NCBI RefSeq assembly: GCF_000010405.1
Contig: NC_009465.1
Coordinates: forward strand, 682,001 to 746,000
From: Candidatus Vesicomyosocius okutanii
Lineage (GTDB): Bacteria > Pseudomonadota > Gammaproteobacteria > PS1 > Pseudothioglobaceae
Direction: 5' to 3'
Length of the DNA: 64,000 nucleotides
Position numbers and translations under genes: made by a program
Notes under the pieces: generated by a model
What the model saw: the letters and a program-made list of their open reading frames with translations, nothing else
What the model was told of the DNA's origin: nothing
Databases searched by the model: none
Shown: in pieces, positions 1-64,000 of the stretch
Numbering within the stretch: position 1 is the first letter of the stretch
Layout of the letters: each line of letters opens with the position of its first letter

Positions 1-636
1 AACTAAAGGCATTACATCCTTCATACGTGCATAAACTTGGTTACCTTGAGGTTCATCATTCTTAATAAAGTCACCACCTAACCAGAATTGATATGCTGCT
101 TCAGCAAAAGGCTGAGGACGTAATCCCAACTTAGGCTTAATAATCGTACCAGCGATATAACCACCATTTTTACGATCACGGCCCAATAGATTCCATAAAT
201 CTGTAATATCAACAGAGGGACCGTCAAAAATATCTAACATTTGCTTAGGAACGTGGAAATCAATCATTTGCGCGCATTTCACATCACCCATACCTTGGTT
301 ATTACCAATGGCAAGTGTTAGGAAAGATACAACCATTGCACGACCGTCAATTAAATTACGATCGAATAAGCCACATGGATAGGCAATCTTCATAATACCT
401 TTAACTTCATCAATCTCATAAACCATAGCATCTAAATCTTTAGTAAAATCATCTGTAGTTGATACTTCAACATTTGTACCAGTAGATGATTCCGCTGCAA
501 AGTGAGCAGCAGTTTCTAAATAACCACCAAAATTAGGCATTATGTTCATTGTGTAGGCAACAAGAATATGCCCGCCTTCAGCTAATAGCGTATCTTCGTC
601 TAATGACAAATCTGCATATCTATTTGATTGATCCAT
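1..636 (-). CDS. cbbM: Ribulose bisphosphate carboxylase, form II, N-terminal 212 residues (partial)
   Basis: CO2-fixing enzyme of the Calvin cycle. The open frame runs from an ATG at 636 off the left window edge, giving 212 of about 460 residues. Form II landmarks are visible: the loop with [12 protein letters not shown], carrying an active-site lysine, and [11 protein letters not shown], carrying the carbamylated lysine plus the metal-binding Asp and Glu. An AGGAG ribosome site sits at 643-647 (reverse strand) just before the start. It is divergent from the decayed regulator cbbR, the usual cbb arrangement. Family assignment is firm; the C-terminal barrel cannot be seen here. Confidence 0.97.
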
Positions 637-737
637 AATGGACTCCTATTTATTAAATAAACGTTCATGATACAAGACACTATCAATAATGTAAAATAAT
701 ATTTATTTATGATTTTATACAAATATATCTTAACGAT
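637..737. promoter_or_regulatory. Divergent cbbM/cbbR intergenic promoter region
   Basis: A 101-bp AT-rich spacer separates the divergent starts of cbbM (minus) and cbbR (plus). In intact systems this is where CbbR binds and where both promoters lie. I see the cbbM Shine-Dalgarno and several TATAAT-like stretches, but no operator dyad I would defend. With CbbR broken, only the basal promoter may remain in use. Confidence 0.35.
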
Positions 738-1165
738 ATGATCAACTTTACATTAAAACAGCTATACAGCTTTGAAGCAGTAATCCGTCTATCTAGTTTT
801 ACCAAAGCCAGCAAAGAACTTAATATTACTCAACCTGCTGTGTATATGCAAATTCAACAACTACAAAAAAATATTGGCTCTGATTTAGTTAATATTAAAG
901 GCAAAAGCATTCATCCCACTTTTATTGGAAATAAACTATATCAAACTTGCTTAAAGGTCATTAATAAGCTAGAACGAACCAAATCTGATATTGAGAAAAC
1001 ACTAAATCCAAACTCTGGACACCTATAAATTGATGTTATCAGCACAACCAAACTCATTCACTTAGTCATGTCTTAATAAAATTTAAACAGAAATATACCA
1101 AGAGAGTTTTTCACTTAGAAGTAACTAATCATAAATTACTACTTGAAAAACTAAGTAACAATTAA
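738..1165 (+). pseudogene. cbbR: LysR-type RuBisCO operon regulator CbbR, decayed
   Basis: The first 96 codons (738-1028) encode a normal LysR helix-turn-helix (MINFTLKQLYSFEAVIRL, then TKASKELNITQPAVYMQIQQL) and stop after GHL. Past the stop the same frame continues as IDVISTTKLIHLVMS, the start of the CbbR effector domain. A frameshift near 1073 then gives a recognisable segment ending EVTNHKLLLEKLSNN and a stop at 1163-1165. Weaker echoes continue to about 1250 (ISIAYPKNIPP). The family is normally about 300 residues, so the effector-binding domain is lost. The DNA-binding fragment could still be translated, but it lacks the sensing and most of the oligomerising part. Confidence 0.85.
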
Positions 1166-1623
1166 CAACAAAACTCTTTATGGAGAATCCACATCTCTAT
1201 TGCTTATCCTAAAAATATTCCCCCATTATTCATTATTGGTATATGGTACAAAATAATAATGACACACTCTCACTCATTGTAAAATATTTTAAAACGTTTA
1301 TCATTAAAAATAATTAAAAACAATAACTTTTTAAAAAAATCGCTACCAAAATAAGTAATATCAACAATGCTTGTATAAATACAATGGTTTTATTATGGAT
1401 AATTAATACCCAGGTCTTCCATATGATATTGCAAACCTTTTACTAGCGTAATTTTTTCAATTTATTATATCTAATATGGGACATGGGTTGCTCTACATTC
1501 AATAATTGAATTTTCGTTACGCTAGTAACATTAAGAACAAGTTACACCAATTAACTTAACCCCATATTATTCAGCTTACACATATGGATATGAAATTAAA
1601 AATCTATAAACACTCATACTAAT
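1166..1623. other. Gene-free spacer between cbbR remnant and argJ
   Basis: Very AT-rich, with no intact gene. On the minus strand near 1395-1465 a short open stretch reads KITLVKGLQYHMEDLGINYP before a stop. It looks like the C-terminus of a lost protein that I cannot name. The first 80 bases or so carry the last unreadable part of cbbR. Confidence 0.4.
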
Positions 1624-2841
1624 TTAGGTTCGATATGCTGAATTAATTTTTATATAATCATAAGAAAGATCAGTTGTCCATACACTTTCTGTTAATTCAC
1701 CTTTGCCAATCTCAATAGTAATGACAATTTCAGATTTCTTCATTTGTGCCTCACCTTGAGCTTCGGTATAATAAACATTCAACTCTCCAGCTTTAATCAA
1801 ACAAATCTTACCTAAATAAATACTCACATCTTCAATTCTCAAATACTTGATATTAGCACGCCCTACTGCTGCTAAAATTCTCCCCCAATTTGCATCAGAA
1901 GCAAATAAAGCAGTTTTAACCAAAGGTGAATGCGCAACCGTATAAGCCACCTCAAGACAATCCTTAACACTTATTCCACCCTTAACACACACTTCAACGA
2001 ACTTAGTTGCACCTTCACCATCCTTAATAATTTTATGTGCTAATATCTTAGTTACAGTATTTAGCGATTGTTGGAACTTTTCCATACAATCATTAATTTT
2101 AATACTAGAAACACCAGTCGCACTTAATGTACACGCATCATTAGTAGAAGTATCGCCATCTATAGTAATACGATTAAAAGATTGATTCACTGCCTGAGTT
2201 AAGCAATTTTGTAGTTCAGATTGAGTGGCTTCAATATCAGTAAAAATAAAACTAAGCATGGTTGCCATATCAGGACGAATCATGCCTGAACCTTTAGCAA
2301 AACCAGTAATAGTAATCAAATTATCACCTATTTTGAATTGTTTAGAGTACACCTTGTCAACTAAATCAGTCGTCATAATAGCTTGTGCTACTTGGGAAAA
2401 GTTATCTATTGCCAAATTAGAAACTAATGTAGATATATTATTCTCAAAACAAGCCATAGGCAACAACTGACCAATTACCCCTGTTGAAAATGGCAACACT
2501 TGTTCAGCCTTAATATCTAGCTCTTTTGCCACCAAGTCACAAACTTTATAAGTATTTTTAAGTCCTACCAAACCTGTACCTGCATTAGCATTACCACTAT
2601 TAATAACCAATGCTTTAATAGCATGATTAAGATGATTCTTTGCTACTAATACAGGCGCAGCGCAAAATATATTTTTTGTAAAAACAGCTGCAGTTTGTGT
2701 GCCTTTTTTTAAAAAAATAATAGACAAATCTAGCTTTTTAGTATCTTTAATGCTTAAATTTTCTGAAAAATTTTGCGCATGCTTAATACCAGAATTAATT
2801 GCTGCGCAAGTAATACCGTTAATATTTAATATATTATCCAT
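1624..2841 (-). CDS. argJ: Bifunctional glutamate N-acetyltransferase / ornithine acetyltransferase
   Basis: Arginine pathway enzyme that moves acetyl from N-acetylornithine to glutamate, recycling the acetyl group, and in bifunctional forms also uses acetyl-CoA. The 405-residue length is normal. The autocleavage site is visible in DMATMLSF: Thr194 becomes the N-terminal nucleophile of the beta chain. The NSGNANAGTG loop lies at residues 81-90. The start at 2841 (MDNILNINGI) fits the family. It stands alone on the minus strand, with remnants on one side and the iron transporter on the other. I am confident in the family; mono- versus bifunctional activity is not decided by sequence. Confidence 0.96.
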   Translation of the reverse strand: MDNILNINGITCAAINSGIKHAQNFSENLSIKDTKKLDLSIIFLKKGTQTAAVFTKNIFCAAPVLVAKNHLNHAIKALVINSGNANAGTGLVGLKNTYKVCDLVAKELDIKAEQVLPFSTGVIGQLLPMACFENNISTLVSNLAIDNFSQVAQAIMTTDLVDKVYSKQFKIGDNLITITGFAKGSGMIRPDMATMLSFIFTDIEATQSELQNCLTQAVNQSFNRITIDGDTSTNDACTLSATGVSSIKINDCMEKFQQSLNTVTKILAHKIIKDGEGATKFVEVCVKGGISVKDCLEVAYTVAHSPLVKTALFASDANWGRILAAVGRANIKYLRIEDVSIYLGKICLIKAGELNVYYTEAQGEAQMKKSEIVITIEIGKGELTESVWTTDLSYDYIKINSAYRT

Positions 2842-2949
2842 ATCATGATAAAAATCCTAGTCAATTAAAACTTGTTTCTTAGTGCTATTAAAAATCTATA
2901 GTACAGTAACATAATAAATTATTGCTTAATACTTCATTTTTAGAAATTT

Positions 2950-4545
2950 TTAAGACTTCTTGTCTAAATACTGAAAAATAATCATTAGTACGGAACCAAA
3001 TAGAACCATTATAAGGGCTGGTATAGCGGCTCGTTCAAATAAACCTTCAGCACTTAATTCATACACTTGAATTGCCAATGTATCCCAGCCAAATGGACGC
3101 AATAAATAGGTAGCTGGCAATTCTTTCATTACATCAACCGCAACTAACAAACCACCTGCCAAAATACCTGGAGTCATCATGGGTAAGTATATTTGCCAAA
3201 TAAGTCGTAAACGTGACACACCAAGTAAACGTGCACTTTGAGTGAACATAGGCTTAATTTGTTCAGCACTGGCTTTAATTGAATTATAGCCAATTGCCAT
3301 AAAACGAGATATATAAGAAAATAATAATAAAGCAATGGAACCAAAAATAATCTGATTAATACTTTGTCCACCAAAATATATACTGACTGCTGACACTTGG
3401 TTAATACCATATAATAGTCCAACTGCCATAATTGAACCTGGTAATGCATAGCCTAATGTTGCTATATTAATCACACTTTTAAGCCAAGAACTATTCTTTT
3501 TACAATGATTGGGCAATGCTAATATAGTAGCAATACTAACCGTTATTAAAGTAGCTGATACAGTTAGAACTAAAGTTGAGATGATCAAATCAGTATACCT
3601 AACATTCAACTCCTTACTTGAGTATGCCCAACCCCAAATTATCAATTGTAACATAGGCATGGCAAAAGCAAGCATAAACACGCTAAATATAAAAATACTG
3701 ATTAACCAACCCATAATACCAAAAGCACGATAAGGCTTTTTATTAACCACATCGCTTGAATAATATTTTGCTTGTCCACGTGCTTTTTTTTCAAAATAAA
3801 TCAAAAAAAATGCCACTAACACTAATAATGATGCCAATTGTGCTGCCACTTCAATAGAACGAAAATCACCCCAAGCAGAATAAATTGCCGTAGTAAACGT
3901 ATCAAAATTAAACAAACTAACCACACCAAAATCAGCCAATATTTCCATTAGTGTTACTAATAATCCAGCTGCTGCTGCTGGGCGTGCTAGAGGCAAAGAT
4001 ATCTTAAAAAACGTACGCAAAGGACTAGTACCTAACAAACGACCAGCTTCGATTATATTAACCTTTTGACGTTTAAATGAGGCTCGTGCCATCATGTATA
4101 CATAAGGATAAAATACCAATACAAAAGTCAAAATAATTGCCCAAGATCCGGCACGGATATCAAACCCTGATAAACCTAGTACTTCACGCATCCAAACTTG
4201 TACATAACCAGAATAGTCAAATACACCTAAATATACAAAAGCTAATACATATGCAGGAACAGCAAAAGGCAAAAATAACGCCCATTCTAACCACTGTCTA
4301 CCAGGGAATTCAACCATTACCACTAAATATGCTAAAATTGTACCTAAAAAAGTAACACCCACCCCTACACCAATAAGTAAAACTACAGTAGCACTGATTA
4401 AATTTGGTAATAAAATAGTAGAAAAATGCGCCCACAGTTCACGTTCTGGAAAGAACCACGACACAGCTACAACAAAAATTGGCATAGCTACCAATAATGC
4501 TAAAACACTGATCCAAACTTTTGATTTAAGGCAATTTTTTTCCAA
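2950..4545 (-). CDS. fbpB: Ferric-iron ABC transporter permease, fused two-domain form
   Basis: Inner-membrane channel of an FbpABC/AfuABC-type Fe(III) importer. Its 531 residues hold two homologous permease halves, each with about six membrane segments. Each half has an EAA loop that docks the ATPase: EAGRLLGTSPLRTFFKISLP near residue 160 and QSARLLGVSRLRLIWQIYLP in the second half. It is the last gene of fbpC-fbpA-fbpB, about 80 bp after fbpA. Iron is inferred from the partner FbpA and the Fur-like site upstream of fbpC; thiamine- and sulfate-type permeases share this fold. Confidence 0.92.
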   Translation of the reverse strand: MEKNCLKSKVWISVLALLVAMPIFVVAVSWFFPERELWAHFSTILLPNLISATVVLLIGVGVGVTFLGTILAYLVVMVEFPGRQWLEWALFLPFAVPAYVLAFVYLGVFDYSGYVQVWMREVLGLSGFDIRAGSWAIILTFVLVFYPYVYMMARASFKRQKVNIIEAGRLLGTSPLRTFFKISLPLARPAAAAGLLVTLMEILADFGVVSLFNFDTFTTAIYSAWGDFRSIEVAAQLASLLVLVAFFLIYFEKKARGQAKYYSSDVVNKKPYRAFGIMGWLISIFIFSVFMLAFAMPMLQLIIWGWAYSSKELNVRYTDLIISTLVLTVSATLITVSIATILALPNHCKKNSSWLKSVINIATLGYALPGSIMAVGLLYGINQVSAVSIYFGGQSINQIIFGSIALLLFSYISRFMAIGYNSIKASAEQIKPMFTQSARLLGVSRLRLIWQIYLPMMTPGILAGGLLVAVDVMKELPATYLLRPFGWDTLAIQVYELSAEGLFERAAIPALIMVLFGSVLMIIFQYLDKKS

Positions 4546-4626
4546 AATACTCTTTTTAATTTTTAAAAACTATTTTAAAAACTCAAGACTGTTAAAGTCT
4601 GGGTTTCTTGCTACTAAAATAGAAAC

Positions 4627-5646
4627 TTATCGATAGCCTTTTGTTTGCATGAGCTTCACTGCATCAGCTTGTAATATACCTGTTTGTTCTAAATTCATTT
4701 TATCTTGCTTGAATGATCCCCAACTCGATACCACTTCATCTGAAATAACATTCTGATTAGCTGGATATTCTTTATTAAGTGATGCATAAATAGCTTGTGC
4801 TTTAGCATTTGATAACCATTCTAATAATTTAATAGCACCCTTGACATTAGTAGCATATTTTGTAACACCAGCACCTGATATATTTACATGCACACCTGTG
4901 GTATCTTGATTTGCCCAAAATAACTTCAATGGTACATTAGGATTTTTAGTAATTAAACGAGCAAAATAATAAGTATTTACCAAACCAATATCACATTGAC
5001 CTGAAATAATTGCATTCATAATATGAGAATCTTTAGCATTAGGTGTAGCTGCCAAATTATTCACCCAACCACTAATAATATCGCTCGCTTTATTTATTCC
5101 ATGATGATAAATCATCGATGCCACTAATGACTTAGTATAAATTTTTTTACTAGTTCTTAAACACAATCTACCTGCCCATTTTGTATCTGCTAAATTCTCA
5201 TAAGTAGATAGATCGACTGGATTAACACGCTCAGTGCTATAAACAATGGTTCTTGCACGCACTGATAGTCCTGTCCACAAGCCTTTAGAATCTCTTAAAT
5301 GGCTTGGAATGTTGTTTTCTAACGTTTGTGTTTGTACTGCTTGAAATAAATCTTGCGTAGCAGCATACCAAAGATTACCTGCATCTACAGTCATAAACAT
5401 ATCAGCATTAGTGTTTTTACCTTCTAATTTCAAACGCTCAATTAATGCACCACCTTTGCCTGTTAAGTACGTAACTTGAATGCCTGTATCTCTTGTAAAA
5501 GATTCAAATAAAGGTTTAATTAAATGTTCTTTTCTAGAGCTGTATACAGTGACTAAATCTTCACTTCTTGCTCGTGCTATACCAACACTAGTTACTACCA
5601 GTAACAATACTATCAACGCTGGTACTATCCGTATTTTTATATTCAT
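4627..5646 (-). CDS. fbpA: Ferric-iron ABC transporter periplasmic binding protein
   Basis: Periplasmic Fe(III)-binding protein of the FbpA/AfuA family. I start it at the ATG at 5646 (MNIKIRIVPALIV) because an AAGGAG site lies just upstream; a longer frame to 5697 has no such site. The N-terminal 25 residues form a signal peptide ending near ARA. The mature protein begins EDLVTVYSSRKEH, typical of the family, and the paired tyrosines of the iron site are present in GLVNTYYFARL. It lies 55 bp downstream of fbpC. The family also contains thiamine and phosphonate binders, but the double Tyr favours iron. Confidence 0.92.
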   Translation of the reverse strand: MNIKIRIVPALIVLLLVVTSVGIARARSEDLVTVYSSRKEHLIKPLFESFTRDTGIQVTYLTGKGGALIERLKLEGKNTNADMFMTVDAGNLWYAATQDLFQAVQTQTLENNIPSHLRDSKGLWTGLSVRARTIVYSTERVNPVDLSTYENLADTKWAGRLCLRTSKKIYTKSLVASMIYHHGINKASDIISGWVNNLAATPNAKDSHIMNAIISGQCDIGLVNTYYFARLITKNPNVPLKLFWANQDTTGVHVNISGAGVTKYATNVKGAIKLLEWLSNAKAQAIYASLNKEYPANQNVISDEVVSSWGSFKQDKMNLEQTGILQADAVKLMQTKGYR

Positions 5647-5701
5647 CCTTATTTTCTCCTTATAAAAAAACTGACTAAGGTTATATAATTGATGCATATT
5701 A

Positions 5702-6352
5702 TCAATTAATAGTCAATTTCTTATTTTTAATTACTCCTACTTTATCAGCAAAAATAGTCGCCTCATATTTGTCATGTGTTACTAGAATTGAAGTGATGTT
5801 AGTTTTCTTTAAAATGTCTCTGACTTGTAATACTAATTGTTCTTGATGGTTCTTATCTAGACTAGAAAATGGCTCATCCAATAATAATAATTTTGGTGAG
5901 GGGGCTAATGCACGAGCTAAGGCAACACGCTGTTGCTCTCCACCTGAAAGCTGGTGTGGATATTTTCTCTCAACACCTTTTAAACCAATCATCAAAAGCA
6001 ATTCTTCAACCTTAGTTTTCTGTTTGCTGTTTGATAAATTATAAATACCAAAAGAAATATTTTTTTTTACATTCATATGCGGAAATAACGCATAATCTTG
6101 AAACACCATTCCTATTTCTCTTAATTCTGGTGGTACATTATGTGTACCATTGTTAGATAATTGTTTACCATTTAAAATTACCTGACCACTTTGCGCCTCA
6201 TCAAGTCCAGAAATAAACCTAAGTACTGAACTTTTTCCACTACCACTATCACCCAATAAGGCAAAAATATCACCTGTAGCAAGACTTAAATCAAAATCAT
6301 TTAAAATTTGAGTGGCTTGATAGGAAATTGATAAATGGTTAACTAATAACAT
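5702..6352 (-). CDS. fbpC: Ferric-iron ABC transporter ATPase, short form
   Basis: ATPase that powers FbpB. All core motifs are present: Walker A GDSGSGKSS near residue 35, Q-loop in MVFQDYALFPHMN, signature LSGGEQQRVALARAL, Walker B LLLLDEPFSSLD and the H-loop in VTHDKYEA. At 216 residues it ends shortly after the H-loop, whereas FbpC proteins are usually near 350 because of a C-terminal beta-barrel regulatory domain. The nucleotide-binding core is complete, so it could still hydrolyse ATP. It is first in the fbpCAB operon, with a Fur-like palindrome just upstream. Confidence 0.9.
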   Translation of the reverse strand: MLLVNHLSISYQATQILNDFDLSLATGDIFALLGDSGSGKSSVLRFISGLDEAQSGQVILNGKQLSNNGTHNVPPELREIGMVFQDYALFPHMNVKKNISFGIYNLSNSKQKTKVEELLLMIGLKGVERKYPHQLSGGEQQRVALARALAPSPKLLLLDEPFSSLDKNHQEQLVLQVRDILKKTNITSILVTHDKYEATIFADKVGVIKNKKLTIN

Positions 6353-6365
6353 TTAATAATAAAAA

Positions 6366-6386
6366 TGATAATGATTCCTATCATTA
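6366..6386 (-). promoter_or_regulatory. Candidate Fur box upstream of fbpC
   Basis: The 21 bases TGATAATGATTCCTATCATTA contain the exact inverted repeat AATGAT-TCCT-ATCATT (6370-6385) and the GATAAT hexamers typical of Fur operators. It lies about 15 bp upstream of the fbpC start. A second weaker dyad, ATGAT-AAT-ATCAT, follows at about 6401-6413. Together they suggest iron-responsive repression of fbpCAB by the Fur homologue encoded at 27835-28242. Only the sequence match is seen; binding is inferred. Confidence 0.7.
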
Positions 6387-6418
6387 TATAAGATATATTA
6401 ATGATAATATCATATTAA

Positions 6419-8113
6419 CTAAATTTCGCAAAAAGACCTTAATGGAATTCTTTTGTTATTATCAATATCAGTCATAACAGTATCAAAATCCTCTGGTTCT
6501 ACCACCAAAAATTGTCCCATCATTCCTGCGTCTTCATGTTCCAATATATGACAATGATACATATAAGGGTATTGAGTATCTGCGTAGTGATCAAATTTAG
6601 CAACTACTCTTACGGTTTCTTCTGGCATAAGTAATACGGTATCTTTCCAACCACGTTCATTTTCATTTGGCAGGGTTGGATCTGAACCATCTCCTTGTTC
6701 TCTATCAAGAATTTGAAATTGAATATCATGAATATGAAAAGGGTGAGTAGTATGTGCACCGTTGGTAATTCGCCAAATTTCAACATCACCTTTTTTAACC
6801 ACTTCATTAATCACATTCATGTCCATTTGAACACCATTAATTAAATGTAACATATGCTCACCTTCAAGTACAATACCATTAATAACTTTAAACATGGAAG
6901 TGAAAACTCGTCTATTGATTTTAAAACCACTCATAACTGTTAATCCAAAATTCCTAGTTTTAATAGCATCTGACTCTTTTAATCGGACTATTTTAGTGAG
7001 TTTATTAGGAATTTTTCTAACAACATTAGTACTAGTTGATTTATTAACGTAAATACTCATAACATCAAAATTAATTTTATCTAACGTATCTACCGAATCC
7101 GATAAACGACCTGTACCACCTACTTTAAATGGTCCACCAAACTGATGACCATTAAGTTTTTGTTTATCATAATATTCAGCACTAAAACTCTTGAACCGTA
7201 AAATTGTATTCTTGCTATTATTCAAATCAAGCAAAATTTCTACTCGTTCTGCAGGACCTAGTAATACCCTAGTAAGTGAAACCGGTTTTTCTAAAAAACC
7301 ACCGTCACTAGCAATTTGATAAAACTGAATATCTCCTTCAAAACCTAAATTATAAATTCTTGCATTAGAGCCATTGAGTATTCTTAGTCTAATCACTTGA
7401 GCAGGTACATTTAAAATAGGCACAGGTTTACCATTTACCAAAATTGTATAACCCTTCATGCCGCCTGATTTATCAAAATCACCTTTATTTAAATAAAGCA
7501 ATTGGGCTTTTTCATCAAATCGCCTATCTTGAATCACCACAGGTAAATCATCAACGCCATAAGTTTTAGGAATATCTAATAATCTAGAAGTTTCATCATC
7601 AATTAAGAAAAAACCTGCCATACCTTTATACACTTGTTCACCTGTATAACCCTCAAGATGAGGGTGATACCATTGAGTTGAAGCTAATTGATTAATACGC
7701 CAACTAGGTTTCCATGTTTTGTTAGGTGGAATAATTTGATACGGACCACCATCTTCTTTAGCCGGCAAATGCAATCCATGAAAATGTACAGTGGTATTAA
7801 CTGATAAATAATTGGTTATTTCAAAACCCACATTATCCATATTATCCACCCGAATAGTTGGACCTAAAATACTATCACCATAACCTAATACGCATGTTAA
7901 CTTACCTTTAAAAATTTCTATTGTATTGTGATTGATTGAAAATTTAAATATTCTTTTACCGTTAACAATTGTAGGTTCAATAAGTGGTGGAACAATAAAA
8001 GATCTATCTGCATAATCAGGATAAATAAATTTATCAGAACGCTTATCACTACAACCCACTACTAGTATACTACTAGATAAAATAGATGTTTTAATAAAAT
8101 CTCTACGTTTCAT
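6419..8113 (-). CDS. Multicopper oxidase, Tat-exported (CueO/CotA-like)
   Basis: Periplasmic copper enzyme that oxidises a substrate, possibly Fe(II) or Cu(I), and reduces O2 to water. The chosen start at 8113 (MKRRDFIKTSILSSSILVVGC) follows a GAGAA site and gives a twin-arginine signal with an overlapping lipobox-like VVGC. All four copper motifs are present: VHFHG, WYHPHLEG, HPFHIH and HCHILEHEDAGM, the last with an axial-ligand Met. At 564 residues it is in the usual range. It sits in one strand block with imelysin-like proteins, a di-haem cytochrome and fbpCAB, which suggests a ferroxidase or iron-uptake role. Copper detoxification and a laccase role remain possible. Confidence 0.88.
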   Translation of the reverse strand: MKRRDFIKTSILSSSILVVGCSDKRSDKFIYPDYADRSFIVPPLIEPTIVNGKRIFKFSINHNTIEIFKGKLTCVLGYGDSILGPTIRVDNMDNVGFEITNYLSVNTTVHFHGLHLPAKEDGGPYQIIPPNKTWKPSWRINQLASTQWYHPHLEGYTGEQVYKGMAGFFLIDDETSRLLDIPKTYGVDDLPVVIQDRRFDEKAQLLYLNKGDFDKSGGMKGYTILVNGKPVPILNVPAQVIRLRILNGSNARIYNLGFEGDIQFYQIASDGGFLEKPVSLTRVLLGPAERVEILLDLNNSKNTILRFKSFSAEYYDKQKLNGHQFGGPFKVGGTGRLSDSVDTLDKINFDVMSIYVNKSTSTNVVRKIPNKLTKIVRLKESDAIKTRNFGLTVMSGFKINRRVFTSMFKVINGIVLEGEHMLHLINGVQMDMNVINEVVKKGDVEIWRITNGAHTTHPFHIHDIQFQILDREQGDGSDPTLPNENERGWKDTVLLMPEETVRVVAKFDHYADTQYPYMYHCHILEHEDAGMMGQFLVVEPEDFDTVMTDIDNNKRIPLRSFCEI

Positions 8114-8173
8114 AACTATTCTCTTTTTAGTCTTTAGAACCAAAATAATCTCATACAATATGACATAAAATTC

Positions 8174-9082
8174 TTACTTTTTTATTTGTTTATAGGTAAC
8201 AATAAAAGGGAAAAATAACAAATCTTTCAAACTTTGAAAGTTTTTCATCTGCGTCTTTTCTAAACCAAATTTAATATTAGTTACGTTTTTTGAAAGAATT
8301 AATGTGCCAAATAAATAGTCCCAAACTGACAAAAAACCACCAAAATTAGTATTCATATAGTTCTTAGAATGATGAATTTGATGTTGTAGAGGAGAGATTA
8401 AAAATAGCTCAACCACATTTCCAAAACCTAACTTGATATGAGAATGTCTAAGATTAGACCCTAATAATGAAAATATAAAAACAAACAAATTAACACCTAA
8501 GATATCATAAATACTCACCAAACTACCAAATAAAAATACAAAAACACCTGTCACAAAACCGATACTTAGAGAATAGCGAAAACCAAACAACAAGAATTCA
8601 ATAGGATGTACTCGATAAAACGTCAGTGGATTTAAAACTTTAGCACTATGGTGTACTTTATGAAACACCCATAACCATGGTACAAAGTGTAATAAACGAT
8701 GTAACCAATAACGGGTAAAATCATTTAAAATAAACAAAATAAGTGTAAATAGCACCATTACTTGTGTATAAGATAAAGTTTCTATTCTCACAAAACCATA
8801 TTGATTTAACAAGACAATATTAACAAACAATGCAACTTCTTTAGTACTTATTATCACTGGTAATATAATCATAACTCTAAAGAATACAGAGAAAATAAAA
8901 TAACTATAATCCAATAAACTAGAAGGATGCAGCCAAAGTTTTTTTGATAAAACAATACGTTGCTGTTTTGGATGAAACTTTAAAAAAACAAATGTAATCA
9001 TCAACGAACTTAGTAAAAATAACCAATAAATTCGCCTATGAGGATCCATTAAGTATTCAAACGGATTAATCTCCATCAGCAT
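8174..9082 (-). CDS. Sterol desaturase / fatty acid hydroxylase family membrane protein
   Basis: Integral membrane di-iron protein of the fatty acid hydroxylase superfamily. The three histidine boxes that bind the two irons are clear: HRLLH near residue 128, HKVHH near 141 and HQIHH near 233. Several hydrophobic segments flank them. The start overlaps the end of the upstream imelysin gene by 17 bp (ATG at 9082, or 9076 two codons later), so the two are probably co-translated. Members act on sterols, carotenoids, alkylglycerols or lipids, and the substrate here cannot be told. Its place in an iron cluster is unusual. Confidence 0.85.
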   Translation of the reverse strand: MLMEINPFEYLMDPHRRIYWLFLLSSLMITFVFLKFHPKQQRIVLSKKLWLHPSSLLDYSYFIFSVFFRVMIILPVIISTKEVALFVNIVLLNQYGFVRIETLSYTQVMVLFTLILFILNDFTRYWLHRLLHFVPWLWVFHKVHHSAKVLNPLTFYRVHPIEFLLFGFRYSLSIGFVTGVFVFLFGSLVSIYDILGVNLFVFIFSLLGSNLRHSHIKLGFGNVVELFLISPLQHQIHHSKNYMNTNFGGFLSVWDYLFGTLILSKNVTNIKFGLEKTQMKNFQSLKDLLFFPFIVTYKQIKK

Positions 9083-10031
9083 CTAACACTTTAGAGACAA
9101 ACCCCAATTTATCCATTAAAGAAATGTAATAGGCTTTCATAAGCCTATTAGTTGATTGATATAAACGTTTACCCTTGTCGTTAATAAAATCAAACTCGGA
9201 CATATTATTCGCATTAGCAATTGAATCATTTAATGCACTAATAGCCTGGTCGATCTCTTTTCTTGCTTTAAATTGACGTGATATATCACCAAGATCTTGA
9301 TAATCTGGTGAATTAATAATCTGAGCTTGTGTTTCAAGAATAGCTTTAATAGCATTGACACTATTGCCACTAGTTGCATACTCTGCTCTATAATTGTTCG
9401 GTTTATTCTTAAATTTTTTACTCAAACCAGCTACATCACCAACACGCCACTCTTTAAGTTTATAGGTACCAGCAATTAAAGTATTTAACAGAATTGCACT
9501 AGCATATTGCTCATTTTCAAGGAATTTTGACTGATACATTTTATAACCATCTAAAATTTCTGACAAATAGCTTTTGATTGACTTGGCAATTATTAACGCC
9601 ATATTTTTAACCCTCTGATGAGACAAATCTTTTGTAAAAAGAACATATTCCAAAGCATTAATAGTTTTGTGTGAATACTTATACATAGCATTAAATAGCT
9701 CATCATTACTATTAATAATTAAATCTAATTGAGGTTTAATCTCCTCATTATTTCCATGAAATATATCAATGTATCTTGGTGTATCTAAATAATCCTCATT
9801 TAAATCACCCAAAAAATAAGTAGTTTCAACTTTTTTCCAACTTGAAACTAAGTTACCGAATTGCATTCTAATTCTTGTAGAATTAGCTTGATTAATATTA
9901 TCAATTAATAAATCAACACTTTTAATGGCTAATATAATATTGACAATAATAACTTGGTTAAAGAACTTTTCACCAACTGCATTTACAACAATCGATATAA
10001 AAAAAATAATAACAACCAAGTATCTCATCAA
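9066..10031 (-). CDS. Imelysin-like (peptidase M75 / IrpA-type) protein, second copy
   Basis: Predicted exported helical protein of 321 residues with a hydrophobic N-terminus (LVVIIFFISIVVNAVG). Similarity to imelysin-like, iron-regulated proteins is seen in WKKVETTYFLGD near the N-terminus and YSHKTINALEYVLF near residue 130, a degenerate form of the GxHxxE region. It is shorter than, and diverged from, the copy at 11383-12693, with the di-haem gene between them. The family is linked to iron uptake although its biochemistry is unsettled; despite the old name, proteolysis is doubtful. It lies 6 bp after the di-haem gene. Confidence 0.78.
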   Translation of the reverse strand: MMRYLVVIIFFISIVVNAVGEKFFNQVIIVNIILAIKSVDLLIDNINQANSTRIRMQFGNLVSSWKKVETTYFLGDLNEDYLDTPRYIDIFHGNNEEIKPQLDLIINSNDELFNAMYKYSHKTINALEYVLFTKDLSHQRVKNMALIIAKSIKSYLSEILDGYKMYQSKFLENEQYASAILLNTLIAGTYKLKEWRVGDVAGLSKKFKNKPNNYRAEYATSGNSVNAIKAILETQAQIINSPDYQDLGDISRQFKARKEIDQAISALNDSIANANNMSEFDFINDKGKRLYQSTNRLMKAYYISLMDKLGFVSKVLDADGD

Positions 10032-10037
10032 CTTACC

Positions 10038-11405
10038 CTATATCTCATTCAAAAATTGCAATATTTTACCTCTACTACTAACAGGTAAATTCATAAACAA
10101 AGTTTTAGACCTCTCAGCCTCACCACCATGCCAAATAATTGCCTGTTCGAGGTTGCGTGCACGACCATCATGCAAAAAATTCTTATTATCTTTAAGTATT
10201 AAAGAAACCCTGCCCAATCTCCATAATGGAGGGGTACGCCATTCATTACCTAAAGCATCAAATTCTGAACGATCATCTGCTAAATCCTTTCCCATATCAT
10301 GTAATAGAAAATCACTATATGGATATATAGTAATATTAGGCAATGAATAACTTGGAACATGACATTTTGAACATCCTATTTCAGAGAATAGTCTTTGTCC
10401 TTGATATTGGCTAATAATAGATTTTGGCAGTTTCAAATGTGTCAAATAATAACTAATAGCATTTAATCTTTGTGCTGTTAGCTCATGTTTTTCTCCATCT
10501 TTTGAGGAATTAATACATTCAACTTGTATTAATGTGCACGACTGATGTTCGTAAATAGGATTAGTTAAACCCATATCATTAACAGCAGCATTGGCTGATT
10601 GATACTTTACTGTTGGTGCAGAAGCTTTCCAAGCATAACGACCAATCTCAATTTTCTTAGTCTGCTCTGACCAAACCCTATTAGCTTTACCAGAAATACC
10701 ATCATGATTAGCATCATTAATATCTTCATTAGCTAGAATCTGTTCATCAGTAATTTGTTCCAATAAACCCAAACCCACAAGTGCTGGTGCAATTCTAGCA
10801 GAAATAATTGTGTTAGGAAGTAAATCACCATAACCTAATTTCTCTAATTTAACTATTGGTTGTTGCAAAATGATGATAGTATTATCGGAATAATGAATAT
10901 TTTTAGTTGAATAATGTACCAAGGACTTGGCTTCAAAAGGTACACCAGGAACTCCATTAATGCTAATTTGAACACCATAATTTGGCTCAGGAATAGAACC
11001 AAATTTAGCTATCATTCCTTGATGCTCATCAGTATCATTTAAAGGTATGGATAAGCGTATTACGTGTGACTTATCAACGATATTATTTACTTCAAATACT
11101 TTTCCACGACCATTTTTTACATGACAATTAACACAAGTATTAGCACTAAATAATGGACCTAATCCATCACGTGCTGTTGTTGAACTAGGAGCTTCTACCC
11201 AAGGAATACGAAAAAAACTCTTTCCCAAAATAAACTTATCCAATTTATCATTACTTAAATTAGGCTGAACTTGCGTAAAAGACTGACTTAACTCGTAGGT
11301 TGATAAATTACTAAAATCATTAGCGAAAACCCTTTCCATTAGACTAATAACAAGAATTAATATGATTAAAGCCGCTGAATATTTATAGTTTAATTTCCTC
11401 AACAT
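10038..11405 (-). CDS. Di-haem cytochrome, thiol-oxidoreductase-like (DUF1111 / MauG-CcpA-related)
   Basis: Exported c-type cytochrome. The N-terminal 28 residues are a signal peptide ending near VFA. Two CxxCH haem-attachment motifs are visible: CVNCH at residues 91-95 and CSKCH about 250 residues later. The remainder matches the di-haem oxidoreductase family, for example GLGPLFSANTC before the first haem and TPPLWRLGR and FLHDGRARNLEQAIIWHGGEA near the C-terminus. It overlaps the upstream imelysin gene by 23 bp, so the two are tightly coupled. In other proteobacteria this family recurs between two imelysin-like genes. The electron partner is unknown; haem attachment would need the Ccm system (ccmAB at 29848-31106). 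Confidence 0.87.
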   Translation of the reverse strand: MLRKLNYKYSAALIILILVISLMERVFANDFSNLSTYELSQSFTQVQPNLSNDKLDKFILGKSFFRIPWVEAPSSTTARDGLGPLFSANTCVNCHVKNGRGKVFEVNNIVDKSHVIRLSIPLNDTDEHQGMIAKFGSIPEPNYGVQISINGVPGVPFEAKSLVHYSTKNIHYSDNTIIILQQPIVKLEKLGYGDLLPNTIISARIAPALVGLGLLEQITDEQILANEDINDANHDGISGKANRVWSEQTKKIEIGRYAWKASAPTVKYQSANAAVNDMGLTNPIYEHQSCTLIQVECINSSKDGEKHELTAQRLNAISYYLTHLKLPKSIISQYQGQRLFSEIGCSKCHVPSYSLPNITIYPYSDFLLHDMGKDLADDRSEFDALGNEWRTPPLWRLGRVSLILKDNKNFLHDGRARNLEQAIIWHGGEAERSKTLFMNLPVSSRGKILQFLNEI

Positions 11406-12693
11406 CCATTATATTTCCAACTGTTAAATCAATACCATTTGATTTTGCTACATAAATCATTTGATCACCAATGGCTCTTAACTCATTTTTAAGTATTTTG
11501 ATTTGCCTAGCTTGAGAGTCATTCGGATGAATTTGATAATCAAAATGACGGCTTACTTGTGCCAATGTATTCATTTGATTAATTTTAGTATTTACTGATG
11601 CAATTAAACCCATTAACTTAGTTTTATCTTTCATAGCATCAATAAGTGCTACACCATAGTCAAAACCATTATAAGTACCGAACAACAAATTCTTAAAACC
11701 TTGAAAATTTTGCGTTATATCACGATGTGTATTATCAGAAAAACAACTATGCTCATCTTCTTCAGATGGCGTTAGTACTGCCATTGCAATACGCTCATTA
11801 GCAAGTTCAGATTTAATAAAAATACCTAACCCAGAAAAAATTTGCTTAAGTGCCACCTTTACATTAATATTCTTAGTCACATCAGAATTTTGACCCAATA
11901 ATGCTGCTTTATAATTAGTACTATCGCCATCTGCCCAAGCCGAAGTTATTGACTCTAAATCAGAAATAATTAGACTCGCTGCGGCATTTAAATATTGTTT
12001 ACGACGATCAGCATTTACATTAATCGTATAATCAGCAAGTGGTCTCTGACCTGCTAACAATGCACCATGAGTTACACTATCTTTTATAAAATTAGTATAA
12101 TCCTGATCTTGACCCCATAATAAAAACTCAATAACGTGATAACCAGTTGTAACATTAGCATTGCCACCATTTTCATTAAGCGCTACTAACACATCAGAAG
12201 TAATTATACTTACATCAATCACTAAAGGATTTTCCCCACCTGGATTAAATATATCTGGGGTATCAATAATATTACCTGATGTTTTTCTACCCTTAGCATT
12301 GGTTGTATAATCAATCATATTTTCATCTAATGGCCAAGCATTTAATCGCCCTTCTGGTGCACCATAAGATGTATGCCAACCTTCCTCTGCATCAATAGGC
12401 CCATTAGACAATCTAAACGCTTCAGTTTGACTATAAGATTCACGAGCGTTTAGCCATGCCGCTTTAGCATTTCCCATTGTTTCTATTGTAGGATTAATTG
12501 TAAAATCTTTCAATTTTATTCCTAATTTTTTAGCATCATTCAAGGCATCCGTGTAGTTTATAGTTGCAATATTTGCATAAGTGATTAACAACGGATTAAT
12601 CTCATTTCCACTCAAGAATACACTTGCAGCAGAAATTACTATTACCACTGTCAAAACAAACGAAATCATCAATTTTTTTGTACTGTCATGCAT
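11383..12693 (-). CDS. Imelysin family protein, IrpA-like
   Basis: Exported iron-regulated-type protein of 436 residues and the first gene of the metal block. Hydrophobic residues 9-28 form a signal anchor. The family hallmark GxHxxE is intact in GYHVIEFLLWGQD, and the N-terminal region with WLNARESYSQTEAFRLSNGPID matches IrpA-like imelysins. An AAGGAG ribosome site lies at about 12698-12703. No strong Fur box is evident upstream. Together with the downstream di-haem and second imelysin genes it probably forms a periplasmic iron-handling unit. The reaction it performs is not known for the family. Confidence 0.86.
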   Translation of the reverse strand: MHDSTKKLMISFVLTVVIVISAASVFLSGNEINPLLITYANIATINYTDALNDAKKLGIKLKDFTINPTIETMGNAKAAWLNARESYSQTEAFRLSNGPIDAEEGWHTSYGAPEGRLNAWPLDENMIDYTTNAKGRKTSGNIIDTPDIFNPGGENPLVIDVSIITSDVLVALNENGGNANVTTGYHVIEFLLWGQDQDYTNFIKDSVTHGALLAGQRPLADYTINVNADRRKQYLNAAASLIISDLESITSAWADGDSTNYKAALLGQNSDVTKNINVKVALKQIFSGLGIFIKSELANERIAMAVLTPSEEDEHSCFSDNTHRDITQNFQGFKNLLFGTYNGFDYGVALIDAMKDKTKLMGLIASVNTKINQMNTLAQVSRHFDYQIHPNDSQARQIKILKNELRAIGDQMIYVAKSNGIDLTVGNIMDVEEIKL

Positions 12694-13501
12694 ATTTCTC
12701 CTTACACTTATAAAAATTCTATAGTTGCTATTATTAATACTAAAAAGCGATTTATAAACTATTAATTGATTTTTTATCCGTTCATTTTATTATTTTCAAA
12801 AAGATAATTACATCTTATAACTAATCAAAAGCTATAAGCTAAACTCGACAACCATTCAACCTAAATTAAACCATAAACGATAAGGATTAGAACTACCATA
12901 ACCCTTTATATCATTTTTAAAATAATTCACACCAATACTAATAATATATCAACTGCTGTATCTGTAATAATATTCATATACTTAATACTAGTTATCCTAT
13001 ATATTGTTAATTAGAAATATCTACAGAACTACTTCTGCAGATTTGATACCTGCCTGTATTAATCTTAATTCACCTTCTTTTATTTTATTAAAAATAGTTA
13101 ATTTCTTCAAGTTAGTAAATGATATCAGTTATTATTTGCATTTATAATAAAATATAAAAATTATGTAATATATCATTTTCTTAGCTATTGAGAAAAAAAT
13201 AAAACCTCTTAAACACTCAGCTATACCATTAACTAAATTAATTTTCATAGATCTAGCATTTAAATTTGATTTTATGATTGATATTATTAACAGCACATTT
13301 ATTACAAAATCAAATTTATCTTAAAATTATACAAACACTCTTAAATCATAATATTATATAAGTTCTACTTTGATTTACTTATATGCTACACAGAAAAGAA
13401 AGTATGAATAAATTACTATCACCCCTAGATATATCTTAATAATTGCATATTATAAAAATATAACATAAAATAAAATAGTCATCATTCATCTTTTTACCAC
13501 T
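12694..13501. other. Long spacer with decayed coding remnants (minus strand)
   Basis: No intact gene in about 800 bp. On the minus strand two fragments stand out. One at about 13021-13125 reads TNLKKLTIFNKIKEGELRL and continues IQAGIKSAEVVL to a stop. The other, about 12850-12950, reads GVNYFKNDIKGYGSSNPYRL then WFNLG, a stop and MVVEFSL, with an outer-membrane-protein flavour. I cannot name either. A near-perfect 10-bp inverted repeat (ATCTACAGAA/TTCTGCAGAT, 13019-13042) lies at the end of the first fragment. Confidence 0.45.
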
Positions 13502-14641
13502 TTGGATTTAAACAAACGCACTCAAGCCAGTCAAAAAGTTACACTTGTAGGTATCACTGTTGATTTTTTATTGGCGATATTGAAAGTTATTACAGGTTCT
13601 ATTGGAAATTCTGGCGCTTTAATTGCAGATGGTGCCCACTCATTTTCTGACTTATTATCTGATGGATTAGTTCTATATGCTACTAAACATTCAACCCTTG
13701 ATGCCGACGAAGAGCACCCTTATGGGCATAATCGATTTGAAACAGTTGCTATTCTAGGTCTTGCAATTATTTTAACCATTGTTGGTTTAGGTATTATTTT
13801 AGATGCAATGATTAAATTATCTAACCCTATTACACTTTCACACAGTACGTTACTTTTAAATATTACTATCTTATCAATTTTTTCTAAAGAAGCTTTATAC
13901 TGGTATACTCTAAAAGTAGCCAATGATTATAAATCTGACTTATTAAAAGCCAATGCTTGGCATCATCGTTCAGATGCATTATCTTCAATTGTAGTACTAA
14001 TCGGCATTCTTGGCAGTTTAAATGATTATCCATATTTAGATAGTATTGCAGCTATCGTTGTGGGTGTCATGATTATTTATATTGCTTGGAAATTAGGTCT
14101 AAATGCAACTAAAGAACTAGTAGACACCTCTATTGATGCACAACAAGTAGCAGAATTAAAGCACGCACTAGGACAAATTAATGATGTTAATAGTGTTCAT
14201 TCTCTACGTACTCGCAAAATTGGACACACTATTTCTTGTGATGTGCACATACAAGTTGATCCTTTTTTAAGTGTTAGCGAGGGGCATATTATCAGTATTA
14301 GCGTTGAACGTGTAGCCAAAAAATGCTTAAAAAACTTAAACGATGTGACAGTTCATATTGATGTAGAAGATGATGAAACTAATTCTCCTTACAAAGCATT
14401 ACCAGAACGTTCAGAAGCGTTAGGAATTCTAACTAAAGCCCTATTTAATAATAAATATAGCAGTGAAATTAGTCGTATTCAATTACATTATTTAGAAAGT
14501 AAAATTCATGTAGATTTTTACTTACCACTTAAATGTCTCCAAACTGACAATACTGCTGATAAAATACTAACTAAGTTACAAGAGACTGTTAACAATCTTG
14601 ATAATTTTGGAAAGATTAAGGTTTATTTTAGCCAAAATTAA
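13502..14641 (+). CDS. Cation diffusion facilitator (CDF) family metal efflux protein
   Basis: Inner-membrane proton-coupled exporter of divalent metals (Zn, Fe, Co, Cd or Mn). It has six predicted membrane helices followed by a cytoplasmic ferredoxin-like domain. The metal-site residues are present: HSFSDLLSD on helix 2 (DGAHSFSD) and HHRSDALSS on helix 5. At 379 residues it is longer than the usual 300, with an extra C-terminal tail of about 80 residues. The start is a TTG without a clear ribosome site; homologues begin at a similar point, so I keep it. The metal cannot be assigned, but iron or zinc would suit the nearby genes. Confidence 0.88.
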   Translation: MDLNKRTQASQKVTLVGITVDFLLAILKVITGSIGNSGALIADGAHSFSDLLSDGLVLYATKHSTLDADEEHPYGHNRFETVAILGLAIILTIVGLGIILDAMIKLSNPITLSHSTLLLNITILSIFSKEALYWYTLKVANDYKSDLLKANAWHHRSDALSSIVVLIGILGSLNDYPYLDSIAAIVVGVMIIYIAWKLGLNATKELVDTSIDAQQVAELKHALGQINDVNSVHSLRTRKIGHTISCDVHIQVDPFLSVSEGHIISISVERVAKKCLKNLNDVTVHIDVEDDETNSPYKALPERSEALGILTKALFNNKYSSEISRIQLHYLESKIHVDFYLPLKCLQTDNTADKILTKLQETVNNLDNFGKIKVYFSQN

Positions 14642-14818
14642 AAAACAACAAAAAGCATACTAATAGCACTTAATAATGTATCTATTACATTTATCTGGAG
14701 TATATCTTATTAAGTCTTAATAATCTCTTCTTGCATCATAAATAATGCCTGTTCTTTTAACAGCGTATTATTTCTCCCACAATAGTCTTTTAATTAGATT
14801 AGAAACCATATTACTACA
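14642..14818. other. Spacer with unidentified minus-strand open fragment
   Basis: On the minus strand an open piece reads GRNNTLLKEQALFMMQEEII and ends KT then a stop near 14720. It is out of frame with the ruvC remnant beside it and I cannot identify it. Nothing else is evident. Confidence 0.3.
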
Positions 14819-14896
14819 TTAAAATTTAAGCTTATTAGGCTCAATTAAACCGCAATCTGTTACTCTTGAACCAAAATCAACTCCTAAAATTCCATT
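14819..14896 (-). pseudogene. ruvC: RuvC Holliday-junction resolvase, N-terminal remnant
   Basis: The minus strand reads ILGVDFGSRVTDCGLIEPNK in one frame, then LKF and a stop. This closely matches the RuvC N-terminus (ILGIDPGSRVTGYGVIE pattern), including the first catalytic Asp. An ATG at 14895 is one base out of frame with this run, so the start is frameshifted. The remaining 140 or so residues, with the other acidic catalytic residues, cannot be found downstream. ruvB is intact 8 kb away. Confidence 0.65.
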
Positions 14897-14948
14897 AAAA
14901 AATATTTAATAATTTTTCTAGGTTTATCAAACACATATTACACCCTTA

Positions 14949-14980
14949 TGATATACTTTTATTTTTCTAAATTTTAAGGA
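14949..14980 (+). promoter_or_regulatory. Promoter and ribosome site of the thioredoxin gene
   Basis: An extended -10 element, TGATATACT, spans 14949-14957. An AAGGA ribosome-binding site lies at 14976-14980, 8 bases before the ATG at 14989. The -35 region is weak. Spacing supports transcription starting at about 14964. Confidence 0.5.
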
Positions 14981-14988
14981 TTAAACAA

Positions 14989-15348
14989 ATGGCAGTATTA
15001 GAACTAAATCTAAGTAATTTTGATGAAACCATTCAAAGTAATGACATTGTTATACTAGACTTTTGGGCTCCATGGTGTGGTCCTTGCAAACAATTTGCAC
15101 CTATTTATGATGAAGTTTCTAACAAAGTAGATAATGTTATTTTTGCTAAAATAAACACCGAAGATGAACAAAAACTAGCAAGTAATTTTCAAATTCGATC
15201 CATTCCTACTCTAATGATTTTCAGAGAACAAATTGAAGTCTTCTCTCAACCAGGAGCAATGTCAGGTTCTAATTTAGAAGATGTTATTACTAAAGCCAAA
15301 GCATTTGATATGAACGAAATGCGTAAAGAAATTAAAAAGAAAAAATAA
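14989..15348 (+). CDS. trxA: Thioredoxin
   Basis: Small cytoplasmic disulfide reductase, 119 residues. The redox motif WCGPC is intact in FWAPWCGPCKQF near residues 27-37, and the cis-proline loop is seen in IRSIPTLMIF. A lysine-rich tail (MRKEIKKKK) of about ten residues extends past the normal end. It is a single gene with its own promoter, convergent with the ArsC-like gene. Other thioredoxin genes may exist outside the window, so the exact paralogue name is less certain than the family. Confidence 0.9.
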   Translation: MAVLELNLSNFDETIQSNDIVILDFWAPWCGPCKQFAPIYDEVSNKVDNVIFAKINTEDEQKLASNFQIRSIPTLMIFREQIEVFSQPGAMSGSNLEDVITKAKAFDMNEMRKEIKKKK

Positions 15349-15354
15349 TTATTA

Positions 15355-15681
15355 TTATAACTTTAAATAATTTTTTTCACTAAATCCAACCATGATATCA
15401 TCACCTATTATCAATATTGGGCGTTTGATAAGTGTTGGGTTTTTCAGTACTAAATCTAAAGTAATATTACCTTTTTCTTCATCATTTAAATTTCGATAAG
15501 TAGTAGAACGCTTATTAATAAGATTTTCCCAAGTGACTTTATCTACAAATGTTTGTAACTTAGTTTTATCAATCGGATTATCACGAAAATCAATAAATTC
15601 AAAATCAACCTGATGATTAATGAAGAATTTTTTTGCTTTTTTAATGGTATCGCAATTTTTAATCCCATACATTTTAATCAT
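15355..15681 (-). CDS. ArsC/Spx-family thiol protein (YffB-like)
   Basis: 108-residue member of the arsenate reductase-like (ArsC/YffB/Spx) family with a thioredoxin fold. It has the single N-terminal redox Cys in GIKNCDTIKKAKKFF and the family Arg in the KRPILI segment. The second cysteine of the Spx CxxC is absent, which points to the YffB-like glutathione-linked branch rather than Spx. Its ATG overlaps the stop of the upstream gene (ATGA), so the two are co-translated. Substrate unknown; an arsenate role is possible but not indicated by context. Confidence 0.8.
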   Translation of the reverse strand: MIKMYGIKNCDTIKKAKKFFINHQVDFEFIDFRDNPIDKTKLQTFVDKVTWENLINKRSTTYRNLNDEEKGNITLDLVLKNPTLIKRPILIIGDDIMVGFSEKNYLKL

Positions 15682-16310
15682 TGAACTACCTCATTATAAA
15701 ATTCTAAAATTTCTTTATTATCATCATCAATAATGATACGTACGCCTTTGATCAAATAATACCAATACGACACACTCTGACTAACCAGCTCCACTCTACT
15801 AGGTTCACCAAATAGATTAATAATTATTTCTTTTGATAAATCTACTTTAGGTATAAGGGTTAATGACTTGATTTTTAGATCTAACATTGATATTTTAGCC
15901 ATCAAATTAAACGTTGTTTTCCTAACACCTGAAGACATAACTCTTAATTCTTTAATGTTGTTATTTAAATATTTAGTGTCTTTTTGGTCAAATATTAAAT
16001 TTAAAATAACACCAACACTAATACCACCTACTTTGGTGTTAGAAAAAAATACTTCTAATTCCGGTTCCTTACTCTCACTTCCAAACATAGCAATCTCAGC
16101 CTCAGAGCCAAATAAATGCATTGCATCAATAAGACTACTATGGCCCATGGTTAAATTAAATACAACCGTATTACCTTGACTATTGATAAAACTTTGCCAC
16201 GGCATAGATTGATTTTGTGGTATTTGTATGTTACGAGTCAATAGGTAAAATAGAGTAAATATTACTACTGCTAATAATAATGTTATTGATATTATTTTAC
16301 TTTCTATCAT
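15678..16310 (-). CDS. Uncharacterised membrane-anchored protein
   Basis: I do not recognise this 210-residue protein. It has one N-terminal membrane helix (IISITLLLAVVIFTLFYLL, residues 6-24), followed by a predicted periplasmic domain with no cysteines and no obvious catalytic motif. The C-terminal part (LFGEPSRVELVSQSVSYWYY) resembles small outer-membrane-assembly-type domains only in general character. It lies 3 bp downstream of the PGPGW-type membrane gene and overlaps the ArsC-like gene, so the three form one operon. Conserved spacing suggests it is functional. Confidence 0.7.
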   Translation of the reverse strand: MIESKIISITLLLAVVIFTLFYLLTRNIQIPQNQSMPWQSFINSQGNTVVFNLTMGHSSLIDAMHLFGSEAEIAMFGSESKEPELEVFFSNTKVGGISVGVILNLIFDQKDTKYLNNNIKELRVMSSGVRKTTFNLMAKISMLDLKIKSLTLIPKVDLSKEIIINLFGEPSRVELVSQSVSYWYYLIKGVRIIIDDDNKEILEFYNEVVQ

Positions 16311-16313
16311 TAA

Positions 16314-16727
16314 TTATCGCTTAAATAGGGGTTTGTTAGCTTTAGAACGTAACCAATTAAGTGTTTTAAAGGTTAAGTTATGATTGATTAATTTAAGTTC
16401 TAGTTGTCGCTTACCTGGAAATTCCATTAAAAATAAACCTAATAAAATTGATATTAATCCTTGACCTGGCGTCACTAACATAATAATACCAACAATTAAT
16501 AATATAAAACCAGTTAGTGTCTTAAGTATCAATTTAATCAAATTAAAAGGTCTTCTTATTTTTAATTTCTTTTCTGAGTTTTTTAGAAAATAATTTGATG
16601 GCATTAGCCCTAATAAATAAGGTATTAACAATAAACTAATGATAAAAATCACTCCAGAAATTATACCCATAATTACTAGTATATCGTCTAATTGATTTAT
16701 AAGTACTACTATACTATCTACTAACAT
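16314..16727 (-). CDS. PGPGW-type small transmembrane protein
   Basis: 137-residue inner-membrane protein with three predicted helices. The segment LIVGIIMLVTPGQGLISILL resembles the glycine/proline hairpin of the PGPGW family (usually PGPGWG, here TPGQGL). A basic C-terminus, with RQLELKLINHN, follows the last helix. The function of the family is unknown. Its start codon overlaps the last codons of the dtd pseudogene, showing that it was the next gene of the dtd operon before dtd decayed. Confidence 0.72.
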   Translation of the reverse strand: MLVDSIVVLINQLDDILVIMGIISGVIFIISLLLIPYLLGLMPSNYFLKNSEKKLKIRRPFNLIKLILKTLTGFILLIVGIIMLVTPGQGLISILLGLFLMEFPGKRQLELKLINHNLTFKTLNWLRSKANKPLFKR

Positions 16728-17145
16728 AATAATAAAAATATCACAGACTCATTATTGGTTAAAGATACTTGTATATTAGCACCAAAAATACCACTAATAA
16801 TTAACTCTTATTTTAGTCAAAAAATAATCAAACAATACTTTAGTTTGCTCTGATAACTTAGTGGTAAAAAACCAACTCTTATGCCTAAATTAGTATTAGC
16901 TAATAGAATCAATTGAAAAACAACCAATACCTCGCCCAACATATCTTTAATCAATAGACTCATCCTTTTGATTCGCGTCATAAAATACCTAATATAATAA
17001 CAATTATATAATCATTTTCTCTGTTTTTACTTGTTAATTATATTTTTCAATATCAATAAAACTAACATTCCTTGATTGATTTTTTCCATAATTCACTATT
17101 TACTTTAACTTTAGCATTCGTTACGTGTTAAATTAAAGTTTTCAT
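16723..17145 (-). pseudogene. dtd: D-aminoacyl-tRNA deacylase, decayed
   Basis: The minus strand encodes a nearly full-length Dtd with frameshifts and stops. From the ATG at 17145: MKTLI, stop (TAA where Gln is expected), HVTNAKVKVNSE; then in another frame EKINQGMLVLL; then MSLLIKDMLGEVLVVFQLIL; then LFDYFLTKIRVN; then ISGIFGANIQVSLTNNESVI to a stop at 16723. These match, in order, the family elements QRVT-A-V-V, G.I..GLLVLLG, GG.VLVVSQFTLAA, LFDYF and TG.FGA.MQV.L.NDGPV. The conserved S-Q-F-T becomes FQLIL and the DGP motif becomes NES, so key residues are gone as well. It starts 3 bp after glyS ends. Confidence 0.9.
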
Positions 17146-17147
17146 TA

Positions 17148-19181
17148 TTAAACAAGATATGAAATATCAGCAACTGACAAAAATAAAGATCTAACCCAGT
17201 TAATTAGATTTAAACGCGCTTGTCTTAACTCAACATCATCAGTATTAACCATAACTTTATCAAAAAACTCATCGATCATATCCTTAAGGGCAATAAGTTC
17301 TTTCATATTTTTTGTGTAGTTAATAGAATTAGAAATGCGTTTAGCAAGTATTTTTGTTGCCTTAAATAGTGTTTTTTCCGCTGTTTCTATCAAAACTGAA
17401 TCATCAACTTTAATTGATAAGTCCGAGCAATTCTTCAATATATTAGAAATACGTTTATTTATTTCAATCAGATTTTCTAATTCTTGATTGTTAGTAAATG
17501 TATTAAGCGCTCTAATACGTAGATGAAAATCATAAGGCGATTCTGGACACACTGCCAAAACTGCATCAAAGACCTGCATACTGACCTCATGCTTCTTGTA
17601 ATAAGAACGCAAACGCTCCATCATAAATTGATAAATATCGTTAGCTTTATTAGTATTTACAACAGATAAATGAGCATTTAATGATTCACTAATCAGTTCT
17701 TTAAGATTAATATGAAATTTTGACTCCAATATAATCCTTAATAAACCTAATGCCATCCTTCTAAGTGCATACGGATCTTTAGAGCCAGTAGGACCCTGGC
17801 CAATACCAAAAATACCAGTAATTGTATCTAATTTATCAGCAATCGAAACTACTAAACCTTCAATTGTATTTGGTAAAGAATCACCTGAAAATCTTGGTTG
17901 ATAATGTTCACTAATAGCCACAGACACTGCTTTATTTTCTCCATCATTAAAAGCGTAATACCCCCCCATTACACCTTGAAGATCAGCAAACTCACCTACC
18001 ATATCTGTAACCAAATCACTTTTACAAAGTAAGCCAGCACGGCTACTGTCTTTAACATTAGCACCAATAACGCCAGCAATATATCCTGAAAGTATCTCAA
18101 TGCGTTTAGCTTTATCACCCATGGAACCCAAAGATTTCATAAACAAAACTTGGTTTAATCTATCTAGACGAAATTCAAGAGTATATGCCTTATCTTGTAT
18201 CCAGAAAAATTCTGAATCACTTAAACGAGAACGAATAACACGCTCATTACCATCAATAATAACTGATAAATCACTAGACTCAATATTAGCAACTGAAATA
18301 AATGATGACATCAAATTGCCATTCATATCTAACATATGAAAATATTTTTGATACGATTTCATCACAGAAATAAGCACTTCTTCCGGAATATCCAAGAATT
18401 TAGATGAAAAATTACCTGAAAAGACACACGGATATTCAACCAATGCACAAACTTCATCAAGCAAAGATTCATCAATAACCGCTGTAGCATTGTTATTTTG
18501 CGCTACATGAATTATCTGTTTACGAATAATAGCCTTACGCATATCAAAATCAACCTCAATTTGAGCTTTTTCAAGAAGAGTTTTTTGATAGTCTTTAGCA
18601 CAAATAATATCAAAAATACATTCATCTGTAAAGCGTAACCCCCTGGTTATGTTGCTAGAAATCAAACCCATAATTGAAGCTGGTACGACATCAGATCCTA
18701 ACATCATAATCAACCAATGTACTGGACGTACAAAATACGTATCTAAATTACTCCAGCGCATGGGTTTGGCAATAGGGATATTCTGAATAGCAGTATTAAC
18801 AACAGATTCAAGTAGATCTATCGTTTTTAGACCTATTTGTTGTTTGGTAAAGAAATAATATTGTATCTTACCAAATGCTTTTTGCGTTAACATATTTCTA
18901 GCGACACCACAAGATTTAGCAAAACCTTCAATAGCTTTATCAAGCTCACTAATTAATGGCCCTTTACGTTCAATAGTTTGATTATTTTGCTGAAGTTGAA
19001 GACCGTTAACCAATACCGCTAAACGACGAGGCGTGGCAAAAGACTCAACACTTGAATAAGACAACTTAAGCTTATCAAATTCAGTGGTTAAATTGTATGT
19101 AAGCGCATTGGATAGATGTTGCAAGTTTTTCGGTGGAAGCTCTTCACATCCTAGTTCTAATAAAAAGTCTTGTGTATTCAT
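17148..19181 (-). CDS. glyS: Glycyl-tRNA synthetase, beta subunit
   Basis: Beta chain of the tetrameric (alpha2beta2) bacterial GlyRS, 677 residues, a normal length. The N-terminus [13 protein letters not shown] is diagnostic, and the C-terminal half carries the helical HD-like and anticodon-binding regions ([13 protein letters not shown], near residue 540). It charges tRNA-Gly together with GlyQ, which is encoded 15 kb away on the other strand (33880-34803). Most gammaproteobacteria have glyQ and glyS adjacent. The dtd pseudogene follows directly. Confidence 0.97.
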
Positions 19182-19895
19182 AAAAGTTTGAATGTATGTT
19201 TTACTTAAATAATTTAAAATCTAAACTTTCCGACTAATAAATCGATCATCGCTCTAATAACATATAATCTGATAAGCACAATATAAATCGCTTATAAGTA
19301 TCAAAAATAAAGATTAATTATGCGTTAAAAGACTGGAAAAATTATGGTTTTCTTATTACCCTGAACACCAATAAATAAATACCTTTGCACCTCTTTATTA
19401 TAAATATAGCCAAACGATATAACTACAGTACTTCCATTTAGCCTTATCTAAAATAATCAAATTACTATCTTTTACAATAATCTGCTCAAAAAATTCACTT
19501 CATTAACCACACCTTTATATGATATATATAAATTTATCCTGACATAAATTTAACTTTATTTTGATTATTTTTTTGACTTGTCTTAATTTTGTTAAATTTA
19601 AATAACTGGACAAATATGGCTATGCTACCATAAAATTTAGAAAAATCGATTAAATCTGTTTATCTAAGCGAATTCCCACTAATACCATATTATTTTACAT
19701 CAATATTTTAACAAATACTGCTAAATCATTCGCAGATAAATATTATTTCCCAATTTGGGGAATAACAAGTACATATTATTCTGTCTATTGTCACAACTTA
19801 AAATACTAATCTCTTGCACTAATGTATCGATATCATTAATATGCACTACTTAAGGTGCAAAAAATATCTCAGTTTTAACTTTAATCTCAAATTAA
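19182..19895. other. 700-bp spacer where tolB would be expected; unidentified remnants
   Basis: No intact gene. On the minus strand, downstream of the DUF2384 gene, a fragment at about 19710-19855 reads VHINDIDTLVQEISILSCDN and runs on through RQNNMYLLFPKLGNNIYLRM. A second piece near glyS (19210-19270) reads AIYIVLIRLYVIRAMIDLLV then GKFRF and a stop. I can assign neither. In the canonical operon tolB and pal follow tolA here, but nothing I read matches TolB propeller repeats convincingly. Confidence 0.4.
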
Positions 19896-20288
19896 TTAAT
19901 TTTTCCATCCTTGTGTACAATCTAAAAAATACCAAACACGCATCATACCAGTATCGCCACTTAACATAAGTTCCAGTGGTGTTTTATGTTTAAATTTTTT
20001 AACCGGGCGTTTTAACCAAATTGCTCCATATTCTTTATTAATTGGAAAAGTTGTACCCAAGGATTCACTAACTCCTAAAATTATTTCAGTACGTTTTATC
20101 AATCTCTCATCAAAATCAAACAATTTATATAAATTTTTATATAAACACAAATGTCTGGGCTTAATAACCCCATACAAATCTAATAGCTTTAGTTGCTCAA
20201 TATCTTCTAAATGCCAATTCTCTAAGATTTTAAACAACTGCAAAGTAAGATTTGATTGAGTCTTAGTATCTAACTTTAAAATATCCAT
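19896..20288 (-). CDS. DUF2384 (MbcA/ParS/Xre antitoxin-like) protein
   Basis: 130-residue protein whose C-terminal half resembles the MbcA/ParS/Xre toxin-binding domain: LGTTFPINKEYGAIWLKRPV followed by KTPLELMLSGDTGMMRVWYFLD. An N-terminal helical segment precedes it. The family usually pairs with a RES-domain toxin that consumes NAD+. None is visible here. Its ATG overlaps the tolA stop (TAATG), so it is translationally coupled to the tol operon. Whether it still acts as a regulator is unknown. Confidence 0.65.
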   Translation of the reverse strand: MDILKLDTKTQSNLTLQLFKILENWHLEDIEQLKLLDLYGVIKPRHLCLYKNLYKLFDFDERLIKRTEIILGVSESLGTTFPINKEYGAIWLKRPVKKFKHKTPLELMLSGDTGMMRVWYFLDCTQGWKN

Positions 20289-21127
20289 TAATTAACCTTA
20301 AAGTGAAACAAGATTTGTGCATCAAATACACTCCTATCAGGAGCATATGGTAACGGAGAAGCTTTATAAACAGCACGCTCAATTGAATCTTTAAATGATT
20401 GTACCTTGATAATATTATCAATATTACAAGATTTAAGGTTAACACTCTTTACTTGACCATCTAAATCTTGCAAAATCTGCACATCACAACTCCAACTATC
20501 TTTAGCGCCTTGATAATGCCATTTTTCTTTTACTCTAGATGCGATTTGATTGATATAGTTAAACTTTAGCTCATTTAAAATATCTTCTTGAGCAATCAGC
20601 CTATCTTGGTCTTCTTCAGCCTGAACTTCTTTTTTCAAAAAACGTTTATTTTGTTCTTTTTTAAATTTTTTAGCTTCAACTTGACGTAATTTTTCAATCT
20701 CTTGTTTTTTATTTTCAGCTTTAAGAGCTTCTCTTTCAGCTTGTTTTCTCTTAATTTCAGCAATAATTTTGGCTTTCTTTTCTTGTTTAATCTTAATCTT
20801 TAGTTGTTTCAAGCGTTGCTGTTCCTTGTAACGCTCATTCTCAACTTTTTTTTCTGTACGTTGTAGTTCTTCAAGACGCTTTTCTCGCCTTTGTTTAATA
20901 TTAATTAACCGTTGTTTTTCTTTTTCAATTTCAGTTAAATCAATCATCATTGCTTTTGGTATTTCGTCTAACTTAACAGTCTGTTTTGGAATTCCCAAGC
21001 GTTGAGCATTTGAGTATAGCAAGCCAATAGCCAACACAACATGAAGAGCAATTGCTACCCAAAAAGCAATAGGACATTGTCTAACAATCTTAGGTAATTT
21101 AATTTCTTTAAAGAAATTAAATTTCAT
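20288..21127 (-). CDS. tolA: TolA, inner membrane linker of the Tol-Pal system
   Basis: 279 residues: one N-terminal membrane helix (residues 21-39), a long Lys/Glu/Arg-rich helix (about 70-180) that spans the periplasm, and a C-terminal domain with the single disulfide-type cysteine pair (SWSCDVQI and KSCNIDN). TolA uses the proton-driven TolQR motor to constrict the outer membrane at division. Its start overlaps the tolR stop by one base. tolB and pal, its outer-membrane partners, do not follow. Confidence 0.93.
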   Translation of the reverse strand: MKFNFFKEIKLPKIVRQCPIAFWVAIALHVVLAIGLLYSNAQRLGIPKQTVKLDEIPKAMMIDLTEIEKEKQRLINIKQRREKRLEELQRTEKKVENERYKEQQRLKQLKIKIKQEKKAKIIAEIKRKQAEREALKAENKKQEIEKLRQVEAKKFKKEQNKRFLKKEVQAEEDQDRLIAQEDILNELKFNYINQIASRVKEKWHYQGAKDSWSCDVQILQDLDGQVKSVNLKSCNIDNIIKVQSFKDSIERAVYKASPLPYAPDRSVFDAQILFHFKVN

Positions 21128-21579
21128 TATCTTAAATCTGGAGATTCAGTCACAATACCAACTTTATCAACCCCATTTTTTTGTAAAATAGACATTAAAG
21201 ATACAACAGAACCGTAATCCACTTGTCTATCGCCACGAACAAATACCTTCATTTTCGGATAGATCTCAAGCCTAGCATTAACACGACCTACAATAACACC
21301 TAATGGTAGTTTTTCACCTATAACAACAACATCAGAATCCATTTCATTAAGTGAATTGATGAAATATTTACCTTGTTTATCAATGGTAATAATCGTAGGT
21401 TGTTGCGTAAAATCCACGATTTTTGCCTCAGCGAAAGGTAAGTCAACTTCAATACCTTGTTCAATAATAGGCGTAGTCATCATAAAAATTACCAATAACA
21501 CTAACATCACATCAATATATGGAACAATATTAATTTGTGCATCTATAACAAGTCTATGACGTTTTAGTAATTCAATCAT
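21127..21579 (-). CDS. tolR: TolR, Tol-Pal proton channel subunit
   Basis: 150-residue ExbD/TolR protein. A single membrane helix (VPYIDVMLVLLVIFMMTTP, residues 19-37) carries the conserved proton-carrying Asp (YIDVMLVLL), followed by a periplasmic domain. It overlaps tolQ by 8 bp and tolA by 1 bp. It forms the stator-motor complex with TolQ. Confidence 0.95.
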   Translation of the reverse strand: MIELLKRHRLVIDAQINIVPYIDVMLVLLVIFMMTTPIIEQGIEVDLPFAEAKIVDFTQQPTIITIDKQGKYFINSLNEMDSDVVVIGEKLPLGVIVGRVNARLEIYPKMKVFVRGDRQVDYGSVVSLMSILQKNGVDKVGIVTESPDLR

Positions 21580-22264
21580 TCTCTATTTTTAACTTATTTT
21601 TTTGTCTTTGGAACAAAACAAACAATTGTTCAACAAAAACTGAATATTTATTATTAATCATACCTACTTTAGTAATTAAACGATTATAGGCAATAGTAGC
21701 AGGAATAGCGGAAAATAAACCAAATGCCGTTGCAATAAGTGCTTCAGCAATTCCAGGAGCAACAATAGCGATAGTTGCCTGTTTAACTGATGCCAAGCCA
21801 ATAAAAGAATGCATAATCCCCCAAACCGTACCAAATAAGCCAATATATGGGCTAGATGAGGCAATCATAGCTAAAATGCTTAAGCCATCATCTAAATAAT
21901 CAACTTCATTATTAGCTGTAATATTCATGATACGATAAGCACGCTCAGCATTTATTATTAACTCTTGGCTAGAATCTGAAGTAGTATAGTTAAGCTCCTG
22001 ATAACCTGCGTTAAAAATACGCTCCATTGAACTTTGATTAGTAGATTCTTGAAAAGTTTGGTATGCTAATTTTTCTAAATCAACATTAGTTGAAAACTTT
22101 TGATAAAAAAACTTAATACTCTTGTTAGTATCAATCAAGATTTTCTTTTTTGATAAAATCAGCGTCCATGAATAAATACTCATCAATACTAAAATAAACA
22201 TCACTACTTGCACCACAAAACCAGCACTAAGAATTAAGCTAAAAATTGACAAACCATTATCCAT
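21572..22264 (-). CDS. tolQ: TolQ, Tol-Pal motor subunit
   Basis: 230-residue ExbB/TolQ/MotA family protein with three membrane helices: residues about 10-30, then two late helices around SSPYIGLFGTVWGIMHSFIG and IAEALIATAFGLFSAIPA. It carries the polar and Gly residues lining the proton path. A GGAGAA ribosome site lies before the ATG at 22264. It is first in tolQ-tolR-tolA-DUF2384, preceded by the ybgC pseudogene, which in most relatives is the intact first gene. Confidence 0.95.
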   Translation of the reverse strand: MDNGLSIFSLILSAGFVVQVVMFILVLMSIYSWTLILSKKKILIDTNKSIKFFYQKFSTNVDLEKLAYQTFQESTNQSSMERIFNAGYQELNYTTSDSSQELIINAERAYRIMNITANNEVDYLDDGLSILAMIASSSPYIGLFGTVWGIMHSFIGLASVKQATIAIVAPGIAEALIATAFGLFSAIPATIAYNRLITKVGMINNKYSVFVEQLFVLFQRQKNKLKIEND

Positions 22265-22293
22265 CTATTTTCTCCAAAATCACACTAGAAATA

Positions 22294-22654
22294 TCACAAA
22301 TATTTAAGACTAATTACACTCAAACAAAACATAGTTATTTGCGTTCTAAATAATACCTTATTTAGCTCTAAACCCATTATTTTTTGCAAAAAACCAAAAA
22401 TTAGTACATTATGATTTTTTTATTTCAGAATAAACGATTAATAAATCATTAAATTTGACTAGAAGTCAACACTCAGAACACAAATAATTTGATAATAAAA
22501 ATAATAGCTTGATGCTGTATTAATCGATCTTACTCAAAACCTAACTATCGTGAAAATTTTCTACATCCTCTTTTAATAAATTTAAGAAAATAAGCATAAT
22601 AAAACTACACCAGCATTAACAATATTCTCATATATAAATAAAAGTATTTCACTT
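22294..22654 (-). pseudogene. ybgC: YbgC acyl-CoA thioesterase of the tol operon, decayed
   Basis: Between ruvB and tolQ, where ybgC is expected, the minus strand reads in shifting frames: LLFIYENIVNAGVV (YEDTDAGGVV in the family, with the catalytic Asp gone), then YAYFLKFIKRGCRKFSR, stop, LGFE, stop, DRLIQHQAIIFIIK (YANYLKFFERARTEWLRHLGFEQ region), then SVDF and, near the end, VLFRTQITMFCLSVISLKYL before a stop (the LLFRAQITVVCVD.K.KP pattern). Order and spacing fit the 130-residue hotdog-fold thioesterase. Several stops and at least two frameshifts make it non-functional. Confidence 0.85.
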
Positions 22655-22656
22655 GC

Positions 22657-23685
22657 TTATTGATTAAATAAATCATTCACTTTTAAGCCGTTAATTAATC
22701 CCAAATGTGCATAAGCTGCATCTGTAATACTACGACCACGTGGTGTACGCATAATAAAACCCTGTTGAATCAAATATGGTTCTACCATATCTTCTAAAGT
22801 TCCACGTTCTTCACCAATAGAAGTTGCTAGTGTATCCAAACCAACAGGACCACCAGAAAATTTATTCATAATAATAGATAGATAATCACGGTCTAATTGT
22901 TCAAGTCCCGCTTCATCTACCTTAAGTATTATTAATGCTTCTTTGGCAATATCTTGATGAATCATACTATTGGCTTTTACATCGGCAAAATCACGAACTC
23001 GACGTAATAACCGATTAGCAATTCTAGGCGTTCCACGAGAACGCTTAGCGATTTCTAACGCACCTTTTGATTCAATTTGAATATCTAAAATATCCGCCGA
23101 ACGTTCAACAATCATTTTTAAATCTTCAACATTGTAAAACTGTAAGCGTTGAATAATACCAAAACGATCTCGAAGAGGTGAAGTTAACATACCAACACGA
23201 GTAGTAGCACCAATTAACGTAAAAGGTGGTAATTCAAGTTGTACAGAATGCGAAGCCAAGCCTTCACCCACTATAATATCTAATTTAAAATCTTCTAAAG
23301 CTGGATAAAGGGTTTCTTCAACCACATAATTAAGGCGATGAATTTCATCAATAAACAAAATATCATAAGGATCAAGTTTTGTCAAAATTGCTGCCAAATC
23401 TCCTGCACGCTCTAATACTGGACCAGAGGTTTTCTTAAAACCTGTGGACATTTGATTGGCAATTACATTTGCCAATGTAGTTTTACCTAAACCAGGAGGA
23501 CCATAAATTAAACAGTGATCTAATGTATCCTTACGTTTTTTTGCTGCTTTAATAAACAGCATCATTTGCGACTTAACATCATTTTGCCCAATATAATTCT
23601 CTAAAGAATTTGGACGTATAGAAGTTATTACCAAATCTTCATTATTATGGTCTTTTTCATCTATTAAAAGATCTTCTTCTATCAT
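22657..23685 (-). CDS. ruvB: RuvB Holliday-junction branch-migration ATPase
   Basis: 342-residue AAA+ helicase motor. Walker A is [15 protein letters not shown] (residues 63-77), Walker [12 protein letters not shown], sensor 1 near [20 protein letters not shown], and the C-terminal winged helix ends in [12 protein letters not shown]. Length and motifs are complete, so it should be functional. RuvB needs RuvA for loading and RuvC for resolution. ruvA is not adjacent, and ruvC is a remnant at 14819-14896. Confidence 0.97.
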
Positions 23686-23719
23686 GCTAAATTACTTAAT
23701 TTTATGCTATTTTTACTGA

Positions 23720-24208
23720 TTAAACTTCATTAATTAGTAGTTTGATTTTGATAGGTTTGGTCGTATGATTAAAATGAATCACTTTCGGATATTGAATACC
23801 ATCAATAAAATTGATAACAGCTAATTTTAATTCGCCAATAACGAATGCTATTTACCTCATTTTTAAACAATATATTTATTAGAATACAATGGGTAAGTAC
23901 CATCCTATTTTACTCATCATTCATTGATTAAAAGTTATCATAATTAACTCGCTATTAATTAATAATTTTTCTAACTAAACTCAATCTAAACAAGGCCAAA
24001 GGCTATACTTAATATAGATTTATAATCATTGTAGTAAAACTCACCTCAAAACCTAATGTTTTTGTATCATTATTAATGCTCACACCCAATCTATCATACA
24101 TTTTCCAAGTACTTGGTAGAGTTTGTGAAAATGCTAATTTTACAGATTAAATTTAAGTACTGACAACTTGATAAAAACAAGGTAGAAACTATTATATATT
24201 CGTTTCAT
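23720..24208 (-). pseudogene. lolB: Outer membrane lipoprotein receptor LolB, decayed
   Basis: This remnant lies divergently upstream of hemA, the standard lolB position. The minus strand has an ATG at 24208 (MKRIYNS), then after a frameshift VSTLFLSSCQYLNLICKISI with a lipobox-like LSSC. A middle piece reads EVNSIRYWRIKIS (compare VSGLRYW in LolB), and the last reads DGIQYPKVIHFNHTTKPIKI then KLLINEV before the stop at 23720. The tail matches the LolB ending (P..I.L.....KIKL.I..W). Stops and shifts break every third of the gene. Loss would affect outer-membrane lipoprotein insertion unless a second copy exists. Confidence 0.75.
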
Positions 24209-24247
24209 ATAAGCTACCCTATTGTAGCGTGAAACTTGTCATTTGGG

Positions 24248-24253
24248 TATAAT
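24248..24253 (+). promoter_or_regulatory. Candidate -10 element of hemA
   Basis: TATAAT lies 34 bp before the hemA ATG, inside TTTGGGTATAATTAAGC. A TTGTAG at 24222 is the only -35-like hexamer, at a long 20-bp spacing. Position is reasonable; assignment is from motif only. Confidence 0.4.
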
Positions 24254-24286
24254 TAAGCATTTATTTTAGTTAGTTTTGCTGAATTT

Positions 24287-25537
24287 ATGTCGCAAATTGC
24301 AATTTTAAGTGTCAACCATCAACTTGCGCCTGTTGAAGTGCGAGAAAAGGTCGCTTTTACACCAGATAAATTAACTCAAGCATTAAGTGATCTTCATGGT
24401 ATTTATGGTATTTATGCTTGCATTATTCTGTCTACCTGTAATCGTGTAGAGATTTATGTTAATTCTGATAATGAAAACCCTAAAGAAGTATTAAGTAACT
24501 ATCTTGCTAAAATACACAATATCACACGTGACAGAATTAACCCTTATTTAAATTATTTTGAGGACAATGAAGCGCTTACACATGTTTGCAATGTTGCTAC
24601 AGGGCTTGATTCATTAGTATTAGGAGAGCCTCAGATTCTAGGCCAATTAAAAAATGCATACCATATGGCAAAAGAAGCCAAAACCTTAAATAAATTATTA
24701 GAAAAACTATTCCAACACGCATTTTCAACTGCTAAAAAAGTACGTACTGATACTCAAATTGGTGTTTCACCTGTTTCAATTGCTTATTGTTCGGTTAAAC
24801 TTAGTGAAAAGATTTTTGAATGTTTATCTGAACAAACTGTTTTACTCATCGGTGCAGGAGAAATGATTGAATTATGTGCACAATACCTAAACAAAAAAAA
24901 GGTGAGTAACATGATTATTGCTAATAGAACCATTGAAAATGCACAAAAAATTGCTAACTTATATCAGGCACAATCTATTGGCTTAAAACAATTTTCATCT
25001 GTTATACACAAAGCAGATATTATTATTTCTTCAACAGCAGCTTCAGTACCCATTATTGGCAAAGGATTAATTGAAAGTGCCTTAAAAAAACGCAAGCATA
25101 AACCAATATTTATGCTTGATATTGCCATACCTCGTGATATTGAACCTGAAGTAGGACAATTAGATGATATTTATTTATATACTATTGATGATTTAGAGCA
25201 AGTGATCAATGATAACATAGGCAATAGAGAAAAAGAAAAAAACCTGGCACAGGAAATTATAATCAAACAAAACCAAGTGTTTAATCAATGGTTGAAAGTT
25301 TTACCTAATGAACAATTAGTACGATCTTATCGTTCTAATGCTAACTTAATTAAAAATAAACTATTAGAAAAAGCCATCAAACAGATTAAACATAGTGGTG
25401 ATTATGAGAATATTATTCGTAAATTTGCTGACCAATTAACTAACAAACTATTACACTTACCTTCTAAAAATATCAAACAAACCTCCACTGATAATTTATC
25501 TCAGTGCGAAGGTTGTATACCCAATATTAAAAAATAA
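24287..25537 (+). CDS. hemA: Glutamyl-tRNA reductase
   Basis: First committed enzyme of C5-pathway tetrapyrrole synthesis, turning Glu-tRNA into glutamate-1-semialdehyde with NADPH. The catalytic Cys is in [10 protein letters not shown] (about residue 50), the family motif is [20 protein letters not shown], and the NADPH site is [13 protein letters not shown]. The 416-residue length is normal, including the C-terminal dimerisation helix. The stop overlaps the prfA start (TAATG). It works with HemC (63572 onward) and HemJ (60834-61262) in this window. Confidence 0.97.
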
Positions 25538-26622
25538 TGAATTCATCTATCCTAGCTAAATTAGAGCAATTATCAATACGTCTTGAAGAGGTAAGTATTA
25601 TGCTATCCGATCCAGAGGTAGTTAGTAACGTTAAAAAGTTCACAAAACTGTCCATTGAATACGCTCAATTAACCCCAGTCAACCAACAATTTCAAACCTA
25701 TTTATCACATCTAAAAAACCTAGAAGATGCACAATTAATACTATTTGAAGACGACATGGAAATCAAAACTATGGCCAAAGAAGAAATACTTAATACCAAA
25801 AAAATTTTAAGTCAGCTTGATTTAAAACTTAAGAAATCTATCTTACCAAAAGACCCTAACGATTCTCGAAATATAATTATTGAAATTAGAGCAGGTACAG
25901 GCGGCGATGAAGCCAGTATTTTTTCAGGTGATTTGTTTAAAATATATAGCCGATACAGCGAAAAGCAGAAATGGACAATAGAAATTATTAGCTCTAGTAT
26001 TGGTGAACACGGTGGTTTTAAAGAAATTATTGCCCGCATTAGTGGAATAAATGTTTACTCAAAATTAAAATTTGAATCTGGTGCACATCGTGTACAACGC
26101 GTGCCAACAACTGAAAGCCAAGGTCGAATACATACTTCTGCTTGTACCGTTGCCATCATGCCTGAAGTTGAAAATATTGAAGAAATCAATATTAACATAA
26201 ATGATGTTCGTATTGATACTTTCAGAGCCAGTGGTGCAGGTGGCCAGCATGTTAATAAAACTGATTCTGCTGTACGCATAACACATCTTCCAACTGGAAC
26301 TGTAGTTGAATGCCAAGATGGTCGTTCACAACATAAAAATAAAGCCCAAGCAATGTCAGTGTTAGCATCACGTATTCTTGATGCACAACAACAAGAACAA
26401 CAAGAACAACAATCATCAACTCGTAAGGAGTTAATAGGTAGTGGTGATCGCTCACAACGTATCCGTACCTATAATTACCCGCAAGGACGCATTACCGACC
26501 ATCGCATTAATCTAACCTTATACAAACTAACAGAAATTATGGAAGGTAACTTAAGTGCAATCATTAAGCCATTAATTATCGAACAACAAACTAATCAACT
26601 AACGGAGTTAAATAATACTTAA
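25537..26622 (+). CDS. prfA: Peptide chain release factor 1
   Basis: RF1, 361 residues, terminates translation at UAG and UAA. The GGQ motif is in [20 protein letters not shown], and the codon-recognition tripeptide PxT is present as PTT in RVPTTESQG (RF2 would have SPF). It is coupled to hemA by a one-base overlap. prmC, which methylates the GGQ glutamine and usually follows, is absent here. Confidence 0.97.
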
Positions 26623-27040
26623 AAACTATTATATCAATCAAATATAGGAAAAACCATATTTTTAAAATAGCTGTTCCTATAGTTATTTAGAGGTGATAAA
26701 AACCACCATATACAAATACATCTACACAGGAAGCTAAGTTAATAAATAATAAATAATAAATAATAAATAATAAATATAATTTTACTTAAAAGTTCTTTCT
26801 ATCTAGAAAAAGAGTTAATACAAACCTACCATTAGTTAAAACTATACTTCCTTTATCTTACTAGATAAAGAAGCTAAACAATATTTTTTATTAAACCAAA
26901 TACAAATAACTCTTTTAGTGTTTATTTAAAGCAAAAAAAAATAACAATTACAGTAATATAACAAAATTCTAGATACTTCCTAAATTTTTTAAAAGAAAAA
27001 AGTGGTCATTTTATAGGTTTCATAAATTATATTAATCTCT
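26623..27040. other. Spacer after prfA
   Basis: About 420 bp without an intact gene. A weak inverted pair TAGGAA...TTCCTA at about 26645-26681 may act as the prfA terminator. A heptamer repeat follows at 26741-26775. I found no prmC or znuC remnant. Confidence 0.4.
26741..26775. repeat. Tandem heptamer repeat, 5 copies of AATAAAT
   Basis: Five exact, uninterrupted copies of AATAAAT span these 35 bases, followed by ATAATTTT. It lies in the prfA-znuB spacer. Such microsatellites expand by strand slippage. Confidence 0.9.
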
Positions 27041-27844
27041 TTAAATTAATTTTTTATATGCAAATTGTGATAATAAGAATAACACACCTAGAGTAATTAC
27101 GATAGCTGGCCCTGTTGCTACATCATAAAACATTGAAGCGATAATACCAATAGTAACTGCGACCATAGAAACAATAACTGACTGAAATACCATGCTACTA
27201 GGTGTATTGGAAAATACTCTAGCAACAGCTGGTGGGATAATCAGTAAGGAGGTAATTAAAAGCACGCCCACAATTTGTACTGAAACAGACACAGCTAACG
27301 CAATCATTAGCATAAATAACAACTGATAAAAATCTCTATTAAGCCCTTGTGCAACTGCTAATTCTTCATTTAGAGTTAGTAATAATAAACGCTGCCAAAA
27401 AATAATGAGTAATAATCCAAGTACCGTCAAAATTACATACACCCAAACAATATCAGAATTAGTGATAGATAAAATATCACCAAATAAGAGTGAAAAATAA
27501 TCCGTATTAGTTCCACCAATAAAACCTAAAACTACAATACCTAACGATAAAAAAATATGTGAAAAAATACCTAAAATAGTATCATTAGATAAAAAATTTT
27601 TTCGTTGTAAGATAACAATAAATATTGCAAATATTGTACCTACCATTACCAAACCAAAATGCATTCCTAAGCCACTAGCAAACCCTAAAGATGTACCCAA
27701 AAGTGCTGAATGGGAAATAGATTCTGAGAAATAACTCATACGTTTCCAAATAACAAAACAACCCAATGAACCTGAAATAATTGAAATGCCAATGGCTGCT
27801 AAAATAGCTCTAAAAATAAAATCTTCCAAATGGATTAGTGACAA
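27041..27844 (-). CDS. ABC-3 family metal permease (ZnuB-like)
   Basis: 267-residue inner-membrane permease of the zinc/manganese ABC family, with seven to eight helices. Family hallmarks are the N-terminal CFVIWKRMSYFSESISHSAL and the late helix VGVLLITSLLIIPPAVARVF. It overlaps the fur gene by 10 bp, so the two are co-translated. The ATPase (ZnuC) and binding protein (ZnuA) are not adjacent and would have to be elsewhere. Zinc is the most likely substrate; manganese or iron is possible. Confidence 0.87.
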   Translation of the reverse strand: MSLIHLEDFIFRAILAAIGISIISGSLGCFVIWKRMSYFSESISHSALLGTSLGFASGLGMHFGLVMVGTIFAIFIVILQRKNFLSNDTILGIFSHIFLSLGIVVLGFIGGTNTDYFSLLFGDILSITNSDIVWVYVILTVLGLLLIIFWQRLLLLTLNEELAVAQGLNRDFYQLLFMLMIALAVSVSVQIVGVLLITSLLIIPPAVARVFSNTPSSMVFQSVIVSMVAVTIGIIASMFYDVATGPAIVITLGVLFLLSQFAYKKLI

Positions 27845-28242
27845 CCCTTACAAAAACCGTATAAATACAAGCAATGATCGGTCAGTTGGTAACCATATTT
27901 ATTAGCAATATCATGCTGATGTTGCTCAATCACCTCATCAGAAAATTCGTCAATTTTACCACACTTAATGCATACTAGATGATCATGATGATCTACATTT
28001 GATAGCTCAAACACACTTTGACCGTTATCAAAGTTAAGTTTATTTACCATGCCTGCCTCTTCGAACTGGGTAAGTACTCTATAGATTGTCGCTACACCCA
28101 CTTCTGCACCTTGTATCATCAAAGTACGATAAATATCCTCGGCGCTCATATGATGATTATCACTAGTTTCTAAAATTTCCAAAATTTTTAACCTTGGTAG
28201 TGTAACTTTAAGCCCCGCACTTTTTAAATCCTGAGCATCCAT
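27835..28242 (-). CDS. fur: Ferric uptake regulator family protein
   Basis: 135-residue metal-dependent repressor. The N-terminus DLKSAGLKVTLPRLKILEIL and the recognition region VGVATIYRVLTQFEEAGM are typical of true Fur. The metal site has HHDHLVCIKCGKIDEF, and a second cysteine motif, FCKGC, closes the C-terminus. The usual fur-bamE divergent pair is kept (bamE starts at 28308). Coupling to a zinc-type permease leaves Zur as an alternative, but similarity favours Fur, and a Fur-like box precedes fbpC. Confidence 0.88.
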   Translation of the reverse strand: MDAQDLKSAGLKVTLPRLKILEILETSDNHHMSAEDIYRTLMIQGAEVGVATIYRVLTQFEEAGMVNKLNFDNGQSVFELSNVDHHDHLVCIKCGKIDEFSDEVIEQHQHDIANKYGYQLTDHCLYLYGFCKGCH

Positions 28243-28307
28243 ATCTAATATCCTTAATGTAAAATTAGTTAATAATTTTCAACTATTTTAAATTAAAAAA
28301 CCAGTAA

Positions 28308-28805
28308 ATGAACAAATTAACTTTGATTGCATTCTTATTTCTATTTCTATCTGCATGTTTACATAAGATACCAGGCGTATCATTACCAATATTGTATAAA
28401 AATGATATACATCAAGGTTCAATACTGGAAAGATTTAAAATTAATCAATTAAAATTAGGAATGTCAAAAGCTCAAGTACAAAATCTAATTGGTTCACCAA
28501 GTATTATTGATACATTTCATAATAACCAGTGGGATTATATTAATCACTCTACTTTATATAAAAAAGACGATATTCACTATCGCCTGATATTAAAGTTTAA
28601 TAATAACAATTTGATACATATCAATACCAGTGGTATTAACTCATTATCACAGTTAACTGATAAAGAAAGAAAAATAGAAAACAAACGTATTAGAGATAAA
28701 CAAGCATCAGAAAAAGCTAAAGTAGTAGTAAAGATTACTGAAGAAAAAGATTTGTCTAAAGCTAAAATATTAAAGAGTGATCCAAGCACACTATTCGTAA
28801 ATTAA
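28308..28805 (+). CDS. bamE: Outer membrane assembly lipoprotein BamE
   Basis: 165-residue lipoprotein of the BAM complex that inserts beta-barrels. The lipobox is in FLFLSACLH (Cys at about residue 17). The SmpA/OmlA fold is visible in KLGMSKAQVQNLIGSPSIID and NNQWDYIN. A charged tail of about 50 residues follows the conserved domain. It is divergent from fur with a 65-bp shared promoter region. Confidence 0.92.
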   Translation: MNKLTLIAFLFLFLSACLHKIPGVSLPILYKNDIHQGSILERFKINQLKLGMSKAQVQNLIGSPSIIDTFHNNQWDYINHSTLYKKDDIHYRLILKFNNNNLIHINTSGINSLSQLTDKERKIENKRIRDKQASEKAKVVVKITEEKDLSKAKILKSDPSTLFVN

Positions 28806-28872
28806 CCAATTAAATAAAAAATAATATCAATGATAAATAAGTTGTTAATACAAAAATATCTTGGTATGGATT

Positions 28873-29832
28873 CTAATAATTATCTACCTGTAAAAAGCCA
28901 ATTAAATTTTTAGATATTAACTTATCACTAATAGCCAATGCAATACCATTAATACTTGCTTCAGTTAATTGTTCTAATAGAGTCTTTTCTTTTTCAAATA
29001 AGACTCTTGAATCAATACCAATAATATGCTTAGCAACATAATTCGTATCTGCAATACCATCTATTAACCCTAATTTATTAGCATCTTGCCCTAGCCAAAT
29101 CAAACCTGTAAATAAATCTTTATGTTTTGATAACCTGTTACCTCTACCTGCTTTAACAGCATTAATAAAATTTTGATGCAATTTATCTAATACATGAATT
29201 TGAATGTGCGCTAATATTTTTTCATTTTCTGGAGAAAAAGAGTCTAACAATCCCTTATATTTTCCTGCGGTATAGAGCCGTCTTTTAATACCTAATTTTT
29301 TAATAGCATCAACTGCACCAAAACTAGACATAATAACACCAATACTACCAATAATTGAAGATTCATCTGCATATATTTCATCAGCAGCTGAAGCGATATA
29401 ATAACAACCTGAAGCGCAAACATCTTCAACCACCACGTAAAATTTTTTATCAAATTGTTTTTTTAAACGGATAATAGCCTTATAAATCCTACTAGATTGT
29501 ACAGGTGAACCACCTGGTGAATTGATTCTTAAAATAATAGCTTTTGCATTTTCTAACTTAAATGCACTATATAATAACTCAATAGTCTCATCAGCATCAA
29601 TTGAACCTGAACTTTGAATAGTACCACTTAGCACTACTTCAGCAACAAAAGGAGATTCTTTTTTAAGTGCTGTATTTAATACGCCATTTTCGCTAATACC
29701 TATATAATATATAAAAATAAAATAACCAACAAATAATATGCTAAATATAATACGCCAACGATATTTGGATTTATTTTGACGTACAAATTCTTGTGCAATA
29801 TCGGCTAGTTGTTCATCAGCAGTACGTTTCAT
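28873..29832 (-). CDS. sppA: Signal peptide peptidase SppA, short form
   Basis: Membrane-anchored serine protease (family S49) that clears cleaved signal peptides, 319 residues (single-domain type). One N-terminal helix lies at about residues 25-44. The catalytic Ser is in DVCASGCYYIASAAD and the general-base Lys in YTAGKYKGLLDSFSP. The substrate-binding stretch RINSPGGSP is intact. It is divergent from ccmA, with starts only 15 bp apart. Confidence 0.93.
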   Translation of the reverse strand: MKRTADEQLADIAQEFVRQNKSKYRWRIIFSILFVGYFIFIYYIGISENGVLNTALKKESPFVAEVVLSGTIQSSGSIDADETIELLYSAFKLENAKAIILRINSPGGSPVQSSRIYKAIIRLKKQFDKKFYVVVEDVCASGCYYIASAADEIYADESSIIGSIGVIMSSFGAVDAIKKLGIKRRLYTAGKYKGLLDSFSPENEKILAHIQIHVLDKLHQNFINAVKAGRGNRLSKHKDLFTGLIWLGQDANKLGLIDGIADTNYVAKHIIGIDSRVLFEKEKTLLEQLTEASINGIALAISDKLISKNLIGFLQVDNY

Positions 29833-29847
29833 ATATAATCTTCATTT

Positions 29848-30444
29848 ATGTTAAAAGTAGATAATCTTAGTTGCCAAAAAGGCTACAACCTTTTATTCAG
29901 CAATCTTTCTTTTAAAGTTAACTCAGGTGATATTTTACGCATTACTGGCACTAATGGTAGTGGTAAAACTTCACTTCTTAAGATTCTAGCCGGGCTTGAT
30001 ATTCAAGAACAAGGTAATGTTTTTTTAGACAATCATGCACTCAAGTCAGAAGCCTACCAACAAGAAATTTTTTATTTAGGTCACTTGTCAACACTTAGTG
30101 AAGAATTAAGCACTCTTGAGAATCTTGAATTTTTAACAAAACTTAATAAATCTACCAAACAAATACAATTAACTAAAGCATTAAGCAGTATCGGTTTAAA
30201 AGGTTATGAAAATGAATACTGCGACAAGCTTTCAGCAGGACAGAAACGACGCGTTATCCTAGCAGGATTATTCATTTCTAATGCAAAAATTTGGCTATTA
30301 GATGAGCCTTTTACTGCACTTGATACTGATGGTGTAACAATCATTGAGAGTAGAATTACAAAACACTGTAAACAAGGTGGATTATGCTTGTTTACTACAC
30401 ATCAAAATTCAGACCTCCTTAATCAAAAGGTGTTAGCACTATGA
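29848..30444 (+). CDS. ccmA: Cytochrome c biogenesis haem-export ATPase CcmA
   Basis: 198-residue ATPase of the CcmABCD system that frees holo-CcmE for haem delivery. Walker A is GTNGSGKTS, signature LSAGQKRRV, and Walker B IWLLDEPFTALD. It overlaps ccmB by 4 bp. The system would mature the di-haem cytochrome at 10038-11405 and respiratory cytochromes. Confidence 0.95.
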   Translation: MLKVDNLSCQKGYNLLFSNLSFKVNSGDILRITGTNGSGKTSLLKILAGLDIQEQGNVFLDNHALKSEAYQQEIFYLGHLSTLSEELSTLENLEFLTKLNKSTKQIQLTKALSSIGLKGYENEYCDKLSAGQKRRVILAGLFISNAKIWLLDEPFTALDTDGVTIIESRITKHCKQGGLCLFTTHQNSDLLNQKVLAL

Positions 30445-31106
30445 ATATTTACCTACAAGCTTTAAAACGTGACTTGCGTATTGCTATTCGCAATCCTTCT
30501 AGTATACTAAACCCTCTGTTATTTTTTATAATATCGGTATCATTATTTCCCTTAGCTATTAGCTCTGAAGCTACCATACTCTCCCCAATTGGGTCAGGCA
30601 TTATCTGGGTTACTTCAATGCTCTCAATGCTACTTTCGCTTAATGCTTTATTTCATCATGATTTTGAAAATGGTGTTTTAGAACAAATGGTGATTTCTCA
30701 CCATTCACTACCTTTACTTATTCTATCAAAAATTACCGCTCATTGGATTTTGACTGGTATTCCTATTATTCTACTATCTCCTTTATTTGGATTATTTTTA
30801 TTTCTTGATAATAATGGTCTTTATGTATTAATGATAACACTATTATTAGCCACGCCAAGTTTAAGTCTTATTGGAGCTATTGGGGCTTCACTTATTGTTG
30901 GTATAAAAAATTCTGGCATGTTATTATCTTTGCTGATACTGCCTCTGTATATTCCTATTCTTATTTTTGCTTCAAGTGCTGTCTCTCAAGCACAATTTGG
31001 TTTAGGAATTACAGGTCAATTGTATTTTTTAGCTACTGTTCTCATAGTGAGTTTAATGAGTGCGCCATTTATTAGTGGTATTGCTTTAAAGATAAGCCTA
31101 GAATAA
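30441..31106 (+). CDS. ccmB: Cytochrome c biogenesis membrane protein CcmB
   Basis: 221-residue, six-helix permease partner of CcmA. The N-terminus ALKRDLRIAIRNPSSILNPL is typical. It overlaps ccmA. The following ccmC-ccmD-ccmE genes of most operons are not here; metK follows instead, so the ccm locus is split. Confidence 0.94.
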   Translation: MNIYLQALKRDLRIAIRNPSSILNPLLFFIISVSLFPLAISSEATILSPIGSGIIWVTSMLSMLLSLNALFHHDFENGVLEQMVISHHSLPLLILSKITAHWILTGIPIILLSPLFGLFLFLDNNGLYVLMITLLLATPSLSLIGAIGASLIVGIKNSGMLLSLLILPLYIPILIFASSAVSQAQFGLGITGQLYFLATVLIVSLMSAPFISGIALKISLE

Positions 31107-31117
31107 TCAATTAATTG

Positions 31118-31126
31118 TGCTATAAT
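31118..31126 (+). promoter_or_regulatory. Extended -10 promoter of the metK leader
   Basis: TGCTATAAT forms an extended -10 (TGn plus perfect TATAAT). The -35 region is poor, as is common for this class. Transcription would start near 31133, giving a leader of about 127 nt before metK. Confidence 0.55.
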
Positions 31127-31132
31127 TTTAAC

Positions 31133-31238
31133 TATACGCTGATTTGTCCCGATTGCTAGCGTTGCTACCAAAATAGGAAGCTAAAACAAGCTAAAGTAGG
31201 TGTTCTTCTTTATTAGAAACCCGCTTTAAGGGTTTTTA
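31133..31238 (+). ncRNA. Structured metK leader with terminator-like hairpin (candidate attenuator)
   Basis: The leader is more GC-rich than the other spacers. An outer helix CGCT (31137-31140) to AGCG (31158-31161) can form, followed by AGCGTTGCTACC, which recalls the SAH-riboswitch core (AGCGCUGCRACC). At its end a stem AAACCC (31217-31222), loop GCTTTAA and GGGTTT (31230-31235), with Ts to 31237, looks like an intrinsic terminator 22 bp before metK. Because the mRNA serves metK-ahcY, control by S-adenosyl-methionine or S-adenosyl-homocysteine is plausible. I do not claim a known riboswitch class. Confidence 0.5.
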
Positions 31239-31259
31239 TGTTTTATATAGGAGAAAAAA

Positions 31260-32393
31260 ATGATATTCACTTCTGAATCTGTATCCGCTGGTCACCCTGA
31301 TAAGATTTGTGATCAAATTTCTGATGCTATCTTAGATGCAGCATTAACACAAGATAAAAACTCACGTGTTGCTGTTGAAACATTAGTTAAAGGTAATCAT
31401 GTCGTACTAGCTGGAGAAATTACCACAGGTGCCAATATTGATTATGAAAAAATTGTGCGCAATACTATTATTGATATTGGTTATGATAAACAAGAATACG
31501 GTTTTAACGGTAACACTTGCAACATTACCAATTTACTCGGCGAACAATCTCAAGACATTGCTATAGGTGTTAATGAATCATCTAATCACGAACAAGGAGC
31601 AGGCGACCAAGGTTTAATGTTTGGTTATGCTTGTAATGCAACTGATACATTAATGCCAGCCCCTATTTTATACGCACACCTTTTGGTTGCGCGTCAAGCA
31701 AAACTAATGAAAGATGGTGTATTACCTTGGTTACGACCAGATGCAAAATCTCAAGTATCCATGATTTATAACGGTCATAAAATCGTGGGTATTGATGCCG
31801 TTGTTTTATCAACCCAACATGATAATGATATTTCACTTACAGATTTACGAAAAGTTATCTTAGAAAAAATAATAAAGCCTGTACTACCTAGTAAATGGCT
31901 AAGTAATAAAACTCAGTATCACATCAACTCAACAGGTCATTTTGTCATTGGTGGTCCGGTAGGTGATGCAGGCCTAACAGGCCGTAAAATTATTGTCGAT
32001 ACTTATGGGGGCATGGCCAGACATGGTGGCGGTGCATTTTCTGGTAAAGACCCATCAAAAGTTGACCGTTCTACAGCATATGCAACACGTTATATAGCTA
32101 AAAATATTGTTGCTGCTGGTTTAGCTGATAGATGTGAGATTCAAGTCTCTTATGCTATTGGTGTAGCAGAACCTATATCAATTAATGTAGAAACCTTTGG
32201 TACAGGAAAAATCAATAATCAAGCAATTGAACATTTAATACATAAACACTTTGATTTACGTCCTAAAGGCTTAATTGAAATGCTTGATCTTAAACGCCCT
32301 ATCTATCAACAAACTGCTAGTTATGGCCACTTTGGACGTACAGAAAATGACATTAGTTGGGAAAAAACTGATCGCGCTCACTTACTAAGATAA
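31260..32393 (+). CDS. metK: S-adenosylmethionine synthetase
   Basis: Makes SAM from methionine and ATP. Signature motifs are all present: [19 protein letters not shown] (residues 4-22), [12 protein letters not shown] and [19 protein letters not shown]-like (here STAY). The 377 residues are near the family's 380. A GGAG ribosome site precedes the ATG. It is followed after 24 bp by ahcY, so SAM production and by-product removal are linked. Confidence 0.98.
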
Positions 32394-32417
32394 ATCATTA
32401 TTGGTATAATAATCAAA

Positions 32418-33788
32418 GTGAATAACCCAACCTTAAACAATAAAGATTATAAAGTCGCTGACATGAAACTGGCCGATTATGGTCGTAAAGAAATAGAGCT
32501 TGCAGAAGCGGAAATGCCGACACTTATGGCACTTCGAGAAAAATATAAAAGCAAACAACCTTTAAAAAATGCCAAAATTCTTGGCTGTATCCACATGACT
32601 ATTCAAACCGCTGTTTTAATTGAAACACTGATCGATTTAGGTTCACAAGTACGTTGGTCAAGTTGCAACATTTTCTCTACTCAAGACCACGCTGCTAGTG
32701 CTATGGTAGCAGCTAACATCCCAATCTTTGCCTGGAAAGGTGAAACTGAAGAGGAATTTTTATGGTGTATTGAACAAACTATTTTAAAAAATGGTAAACC
32801 TTGGGCAGCTAATATGGTACTTGATGATGGTGGTGATCTAACCCAAATATTACACGAGAAATATCCAGAGATGTTAGCTAACATTCACGGTATTTCTGAG
32901 GAAACCACAACAGGTGTCCATCGCTTATTAGAAATGATGAAAGAAGGTTCACTTAAAGTCCCTGCTATTAATGTAAACGACTCAGTGACTAAATCAAAAA
33001 ATGACAATAAATATGGTTGTCGCCACTCTCTAAATGATGCTATTAAGCGTAGTACTGATATGCTCATGTCAGGCAAAAAAGTACTAGTAATTGGATATGG
33101 CGATGTTGGTAAGGGCTCTGCACAAAGCCTACGTCAAGAAAACATGATTGTTAAAATCAGTGAAATTGACCCAATTTGTGCAATGCAAGCTTGTATGGAT
33201 GGTTTTGAAATTATTTCTCCTTATATCAACGGCATCAATACAGGTCTAATTGATAACATTAATAAAGATCTGCTAAATACAACTGATTTAATCGTCACTG
33301 CTACAGGTAATATTAATGTTTGTGACAATACTATGCTACAAACTCTTAAACCAGGGGCAGTGGTTTGCAATATTGGACATTTTGATAATGAAATTGACAC
33401 TCAATATATGCGTGATAATTGGCGTTGGGATGAGATCAAACCTCAAGTTCATCGTATTTTTAGAACAGACAATAAAAATGACTATTTAATTTTATTGTCT
33501 GAAGGACGTTTAGTAAATTTAGGCAATGCAACAGGCCATCCAAGCCGCATCATGGATGGCTCCTTTGCCAATCAAGTCTTGGCACAAATTCACTTGTTTA
33601 ATGCAAAATTTGCCGATAATGGGGGTAATATTTATGTTAAAGTTCTTCCTAAAAAACTAGATGAAGAGGTAGCTGCAGGTATGGTGTATGGTTTTAATGG
33701 CGTACTTACTATACTGACAACTAATCAAGCTAATTACATCAATGTCCCAAAAAATGGCCCATTCAAGCCTGAGAATTATAAGTATTAA
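32418..33788 (+). CDS. ahcY: S-adenosylhomocysteine hydrolase
   Basis: Splits SAH into adenosine and homocysteine, restoring the methyl cycle. 456 residues, with the NAD site [14 protein letters not shown] and the C-terminal FKPENYKY. The start is a GTG at 32418. A TGGTATAAT extended -10 lies only 8-16 bp upstream, so an internal promoter could make a near-leaderless transcript besides read-through from metK. Conserved sequence begins at [17 protein letters not shown]. Confidence 0.97.
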
Positions 33789-33879
33789 GGCCATATAAAG
33801 TGTTTTAAAAAAATACTCTGGTACAAGATTTTTATAATAATTTTACGGTAAAATTTTTTGTTATTTTTACTGAATTAAT

Positions 33880-34803
33880 ATGTTAATTTCAAATTTAGAT
33901 ACTTGTGTTTCATTCCAGAATTTAATCTTAAAACTACAAACTTTTTGGAGCTCAAAAGGATGTGTTCTATTGCAACCTTTTGATATGGAAATGGGTGCTG
34001 GAACCTTTCACCCTGCTACATTTCTAAGAGCTATTGGTCCTGAACCTTGGAAAGCAGCTTATGTACAACCCTCCCGTCGCCCTACCGATGGTCGCTATGG
34101 AAAAAATCCAAATCGATTACAACATTATTATCAATTTCAAGTATTACTCAAACCATCACCAATAAATATTCAAGATTTATATTTAGAATCTTTAGCTAGA
34201 ATTAATATTGATTTAACTAAGCATGATATACGTTTTATAGAAGACAACTGGGAATCACCAACTTTAGGAGCTTGGGGTTTGGGCTGGGAAGTTTGGTTAA
34301 ACGGCATGGAAATTTCTCAATTTACCTACTTCCAACAAGTTGGCGGCTTAACTTGTAAACCTGTATCAGGAGAACTTACTTACGGATTAGAACGTTTATC
34401 TATGTACCTACAAGGTGTTGATAGTGTATTTGATTTGATTTGGGTTGAGGGGATTAGTTACTCTGATGTGTTTCATCAAAATGAAATTGAACAATCACAA
34501 TATAACTTTGAGATTGCTAATACCGAAGTATTATTTAGGCAATTCGACGAAGCAGAAACTATGCATAAAAAACTAATTGAGAGATTATTGCCCTATCCTG
34601 CTCATGAGCAAGTTATTAAGGCTTCACATTTATTTAATTTACTTGATGCACGTCATGCTATTAGCGTAACAGATCGCGCACGGTTTATTCGTAAAGTACG
34701 TGCTATGAGTCAAAAAGTAGCACAAACTTATTACGACTCACGCAAAGCTTTAGACTTTCCAATGCTTAAACAACCCACAAAAGTCAAGCCAAGTAAGAAA
34801 TAA
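33880..34803 (+). CDS. glyQ: Glycyl-tRNA synthetase, alpha subunit
   Basis: Catalytic alpha chain of bacterial GlyRS, 307 residues. Class II motifs include the N-terminal [20 protein letters not shown] and [17 protein letters not shown]. It requires GlyS (17148-19181), which lies 15 kb away on the other strand. It is followed 1 bp later by yqaA. Confidence 0.97.
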
Positions 34804-34804
34804 C

Positions 34805-35377
34805 ATGAATATATTTTCCAAAATTTATTTAAGGATTCTTAACTGGGTTGAAAGCAAATATACCATTTATTACTTATCAGTAGTTAGTTTTTTAGAGTCT
34901 AGTATTTTACCTTACCCGCCACCTGATATAATACTAGTACCCATGACACTCAAACACCCTGAAAAAGCGTACTATTTTGCTTTTATTTGTACTATTTTTT
35001 CAGTATTCGGCGGCTTAACCGGATACTTTCTAGGTGAAGTATTATTACAATTTTTGCTGAATTTTGAACTTATCAAACCAGAATCAGTCACATATATAAA
35101 AACATCTTTTAATACTTATGGTATTTGGGTAGTTGGTATTGTAGCATTTAGCCCCATTCCTTATAAATTAGCTACCATTACTGCTGGAACTATGTCCATA
35201 GCATTATTACCATTTATTATTATTTCACTCATTGCACGTGCAACTAGATATTATCTAGTTGTTTCACTAATCAAAGCTTATGGTCAACAATATGATCAGT
35301 GGCTAAAAAAATATATCAATCATTTAGGCTATATTATAATTATAGTTATTGCACTAGGTGCTTGGTATGCCAGTTAA
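34805..35377 (+). CDS. yqaA: YqaA/DedA-superfamily membrane protein
   Basis: 190-residue membrane protein of the VTT (DedA/YqaA) superfamily, with four to five helices. Typical sequence includes FLESSILPYPPPDIILVPM near the N-terminus and the glycine-rich GGLTGYFLGEVL. Relatives are linked to membrane lipid handling, but no reaction is assigned. It overlaps the downstream NlpD-like gene by 11 bp. Confidence 0.85.
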   Translation: MNIFSKIYLRILNWVESKYTIYYLSVVSFLESSILPYPPPDIILVPMTLKHPEKAYYFAFICTIFSVFGGLTGYFLGEVLLQFLLNFELIKPESVTYIKTSFNTYGIWVVGIVAFSPIPYKLATITAGTMSIALLPFIIISLIARATRYYLVVSLIKAYGQQYDQWLKKYINHLGYIIIIVIALGAWYAS

Positions 35378-35843
35378 ATTTTTAGCTCTTGGACTAGGCT
35401 TACTATTAATAACAAGTTGTTTTTATTCTCAACAAGAAGTTATTATTATTGAAAAGTCTACCAATCTACAAAACATTAAAAAGATAAGCAAAAAAATCAA
35501 CAAATGGTCTATGCCAGTTGAAGGCAATATAAGAAAAACCTTCTCAATAAAAAATAAACATTTAGGATTAACTTTTGATACCAACACTGGAAAAAATGTA
35601 CGCACTATTCGTAATGGTGAGGTAGTCTATGCTGGTAATAAAATAAAAAATCACGGAAAAATGATTATTATTCGTCACCCATTTGGGTTTTACAGCTCAT
35701 ATACACAAAACAAGACCTTAATGGTGAAGAATGGGGATTTTGTTAACAAAGGACAAATAATCGCCATTACCAGTAAAGTTCCATTTTACTTTGAAATGAA
35801 AAAGTTTCAACAACCAATTAACCCACTAAAGTATCTAAAATAA
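35367..35843 (+). CDS. NlpD-like lipoprotein with non-catalytic LytM (M23) domain
   Basis: 159-residue lipoprotein from the ATG at 35367 (a GTG three codons earlier is possible). The lipobox is LLITSC, with Cys near residue 17. The rest is a LytM domain: WSMPVEGNIRKTF, GLTFDTNTGKNVRTIRNGEV, and INPLKYL at the end. The zinc-binding HxGxD is NKHLGLTFD and the HxH is FYFEM, so the metal ligands are missing. This matches NlpD and EnvC, which activate amidases rather than cut peptidoglycan. It is shorter than E. coli NlpD and has no LysM domain. Confidence 0.75.
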   Translation: MPVKFLALGLGLLLITSCFYSQQEVIIIEKSTNLQNIKKISKKINKWSMPVEGNIRKTFSIKNKHLGLTFDTNTGKNVRTIRNGEVVYAGNKIKNHGKMIIIRHPFGFYSSYTQNKTLMVKNGDFVNKGQIIAITSKVPFYFEMKKFQQPINPLKYLK

Positions 35844-35996
35844 TAAACTAAAATTCAATGAATGATTTTTTAAAAAACATAATATCTTATCAAAATATTA
35901 CTGAAATTATTCAAAATACAATACTGAAATTTATTATCCAATACAAACACTACAACTTCTCACTAAAGGATGCATATCTAAAATGCAAAATAACAA

Positions 35997-37325
35997 TTGA
36001 TAAATAAATTATACATTCGTACTTTTGGGTGTCAAATGAACGAATATGATTCTAATAAAATGGTTGATATACTTAAACATTCCCATGACCTAACACTAAC
36101 TGATGATGCAACTAGTGCTGACGTATTATTACTTAACACTTGTTCAATTCGTGAAAAAGCCCAAGATAAATTATTCCATCAGCTCGGTCGTTGGAGTAAA
36201 TTAAAAAACAAAAATCCTAATTTAATTATTGGGGTAGGCGGTTGCGTCGCTTCACAAGAAGGTGAATTAATCCTTAAGCGTACACCTTATGTGGATATTA
36301 TTTTTGGTCCACAAACCTTACATAGATTGCCAAATATGCTCAATGATGCACTCAATAATAAGAAAACTAGTATTGACATTTCATTTCCAGAAATTGAAAA
36401 GTTTGACCATCTACCAAAGCCAAGAACCAATTCTGTTACCGCTTTTGTTTCAATTATGGAAGGTTGTAGTAAATATTGTACATTTTGTATTGTACCTTAT
36501 ACACGCGGTGAAGAAATATCACGTCCATTTAATGATGTCATAAATGAAGTTAAAATCTTAGCCAGCCAAGGTGTTAGAGAGATTAACTTACTTGGACAAA
36601 ATGTCAATGCATATCAAGGTTCTATGAATGATGGAGAAGTTTCTGATCTGGCACTGTTAATTAATATTGTAGCAAAAATTAGTGGCATTAAACGTATTCG
36701 ATATACCACTTCACACCCAAATCAATTTAGCGATAGTTTAATAGAAGCTTACGCCGAAGTACCAGAATTGGTTTCACATTTACACTTACCTGTTCAAAGT
36801 GGATCTGATAAAATTCTTAGATTAATGAAACGTGGATATATGTCTATTGAATACAAATCAAAAATTAGAAAATTACGTAAAATTCGTCCAGATATCTCTA
36901 TATCAAGTGATTTTATTATCGGTTTTCCAGGTGAAAATGAGAAAGATTTTCTTGATACTATGATACTAATTGATGAAATTGGCTTTGATAAATCATTTAG
37001 CTTTATCTATTCCGTTCGACCTGGCACACCAGCTGCAAGTTATCCTGATGATATCGATATACAGGTTAAAAAACAGCGTCTAGCACTGATACAAAAAACA
37101 ATAAACAACAACACTGAACACATTTCTCAATTAATGATTGGTAGTATACAAAAAGTATTGGTGGAAAATATAACTAAAAAAGGAAATGAATTATTTGGAC
37201 GTACAGAAAATATGCGTAACACGCATTTTAAAGGTGATAAATCTCTAATTGGTCAAATTGTCAATGTAAAAATCACCAAAGGTCGTGGTAATTCTTTAAT
37301 GGGTGATTTACTAACTCAAATTTAG
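35997..37325 (+). CDS. miaB: tRNA-2-methylthio-N6-dimethylallyladenosine synthase MiaB
   Basis: Radical-SAM methylthiotransferase, 442 residues. It adds the 2-methylthio group to i6A37, the product of MiaA (52693-53610). The N-terminal cluster cysteines are in [23 protein letters not shown] and GVGGCVA. The radical-SAM CxxxCxxC is [13 protein letters not shown] domain closes the C-terminus. The start is a TTG with no good ribosome site. No ATG fits before the first cluster cysteine. Confidence 0.94.
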
Positions 37326-37725
37326 ATCGGTTTCAAAAAAAATAAGACTTTCCAAATCTTTTCCCTGTAATCATGATTATGTTGGCAACTTAATATATTT
37401 TACTAAGTAAGTATAAGGCAAAAAATAATTTTTTCCTTGAGAATTATTTTTATCTTGCTTTTGTAAATTAAGATGACAAATTATGGTTAATTTACCAATA
37501 AACCTCATATCTCTCTATTATAAAGAATCAATAATAAACGGCTTTGTCTCTAAAATGCATCATAACAATATTTTATGTACTAATATTTATCTTTCAGTAA
37601 TTATTGCTCGACATAATGACTTTGTCATTTAACAATACTTAACTTTAACTATACAATCAATAGAGTTTTACACAAACCATTAATAAGAATAATTAATAAT
37701 AAACTAATGCTGAGGGCTTTATTTT
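37326..37725. other. Spacer between miaB and the Sco gene
   Basis: A 400-bp AT-rich stretch between converging genes. Repeats of AATAATTTTT and GAATTATTTTT near 37420-37450 could pair. I see no intact or identifiable decayed gene; ybeZ and ybeY, which often follow miaB, are not recognisable. Confidence 0.4.
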
Positions 37726-38406
37726 TTAAAAATTTTTAATGATAAATTCAATATCATCTGCAATTTTAATCGGGTCATGCGGAGTAGGAAAGCCCGCAAA
37801 TATTTGTCCATCTGGATTGAGTAGATAAATCCAAGCAGTATGATTAATTAAGTAGCCAGATTCTAGAATACCTTTTGACAATGGTTCATCATTTTTGAGT
37901 ACTAGTAACTTACCATTTTTTTCATAAACTACCCGTTCATAATATACACCAAAGGGCTTAATAAGCTGATTAATTTGTACTTGATCACCAGACACACCTA
38001 AAAAGTCTTTATCAAAATGAGTCACATAAGTTTTTAACACACTAGGTGTATCTCTAGCTGGATCAAAGGTAATAGCAACAAGGTTTGGTATAATATTTAA
38101 ACCTCTTTTAATCAAAGTGGATTTGAGTATTGACATATCTATTAATACGGTAGGACATACATCTGGACAGTGTGTATAAATAAAGGATAGTAGCGTCCAT
38201 TTTCCTTTAAGATTATTATTATCAAATTTATTATTGTTATGGCCAACTAGCGAAAAAGAAGGCAATTTTTTATCAGGATTATGAAGGATATAAGAGACTT
38301 TAAGTTGTTTTTCTAAATCTTGATAACTTTTACTAGGACTTATAAAATAGAATATCGAAATAACCGACACAACTACTACAATACCACTAAATAATTTATT
38401 ATTCAT
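37726..38406 (-). CDS. senC: SCO1/SenC family copper chaperone
   Basis: 226-residue, membrane-anchored thioredoxin-fold protein that helps load copper into the CuA centre of cytochrome oxidase. An N-terminal helix lies at about residues 6-24. The copper-binding CxxxC is in THCPDVCP and the ligand His in LINHTAWIYLL. Together with the PCuAC protein 350 bp upstream it forms a copper-delivery pair for the terminal oxidase. Confidence 0.93.
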   Translation of the reverse strand: MNNKLFSGIVVVVSVISIFYFISPSKSYQDLEKQLKVSYILHNPDKKLPSFSLVGHNNNKFDNNNLKGKWTLLSFIYTHCPDVCPTVLIDMSILKSTLIKRGLNIIPNLVAITFDPARDTPSVLKTYVTHFDKDFLGVSGDQVQINQLIKPFGVYYERVVYEKNGKLLVLKNDEPLSKGILESGYLINHTAWIYLLNPDGQIFAGFPTPHDPIKIADDIEFIIKNF

Positions 38407-38749
38407 AAGACTAATACATAATGATTACTCATTATATTTCCTTAATTATGTAAGATTTTTACTTTATTGGCAGAACTACAAAGAAAGGATTTTAACTTTC
38501 AACTATAGGATTAAATAATAGCTTTGAAATAAGTTCTAGACTTCCTATTTTCACACTATTAATAAAATTAGCATATTCAAATATAACTATTTTTGAATAT
38601 GCTACAACTATACCATTATTTTTGATAAAACTCTTAAGTAAATCTTAAACAGATTTACTCCTAAAAAGAAATAAATTATCTTTTAGAGACTTTTTCATGA
38701 GTAGGCGATAATAGTGTAGTTATTACTTTAATAAAAAAAGTTAAAACTT
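38407..38749. other. Spacer between PCuAC and Sco genes
   Basis: No gene. It contains the perfect inverted repeat at 38570-38603 and otherwise only AT-rich sequence. Confidence 0.4.
38570..38603. repeat. 12-bp perfect inverted repeat, 10-nt loop
   Basis: AGCATATTCAAA (38570-38581) and TTTGAATATGCT (38592-38603) are exact reverse complements. A hairpin of this size downstream of the PCuAC gene could act as a terminator or mRNA end-stabiliser, although no long T tract follows on the minus strand. Confidence 0.8.
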
Positions 38750-39253
38750 TTAGTGGTATACCTCTGTACTATGATGATTATCTATCGTTTTCTTTCCTAT
38801 TCTAACTTCAGCATGTACGATTTTTGTCAAACCATTGTCAAAGATCAACTCAAACATCACTATATCACCTTTATGTAACACTAACTTAGGACTAATCAAC
38901 ATAATGTGCCAACTACCCGGTTTTAAATGTAGCTTACCTTTAGCTGGGATTATCATAAATTCCTGTTTAACCATTTTCATTATATCATCTTGCGCCACAG
39001 TTCTGTGCAATTCAATACGTTTATAGTCACCAGCATTTACAGAAAGTAATTTAATATCATGATTGGTATTATTATTAATTTGCATAAAAAGACCCAATAC
39101 TGATGCATTAGTTGGTGCTAAACGTACCCATGGATCATTTATCATAATTTCAGATGTAATATGGTTCATTTGATAATGTTCCATTGCAATGGATACATAC
39201 AAGATTATTAAAATAATAAATGCTAATATAAGTTTCTTTACTTTATTAAACAT
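38750..39253 (-). CDS. PCu(A)C-family periplasmic copper chaperone
   Basis: 167-residue exported protein with a single N-terminal helix (residues 8-22). Its cupredoxin-like domain has the H-x-M motif set: ELHRTV, several methionines in DDIMKMVKQEFM, and PGSWHIMLI. It delivers Cu(I) to Sco or to the CuA site. A tail with HHSTEVYH may bind metal too. It lies upstream of senC on the same strand. Confidence 0.88.
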   Translation of the reverse strand: MFNKVKKLILAFIILIILYVSIAMEHYQMNHITSEIMINDPWVRLAPTNASVLGLFMQINNNTNHDIKLLSVNAGDYKRIELHRTVAQDDIMKMVKQEFMIIPAKGKLHLKPGSWHIMLISPKLVLHKGDIVMFELIFDNGLTKIVHAEVRIGKKTIDNHHSTEVYH

Positions 39254-40293
39254 AATTTTTACCTTTCTTAAGAATTAAAGTTGTTACTGTTATTCTGTTC
39301 TCAAATTAGAAACAGAATAAAAAATATCTTTGCACTTATGCCTATTAAAAACTTAAAAAAGTAGCTTTATCAAATCTAACTACTTCTAGTATATCATATA
39401 CCATAAACTATACTATTATTCTTAATAAAGGAAATACAAAGGTTTTATTATGATGTCAACAAAATAGACGAGACACGAATAGCCAAAAACTATCACAGCA
39501 TTCTTAACTGAATATTATTCAGAATGACTGTAGAAAAACTACATATATGTTTATCTATAAAATCAAAATAATATTTTGCGTTAGAAACTACAATATCAAA
39601 TACCTTGGTATTTAATAAATATTAACGACAGCCTAATTCAACATAATTTTGATTGTGCTATTTATTATCCAAATAATATTATTTAAATGATAAAATATAA
39701 TAAATGTTAATTTCATCTTTAAAATTAACAATAAAAGACAATTAGTCAAATATTTTTGAGTCATTTTAACTAGAACTTAAACCACATTACAAATATTTTA
39801 GGTATTTATTTGTTTATATTGCCAATAATAGGGATTTTAATATTATAGAAAATAAACAGCACATGAGGTAGAAATAGCCATTAACACTCACACAAAATAA
39901 TAACTTAACAGAATGAGGTTATTCATATTAAACCAAGCGTAAATTGATTCATATGCGTAATTAAAATCAGCAATACTATGTAAATAATACTAAAAACTAA
40001 GGGTATTGTAAGACTTATTTTTCAGTAACACGTGCCATTAAAAGAATATATGACAACTGATTCTAGCATGTTCTGTAGTTTAAGCATAAATTAGATTTTT
40101 ACCTGACAATATAAATAAAAAGATTGACTCTTATTTGTGACTTAATTATGATGAAGTGTATGAAATAATAAACTTAAATTCCTGGATAAAATATAATTGA
40201 GATCATACCACTGATATTTATACTAGGTAAAATTTTAAATGAGATAAAAAACACCACCATAGAATAAATTAATACAGTACATCATTTTAATGT
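39254..40293. other. 1-kb spacer with unidentified remnants
   Basis: No intact gene. On the plus strand, 39459-39515 reads VNKIDETRIAKNYHSILN, then a stop, then MTVEKLHICLSIKSK. On the minus strand near 39900-40010 a piece reads ADFNYAYESIYAWFNMNNLI. Both have the look of old coding sequence but match nothing I can name. Confidence 0.35.
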
Positions 40294-41382
40294 ATGAAAA
40301 ATTTAAATAAAAATACTAAAATTATAGTTGGTTTATCAGGCGGAGTTGATTCTTCAGTAACTGCACTATTATTACTTAAACAAGGCTACCAAGTAGAAGC
40401 ATTGTTTATGAAAAATTGGGAAGAAGATGATAAAGGCAGATATTGTAGCGCTAAACAAGACTTATCTGATGCACAAAATATTACCAATAAACTTAGTATA
40501 AAATTACATACTATTAACTTTTCAGTAGATTATTGGAACGATGTATTTACTCATTTTCTAAAAGAATACAAAAAAGGTCGAACACCTAATCCTGATATTT
40601 TATGCAATCAAAAGATTAAATTTGGAGCATTTTTAAAACATGCTATATCGCTAGGTGCAGATAAAATTGCTACAGGACATTATGCTCGTATTGCTAAAAA
40701 AAATGGAACTTATCAACTCAAAACAGGTTTGGACAACAACAAAGACCAAAGTTATTTTTTACATCTTTTAAGTCAATATCAACTCTCAAAAAGTCTATTT
40801 CCATTGGGTGAGACCAATAAAATTGATGTACGTAATATTGCCACAGAAAATGGCTTTGTCACTGCTAAAAAGAAAGATTCAACGGGCATTTGTTTTATTG
40901 GTGAACGTAAATTTTCTGAGTTCTTAGCAACCTATCTACCAAAACAACAAGGCAATATTGTAGGCGAACAAGGACAATTTATTAAACACCATCAAGGTTT
41001 GGCTTTTTATACAATAGGTCAGCGCAAAGGCTTAGAGATTGGTGGAGGTTTTGGTAAATCAGGTAAACCATGGTTTGTAGCAGATAAGTGTATTGAACGT
41101 AATGAACTAGTAGTTGTACAAGGTGATCATACACTGTTATATTATCAAACCTTAAATACTTCTAAACCTTATTGGATTAACACACCACCAACACTACCCA
41201 TGACATGCAACGCCAAAATACGTTATCGTCAGCAATCACAATCTTGTATGATTAGCCAGGATAATAATAAGCAATTAAAAATTATTTTTAAGCAACCTCA
41301 ACGTGCAATTACTCCAGGACAATCTATTGTTTTTTATGATAATGAAACTTGTCTTGGCGGGGCAATTATTGAGTACAGATAA
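40294..41382 (+). CDS. mnmA: tRNA-specific 2-thiouridylase MnmA
   Basis: Thiolates U34 of Lys, Glu and Gln tRNAs. 362 residues. The ATP PP-loop is GLSGGVDSSV (residues 14-23). The two catalytic cysteines are in NPDILCNQKIKF and STGICFIGER. It is followed 2 bp later by hflD, a common pairing. Confidence 0.97.
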   Translation: MKNLNKNTKIIVGLSGGVDSSVTALLLLKQGYQVEALFMKNWEEDDKGRYCSAKQDLSDAQNITNKLSIKLHTINFSVDYWNDVFTHFLKEYKKGRTPNPDILCNQKIKFGAFLKHAISLGADKIATGHYARIAKKNGTYQLKTGLDNNKDQSYFLHLLSQYQLSKSLFPLGETNKIDVRNIATENGFVTAKKKDSTGICFIGERKFSEFLATYLPKQQGNIVGEQGQFIKHHQGLAFYTIGQRKGLEIGGGFGKSGKPWFVADKCIERNELVVVQGDHTLLYYQTLNTSKPYWINTPPTLPMTCNAKIRYRQQSQSCMISQDNNKQLKIIFKQPQRAITPGQSIVFYDNETCLGGAIIEYR

Positions 41383-41384
41383 TA

Positions 41385-41996
41385 ATGAATAAATTACGCG
41401 AACAAACTCTGGCACTAGCTAGTATATTACAAACTACAACACTAATTGACCAACTTGCTTCAACTGGCACCTGTGATGCAAATAGCAATCAAGCCAGCTT
41501 AAAAAGTATCATTACCAGTAGTACCAAACTTGAAGAGGTTTTTAATCAAAAACAAGATTTATTAGTTGGTATTGATGCGTTAAAAGTTGTATTAAGTAAT
41601 AAAACTAAATGTATACAACATATAATATTTTACGCATTAGCCTTGATTAACCTTGAAAAGAAATTGATGAAAAATCAAACACTACTCAATCAAATCACTT
41701 TAGAAATTGACTTAATTAGAAATCAAGATTTTTTTGAGATTTCTCATATAAACTCAATAGCACGTTTAGCTCAACTTTATAAATCAACCCTAGGTGGTTT
41801 AAATCCTAAAATTATGATCAACGGCCAACAAATTTACCTATCTAATAAACATACTTCAAATCACATTAGAGCGTTATTATTAGCAGGTATTCGGGCAGTA
41901 TCTTTATGGAAATCTCAAGGCGGTAAAACTTGGCATTTATTACTAAATAAGAAAAAGATACTTAATTTAATTAATACGTTAGAAGGATTAAATTAA
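41385..41996 (+). CDS. hflD: HflD-like protein
   Basis: 203-residue, mostly helical peripheral membrane protein of the HflD (YcfC) family. Typical sequence: QTLALASILQTTTLIDQLA at the start, and LLLAGIRAVSLWKSQGG near the C-terminus. HflD is known from E. coli lambda-CII control; its housekeeping role is unclear. The gene pair mnmA-hflD is conserved. Confidence 0.9.
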   Translation: MNKLREQTLALASILQTTTLIDQLASTGTCDANSNQASLKSIITSSTKLEEVFNQKQDLLVGIDALKVVLSNKTKCIQHIIFYALALINLEKKLMKNQTLLNQITLEIDLIRNQDFFEISHINSIARLAQLYKSTLGGLNPKIMINGQQIYLSNKHTSNHIRALLLAGIRAVSLWKSQGGKTWHLLLNKKKILNLINTLEGLN

Positions 41997-42083
41997 TAAT
42001 GCCGATACCCTATAGACTTTTATCGTTGAAGAGTCTATAATCACATTCATATTCAATATATTTTATTACTTTATTTAACAATA

Positions 42084-42344
42084 ATGGCTAATTCAGCAAG
42101 TTCTAGAAAACGCGCAAGACAGGCAGTTAAACGCAATAAACACAATTCACAAATTCGCGCTAAGGTTCGCACTTTTATTAAAAAAGTTACTTACGCTTTA
42201 GAAGCAGGTAATAAGGAACAAGCACAAAATTGTTTTACAATAATGCAAAAGATGCTTGACCAAGCAGTTAATAAAGGATTAATACACAAAAACCAAGCGG
42301 CTAGAAAAAAATCACGCCTAAATTCACAAATCAAAGCATTATAA
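42084..42344 (+). CDS. rpsT: 30S ribosomal protein S20
   Basis: 86-residue, strongly basic helical protein that binds 16S rRNA. MANSASSRKRARQAVKRNKH and the C-terminal KNQAARKKSRLNSQI are diagnostic. A large inverted repeat follows 8 bp after the stop codon. Confidence 0.97.
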   Translation: MANSASSRKRARQAVKRNKHNSQIRAKVRTFIKKVTYALEAGNKEQAQNCFTIMQKMLDQAVNKGLIHKNQAARKKSRLNSQIKAL

Positions 42345-42352
42345 AATTAACA

Positions 42353-42457
42353 CTAAATTTTTTGAAAAACCATACCTTGTAAGGAGTTTTTGGTATTCCC
42401 GTCTTTACAATAGTATAAACCATTTTTTTAAAAGGTATGGTTTTTCAAAAAATTTAG
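42353..42457. repeat. 26-bp perfect inverted repeat flanking a 53-nt centre, after rpsT
   Basis: The arms 42353-42378 and 42432-42457 are exact reverse complements over 26 bases. Each holds a GAAAAACCATACC or matching half. The centre (42379-42431) contains a smaller TTGTAA/TTACAA pair, GTATTCCCGTC and a T run before the right arm. The structure is far larger than a normal terminator and may be a decayed mobile or hairpin element, or a processed RNA terminator of rpsT. Confidence 0.85.
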
Positions 42458-42500
42458 TTATACTAATACCTCATCATAATCAATTCTCATAGAAAGTATC

Positions 42501-42983
42501 ATGATAAGCAAGTCAGACAAAATATTATTTAGAAGTACCATTGAAAACAGCATTCCTATTAATAAAGACAAAATTGTACTTCAAAACTTAACTAATAAAA
42601 AAGCCTTTAAAGCCTATAACTATATTACTCACGGCAGTTTAGCTGGTTCAGATATAATTAGCTATGCCAAAAATAGCGTTTCACCAAAAATAATCAAAAG
42701 AATGAAACAAGGTAATATTAGTCACGCGCCAATATTAGATTTACACGGCCAAACTACCATTGAAGCCTGTCAATCATTATCTGAATTTATTCACTACCAT
42801 CAACACCAGAAATTCATCCATATTATTCATGGAAAAGGTTATAATTCTGGCCAAGATAATGGTATTTTAAAAAGCCAAGTAGTTAGTTTTTTACGTCAAC
42901 ATCCTGAGGTATTAGCTTTTAACTCTTGCCCACCCAAAGATGGTGGCACAGGTGCAGTATTTACCCTTTTAAAACAAAACTAA
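42501..42983 (+). CDS. Smr-domain protein
   Basis: 160-residue protein with a C-terminal Smr domain: LDLHGQTTIEACQSLSEFI then the glycine loop HIIHGKGYNSG and the C-terminal GGTGAVFTLLK. In MutS2 and SmrB this domain cuts nucleic acid; SmrB cuts mRNA at collided ribosomes. The LDLHGQT and HGKG motifs that form the active site are intact. SmrA and SmrB types cannot be told apart with certainty. xseA follows 4 bp later. Confidence 0.85.
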   Translation: MISKSDKILFRSTIENSIPINKDKIVLQNLTNKKAFKAYNYITHGSLAGSDIISYAKNSVSPKIIKRMKQGNISHAPILDLHGQTTIEACQSLSEFIHYHQHQKFIHIIHGKGYNSGQDNGILKSQVVSFLRQHPEVLAFNSCPPKDGGTGAVFTLLKQN

Positions 42984-42987
42984 GTTT

Positions 42988-44388
42988 ATGTTTAATATTG
43001 ATGAGGTTTACACAATCTCTAGTTTTCTATCTGTCTGCAATAAAACCATTGAAAATAATATTCCTACTTGCTGGCTACAAGGAGAAATATCTAATTTAAC
43101 ACGACCAGCATCAGGTCATTGGTATTTTTCTCTCAAGGATAATACAGTTCAGGTGCGTTGCGCTTTATTTCGGTTCAATCAACGTTATATTAAGTTTAGC
43201 CCTAAAAATGGAATAGAAGTTTTAGTTCGTGTTGTACCTACTTTATACGAAGCTCGAGGTAATTTTCAACTCGTCATCCAACAAATTGAACAAATAGGTA
43301 TTGGCAATTTAAATCTTGCATTTAAACAATTAAAAAAAGACCTTGATAATGAAGGTTTGTTTGATAATATCCATAAAAAACCATTACCTAATACTATTAA
43401 CACCATTGGTGTTATTTCTTCATCCACAGGTGCGGTTATTCAAGACATTATTAAAGTATTGAATAACCGCTATCCATTTGTTAAAATTTTGTTATTTGAC
43501 TCAATAGTTCAAGGTCAAGATTCAATAAAAAAACTTACAAACGCCTTGAATATAGCTGACCAATCTGGCAAATGTGACGTTATTATTATTGCCAGAGGTG
43601 GGGGTTCATTAGAAGACTTGTGGGCATTTAATGAAGAGATATTAGCAAGAGCAATCTTTAACGCAAAAACCCCAATTATCAGTGCAATTGGTCATGAAAC
43701 TGACACTACAATTGCTGATCTTGTTTCTGATATTCGTGCACCTACACCAAGTTTTGCTGCCATGTTAGTTACGTCTAACCGATTAGAATTGCTCTCCAAT
43801 ACCAATAAGTTATACACGCAACTACATCAATCTTATCGACAAACCTTACATTATTACCAATCTCGTCTTAATCAACTTAAATTAAAAATATCAAACCCAA
43901 ATAAACAAATTGATTATTTAAATCAAAAACTTGATTATTTAAGTATTAATCTTACTACTCGTAAAGAATCTATATTCACTCTAAATAATGCTAAACTTAA
44001 TTCGCTTTTCACCACCTTAAAGCAACACTCTCCTATTAAAACTATTAAACACGCTAAATCTTTGAATCAAATGTCTTTGAATCAACTTAAATACCAAATT
44101 AAGCAAATAATTAACACCAATAATAATATGCTATATTTAGCAACTGAAAGGCTTCAAAAGATAATTATGGCTCTAACTAATAAACATAAAGCAAGATTAT
44201 CTATTCAAGCCAACTCACTTCATTACTTGTCACCACTTAATATACTTGCACGAGGGTTTAGTATTACTAGTGATACTAAAAATCAAGTATTATCATCAGT
44301 AACTAATATTAAAATCAATCAAACTATTATAACTCAATTAGATAATGGAGCACTATACTCTAACATTGAAAAAATTGAAAAGAATTAA
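42988..44388 (+). CDS. xseA: Exodeoxyribonuclease VII large subunit
   Basis: 466 residues. An N-terminal OB-fold binds ssDNA (TCWLQGEISNLTRPASGHWY), and the central catalytic region has GVISSSTGAVIQDI, IIARGGGSLEDLWAFNEE and SAIGHETDTTIADLVSD. A coiled coil follows, ending in LSPLNILARGFSIT. The partner xseB is not in view. Confidence 0.96.
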   Translation: MFNIDEVYTISSFLSVCNKTIENNIPTCWLQGEISNLTRPASGHWYFSLKDNTVQVRCALFRFNQRYIKFSPKNGIEVLVRVVPTLYEARGNFQLVIQQIEQIGIGNLNLAFKQLKKDLDNEGLFDNIHKKPLPNTINTIGVISSSTGAVIQDIIKVLNNRYPFVKILLFDSIVQGQDSIKKLTNALNIADQSGKCDVIIIARGGGSLEDLWAFNEEILARAIFNAKTPIISAIGHETDTTIADLVSDIRAPTPSFAAMLVTSNRLELLSNTNKLYTQLHQSYRQTLHYYQSRLNQLKLKISNPNKQIDYLNQKLDYLSINLTTRKESIFTLNNAKLNSLFTTLKQHSPIKTIKHAKSLNQMSLNQLKYQIKQIINTNNNMLYLATERLQKIIMALTNKHKARLSIQANSLHYLSPLNILARGFSITSDTKNQVLSSVTNIKINQTIITQLDNGALYSNIEKIEKN

Positions 44389-44584
44389 TTAGCACATCAA
44401 TACTTTCAAAAACAAGAAAGAAATATAATTTTACTACTAAAAAAATTACTTTTACAATACAACTATCCCACTAGTAAAAAGAAAAAATATTTCAATTTAA
44501 CCTTAAACCATATCAATCAAATTAAATACGAATGCCTTATTTTGTCAAAAACTAAAAAGCTATTTTCTTAAAAATCCTTATGTA

Positions 44585-44779
44585 ATGGTTAATTTATCAA
44601 AATTTATTAAAGACGTCGTTACTACTAACTCCTCTAGACTTAAGTATTTTTACAATAGACAACCACATCAGCCAAATCTTCTAAATAATATAAGTACATC
44701 AATACAAGCCCGGCAGAAAATAATAAGTAATATTCATAAAGCTATTGACGATAACACTATATTTATTAACTACAAATAA
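44585..44779 (+). CDS. Short hypothetical frame, possibly a gene fragment
   Basis: 64 codons with no recognisable domain. It is predicted helical and basic (SKFIKDVVTTNSSRLKYFYN, ending AIDDNTIFINYK). There is no Shine-Dalgarno and the surroundings look degraded. I think it more likely a remnant than a working gene. Confidence 0.2.
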   Translation: MVNLSKFIKDVVTTNSSRLKYFYNRQPHQPNLLNNISTSIQARQKIISNIHKAIDDNTIFINYK

Positions 44780-45302
44780 ATTGATCAATGTTTATATTCA
44801 CACGCATAAACACCTAATAAAATAAAGTTAATTAATTAGCACTATTGGACAAACTAGGTGCATCATAGTCCATCACTTACATTGAGGTATTTATCTTAGT
44901 CAAGACACAGTGAATTCAAAATTGTTACTAAACATATGACTAACTCTATTAAAAAAATAAACGCTATATCGTATGATATTACCTTAGCATTTGCTTTGTC
45001 AAAAGCACTAAATAACAATTCTTTGTTTTATGTAGTAACTCATATAAATAACTTAACCCTATTATGAATTGACAAAGGCAGGAAAACACTAGGCATAAAG
45101 TCTTAAAAGTTAAAAATTAAAAAAACGATAACAATATTGCTCTCAAATAAGTGTTCACTTAATTAATATTATTCTAATTTTTTGGTTTAGGTTTTTTATA
45201 TCAATTATCTAACAAAAGAAATAGAGCATTGCACTACAAAATTTCTAATATCATTTTATCAAAAATTGATTTGTATTAACATTACCGACAAAAAACCTAT
45301 GC

Positions 45303-45333
45303 TATAATGTTATATAATATGAGATATTGGGGA
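45303..45333 (+). promoter_or_regulatory. Promoter and ribosome site of the small membrane gene
   Basis: TGCTATAAT (45300-45308), an extended -10, is followed by a second TATAAT at 45313-45318. A GGGG ribosome-type site lies at 45329-45332, before the ATG at 45340. This is a strong signal for such a small gene. Confidence 0.5.
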
Positions 45334-45339
45334 TGAAAA

Positions 45340-45579
45340 ATGAGTTCAACAGTTGATAATAGTAACATAAGAGGTAATATTCTTATGTTAAGCACATTAA
45401 TTATAACTTTTATATTACCACTAATATTAATTATCTTATCTTATATCGGTATTATATCTGGTACGTCTGAATATATCTATGCATTTGCAGTTATAACATC
45501 TATGATTTATATTGTTGGAGGTACTATTTGGATGTTTACCCAAGATTTAAAAGATAGTAAACAACTCTTTGACGGCTAA
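45340..45579 (+). CDS. Small two-helix membrane protein, unknown function
   Basis: 79 residues. A polar N-terminus (MSSTVDNSNIRGN) is followed by two hydrophobic helices, at about residues 14-39 and 46-67, and an acidic C-terminus (DLKDSKQLFDG). It resembles no family I can name. A good promoter and ribosome site, plus clean reading through a degraded neighbourhood, say it is a real, expressed gene. Confidence 0.65.
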   Translation: MSSTVDNSNIRGNILMLSTLIITFILPLILIILSYIGIISGTSEYIYAFAVITSMIYIVGGTIWMFTQDLKDSKQLFDG

Positions 45580-45954
45580 TACTATCACCTATTCAGTTGA
45601 ATATCAAAACATTTATACAGTTTATCCAAGGGTAGAAAAAACCAAATAATCTATTTAGATTTTTTATAATTATCAGACAGATTATAATTATTATCTTAGT
45701 GTCATTAATTACAGTCATTCGTTAAATATTAGTTGGATAACAATTTTTGTTTTGTGATATATGATAAAAAATTATTAATCAAAAAAATTTAAACTAATCA
45801 AACACTTGATAAAGAAAATAAACAACTATCAATTAATCTTAAAACTAAATCAGAAGCAAATTTTGGAATATATTGATATATATAAACTTAAACTACTTAA
45901 AAAAGATGAGAAATATTATCCAATGAGCCAATCAAGATAAGATTTAATTGAAAA
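45580..45954. other. Spacer before ispD
   Basis: 375 AT-rich bases. In many relatives ftsB precedes ispD. Here only a short piece at 45795-45890 (TLDKENKQLSINLKTKSEAN in shifted frames) has a coiled-coil, FtsB-like flavour. This is too weak to call. Confidence 0.3.
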
Positions 45955-46683
45955 ATGTCTAACGATTATTATTTAATTATTCCTGCTGGTGGCATAGGTA
46001 CACGTATGCACTCTGAAAAGGACAATATTAACAGGAAAATTAAAATTGCTAAACAATATCTAAAATTAGATAATGGACTAACTATACTCGACCAAACATT
46101 AAAAATATTACTTAATATTGATCAAATAAAAGGCTGTATTATTGCACTTGCAAATAAAGATTATTTATTCACTAAATCAAAATTTAACAACCACTCAAAG
46201 TTAATAACAACAGTTATTGGTGGAAAAAAGAGAATGAACTCTGTTTTTAATGGACTTAAAGCACTCACAAACCTTGCTAAAGATGATGATTGGATATTAG
46301 TTCACGACAGTGTTCGTCCATGTGTTAAAGCATCAGAAATAATCAACTTAATGAACCAACTAAAACACCATGAAACAGGTGGATTACTTGCAACTAAAGT
46401 TGTAGATACCATTAAACAAGCTAGCAATAATATTGTCAATACTACTATTGACAGGTCAAATCTTTGGCAAGCTCAAACACCACAAATGTATCGTTTTGGC
46501 GTATTATTAAAAGCCTTAAATACTGTTATTAATGATGGTATGAATATTACTGACGAAGCCAGTGCCATTGAATATTTAAGACTGAAGTCGGTTTTGGTTA
46601 AATCTAGCAAAAGCAATATTAAAATTACTAACTCAGAAGATTTAGAACTAGCAAATTTTTACTTAACTCAATATAAAGAATGA
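45955..46683 (+). CDS. ispD: 2-C-methyl-D-erythritol 4-phosphate cytidylyltransferase
   Basis: Third step of the MEP isoprenoid pathway; couples CTP to MEP. 242 residues. The nucleotide loop is PAGGIGTRM (residues 8-16; usually PAAGxGxRM), followed by VHDSVRPCV (usually VHDAARP), and NIKITNSEDLELA near the C-terminus. It overlaps ispF by 4 bp, the common pair. The few motif changes look family-tolerable. Confidence 0.93.
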   Translation: MSNDYYLIIPAGGIGTRMHSEKDNINRKIKIAKQYLKLDNGLTILDQTLKILLNIDQIKGCIIALANKDYLFTKSKFNNHSKLITTVIGGKKRMNSVFNGLKALTNLAKDDDWILVHDSVRPCVKASEIINLMNQLKHHETGGLLATKVVDTIKQASNNIVNTTIDRSNLWQAQTPQMYRFGVLLKALNTVINDGMNITDEASAIEYLRLKSVLVKSSKSNIKITNSEDLELANFYLTQYKE

Positions 46684-47150
46684 AAATAAAAACTGGACTA
46701 GGACAAGATTCCCACGCATTTTGCGATACAAATAAATTGCTTATTTTAGCAGGTGTTGTATTTGACTATCCAAAAAGTCTTAATGCTAATAGTGATGGTG
46801 ACGTGGTTTTTCATTCAATCACAAATGCTATTTCTTCTATTACTGGTATTAACATATTAGGCGCTAAAGCAGATACTTTATGTAAACAAGGCGTGACTGA
46901 TAGTGTTGAATATTTAAAATTAGCGTTTAATGATTTAAACAAATGGAAAATTCAACATATTGCTATTTCCATTGAATGTTTACATCCTAAAATTTTACCA
47001 ATGATTGAAAAAATGAAACTTAGTATTTCTAAATTACTAAACATTGCACTCCAAGATGTAGGCATTACCACCACTACTGGAGAGGGGCTAACTGAATTTG
47101 GAAAAGGTAATGGCATTCAAGTTTTGAGTATTGTTACGGTGATAAAATAA
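46680..47150 (+). CDS. ispF: 2-C-methyl-D-erythritol 2,4-cyclodiphosphate synthase, variant
   Basis: Fifth step of the MEP pathway, 156 residues. The zinc-site D-x-H is in GLGQDSHAF and the third ligand His in GDVVFHSITNAI. The C-terminal TTTGEGLTEFGKGNGIQ is typical. Two departures from the textbook enzyme are visible: HSITNAI in place of HALTDAL, and ILGAKADTLCKQGVTDS in place of the GDIGxxFPDTD loop. A divergent IspF subfamily with this loop may exist. It overlaps ispD and abuts murC. Confidence 0.88.
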   Translation: MKIKTGLGQDSHAFCDTNKLLILAGVVFDYPKSLNANSDGDVVFHSITNAISSITGINILGAKADTLCKQGVTDSVEYLKLAFNDLNKWKIQHIAISIECLHPKILPMIEKMKLSISKLLNIALQDVGITTTTGEGLTEFGKGNGIQVLSIVTVIK

Positions 47151-48559
47151 TGAAAGATTTACGCATGGTGTTTAAATCTAGAATAACTAATATTCATTTT
47201 GTTGGTATTGCTGGCTCTGGTATGAGTGGTATTGCTGAGGTGTTACATAACCTTGGTTATGGTGTATCTGGTTCGGATATTAGCCAAAATAAAATTACTG
47301 ACAGGTTGAAAGAAATGGGTTGTCAAATTTATTATAAACACCATCAGGATAATATAAAAAATGCACAAGCGGTTGTTATTTCTAGTGCAATTAAAGATAA
47401 CAACCCAGAAGTAATAAAAGCACATCAACTCAATATCCCAATTGTGCCTCGCGCAGAAATGTTAGCAGAATTAATGCGTTTTAGATTTGGTATCGCAATT
47501 GCAGGCACTCACGGAAAAACCACTACTACCAGTATTATTACCCATATTCTCAATATGGCTGAACTTGACCCAACTTATATTATTGGGGGAATATTAAATT
47601 CAAGTGGAATTAATGCTAAATTAGGTGAAAGTGACTATTTAATTGCTGAAGCAGATGAATCTGATGCTTCATTTTTACACTTACAATCCATGTTAAGTGT
47701 AATTACCAATATTGACCATGAACACATGGCAACTTATAACAATGACTATCAAAAATTAAAAGATGCCTTTGTTAGTTTTAGTGCTAATTTACCGTTTTAT
47801 GGTACATGTATTATATGCATAGACGATAAAGGTGTGAATGAAATATTAAGCGACATTCATAGACCAATCATCACTTATGGTTTTAATAATGGTGCTGATA
47901 TTCAAGCTATTAATATCAAGCAAGTTGATATGCAAATGCATTTTGATATTATTTATGATAAATATACAAAACCATTCCCTATTAAGCTAAATTTAATTGG
48001 TAAACATAATATTCTTAACACATTAGCAGCCATTGGTATTTGCTGTGAACTTAATATTAAGGTTAACATTATCCAAAAGGCATTGGCTAACTTTTCTGGC
48101 GTTGCTAGACGACTTGATTACCATGGAAAATTAAATATTAATAATCTCCAAATATCTTTGTTTGATGATTATGGTCATCATCCAAAGGAAATAAGCGCTG
48201 TATTTGAATCACTTAAAGATACTTATCAAAATAAACGTTTAGTTGTTATTTTCCAGCCACATCGCTATTCTAGAACACATGATTTATTTGATAATTTTAC
48301 CCGTATACTCAGCACTGCTGATGCACTCATATTACTAGATATATATCCAGCCCAAGAAAAACCAATTGCTCATATTAATTCTTCTACCTTAGCTGATGCA
48401 ATTAGAAAATATTCTAGCTTAAATCCAGTGGTAATAAAAAACCAAAAAAAGATCTTAGATATATTACCTAACATTGTACACAATAACGACGTGCTATTAA
48501 CTTTGGGTGCAGGCGATATTCATACATTACCTGAATTGCTAAAATTCAACTATACCTAA
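47150..48559 (+). CDS. murC: UDP-N-acetylmuramate-L-alanine ligase
   Basis: Adds L-Ala to UDP-MurNAc, 469 residues. The Rossmann motif is GIAGSGMSGIAEVL (residues 20-33), the ATP loop GTHGKTTTTS, and the C-terminal GAGDIHTL. The stop is followed 11 bp later by murB. It is the third gene of ispD-ispF-murC-murB-ddl. Confidence 0.97.
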   Translation: MKDLRMVFKSRITNIHFVGIAGSGMSGIAEVLHNLGYGVSGSDISQNKITDRLKEMGCQIYYKHHQDNIKNAQAVVISSAIKDNNPEVIKAHQLNIPIVPRAEMLAELMRFRFGIAIAGTHGKTTTTSIITHILNMAELDPTYIIGGILNSSGINAKLGESDYLIAEADESDASFLHLQSMLSVITNIDHEHMATYNNDYQKLKDAFVSFSANLPFYGTCIICIDDKGVNEILSDIHRPIITYGFNNGADIQAINIKQVDMQMHFDIIYDKYTKPFPIKLNLIGKHNILNTLAAIGICCELNIKVNIIQKALANFSGVARRLDYHGKLNINNLQISLFDDYGHHPKEISAVFESLKDTYQNKRLVVIFQPHRYSRTHDLFDNFTRILSTADALILLDIYPAQEKPIAHINSSTLADAIRKYSSLNPVVIKNQKKILDILPNIVHNNDVLLTLGAGDIHTLPELLKFNYT

Positions 48560-48570
48560 GAATAACTGAT

Positions 48571-49404
48571 TTGATATTACGTAATGAATCCATGAATTCA
48601 CATTGTTCATTTAGAACAGGTGGATTAGCGCAATATTTTTTTATCCCAAACGATTTAAAAGATTTATCTAATTTTCTTAAAATAAATACCAAACCACTGT
48701 TATTTTTAGGATTAGGGAGTAACTTACTTATACGTGACCAAGGTTTTAAAGGTGTAGTAATTAAGTTGAGCAACTTAAAACAAACAAAAATTGAAAAAAA
48801 TACTATATGGGTTGAAGCAGGTGTAACATTAGCAAAACTATCTAGATTATGCTATGCAAACTGTCTATACGGTGGTGAGTTCTTATCTGCCATTCCAGGT
48901 ACTGTTGGTGGAGCACTGATGATGAATGCAGGTGCATTTGGTTTTGAATTTTGGCAACATGTTGTTAGTGTAACTACTATTAATCAATTAGGCATTGTAT
49001 TTAAACGAACGAAAGATAATTTTAATATTGGATATCGGCATGTTCACGCTCAACACTCTAACGAATATTTTATTAATGCAACATTAACATTTAATCAAAC
49101 AAAACCACAAAAAGATATCAAACAATTACTAGATAAACGTAATCAATATCAGCCTACTGGTAAGGCAAGTTGTGGCAGTGTATTTAAAAATCCAAAAAAT
49201 TATTTTGCAGCAAAGTTAATTGAAGAGAGCCAATTGAAAGGCGTTTGTATAGGTGGTGCTTGCATATCAAACAAACATACTAATTTTATCATCAACCAAA
49301 ACAAAGCCAGTAGTTCTGATATTATAAATTTAATTACACACATTCAACAAACCGTAAAATCGAACTTTGATATTGACTTAGAGTTAGAAGTGATAATTAA
49401 ATGA
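48571..49404 (+). CDS. murB: UDP-N-acetylenolpyruvoylglucosamine reductase
   Basis: FAD enzyme making UDP-MurNAc, 277 residues (short type II form). FAD-binding motifs: FRTGGLAQYF, FLGLGSNLLIRD and SAIPGTVGGALMMNAGAFG. The catalytic Ser region is GKASCGSVFKNP. The start is a TTG at 48571. It overlaps ddl by 4 bp. Confidence 0.95.
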   Translation: MILRNESMNSHCSFRTGGLAQYFFIPNDLKDLSNFLKINTKPLLFLGLGSNLLIRDQGFKGVVIKLSNLKQTKIEKNTIWVEAGVTLAKLSRLCYANCLYGGEFLSAIPGTVGGALMMNAGAFGFEFWQHVVSVTTINQLGIVFKRTKDNFNIGYRHVHAQHSNEYFINATLTFNQTKPQKDIKQLLDKRNQYQPTGKASCGSVFKNPKNYFAAKLIEESQLKGVCIGGACISNKHTNFIINQNKASSSDIINLITHIQQTVKSNFDIDLELEVIIK

Positions 49405-50282
49405 TTGCAATACTAATGGGGGGAAATTCAGCAGAAAGAGCAATTTCTCTTAAAAGTGGCGAAGCTATTTATCAGACACTCAACAATCAAAATATTGATT
49501 GTTTTACATTTGACTGGTATGGGGATAACTTATCAGAATTTTGGCAACAAGAATTTGACCAAGTATTTATTATATTACATGGGCGTGGTGGTGAAGACGG
49601 ATATATTCAAAAACAACTAGAAAACCGAGGTATTTGTTATACAGGCTCTGATTCGAATGCTAGTCATAATAGTATGGACAAAGCACGCACCAAAATAATC
49701 TGGGAACAGCACAGTCTTACACTTGCACCTTCTATTATTGCAAATATTGATCAACCTATTAATCCTATTAACTTTCCATTACCTTGGGCGGTTAAACCAA
49801 CCTTAGAAGGTTCCAGTATTGGCATTAGTAAAGTTGACAATCAGATGCAATTAAATGATGCATTAATGCTTGCCTGGCAATACGCCCCATATGCTTTAAT
49901 TGAGCAATGGATTAAAGGTGATGAATATACAGTAGCAATTTTAGGTGATAAAGCCTTGCCAGTTGTGAGGATTATAACTGATCAGAATTTTTATGATTAT
50001 GAGTCAAAATATCACTCGAATAAGACTCAATATTTATGCCCTTGTAATCTAAGTCTAACTCAGGAAAAAGCATTACAAGCCATTGCACTTAAAGCATTTT
50101 TTGCTATTAATGCCAAAGGATGGGGGCGAGTAGATTTCATTATTAACCAACATAATAAACCTTATCTATTAGAAATAAATACCGTTCCTGGTATGACTTC
50201 ACATTCATTAGTTCCCATGGCGGCGAAAGCAATAGGCATAAGCTTTAATAAATTGGTAACGTCAATTATTAATGAAATATAA
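49401..50282 (+). CDS. ddl: D-alanine-D-alanine ligase
   Basis: ATP-grasp ligase for the peptidoglycan cross-link dipeptide, 293 residues. Motifs: MGGNSAERAISLKSG at the N-terminus, HGRGGEDGYIQ, KPTLEGSSIGISKV and EINTVPGMTSHSLVP. It is followed directly, with an 11-bp overlap, by the ftsQ remnant rather than intact ftsQ-ftsA-ftsZ. Confidence 0.96.
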   Translation: MIAILMGGNSAERAISLKSGEAIYQTLNNQNIDCFTFDWYGDNLSEFWQQEFDQVFIILHGRGGEDGYIQKQLENRGICYTGSDSNASHNSMDKARTKIIWEQHSLTLAPSIIANIDQPINPINFPLPWAVKPTLEGSSIGISKVDNQMQLNDALMLAWQYAPYALIEQWIKGDEYTVAILGDKALPVVRIITDQNFYDYESKYHSNKTQYLCPCNLSLTQEKALQAIALKAFFAINAKGWGRVDFIINQHNKPYLLEINTVPGMTSHSLVPMAAKAIGISFNKLVTSIINEI

Positions 50283-50520
50283 ACGTATAAATAGGTTAAA
50301 AAATCTACTTATCAACTCATATTCACTACTATCTATTATTCCATTTGAACTTGTTATAGTTATATAAGACATAGAAAATACTCATCTAAGTGAATTCTTA
50401 AAAGTTGATATTAATTGGAAAATTGATAAAAATCTTTTAGTTTCATAACAAGTATTAATACAATTAATACTAAAATAGTATTCATTCTAATAATAACATC
50501 AAAGAAACTATGAAAAATAG
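50272..50520 (+). pseudogene. ftsQ: Probable ftsQ remnant
   Basis: An ATG at 50272 overlaps the end of ddl and gives MKYKRINRLKNLLINSYSLL then SIIPFELVIVI, a basic N-terminus plus one membrane helix, before a stop. Reading on in frame gives DIENTHLSEFLKVDINWKID then KNLLVS, stop, QVLIQLILK. This resembles an FtsQ POTRA domain (F.V..I.V.GN......L...I). Position in the dcw cluster supports the call. The match is short, and the remaining 180 residues cannot be found. Confidence 0.5.
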
Positions 50521-50582
50521 AGTGTGAATTAACACTAGTAGAATAGAAATTTATAGTATTTATTTTTCAAACTTCTCTTTAG

Positions 50583-51340
50583 TTATTCTGAGATAAAATA
50601 ATATTGATCATTATTTTGTGAAACTAACACAATCAAATATTCGTTTACTTTAACCATATTATTATGCAAATTATTCACACTTTTTATCTGACTTATTGTA
50701 GTGTTAAATCGATGAGCAATCTTACTTAGACTATCACCATAATTAATCTAATAATATACTTATCTTACTCTATTACTTTTTAAATATTTAGACAAATTTT
50801 CTTTAAAAATTGCAACTTTATCAACCTGTAACAGCAAATTATAAGAATCCTCATTTGATGTTGCCCAGCGTTTAAGTCCTGGATTTAAAGTATATAACTA
50901 TTCTAAATATAGTTCTATCCATTCAGAAATTAACACTAAATTAAATCGCGAATCAAGCTTAATAGCTTAAACTTTAAACAGTTTATTAAGGTTTTTTAAA
51001 TACTTAATTAATCTGCTGCCTTAGTTAAAACAAGTATATCACGACGATCGTCATACCACAAATTATTTTCTAAACTATAGAGTTTTTCAGTCAAAAGAAT
51101 AAACTGCAACAAACCTGAAACCATACCATGTAAATAAGAAAATGGATAATAAGCTGATTCAATAATTGGCATTAAAGCAATCTCAATCAGTAATCCAGCA
51201 CGTTCTACTTCTGTTTACTAAATACAAATAGGCCCGTGTACGCTTAATAATACGCGTTAAATAGTCAGGATTTTTTAAACCAATCAATATGCCAAAACTA
51301 GGGTACGCTTAACATATAACAATTGGAAATATAACACCCC
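50583..51340 (-). pseudogene. mltD: Membrane-bound lytic transglycosylase D, decayed
   Basis: The minus strand still spells most of MltD. From the upstream end: LKNPDYLTRIIKRTRAYLYL, then IALMPIIESAYYPFSYLHGM, VSGLLQFI, NLWYDDRRDILVLTKAAD, stop, then TSNEDSYNLLLQVDKVAIFK. A LysM domain follows at about 50600-50745: YGDSLSKIAHRFNTTISQIK then SVNNLHNNMVKVNEYLIVLV, to a stop at 50583. The family has ALLPVVESAYDPFAYSHGRAAGLWQFIP and WWYDGRRD.LAST.AALDYL at these places. The catalytic Glu (VES) is kept as IES, but frameshifts and stops split the gene at least five times. Confidence 0.9.
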
Positions 51341-51471
51341 AGATACTTCTCAATAACCAAGTTATTAATAGTACTAATTTGTATAGGATTTAACACTACT
51401 TTTATAAGAGTGTTTAAAACTATAGTACCCTCACAAATACCAAATAATAGGAAAAAATAGTTTACAAAAAT

Positions 51472-51780
51472 TTAAGATGTTGAACTACCTACACATTTAG
51501 GTGAATCTGGTACACCATTTTTCATCTGCCACTCATCAGATGTATAAGTATGTATTGATAATGCATGAATATAAGTCATCTCTTCTTTAAATAATTGGTT
51601 AATAAAACGATGCCTTTCAATTAGTTTTAAATCATCAAAATAATCACTCACTACAATTAACTTAAAATGAGATTCACTACTAGGACCAGAATGGTTATGA
51701 GATTCATTAAAAACCTCAAGATAACTTGGACTTAATGCTATTTGTAATTGTTCAGTTAAATGTTGTTGCATATTATTCAT
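51472..51780 (-). CDS. bolA: BolA family protein
   Basis: 102-residue BolA/IbaG-type protein. YLEVFNESHNHSGPSSESHF matches the BolA core with its conserved His. The closing HALSIHTYTSDEWQ is the usual C-terminal strand-helix. BolA proteins bind [2Fe-2S] clusters together with monothiol glutaredoxins. A short serine-rich tail follows. The gene stands alone between degraded regions. Confidence 0.88.
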   Translation of the reverse strand: MNNMQQHLTEQLQIALSPSYLEVFNESHNHSGPSSESHFKLIVVSDYFDDLKLIERHRFINQLFKEEMTYIHALSIHTYTSDEWQMKNGVPDSPKCVGSSTS

Positions 51781-52692
51781 ATCACACTACCTTCAAAAAA
51801 AATTCAAAAATATCAGAGAATAAATCTTCTCTAAACATGTCTTGTTTCACTAACAAGGGTCACAAGAATAAATCTTATAATTTACTAAACTATCAAAGTC
51901 AGCCAATACACCTTAGTACATATAGCCTACTTTCACCTTCCAAGTATTATTTGCTTGTGATAATATAGGGATAAGGTTAATGTTTTTATGGTTTTTAACC
52001 TATTGTTTAGATAAATCAACAAATCTATCTCATCTCTTACACCTCAATAAATATATATTATTCTCTTAAGTTTAATATCAATTACACAATTGACTATCAC
52101 TAAATAAGGCTAAACTCCGTTTCGCCAGCTACTAAAATAACGAATTTTTTACTTTTTCTCTAAAATAAAAATTCCATTTATGTCCTTTAATTTTAAGTAA
52201 TAATAATTTTTCTTACAGCCCCTTAAAAACAAAATTAGTAAATTTTCCATCTTCAGTTAAAAGAACGCGAAGTTTAATTCAAATCACTATCACTAGGTGC
52301 ATTAACAATAGAAAAAACATAAAGATCAAAATCAGGATAGATTAAATCAATGTATTGCCATACTAAACATTGTAACAAAATAAAGCTAAAAATGTTTAAA
52401 AACAATTAAACTATATCATAATTAAGATACTTGATACTTTGAACTTTACAAAGTAATGTTATCACTTTAATATCTGCAATATCTACTAAAATCCAACTAC
52501 TACCAAATAAACATTGGTTTTTACTCCATAAACTAATATATCATTTATAATATTATCCTCAGCATCATCTTGGAAAATCCTACCCTTGAATTGATCTTCA
52601 ATTGTAAACATATGTTTATATTTAATAAATTTGACTATAACATTATAATATAGATTAATGTTTCATTAACACTTAGTAATTAAAAGCTTTTT
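51781..52692. other. 900-bp region with an unidentified decayed minus-strand gene
   Basis: No intact gene. On the minus strand a continuous coding-like remnant runs from about 52612 to 52100. It starts MFTIEDQFKGRIFQDDAEDN, continues IINDILVYGVKTNVYLVVVG and, after stops and shifts, DIADIKVITLLCKVQSIKYL, YIDLIYPDFDLYVFSIVNAP, LRVLLTEDGKFTNFVFKGL and KGHKWNFYFREKVKNSLF. The first 40 residues recall BON domains, but I cannot assign the whole. Confidence 0.45.
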
Positions 52693-53610
52693 ATGCCAAT
52701 CCAAATCAACAAAACTGTGATATTTTTAATGGGACCTACCGCCTCAGGTAAAACTAATTTAGCTATTAAATTAAGCCAACAATTTAAAACTCGTCTTATT
52801 AGCGTTGATTCTGCTCTTATTTACAAAGGAATGAACATTGGCACTGCAAAACCAGATAAAGCAACTTTAAAAAAATATCCTCACTACTTAATTAATATTT
52901 GTAGTCCAGAAAGTTCATATTCGGTCTTTGATTTTATACGTGATGCTAACAAACAAATCAAAACTGCTTTTGCTAAAAATGAATTACCTATTTTAGTAGG
53001 TGGTACCTCATTTTATTTTCATGTACTAGAACACGGATTATCCAATTTACCAGAATCAAGCACCAAGTCCAAAGAAAAATTCAACCAATTACTTAGAAAT
53101 AAAGGTACAATCAAACTACACCAAGACCTTAAAAAGATTGACCCTCAAGCAGCTAATAAAATTCACCCAAACGATTCACAAAGAATCATACGTGCACTTG
53201 AAGTATTTAACCTGAGTGGAAAAACAATTAGTGAATTACAAGGCAATAAAAAACCTATTATTGACTATCCCATTAAAAAAATCATTCTCATGCCCAAACG
53301 AAACGAGCTACATACAAAAATTGAAACTCGGTTTTTATTAATGATGAAGAATGGGTTTTTAAACGAAGTTCAACATCTTAAACAAAATCCAAACCTACAC
53401 CAAAATTTATCTTCAATCCGTTGTGTTGGTTACCGACAAGCATGGCAATATTTAAACGGAAAAATAGATAAAACAGAAATGATAGAAAAAATCATCATTG
53501 CTACTCGACAACTGTGCAAACGCCAAATCACTTGGCTAAAAAGTGAAAAATACGCCTTAGTTTTAAACAATTCCAATCTTGCTAAAGCAGTCACATTCAT
53601 CAACTCATAA
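52693..53610 (+). CDS. miaA: tRNA dimethylallyltransferase MiaA
   Basis: Prenylates A37 of tRNAs reading UNN codons; its product is the MiaB substrate. 305 residues. P-loop GPTASGKTNLAIKLS (residues 14-28), the DxxxIYKGMNIGTAKP region (here DSALIYKGM) and VGGTSFYF, with RCVGYRQAWQYL near the C-terminus. mutL and hfq, frequent neighbours, are absent. Confidence 0.97.
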   Translation: MPIQINKTVIFLMGPTASGKTNLAIKLSQQFKTRLISVDSALIYKGMNIGTAKPDKATLKKYPHYLINICSPESSYSVFDFIRDANKQIKTAFAKNELPILVGGTSFYFHVLEHGLSNLPESSTKSKEKFNQLLRNKGTIKLHQDLKKIDPQAANKIHPNDSQRIIRALEVFNLSGKTISELQGNKKPIIDYPIKKIILMPKRNELHTKIETRFLLMMKNGFLNEVQHLKQNPNLHQNLSSIRCVGYRQAWQYLNGKIDKTEMIEKIIIATRQLCKRQITWLKSEKYALVLNNSNLAKAVTFINS

Positions 53611-53778
53611 AATACATCTAAGAATAGTTTTGATTTACACCTAGCAATAGTCAAAGAAATAGAACAGACTATCTCTTAGATTTTTATTTTTCTCACCAAT
53701 AAAATATACTTCTCATAAGATCCATCTTTTATATTAATCAAAGCTATCCTAATAGAACTTTTTAAAATCTAAATTAAA

Positions 53779-55077
53779 CTAAATACAATCTTTAAACACA
53801 CGTCCTCTATGCTCAAAATTATCGAACATATCAAAACTAGCACACCCTGGAGATAATAGAATTACACCGTTACTAATCATTGAACGAGCAATATTAACAG
53901 CCTCTTGCATGGTATTGGTATTGGCATAGATAATGCTGTTAGTGTTAATTTCTTGCAAAAATTGGCGAGTACTTTGCCCTATAAGGACAACTCCAGTAAT
54001 ACCCTTATTAATGAATTTAAATAATAAAGTGTAGTCTTCTTTTTTAGCAATACCACCTAGAATTAATACGATATTTTGATGTTTATACATTAAAGTTTGA
54101 ATTGCTATTATGGTAGAGATTGCGTTAGTAGCTTTTGAATCATTGTAATAATCAATGTTTTGTTTTTTAATCACCCATTCAAGTCGGTGTTCTAATGCTT
54201 TAAAATTTTTAATACTTTGTATCATAGACGATATTGGTAGCTTTATTTGATCTCCTAAAGCAAGAGCTGCAAGTATGTTCTTTGTATTGTGTTCCCCAAT
54301 TAGTTGTACTTCATCAACACTCATCAATGTATTATTACCTTTAAGTAAATAACAAATGTTGTGGCAAGTAACCGTACCAAAATCATTTGCTCTTTTAGGT
54401 ATATTAATACCAAAATATTTAACATTAGTTTGTTTAGGAATAAGTGGTTCGTCTAAATTAACTACCGAATATTGGCAATATTGATATAGACTTAATTTAG
54501 AATGAATATAATACTCAAAACTTGAGTATCGATCAAGATGATCAGGAGTAATGTTAAGAACAACACCTGTTATTAGATTCAAGTGATAGCTGTAATCTAA
54601 TTGATAACTAGATAATTCTAATACGTAATATTCTATTTTTTCATTTAAACAATCCAGTGCAGGAATACCAATATTGCCACCTATAGCAACTAGCATACCT
54701 GAATCAGCAATCATTTGTGTTAACAATTTGGTCACGGTGGATTTGCCATTAGAACCTGTAATACCAATGACAGGTGCTTTTGCAAATCTTGAAAATAATT
54801 CAATATCACTAACAATAGGAATGTTTTTTTTCATTGCCCAACCAACAATCGTTTCACTCTGAGCAATACCAGGAGAAATAAAAACCTCATCTACTTCTAT
54901 TAGTAAACTTGATGTCCATATTCCAAGAATGGGTTTTGATTTAAAAAGTAAGCTAGTATATTTAGATAAAAAAGGCGGATTCATACGACTATCAGCAATT
55001 TTATAATTAATATTTTGTTCTGATAGAAAACGGGCAATTGAGAATCCTGTTTTTCCTAAGCCTAAAATCAATTTCAT
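53779..55077 (-). CDS. murD: UDP-N-acetylmuramoylalanine-D-glutamate ligase
   Basis: Adds D-Glu to UDP-MurNAc-L-Ala, 432 residues. N-terminal GLGKTGFSIARFL, ATP loop GITGSNGKSTVTKLL, the central HNTKNILAALALG, and YYNDSKATN with the ligand binding the carbamylated Lys region. C-terminal LLSPGCASFDMFDNFEHRG is diagnostic. It is divergent from the BI-1 gene and separate from the murC-ddl cluster. Confidence 0.97.
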   Translation of the reverse strand: MKLILGLGKTGFSIARFLSEQNINYKIADSRMNPPFLSKYTSLLFKSKPILGIWTSSLLIEVDEVFISPGIAQSETIVGWAMKKNIPIVSDIELFSRFAKAPVIGITGSNGKSTVTKLLTQMIADSGMLVAIGGNIGIPALDCLNEKIEYYVLELSSYQLDYSYHLNLITGVVLNITPDHLDRYSSFEYYIHSKLSLYQYCQYSVVNLDEPLIPKQTNVKYFGINIPKRANDFGTVTCHNICYLLKGNNTLMSVDEVQLIGEHNTKNILAALALGDQIKLPISSMIQSIKNFKALEHRLEWVIKKQNIDYYNDSKATNAISTIIAIQTLMYKHQNIVLILGGIAKKEDYTLLFKFINKGITGVVLIGQSTRQFLQEINTNSIIYANTNTMQEAVNIARSMISNGVILLSPGCASFDMFDNFEHRGRVFKDCI

Positions 55078-55137
55078 ATAGCTATTTTCTCTGTAACATA
55101 ACTCATATTTTATACTTTCAAATACGAGGCATCATTC

Positions 55138-55797
55138 ATGAATACAAACGTTAATACTCAAATACGTGATACTAATATTAATAGCATTTTAAGAAATACT
55201 TACCAATTACTATCTGCAACCTTGTTATTTAGTGGACTAATGGCTTATTTTGCTATGTCTCTAAACCTGCCAAACTTTGGTTTTCTAATCACTCTTGGTG
55301 GTTATTTTGGCTTGCTATATTTAACCAATAAATTTAAAAATTCAAGTTACGGAATTTTAGCAGTATTCGCATTAACAGGCTTTATGGGACTAACATTAGG
55401 ACCTATTATTAGTGCTTATACAACAACTTTTTCAAATGGCTCTGAACTAATTGCTATGGCAATGACAGGTACGGGTCTTATCTTTTTATCTTTGTCTTTT
55501 TATGCTGTTACTTCAGGTAAAGATTTTAGTTTTTTATCTGGTTTCTTAACAGCAGGTGTCATTGTAGCATTTTTAGCAGGAATTGCCGCTTACTTTTTTG
55601 CTATACCAGCATTATCATTAACTGTATCTGTGGCATTTATTTTATTAATGAGTGGATTAATTTTGTTTGAGACTTCAAACATTATCCACGGTGGTGAAAC
55701 TAATTACATTATGGCAACAGTAACACTGTTTATTTCAATTTATAACTTATTTTTAAGTTTATTGCAGTTGCTAGGAGTGTTTTCTGGAGAAGATTAG
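55138..55797 (+). CDS. Bax inhibitor-1 / YccA family membrane protein
   Basis: 219-residue, seven-helix membrane protein of the BI-1/YccA/TMBIM family. It has the typical LRNTYQLLSATLLFSGLMAY start, LTGFMGLTLGPII, and ETSNIIHGGETNYIMATVTL with the conserved acidic residues near the last helices. E. coli YccA regulates FtsH; ion conduction is proposed for some relatives. Exact role unknown. Confidence 0.9.
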   Translation: MNTNVNTQIRDTNINSILRNTYQLLSATLLFSGLMAYFAMSLNLPNFGFLITLGGYFGLLYLTNKFKNSSYGILAVFALTGFMGLTLGPIISAYTTTFSNGSELIAMAMTGTGLIFLSLSFYAVTSGKDFSFLSGFLTAGVIVAFLAGIAAYFFAIPALSLTVSVAFILLMSGLILFETSNIIHGGETNYIMATVTLFISIYNLFLSLLQLLGVFSGED

Positions 55798-56260
55798 TTT
55801 TTAACAAAAAAATTAATTGAATTAATAGCCGAGGGGATAGCGAACTAATATTGGCATTGTTATTAATAATGATAAACAATAATTCTCAGTAAATACTTTA
55901 AACAAGATTATTGGTAATTATCATTTTAACTAGAATAAGTTGGACGCTTTTTTTCGAGATTTATCTGAAGAAGCTGAATACTGTATATATAAACGTTCTT
56001 AATAAAATACTAAAATAGCTATGCTACGATTTACTTGATTATCATATTAGACATAAACCAAAATTTATATGTATCTATCAAAACAAAATAAGTTTAGTGA
56101 TTTGTTACATTTTACCCCAGATGACAAAATATCACACTCTCACAAATAGAAGTTTGATAGTTAGATATGAGTAAACTATTAATACACTATTGAAAATAGG
56201 ATTAACTTTGAATTAATAAATTAATTACCCTTTAATAACTAATGTACACATAAATATCCT
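55798..56260. other. Spacer between the BI-1 gene and hom
   Basis: 460 AT-rich bases. A plus-strand piece at 55940-56000 reads LDAFFRDLSEEAEYCIYKRS before a stop, a possible gene fragment (the pattern recalls GNAT acetyltransferases, weakly). Nothing else is evident. Confidence 0.3.
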
Positions 56261-56299
56261 GTGAGTATAATGTACTATTTGATTGTATTTAATATAGGA

Positions 56300-57586
56300 A
56301 TGTTGCTTGTGAATATTGGAATTTTAGGACTAGGCACTGTCGGTGGTGGTGTAGTAAACGTATTAAATAAAAACCAAAAACAGATTATACGTCGATCTGG
56401 TAATAATATTAATGTAACTCATGCAGCTGTGAGAGATATAACTCAAACACGAATCTGCCCTACTAAAAATATTAAACTTACTCAGGACCCGTTTCAAATT
56501 GTAAATAATGATGATATTAGTGTCGTTTTAGAATTAATGGGTGGTGTAGGATTGGCTAAAAACTTAATCGAACAAGCCATTAAAAACGGAAAACATGTTG
56601 TAACTGCTAACAAAGCTCTAATTGCTACATATGGTAACGAATTGCTAGCCTTAGCAAAAGATTACAATACACATCTTTTATTTGAAGCAGCCGTTGCTGG
56701 TGGTATTCCTATTTTAAAATCTTTGAAGGACGGTTTAAGTGCTAATCAAATTGAACTAGTTGCTGGCATTATTAATGGAACAAGTAACTTTATACTAACT
56801 GAAATGCATAACAAAGACAGAAATTTTCAGGACGCCCTTAAAGAGGCGAAAGCACTTGGTTATGCTGAAGCTAACCCTACTTTTGATGTAGAAGGTATTG
56901 ATACAGCGCATAAATTAGCAATTCTTGCCTCAATGGCATTCGGATGTGAATTACAATTCAATCAAATTACAACCGAAGGAATTAGCAATATTAGTAGCGA
57001 AGATATTACTTATGCAACTAAACTAGGTTATACCATTAAACATATTGGAATTGCTAAAAAACTAAATGATAAATTACAAATGCATGTGCGACCAACTTTA
57101 GTACCTACAACACATTTACTATCTAATGTTAATGGGGTAATGAATGGTATATTAATCAAAGGAAATGCAGTTGGTGAAACACTTTACTACGGTGCTGGTG
57201 CTGGCGATGAAGCAACGGCAAGTAGTGTTATTGCTGATTTAATTGATATTATCAGAAATACTGCAAACCATGATATTTTTGGTTGGAAATCATTAATAAA
57301 TATTACAAAGTGCAATACTAATAGTATTGCAAGTATTTTCTACTTGCGTTTATTAGTCACTAATAAATCAGGGATTGTAAAAGATATTAAAAAAACTTTA
57401 GCTAATTATGATATTAATATAGAAGCCATCCTTCAAAAGAAAATTAACCAGAAAAATGATTTACATATTGCTCTTATTACTAACCTTACTAATAACAGTA
57501 AAATAAACAAAGCAGTAACAGATATTCAAAAATATGATTATATTATAGATGAGATTAAAATAATTTTTGTTGAAACACTTAATTAA
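56300..57586 (+). CDS. hom: Homoserine dehydrogenase
   Basis: NAD(P)-linked reduction of aspartate semialdehyde to homoserine, on the way to Thr and Met. 428 residues from the ATG at 56300 (MLLVNIGILGLGTVGGGVVN); a longer frame from 56261 is open but homologues begin here. Rossmann GLGTVGGG, catalytic region ANKALIATYG and GIINGTSNFILTEM, and GAGAGDEATASSVIADL. A C-terminal ACT domain is present for feedback by threonine. thrC follows 10 bp later. Confidence 0.95.
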   Translation: MLLVNIGILGLGTVGGGVVNVLNKNQKQIIRRSGNNINVTHAAVRDITQTRICPTKNIKLTQDPFQIVNNDDISVVLELMGGVGLAKNLIEQAIKNGKHVVTANKALIATYGNELLALAKDYNTHLLFEAAVAGGIPILKSLKDGLSANQIELVAGIINGTSNFILTEMHNKDRNFQDALKEAKALGYAEANPTFDVEGIDTAHKLAILASMAFGCELQFNQITTEGISNISSEDITYATKLGYTIKHIGIAKKLNDKLQMHVRPTLVPTTHLLSNVNGVMNGILIKGNAVGETLYYGAGAGDEATASSVIADLIDIIRNTANHDIFGWKSLINITKCNTNSIASIFYLRLLVTNKSGIVKDIKKTLANYDINIEAILQKKINQKNDLHIALITNLTNNSKINKAVTDIQKYDYIIDEIKIIFVETLN

Positions 57587-57596
57587 GGAGAATATA

Positions 57597-58661
57597 ATGA
57601 GATATACAGGTTTAATTGAATACTATAAAGATAGACTCCCTGTAAATGATAATACTAAACTTATTAGTTTAGGAGAAGGGAATACACCACTTATTCAGTT
57701 GGTAAATTTACCTAAAGAATTAAGTAAAGATGTTGATATTTATATCAAATATGAAGGGCTAAATCCTACAGGTTCATTTAAAGATCGCGGTATGACTATG
57801 GCAGTTACTAAAGCTTTAGAGTCTGGCTCTAAAGCAATTATTTGCGCTTCTACAGGCAATACTTCAGCATCCGCCGCGGCTTACGCAGCACGTGCTGGTA
57901 TTAAAGCGTTTGTACTAATCCCTGAAGGTAAAATTACACTAGGTAAGTTAGCCCAAGCAATGATGCACAGTGCTATTATTATTCAAATCAAAGGTAACTT
58001 TGATGATGGTATGCGTTTGGTTAAAGAAGTATCCGAACATGTCTCTGTATCTATTGTCAATTCAATTAATCCGTTTCGTTTACAAGGTCAAAAAACTGCT
58101 GCCTTTGAAATTATAGAAGAACTTGGATTTGCACCAGATTATCATTGTCTACCTGTTGGAAATGCAGGTAATATTTCATCACATTGCATGGGATATTCAG
58201 AATTATATAAAGAAGGAAAAGTAAACAATATGCCTAAAATGATAGGCTATCAAGCAGCAGGATCTGCACCTTTTGTTAAAGGAATTATGATAGATAACCC
58301 TGAAACTATTGCAACTGCTATTCGTATTGGGCATCCTCAAAACTGGGATTTAGCACAAAAAGTTAAGAAAGAATCAAAAGGATGGTTTAGCTCATTAACT
58401 GATGAAAAAATTTTAAGCACACAAAAATTACTTTCTGAAAGAGAAGGTATTTTCTGCGAACCTGCTTCAGCAACCGCACTAGCAGGTGCAATCCATGATA
58501 TTAAAAGCGGTAAAATTGTAAACGGTTCTAAAATCGTATGTACACTAACAGGTCATGGTTTAAAAGACTCTGATACAGCAATTTCACAATGCAATAATCA
58601 AATAATCAATATTAACCCAGTAATAAGTGAAGTTAAAAACGCTATTTACAACAATATGTAA
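57597..58661 (+). CDS. thrC: Threonine synthase
   Basis: PLP enzyme making threonine from phosphohomoserine, 354 residues from the ATG at 57597, chosen for the AAGGAGAAT site just before it. The PLP lysine is in NPTGSFKDRGMTMA, and the phosphate-binding loop is in CASTGNTSASAAAYA. Together with hom it forms the threonine branch; homoserine kinase is not in view. Confidence 0.96.
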   Translation: MRYTGLIEYYKDRLPVNDNTKLISLGEGNTPLIQLVNLPKELSKDVDIYIKYEGLNPTGSFKDRGMTMAVTKALESGSKAIICASTGNTSASAAAYAARAGIKAFVLIPEGKITLGKLAQAMMHSAIIIQIKGNFDDGMRLVKEVSEHVSVSIVNSINPFRLQGQKTAAFEIIEELGFAPDYHCLPVGNAGNISSHCMGYSELYKEGKVNNMPKMIGYQAAGSAPFVKGIMIDNPETIATAIRIGHPQNWDLAQKVKKESKGWFSSLTDEKILSTQKLLSEREGIFCEPASATALAGAIHDIKSGKIVNGSKIVCTLTGHGLKDSDTAISQCNNQIININPVISEVKNAIYNNM

Positions 58662-58679
58662 CTCCAACTAAAAAAAGTT

Positions 58680-59567
58680 ATGATATTCAAAACTATTGAA
58701 CAAACCATTGGCAATACACCTTTAGTAAAACTACAACGTCTAAACCCTAATTCATCAAACATCATCTTGCTCAAACTAGAAGGTAACAATCCTGCAGGAT
58801 CAGTTAAAGATAGATCTGTACTTAACATGGTTTTAAATAGTGAAAAGCGAGGTGAAATATCTCCTGGCGATACCCTAATTGAAGCTACCAGTGGTAATAC
58901 TGGTATTGCATTAGCCATGATAGCAGCTATTAAAAACTATAAAATGATTTTAATTATGCCTGATTATCTTTCACAAGAGAGGCGTGATGCCATGAGTGCT
59001 TATGGAGCCAAACTTATCTTAGTTACTAAGGATGAAGGCATGGAGGGTGCTAGAGATTTAGCTGATAAAATGGAAAAACAAGGTATAGGTAAGCAGCTTA
59101 ATCAATTTTCTAACCTAGATAATCCCAATGCTCACTTCAATACAACTGCTGAAGAAATCTGGCAAGATACACAAGGATCAATCACTCATTTTATCTCTGC
59201 TATGGGGACTACTGGCACTATTATGGGCGTATCAGATAGTTTAAAAGAAAAAAACTCAACAATTCAAATTATTGGCGTTCAACCTGAAGATGGTGCACAA
59301 ATTGCTGGAATTCGCCGTTGGCCAAAAACATACTTACCAAAAATTTTTAATCTCTCTAAAGTAGATACTATTATGAATATTTCACAAATCTCAGCAGAGC
59401 AGACCACACGAAACCTAGCAACAATAGAAGGTATTTTTGTTGGTGTATCCTCTGGAGGTTCTATATTTTCAGCTATTGAATTATCCAAAAAAATTAATAA
59501 CGCCACTATTGTTACTATTGCTTGTGACCGAGGAGATCGCTACCTTTCAACTGGTCTATTTAGTTGA
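58680..59567 (+). CDS. cysM: Cysteine synthase B (O-acetylserine sulfhydrylase)
   Basis: PLP enzyme making cysteine from O-acetylserine and sulfide, or thiosulfate for CysM. 295 residues. PLP lysine in NPAGSVKDRSVLNM, TSGNTGIALAMIAA and the C-terminal VGVSSGGSIFSA. Length and the RRWPKTYLP segment favour CysM over CysK. Sulfide or thiosulfate use suits a sulfur-oxidising symbiont. The end overlaps the ClC gene by 4 bp. Confidence 0.93.
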   Translation: MIFKTIEQTIGNTPLVKLQRLNPNSSNIILLKLEGNNPAGSVKDRSVLNMVLNSEKRGEISPGDTLIEATSGNTGIALAMIAAIKNYKMILIMPDYLSQERRDAMSAYGAKLILVTKDEGMEGARDLADKMEKQGIGKQLNQFSNLDNPNAHFNTTAEEIWQDTQGSITHFISAMGTTGTIMGVSDSLKEKNSTIQIIGVQPEDGAQIAGIRRWPKTYLPKIFNLSKVDTIMNISQISAEQTTRNLATIEGIFVGVSSGGSIFSAIELSKKINNATIVTIACDRGDRYLSTGLFS

Positions 59568-60847
59568 TAAGATACCTCTCTCACCAACTCCCTAGTAAAC
59601 TAAAAATTTATATATTCTTAGCACTGAGCAGTATTATTACTATTATTGTTATTGATTTCTTCCTCACTTATAGTGAACATGCCCAGAACACATTTAAGCA
59701 TTTAATTTCTTCAAAGCCTTATTTAAGTTTTGTTATCACACCTGTTGTTTTTGTCTTAGTTGTGTATATTACTAAGTACTTTTGCCATTATGTTCAAGGT
59801 AGTGGAATTCCACAACTAATTATTGCCAATGATTCTCGCAATAAATCTATACGTAAAAAGCTCTTATCATTTAGAGTGGCAACTGGAAAAATTATACTTA
59901 TTTTTGCAGGCATGCTTGGTGGTGCACCTATTGGCATTGAAGGACCTAGTATTCATATTGGCGGTTCAATATTTTTTGGATTTAATAAGTTCATCAAATT
60001 TAAACGTAAACTGCTTATCCATTCACTTATTGCAATTGGTGGTAGTACTGGACTTATCATCGCCTTCAACGCGCCAATTGCAGGTTTTATGTTTAGTTTT
60101 GAAGAAATAGGCCGTAAACTAAAGAAACAAGCACTTATTTTAATCGCCATCGTTAGTGGATTGGTTTACTTATTAGCAATTATATATCGTGGTAATAGTA
60201 TCTATTTGAGCGATATGTCAGCCAATTCTATTGATTTAATACTAATTTGGCAATTACTACCATTAGTAATATTATCCGGTATTTTTGGTGGTTTATTCTC
60301 AAAAACAACTCTTTACTTGATTAAAATATTTACCGCTTACACCAAAATTAAAGTTATTATGATTGCATTAATATTAGGCTTAATTATTGCACTATTTAAT
60401 TATTTATCTCAAGGTCAGATTGCTGGTTCCGGTCGTGAAGAAGTATTGTTAATATTAGCTGGCTATCAATTTGATAATGATTTTATTGTGATGAAATATT
60501 TATCAACCCTAAGTTCTTTAGCCTCCACCATTCCTGGAGGGTTATTTATGCCTAGTATTTCTATCGGTGCTGGTATTGGTAGTGAAATGAGCAATTATTA
60601 TTCACAAATCAATCCACAAATTATTATCATTATGTCGATGATTGCTTATTTAACCGCTGTCATTAGGACCCCACTTACTTGTACATTTGTCATTTTAGAA
60701 ATGACAAATACACTTAATTTACTTATTCCAGCATTGATTGTCGCTTTTATTGCTAATTGGATATCTAAACAAATATCCAAACCTCCAATCTACGAGGCAT
60801 TGGCTAATAATTACTTAAAGTTAACGCAAAAAACTAAAACGGTTTAA
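59564..60847 (+). CDS. ClC-family chloride channel / H+-Cl- antiporter
   Basis: 427-residue membrane protein with the ClC selectivity motifs: GSGIPQL, GIEGPSIHIG (the gating Glu of GxEGP is present, as in antiporters) and GGLFMPSISIGAGIG. No C-terminal CBS domains. The start is a TTG overlapping the cysM stop. The ion preference is inferred from motifs. Confidence 0.9.
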   Translation: MIRYLSHQLPSKLKIYIFLALSSIITIIVIDFFLTYSEHAQNTFKHLISSKPYLSFVITPVVFVLVVYITKYFCHYVQGSGIPQLIIANDSRNKSIRKKLLSFRVATGKIILIFAGMLGGAPIGIEGPSIHIGGSIFFGFNKFIKFKRKLLIHSLIAIGGSTGLIIAFNAPIAGFMFSFEEIGRKLKKQALILIAIVSGLVYLLAIIYRGNSIYLSDMSANSIDLILIWQLLPLVILSGIFGGLFSKTTLYLIKIFTAYTKIKVIMIALILGLIIALFNYLSQGQIAGSGREEVLLILAGYQFDNDFIVMKYLSTLSSLASTIPGGLFMPSISIGAGIGSEMSNYYSQINPQIIIIMSMIAYLTAVIRTPLTCTFVILEMTNTLNLLIPALIVAFIANWISKQISKPPIYEALANNYLKLTQKTKTV

Positions 60848-61262
60848 CCACAACAAGTACAACAACACCCACTAATATTAATACAGGAAACTCGTTAAAC
60901 CAACGATAAAAAACATGAGATCGAGTGTTTTCATCAGCCTTAAAAACATCCACTAAATAGCCACAAAAAAAATGATATACTATCAACAACATTACTAATA
61001 ATAACTTAACATATAACCAATATTGAATTGAATAATATGCCCAACCATCAATGCTTAAACATAATCCTAATACACTAGCTAGTATAAAACTCGGCATCAT
61101 AATACCTGTATAAAGCTTATATTCCATCACTTTAAAACGATCAATACTGAGCTTGTCTTGACTCATTGAGTGGTAAACAAAAAGACGTGGTAAATAAAAC
61201 AGTGATGCAAACCAAGTAATAACACTAATAATATGAAAAGCTTTTATCCACAACATGCACAA
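60834..61262 (-). CDS. hemJ: HemJ protoporphyrinogen oxidase
   Basis: 142-residue, four-helix membrane protein (TIGR00701/UPF0093) that performs the penultimate step of haem synthesis in many bacteria lacking HemY or HemG. The N-terminal KAFHIISVITWFASLFYLPR holds the conserved His and the FYLPRLFVYH motif, and the end has HVFYRWFNEFPVLILVGVV. Start at 61262 or, more usually, the Met at 61256. It converges with the ClC gene, overlapping by 14 bp. Confidence 0.93.
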   Translation of the reverse strand: MCMLWIKAFHIISVITWFASLFYLPRLFVYHSMSQDKLSIDRFKVMEYKLYTGIMMPSFILASVLGLCLSIDGWAYYSIQYWLYVKLLLVMLLIVYHFFCGYLVDVFKADENTRSHVFYRWFNEFPVLILVGVVVLVVVKPF

Positions 61263-61869
61263 CCGACCCTTATTAAAGTTTTTTAGGATTAATATACATC
61301 ATTTAAACATCAATTACAGTCATATAAATTTACTTCGATATTTAATTAAAACAAAATAATGAAACTCCCTACAACTACATATTCTATTTTGGTAAATAAA
61401 TTGTGTATCGTTTTTTAGATGTTAATAACATCCCTTAATGAGAATGTAATTATTCACCTAAATAAACTGATATATTATAATAATGACATTGAATAAACTA
61501 ATATTAGTTTATTCAATAGCAATAAAATTGCTACCATAGCTGTATAGTTAAAGGTTATTTTAAAAATCTAAAACCAAAAAATAATATTGATTAAAAGCAT
61601 GATTAAATTATACTTTCGTTATTGTAAATACAAGAATGTATATACTAAATACATATTGTAAGGAAATTCTTTATACTTCATCATACGATAAATTTATTGA
61701 TACTAAATAAGATTATATAACGAATAAAATAGTAACTCTCATTGATAATATATTATTTAATATTTACAAAATGAGTTTAATTTCTTATCACACATCGTTA
61801 AATATGCAAAAATTTCACTTTGATAAAAATAAAAGATAGTAAAATTAATTTTTTTATACTTTAATTATT
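61263..61869. other. 600-bp spacer before ftsY with large palindrome
   Basis: No gene and no recognisable remnant. It contains the 30-bp palindrome at 61488-61517 and an adjacent AGCAAT/ATTGCT hairpin (61518-61532). The promoter of ftsY must lie in the last 100 bases, with a TATACT at 61854-61859 close to the start codon. Confidence 0.4.
61488..61517. repeat. 30-bp perfect, loopless palindrome
   Basis: ATTGAATAAACTAAT (61488-61502) is followed directly by its exact reverse complement, ATTAGTTTATTCAAT (61503-61517). A second inverted repeat, AGCAAT-AAA-ATTGCT, begins at the next base. Lacking a loop, it reads as a protein-binding dyad or cruciform rather than an RNA terminator. Confidence 0.9.
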
Positions 61870-62829
61870 ATGTTTAATTTTTTAAAAAAAAATCGGTCAA
61901 AATCAGAAAATTTAGGCACAAACAAACCAACTTCATTAAAGCAACGCCTAGATAAATCTAGACAAAAATTAGGATATAGCTTATCTTCTTTATTGTTGGG
62001 CAAAAAAGAAATTAATGAGAATTTATTAGAAGAACTAGAAACACTATTAATTACTGCTGATGTCGGTATTAATACCACAGATAAAATAATAAAATCTACA
62101 CGTAAAAATGCTTCTAGAAAAACCTTAAAAAATGCTGAAAGCTTGTATCAATTTTTAAAAGATGAATTGGCTAAACTATTCATTGAAAACAACCAACTTA
62201 ATATTAGTATTAATGAAACTTTTGTTATTCTAGTCGTAGGTGTTAATGGCGCTGGTAAAACTACCTTGATTGGTAAATTAGCAAAATCTTTTCAAAATCA
62301 AGGCAAATCGGTTATGCTAGCAGCAGGCGATACTTTCCGCGCTGCAGCCATTGAACAACTAAAAATATGGGGACAACGCAATAATATCCCTGTTGTAGCA
62401 AAAACTTTAGGTGCTGATACTGCTTCTGTCATTTTTGATGCCTACCAATCAGCACAAGCCAAGAATATTGATATCCTGCTTGCTGATACTGCGGGGCGAT
62501 TACATACACAAGACAATCTTATGCAAGAATTAGCTAAAATTAAACGCGTTATTACCAAACAAAATATAAATGCGCCACATGAAACTATGCTAGTTATTGA
62601 CGGAGGATCAGGACAAAATATCATCAATCAAGCTAAAGAGTTTAATAAGGCAGTTAATCTAAGTGGTATTAGTATAACTAAACTAGATGGTACTGCTAAA
62701 GGCGGAGGGTTGTTTTCGATTGCTGACGAACTCAATTTACCTATTCGCTATATTGGCATAGGTGAAGGGATTGATGATCTTAAAATTTTTCAACCTAAAG
62801 AATTCATAAACGCTTTGTTTGATCAATAA
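61870..62829 (+). CDS. ftsY: Signal recognition particle receptor FtsY
   Basis: GTPase receptor that docks SRP-ribosome complexes at the membrane. 319 residues: a very short acidic/basic N-terminus and the NG domain. GTPase motifs: GVNGAGKTTLIGKLA (near residue 124), AGDTFRAAAIEQL, DTAGRLH, TKLDGTAKGGGLFS. The long A domain of E. coli FtsY is missing, as in many reduced genomes. ftsE and ftsX do not follow. Confidence 0.96.
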   Translation: MFNFLKKNRSKSENLGTNKPTSLKQRLDKSRQKLGYSLSSLLLGKKEINENLLEELETLLITADVGINTTDKIIKSTRKNASRKTLKNAESLYQFLKDELAKLFIENNQLNISINETFVILVVGVNGAGKTTLIGKLAKSFQNQGKSVMLAAGDTFRAAAIEQLKIWGQRNNIPVVAKTLGADTASVIFDAYQSAQAKNIDILLADTAGRLHTQDNLMQELAKIKRVITKQNINAPHETMLVIDGGSGQNIINQAKEFNKAVNLSGISITKLDGTAKGGGLFSIADELNLPIRYIGIGEGIDDLKIFQPKEFINALFDQ

Positions 62830-63571
62830 TACAATTATTATAAGTTTAAGCTATTATATTAAATAATTTTAGAATAATTAGAGTGAAATTATATTTCTAA
62901 TATTTTATTCAATACACAACATAGCCAATGTTATTTTAAACATAATAAAAAATTTTAAAACGACAATAGTTATACCTATCATTTATTCGACTTTAACGAT
63001 GCCAATTTTTAATAGATTACCTTATATTATCTAATTAACTTATTCTTCAAATATTTGGTTATATCAGTATAATAAATTTTCAGTGTTAAGCATCTACATA
63101 ATTAATTTTCTAAAAATTTCACAAAAGCCAATTGCAATGTTTTTTATATAAGGATTAACTTTGAATCTAAATTATATGCCTATTTTATTAAATACTTCGT
63201 CAAATAATTTTTTCATAACCAACTACTATTCATAAAACCAATACAAACAATGAACCAAAACATTGCACAATAATCAAAGAGTTTTTCTTAATAAAAACTA
63301 ACATATTAACTTGCTTATATAATCAAAAATATCAATAATTTATTGGCTAATTCAATATTCAATTGAGTAATTAAGACTTCGTTATATATGATTAAACCAA
63401 TCATAACAATTATATGAACATTTGACAAACTATAGATAATGATTTATTATCAAGATCTTGATAATAATCTGTGTTATAAGAGTAGAAGCCTAAGTAAAAT
63501 CAATAGAAACAAAAATTTAGTTAAATTTATCATTAAACAACATCTTTAAATCAAATTATGTATTTTATATT
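62830..63571. other. 740-bp spacer between ftsY and hemC
   Basis: The two genes converge here. hemD often follows hemC, but nothing on the minus strand matches uroporphyrinogen III synthase clearly; a few open pieces (such as LKIYYTDITKYLKNKLIR) are too weak to use. A 24-bp palindrome lies at 63444-63467. Confidence 0.4.
63444..63467. repeat. 24-bp perfect, loopless palindrome
   Basis: TTATTATCAAGA followed by TCTTGATAATAA, exact over 24 bases with no loop. It lies about 105 bp beyond the 3' end of hemC. Confidence 0.9.
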
Positions 63572-64000
63572 TTAATCTTTTAGAATATCCTTTGCCCCTA
63601 ATAATATGAGTTTATTTGCCAACTCAATACCCAAAATTTCTGCTTGAGAAACATGACCAAAAATTTTCTCTTTTAATATCACACCAGTATCAATATTACC
63701 TACTAAACCTGTTAACGTTATTTGCTTATTATTAATTGTCGCAAAGCCAGCAACTGGTACCGAACAACCACCCTCAAGTTGTGTATTCATTGCCCGTTCT
63801 GCAATTATTCTATAAGAAGTCTCAATATCAATCAAAGGTTTAATTAAGTCTAAGATTTCCTTATCATTTTCACGAATCTCAATACCAATCGCACCTTGAC
63901 CAACCGCTGGAAGGTTTTGATTCTCTGGAATTTGTTGCTTAATTCTATTTCCAAAACCTAAACGAATAAGCCCTGCACAAGCAAGAATAATGGCATCAAA
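63572..64000 (-). CDS. hemC: Porphobilinogen deaminase, C-terminal 142 residues (partial)
   Basis: Joins four porphobilinogens into hydroxymethylbilane. The gene enters from the right window edge and stops at 63572. Visible segments: FDAIILACAGLIRLG, LPAVGQGAIGIEIRE and LEGGCSVPVAGFA, whose Cys carries the dipyrromethane cofactor. The last domain is complete. With HemA and HemJ it shows that tetrapyrrole synthesis is kept. Confidence 0.96.
   Translation of the reverse strand, partial: FDAIILACAGLIRLGFGNRIKQQIPENQNLPAVGQGAIGIEIRENDKEILDLIKPLIDIETSYRIIAERAMNTQLEGGCSVPVAGFATINNKQITLTGLVGNIDTGVILKEKIFGHVSQAEILGIELANKLILLGAKDILKD

Follow-up and report, generated by a model that had tools for sequence, protein, structure and literature searches.

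The question raised by this locus is whether an imelysin operon, a membrane hydroxylase, an oxidase and an Fe(III) importer that stand in one row belong to one iron-acquisition system, and which permease imelysin operons use; to our knowledge, none has been named for them since 2011. In the available part of the 2011 structural paper, the operons with imelysin and DUF1111 genes of Pseudomonas (PA4370-PA4373) and Vibrio (VC1264-1266) are tied to iron and Fur, their biochemistry is described as poorly understood, and EfeU is reported as absent from them (PMC3143127). In the window (the whole stretch of 64,000 nucleotides that was analysed), the region 2950-12693 holds eight genes, all on the minus strand, in the 1.02-Mb genome of a Vesicomyosocius-like symbiont. 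The ORF list bore out the preliminary description, which had claimed eight same-strand genes with overlaps of 23 and 17 bp, and Pfam agreed with it on every gene family named. The genes, and two remnants that lie beyond ImelA, are the following:

11383..12693, minus strand: ImelA, imelysin of the ICMP type (PF09375, 4.7e-56, 190.9 bits; GYHVIE at residues 184-189)
10038..11405, minus strand: DHOR, di-haem oxidoreductase (PF06537, 1.9e-70; CxxCH at 91 and 345)
9066..10031, minus strand: ImelB, second imelysin, IPPA type, without the GxHxxE histidine (PF09375, 1.2e-14)
8174..9082, minus strand: FAH, membrane di-iron hydroxylase of the fatty acid hydroxylase superfamily (PF04116, 2.8e-25)
6419..8113, minus strand: MCO, multicopper oxidase, CueO-like, with a Tat-like start (PF07732/PF07731)
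5702..6352, minus strand: FbpC, ABC ATPase of 216 aa (PF00005, 3.8e-35)
4627..5646, minus strand: FbpA, putative Fe(III)-binding protein of the FutA/IdiA type (match to 7li0, 5.6e-100)
2950..4545, minus strand: FbpB, fused two-domain permease (PF00528, two stretches)
12862..12933, minus strand: remnant of a porin-like gene, located ahead of ImelA in relatives (tblastn with the L037 porin-like protein, 6.6e-06)
13305..13433, plus strand: possible remnant of a tyrosine integrase gene, which a relative has at this place (tblastn with the L039 integrase, 9.8e-05)

ImelA and DHOR overlap by 23 bp (11383-11405), 6 bp separate DHOR from ImelB, and ImelB overlaps FAH by 17 bp (9066-9082). The later gaps measure 60 bp (FAH-MCO), 66 bp (MCO-FbpC), 55 bp (FbpC-FbpA) and 81 bp (FbpA-FbpB) with the MCO started at the methionine of RRDFIK (8113) and FbpA at an internal methionine (5646); the longest ORFs start at 8158, with TTG, for the MCO and at 5697 for FbpA (356 aa). 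The same order was present in sister genomes, with protein identities of 92-97% in three and 80-88% in two more, and the block genes gave dN/dS values of 0.08-0.28 in five comparisons. The eight-gene arrangement is not a chance one. As a side observation, a very small clam-symbiont genome still keeps this iron-import gene block.

The first three genes follow the imelysin, di-haem DHOR/DUF1111, imelysin order of the PA4370-4373-type operon. ImelA carries the Peptidase_M75 domain together with GxHxxE, as is characteristic of the ICMP type, and ImelB, whose profile matches the imelysin-like protein 3pf0 (1.1e-08), has the imelysin domain without the motif histidine, as in the IPPA type; DHOR carries two haem motifs. 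Among the named loci, GxHxxE was present in 57 of 59 ImelA proteins and absent from all 67 ImelB proteins. An ICMP imelysin, a di-haem protein and an IPPA imelysin are likewise described for PA4370-PA4373 and VC1264-1266 in the available part of PMC3143127. Compared with PA4370-4373, FAH stands here in the place of DUF1513 and is followed by a MauG-like enzyme or a copper oxidase. The fourth gene of the Pseudomonas operon (PA4373) we take to be DUF1513. This domain followed the second imelysin in L144 (by Pfam) and in 19 loci from 15 genomes, and was found in 9 of the 18 DHOR loci of the class; it was seen neither as fourth gene of the present locus nor in any of the best 80 of 382 FAH loci. 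The iron operon of the Fe(II) importer EfeUOB/EfeUOM likewise combines an imelysin-domain protein with a haem peroxidase; the block, however, has an FbpA/FutA-type ABC importer, and none of the eight genes gave a Pfam match to the EfeU/Ftr1 permease.

The preliminary description had counted both the hydroxylase and the oxidase as members of the system, and their neighbourhoods were surveyed in the best 80 of 382 confirmed FAH relatives, taken from named genomes. An absence of co-occurrence with imelysin genes would have counted against that description, and the outcome was the reverse for the hydroxylase. It held its place as a conserved member, an imelysin or DUF4856 gene lying at most 6 kb from FAH in 77 of these best 80 loci; in the three others FAH is at a contig edge. 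The oxidase did not, since it was present in only 3 of the best 80 loci, all from Vesicomyosocius or Ruthturnera. Both the notion of FAH as a stray gene and that of the MCO as a general cassette member were rejected on these counts. ImelA, DHOR and ImelB occurred together in 59 of the best 80 loci, and together with CCP in 53, and the gap between ImelB and FAH was at most 20 bp in all 62 close same-strand pairs of this set (ORFs taken from the first start). Campylobacterota and several Gammaproteobacteria carry ImelA-DHOR-ImelB-FAH-(MauG-like di-haem) as a five-gene cassette. In 184 genomes of the class, all six FAH matches of at least 272 bits lay in iron-gene loci, and the FAH-like matches outside such loci comprised four at 157-206 bits and 14 examined paralogues at 71-88 bits, the latter being 14 of the first 16 matches below the gap (G177:C11, G249 and all weaker ones omitted; in L172 and L177 the FAH ORF was not relabelled by the FAH model). 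One of these paralogue loci, L174, gave a weak 19-bit match to the FeoB model.

The FAH partner of imelysin operons is an undescribed membrane di-iron oxygenase that occurs in two phyla, next to the same iron genes in many bacteria that are not related, and apparently it has not been recognised so far as part of an iron system. The word 'hydroxylase' has 0 occurrences in the main text of PMC3143127, and in a limited PMC set we found nothing on the combination, nor any article pairing 'imelysin' with 'sterol desaturase' or 'fatty acid hydroxylase'. Other settings of FAH also contain iron genes. In the g5 loci, FAH and DUF4856 are placed between FbpC and FbpA; FbpA comes immediately downstream of FAH in all 10 high-scoring loci, as also in L087. 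The Alteromonadales loci lack DHOR and CCP and combine FAH with DUF4856, an imelysin and a TonB receptor. Of the TonB receptors close to FAH, those of L124, L131 and L160 were siderophore/FecA-like, whereas that of L149 was haem/transferrin-like, and because these types differ we name no single substrate. A sequence relationship of DUF4856 to imelysin was not borne out, because hhalign gave only signal-peptide matches; a fold search with its model (pLDDT 79) returned vinculin/catenin helical bundles (Z up to 8.8) and listed no imelysin.

The importer genes were then considered. FbpA is a close relative of the FutA/IdiA-type Fe(III)-binding proteins of FbpABC/FutABC importers, and in the alignment with the Fe(3+) substrate-binding protein 7li0 (5.6e-100) its YY pair, at 243-244 of the 356-aa ORF, is aligned; unlike in those systems, the importer genes of the block are linked to those for a periplasmic imelysin-redox module and for a membrane hydroxylase. 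The FbpABC core was kept in 12 of 12 genomes of the genus, and the association of the imelysin/DHOR module with FbpABC that had been proposed was supported by linkage and by genome-wide co-occurrence. FbpA was present in 17 of 17 DHOR carriers of the order. In the class it accompanied 14 of 14 ImelA+DHOR loci, as against 95 of 184 genomes (p 6e-5, kinship ignored), and in the phylum 63 of 69 DHOR genomes, as against 128 of 249 (p 2.5e-16, kinship ignored, in a sample in which a few families recur); the match was weak (about 1e-25) in 9 of these 63, and the FbpA frame of G205 has two stops. Only strong DHOR matches enter the class and phylum counts, so that the class set omits 9 of 29 DHOR genomes (G102, G139, G151, G196, G201, G251, G252, G256 and G264) and the phylum set 5 of 74 (G378, G396, G468, G287 and G336). 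The 14 loci are those of the class with an ImelA-model score of at least 90 bits, a rule that excludes L141 (37 bits), L143 (23 bits) and four loci that bore no ImelA label. Neighbourhoods covered 18 of the 20 DHOR genomes of the class and the two of the own genus, and 10 of the phylum set were enlarged. FbpA lay at most 10 kb from DHOR in G146, G292 and G375. It was also present in 8 of 50 Campylobacterota loci, 7 of them independent (the 50 include one titled only 'bacterium', L093). It was not seen in the other 42, some of which were ended by contig ends; adjacency to FbpABC is therefore optional.

Within the family, the site flanked by CDF and argJ is taken by FeoB, by FbpCAB, or by the cassette with FbpCAB, and G069 and G071 have both the cassette and FeoB. 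G036, G038, G040 and G044 have lost ImelB and FAH or keep them only as broken genes, but the reading frames of ImelA, DHOR and the MCO are still open; the loss of FAH goes with that of ImelB and not with that of its other neighbour. This paired decay marks the two genes that should be deleted jointly.

We read the block as a variant form of the imelysin/DHOR operon known from iron uptake, one that includes an undescribed membrane oxygenase, and it is likely that the whole is one iron-acquisition system, in which exchangeable sub-modules feed one inner-membrane importer. The membership of the genes is well supported. This reading draws on gene content, conserved linkage, co-occurrence, paired decay and the histidine set, all observed, on a predicted topology, and on chemical steps (the oxidation of iron, the substrate of FAH) every one of which we infer. 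FbpA, FbpB and FbpC, as a FutA/IdiA-type ABC importer, would carry Fe(III) across the inner membrane. ImelA and DHOR would be the known periplasmic imelysin/di-haem pair, and ImelB and FAH a second pair, kept or lost jointly; in most carriers the oxidase slot is filled by a MauG/MbnH-like di-haem enzyme, in the clam-symbiont genus by a CueO-like MCO. The imelysins may hold iron in the periplasm, where the di-haem and copper enzymes would oxidise it, or an iron-holding protein or ligand, using O2 or H2O2, so that Fe(III) could be passed to FbpA and imported. FAH may be an O2-using inner-membrane enzyme with a cytoplasm-facing active site, which would hydroxylate a lipid or hydrophobic ligand needed by ImelB.

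A part of the evidence admits other explanations. FAH might be an OlsE-like lipid-remodelling enzyme that is co-induced with iron uptake and aids the membrane under iron limitation, taking no step in the iron route, which we consider possible but rather unlikely. FAH shares the histidine boxes, and probably also the fold, of the fatty acid hydroxylase superfamily (Scs7p, OlsE): its PF04116 score is above the cut-off, and its ten histidines (128, 132, 141, 144, 145, 159, 213, 234, 237 and 238) form a complete set, invariant in 58 sequences. With the FAH model (pLDDT 91.7), the best solved fold in VIA-align was the lipid hydroxylase Scs7p, at a Z of 5.5 (the next entry had 3.1), values that are middling for this tool; Foldseek alone gave no significant fold match, and the FAH profile matched no PDB sequence. 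The sole NCBIfam match is the ornithine lipid hydroxylase OlsE, and the predicted topology puts the histidine boxes on the cytoplasmic side, so that FAH itself is probably not a periplasmic enzyme. However, the OlsE score is 44.4 bits against a cut-off of 475, and FAH forms a subfamily of its own with an iron-gene context; the close relatives examined adjoin imelysin, DUF4856 or FbpA genes, and FAH disappears with ImelB. It is also conceivable, but improbable, that the imelysin cassette and FbpCAB are two separate iron operons, adjacent only through an iron-gene-collecting site near argJ. The variety of iron modules between CDF and argJ and the 42 Campylobacterota cassettes not seen beside FbpABC would fit this, but Campylobacterota and two further genomes of the phylum show the linkage again, with other gene orders, the g5 loci have FAH and DUF4856 inside the Fbp genes, and DHOR and FbpA co-occur genome-wide.

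The oxidase slot bears on two more explanations. As a local replacement, the MCO occupies the position of the MauG/MbnH-like di-haem gene of other carriers. MauG is the maturation enzyme of an amine dehydrogenase, and MbnH that of its partner MbnP; the di-haem enzymes, and perhaps FAH, might mature the imelysins by oxidation and not act on iron, the modified imelysins being the metal carriers. The slot gene of L044 scores best with the 'MbnH family di-heme enzyme' (159.9 bits) and reaches 97 bits with MauG, and imelysin genes show tight linkage to di-haem genes, with DHOR present in 60 of the best 80 of 382 FAH loci and CCP in 58. Both scores, however, are under the cut-offs of 363 (MbnH, TIGR04039) and 444 (MauG), and in the symbiont genus the MCO occupies the di-haem slot, a finding that fits the oxidation of a small substrate or a metal better than the modification of a protein; we regard maturation as unlikely. 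The MCO (motifs HFH, HPH, HIH and HCH) could finally be a CueO copper-defence enzyme that stands beside an iron operon by chance. CueO is its nearest named family, CueO chains are among its best solved relatives, and few cassettes carry it; against this, it reaches 369.6 bits with the CueO model NF008205 where the cut-off is 525, and it has few Met at the position of the Met-rich insert that CueO carries. Its place in the di-haem slot, its retention with ImelA-DHOR after the decay of ImelB-FAH (in the four genomes named above) and its fragmentation in G035 and G041, where ImelA-DHOR are gone, make such a chance neighbourhood improbable.

The reading as one iron-acquisition system can be taken further, although we hold the extended form to be doubtful. 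An O2-dependent membrane hydroxylase would then be a working step of iron import, in which a hydroxylated lipid or hydrophobic ligand made by FAH, together with ImelB, would hand iron on to FbpA from the stage of the imelysins and di-haem enzymes; the system as such would be an aerobic alternative in the chromosomal slot of the Fe(II) importer FeoB, and FbpABC would be the missing inner-membrane permease of imelysin/DHOR operons generally. The locus points to FbpABC as the permease of imelysin operons, and this co-occurrence is readily testable.

Fur-box-like sites were found at 49 of 69 cassette heads and at 35 of 140 control genes (from 150 random unlabelled ORFs, 140 had enough upstream sequence, and many are not operon heads). 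Upstream of ImelA in the window no such site rose above chance, the best being 14/19 in about 840 bp, and 30 shuffles, which preserve base composition only, reached 14-15. In addition to the porin-like remnant at 12862..12933, weaker porin-like pieces were detected between 12743 and 12842.

The block at window 2950-12693 was filled by eight open reading frames, all on the minus strand, whose Pfam names were, in order, imelysin (ImelA), DHOR (a di-haem protein), imelysin (ImelB), FA_hydroxylase (FAH), multicopper oxidase (MCO), ABC ATPase (FbpC), solute-binding protein (FbpA) and permease (FbpB). The ORF listing bore out the earlier reading of eight same-strand genes with overlaps of 23 and 17 bp, and all gaps were at most 81 bp. 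No terminator-like pattern was found between the block genes; those listed on the gene strand were all intragenic or upstream of the block. The GxHxxE motif is present in ImelA and absent from ImelB, whose profile matches 3pf0, the solved IPPA protein. DHOR carries two CxxCH motifs. MCO, which scores below the CueO cut-off, shows four copper motifs and a Tat-like start (MKRRDFIK). The closest relatives of FbpA are Fe(III) binding proteins of the FutA/IdiA type (7li0, 5.6e-100), and its tyrosine pair aligns with theirs.

The preliminary description had set the hydroxylase apart as the odd member that might nevertheless be part of the system, and its membership was upheld by the neighbourhoods: among the best 80 of 382 confirmed relatives in named genomes, an imelysin or DUF4856 gene lay within 6 kb of FAH in 77 loci. 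In the other three (L096, L110 and L130) FAH is at a contig edge, and in L110 the genes for CCP (the MauG/MbnH-like di-haem protein found in the oxidase slot of other carriers), FbpA and FbpB are still visible on the opposite flank. ImelA, DHOR and ImelB occurred jointly in 59 of these 80 loci, and together with CCP in 53. The closest named relatives among the matches listed were Candidatus Vesicomyosocius genomes (94-95% FAH identity), and the genome under study is taken to be that of a vesicomyid clam symbiont. Carriers among the best 80 include Arcobacter, Poseidonibacter, Malaciobacter, Sulfurimonas, Sulfurovum and Sulfurospirillum, as well as Advenella, Taylorella, Bisgaardia, Moraxella and Bathymodiolus symbionts. 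In the order, FAH was matched at 1e-10 in 29 of 83 genomes. Sixteen genomes from genera g1, g8 and g9 have FAH, as an open or a broken frame, adjacent to ImelB and DHOR, and 10 genomes of genus g5 have it immediately upstream of FbpA; three low-scoring loci (L029-L031) had no ImelB, DHOR or FbpA. The g5 order, from five enlarged loci, is FbpC, a 465-aa gene, FAH, FbpA, FbpB (the last in pieces in L051), and the 465-aa gene was DUF4856 by Pfam in both of the two tested. In Pseudoalteromonas, Colwellia and Shewanella, DUF4856, imelysin and a TonB receptor precede FAH. DUF4856 is a partner of FAH in g5 (e.g., L050:7974-9371) and in Alteromonadales (L121-L140); no open PMC paper containing the word DUF4856 was found.

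As a measure of specificity, across 184 genomes of the class six FAH profile hits scored 272-505 bits, four scored 157-206 and all others at most 88. All six top hits (the genome under study, G039, L149, L154, L159 and L160) were within imelysin/DHOR/DUF4856 loci, and none of the modelled iron genes was near the four intermediate ones, whose neighbours were a glycosyltransferase, a carboxypeptidase plus acyltransferase, a VWA protein or genes without assigned identity. Fourteen FAH paralogue loci likewise had no imelysin, DHOR, DUF4856 or FbpA genes. Among the DHOR loci fetched, 19 (15 genomes) carried DUF1513; none of the 80 best FAH loci of 382 did. Ten histidines are invariant across 58 FAH sequences. 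The predicted model was confident (pLDDT 91.7), and its top solved fold was the Scs7p hydroxylase, with a middling Z of 5.5 (rmsd 5.0 over 179 residues) and the next entry other than Scs7p at Z 3.1; Foldseek alone gave no significant match. With membrane helices assigned by hand from the model, the mean net charges of the loops in the 58 sequences were +3.6, +4.1 and +6.9 on the His-box side and -0.8, -0.4 and +0.3 on the opposite side, which predicts a cytoplasm-facing active site.

The link to the importer was assessed in the order, the class and the phylum, with p-values that take no account of kinship. In the order, FbpA was present in 17 of 17 DHOR genomes vs 37 of 49 good genomes overall (p 0.002). 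In the class, 14 of 14 ImelA+DHOR loci were in FbpA genomes vs 95 of 184 genomes (p 6e-5), and 17 of 20 genomes with a strong DHOR had FbpA (p 0.001). In the phylum the figures were 63 of 69 vs 128 of 249 (p 2.5e-16), with 9 of the 63 FbpA matches weak; 23 of 29 DHOR families had FbpA in every sampled DHOR genome and six had it in none. When 20 cassette genomes were searched individually, 19 had an FbpA relative. In Campylobacterota, FbpA stood at the cassette itself in 8 (7 of them independent) of 50 loci vs about 0.3 expected at one FbpA per 2.5 Mb; it is also physically linked to DHOR in G292 and G375, and G146 has the order ImelA-DHOR-imelysin-DUF1513-FbpA-FbpB-ABC. The 2011 imelysin paper (PMC3143127) ties imelysin operons to iron and Fur, with EfeU absent from them. 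The permease missing from these operons is most likely FbpABC. In the single periplasmic route proposed earlier, the di-haem or copper enzymes would oxidise iron and supply Fe(III) to FbpA; a further proposal is that FAH would modify a membrane ligand for ImelB. MauG-like enzymes may alternatively act in protein maturation rather than iron oxidation. The imelysin/DHOR core and FbpABC are already known. The FAH-bearing form, its spread, the DUF1513 exclusion and the FbpA tie were not found in open PMC papers, nor was any such paper found that mentions imelysin with either a sterol desaturase or a fatty acid hydroxylase; the word 'hydroxylase' does not occur in the main text of PMC3143127.

The block occupies an iron site that in many genomes of the family is bordered by a metal exporter (CDF) and argJ. 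The features upstream of ImelA are:
12694-13501, 0.8-kb spacer with remnants matching a porin-like gene and giving a weak match to a tyrosine integrase
13502-14641, divergent, CDF-family metal exporter
Between CDF and argJ, the family has FeoB alone (G051, G052), FeoB plus FbpCAB (G061, G072 and, as far as the contig end, G062, G076), FbpCAB alone (G067, G029, G035) or the cassette plus FbpCAB (the clam-symbiont genus, G053, G056). In the DUF4856 form argJ follows and no CDF was seen; as exceptions, G066 has FeoB but neither CDF nor argJ within the stretch covered, and no CDF appears in G058 or G007. FeoB was absent from all 12 clam-symbiont genomes. In g8, it was absent from the five cassette genomes and present in all five others at least 90% complete (p 0.008), four of which lack FbpA, the fifth (G050) having an FbpA fragment at a contig end; of two less complete g8 genomes without the cassette, G049 has FeoB and G060 has none. 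Exclusion is not general, since G069 and G071 of g9 carry both the cassette and FeoB.

In 6 of the 12 genomes of the clam-symbiont genus ImelB and FAH both have open frames, and in G036, G038 and G040 both are broken; G044 has a fragment of ImelB, and no FAH was found there. ImelA, DHOR and MCO are still open in these four, and G035 and G041 lack the imelysins, DHOR and FAH and retain FbpCAB and MCO fragments. From this distribution come three sub-modules, ImelB-FAH, ImelA-DHOR-MCO and FbpCAB; outside the genus L105, with ImelB-FAH-CCP-FbpABC and no ImelA-DHOR, is consistent with it. The visible breaks differ in position among G036, G038 and G040, where assembly errors or older shared lesions are possible, and the count of independent losses is not fixed because support for the tree backbone is low (44-59). 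The Campylobacterales contig JADGDK010000019 carries two distinct FAH cassettes, L105 and L115, one with ImelA-DHOR and an extra 445-aa gene, the other ImelB-FAH-CCP-FbpABC.

Fur-box-like sites (at least 13/19) were found upstream of 49 of 69 cassette heads vs 35 of 140 control ORFs (p 2e-10), and 30 of 69 vs 14 of 140 against composition-matched shuffles, the comparison being biased toward the cassette because these controls were not picked as operon heads. In the window no such site was found beyond chance; it holds the genome's only PF01475 match:
27859-28218, minus strand, Fur-family gene
Distances among 53 full cassettes were correlated from one gene to another (r 0.66-0.87, part of which shared descent alone would give), and the Thioglobus-type FAH was placed among Campylobacterota (FastTree, read without support values), which suggests that the cassette was transferred. 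The porin-like gene and the tyrosine integrase are intact near the same place in relatives; the spacer upstream of ImelA reads as a gene graveyard and hints at former mobility of the cassette. A ferritin-family gene lies upstream of the cassette in the relative G054 (L045:7581-8048). In two Sulfurimonas cassettes (L117:10895-12220, L102:10885-12219), FAH and CCP are separated by a gene of about 440 aa that resembles an outer-membrane beta-barrel, with a Pfam match below cut-off.
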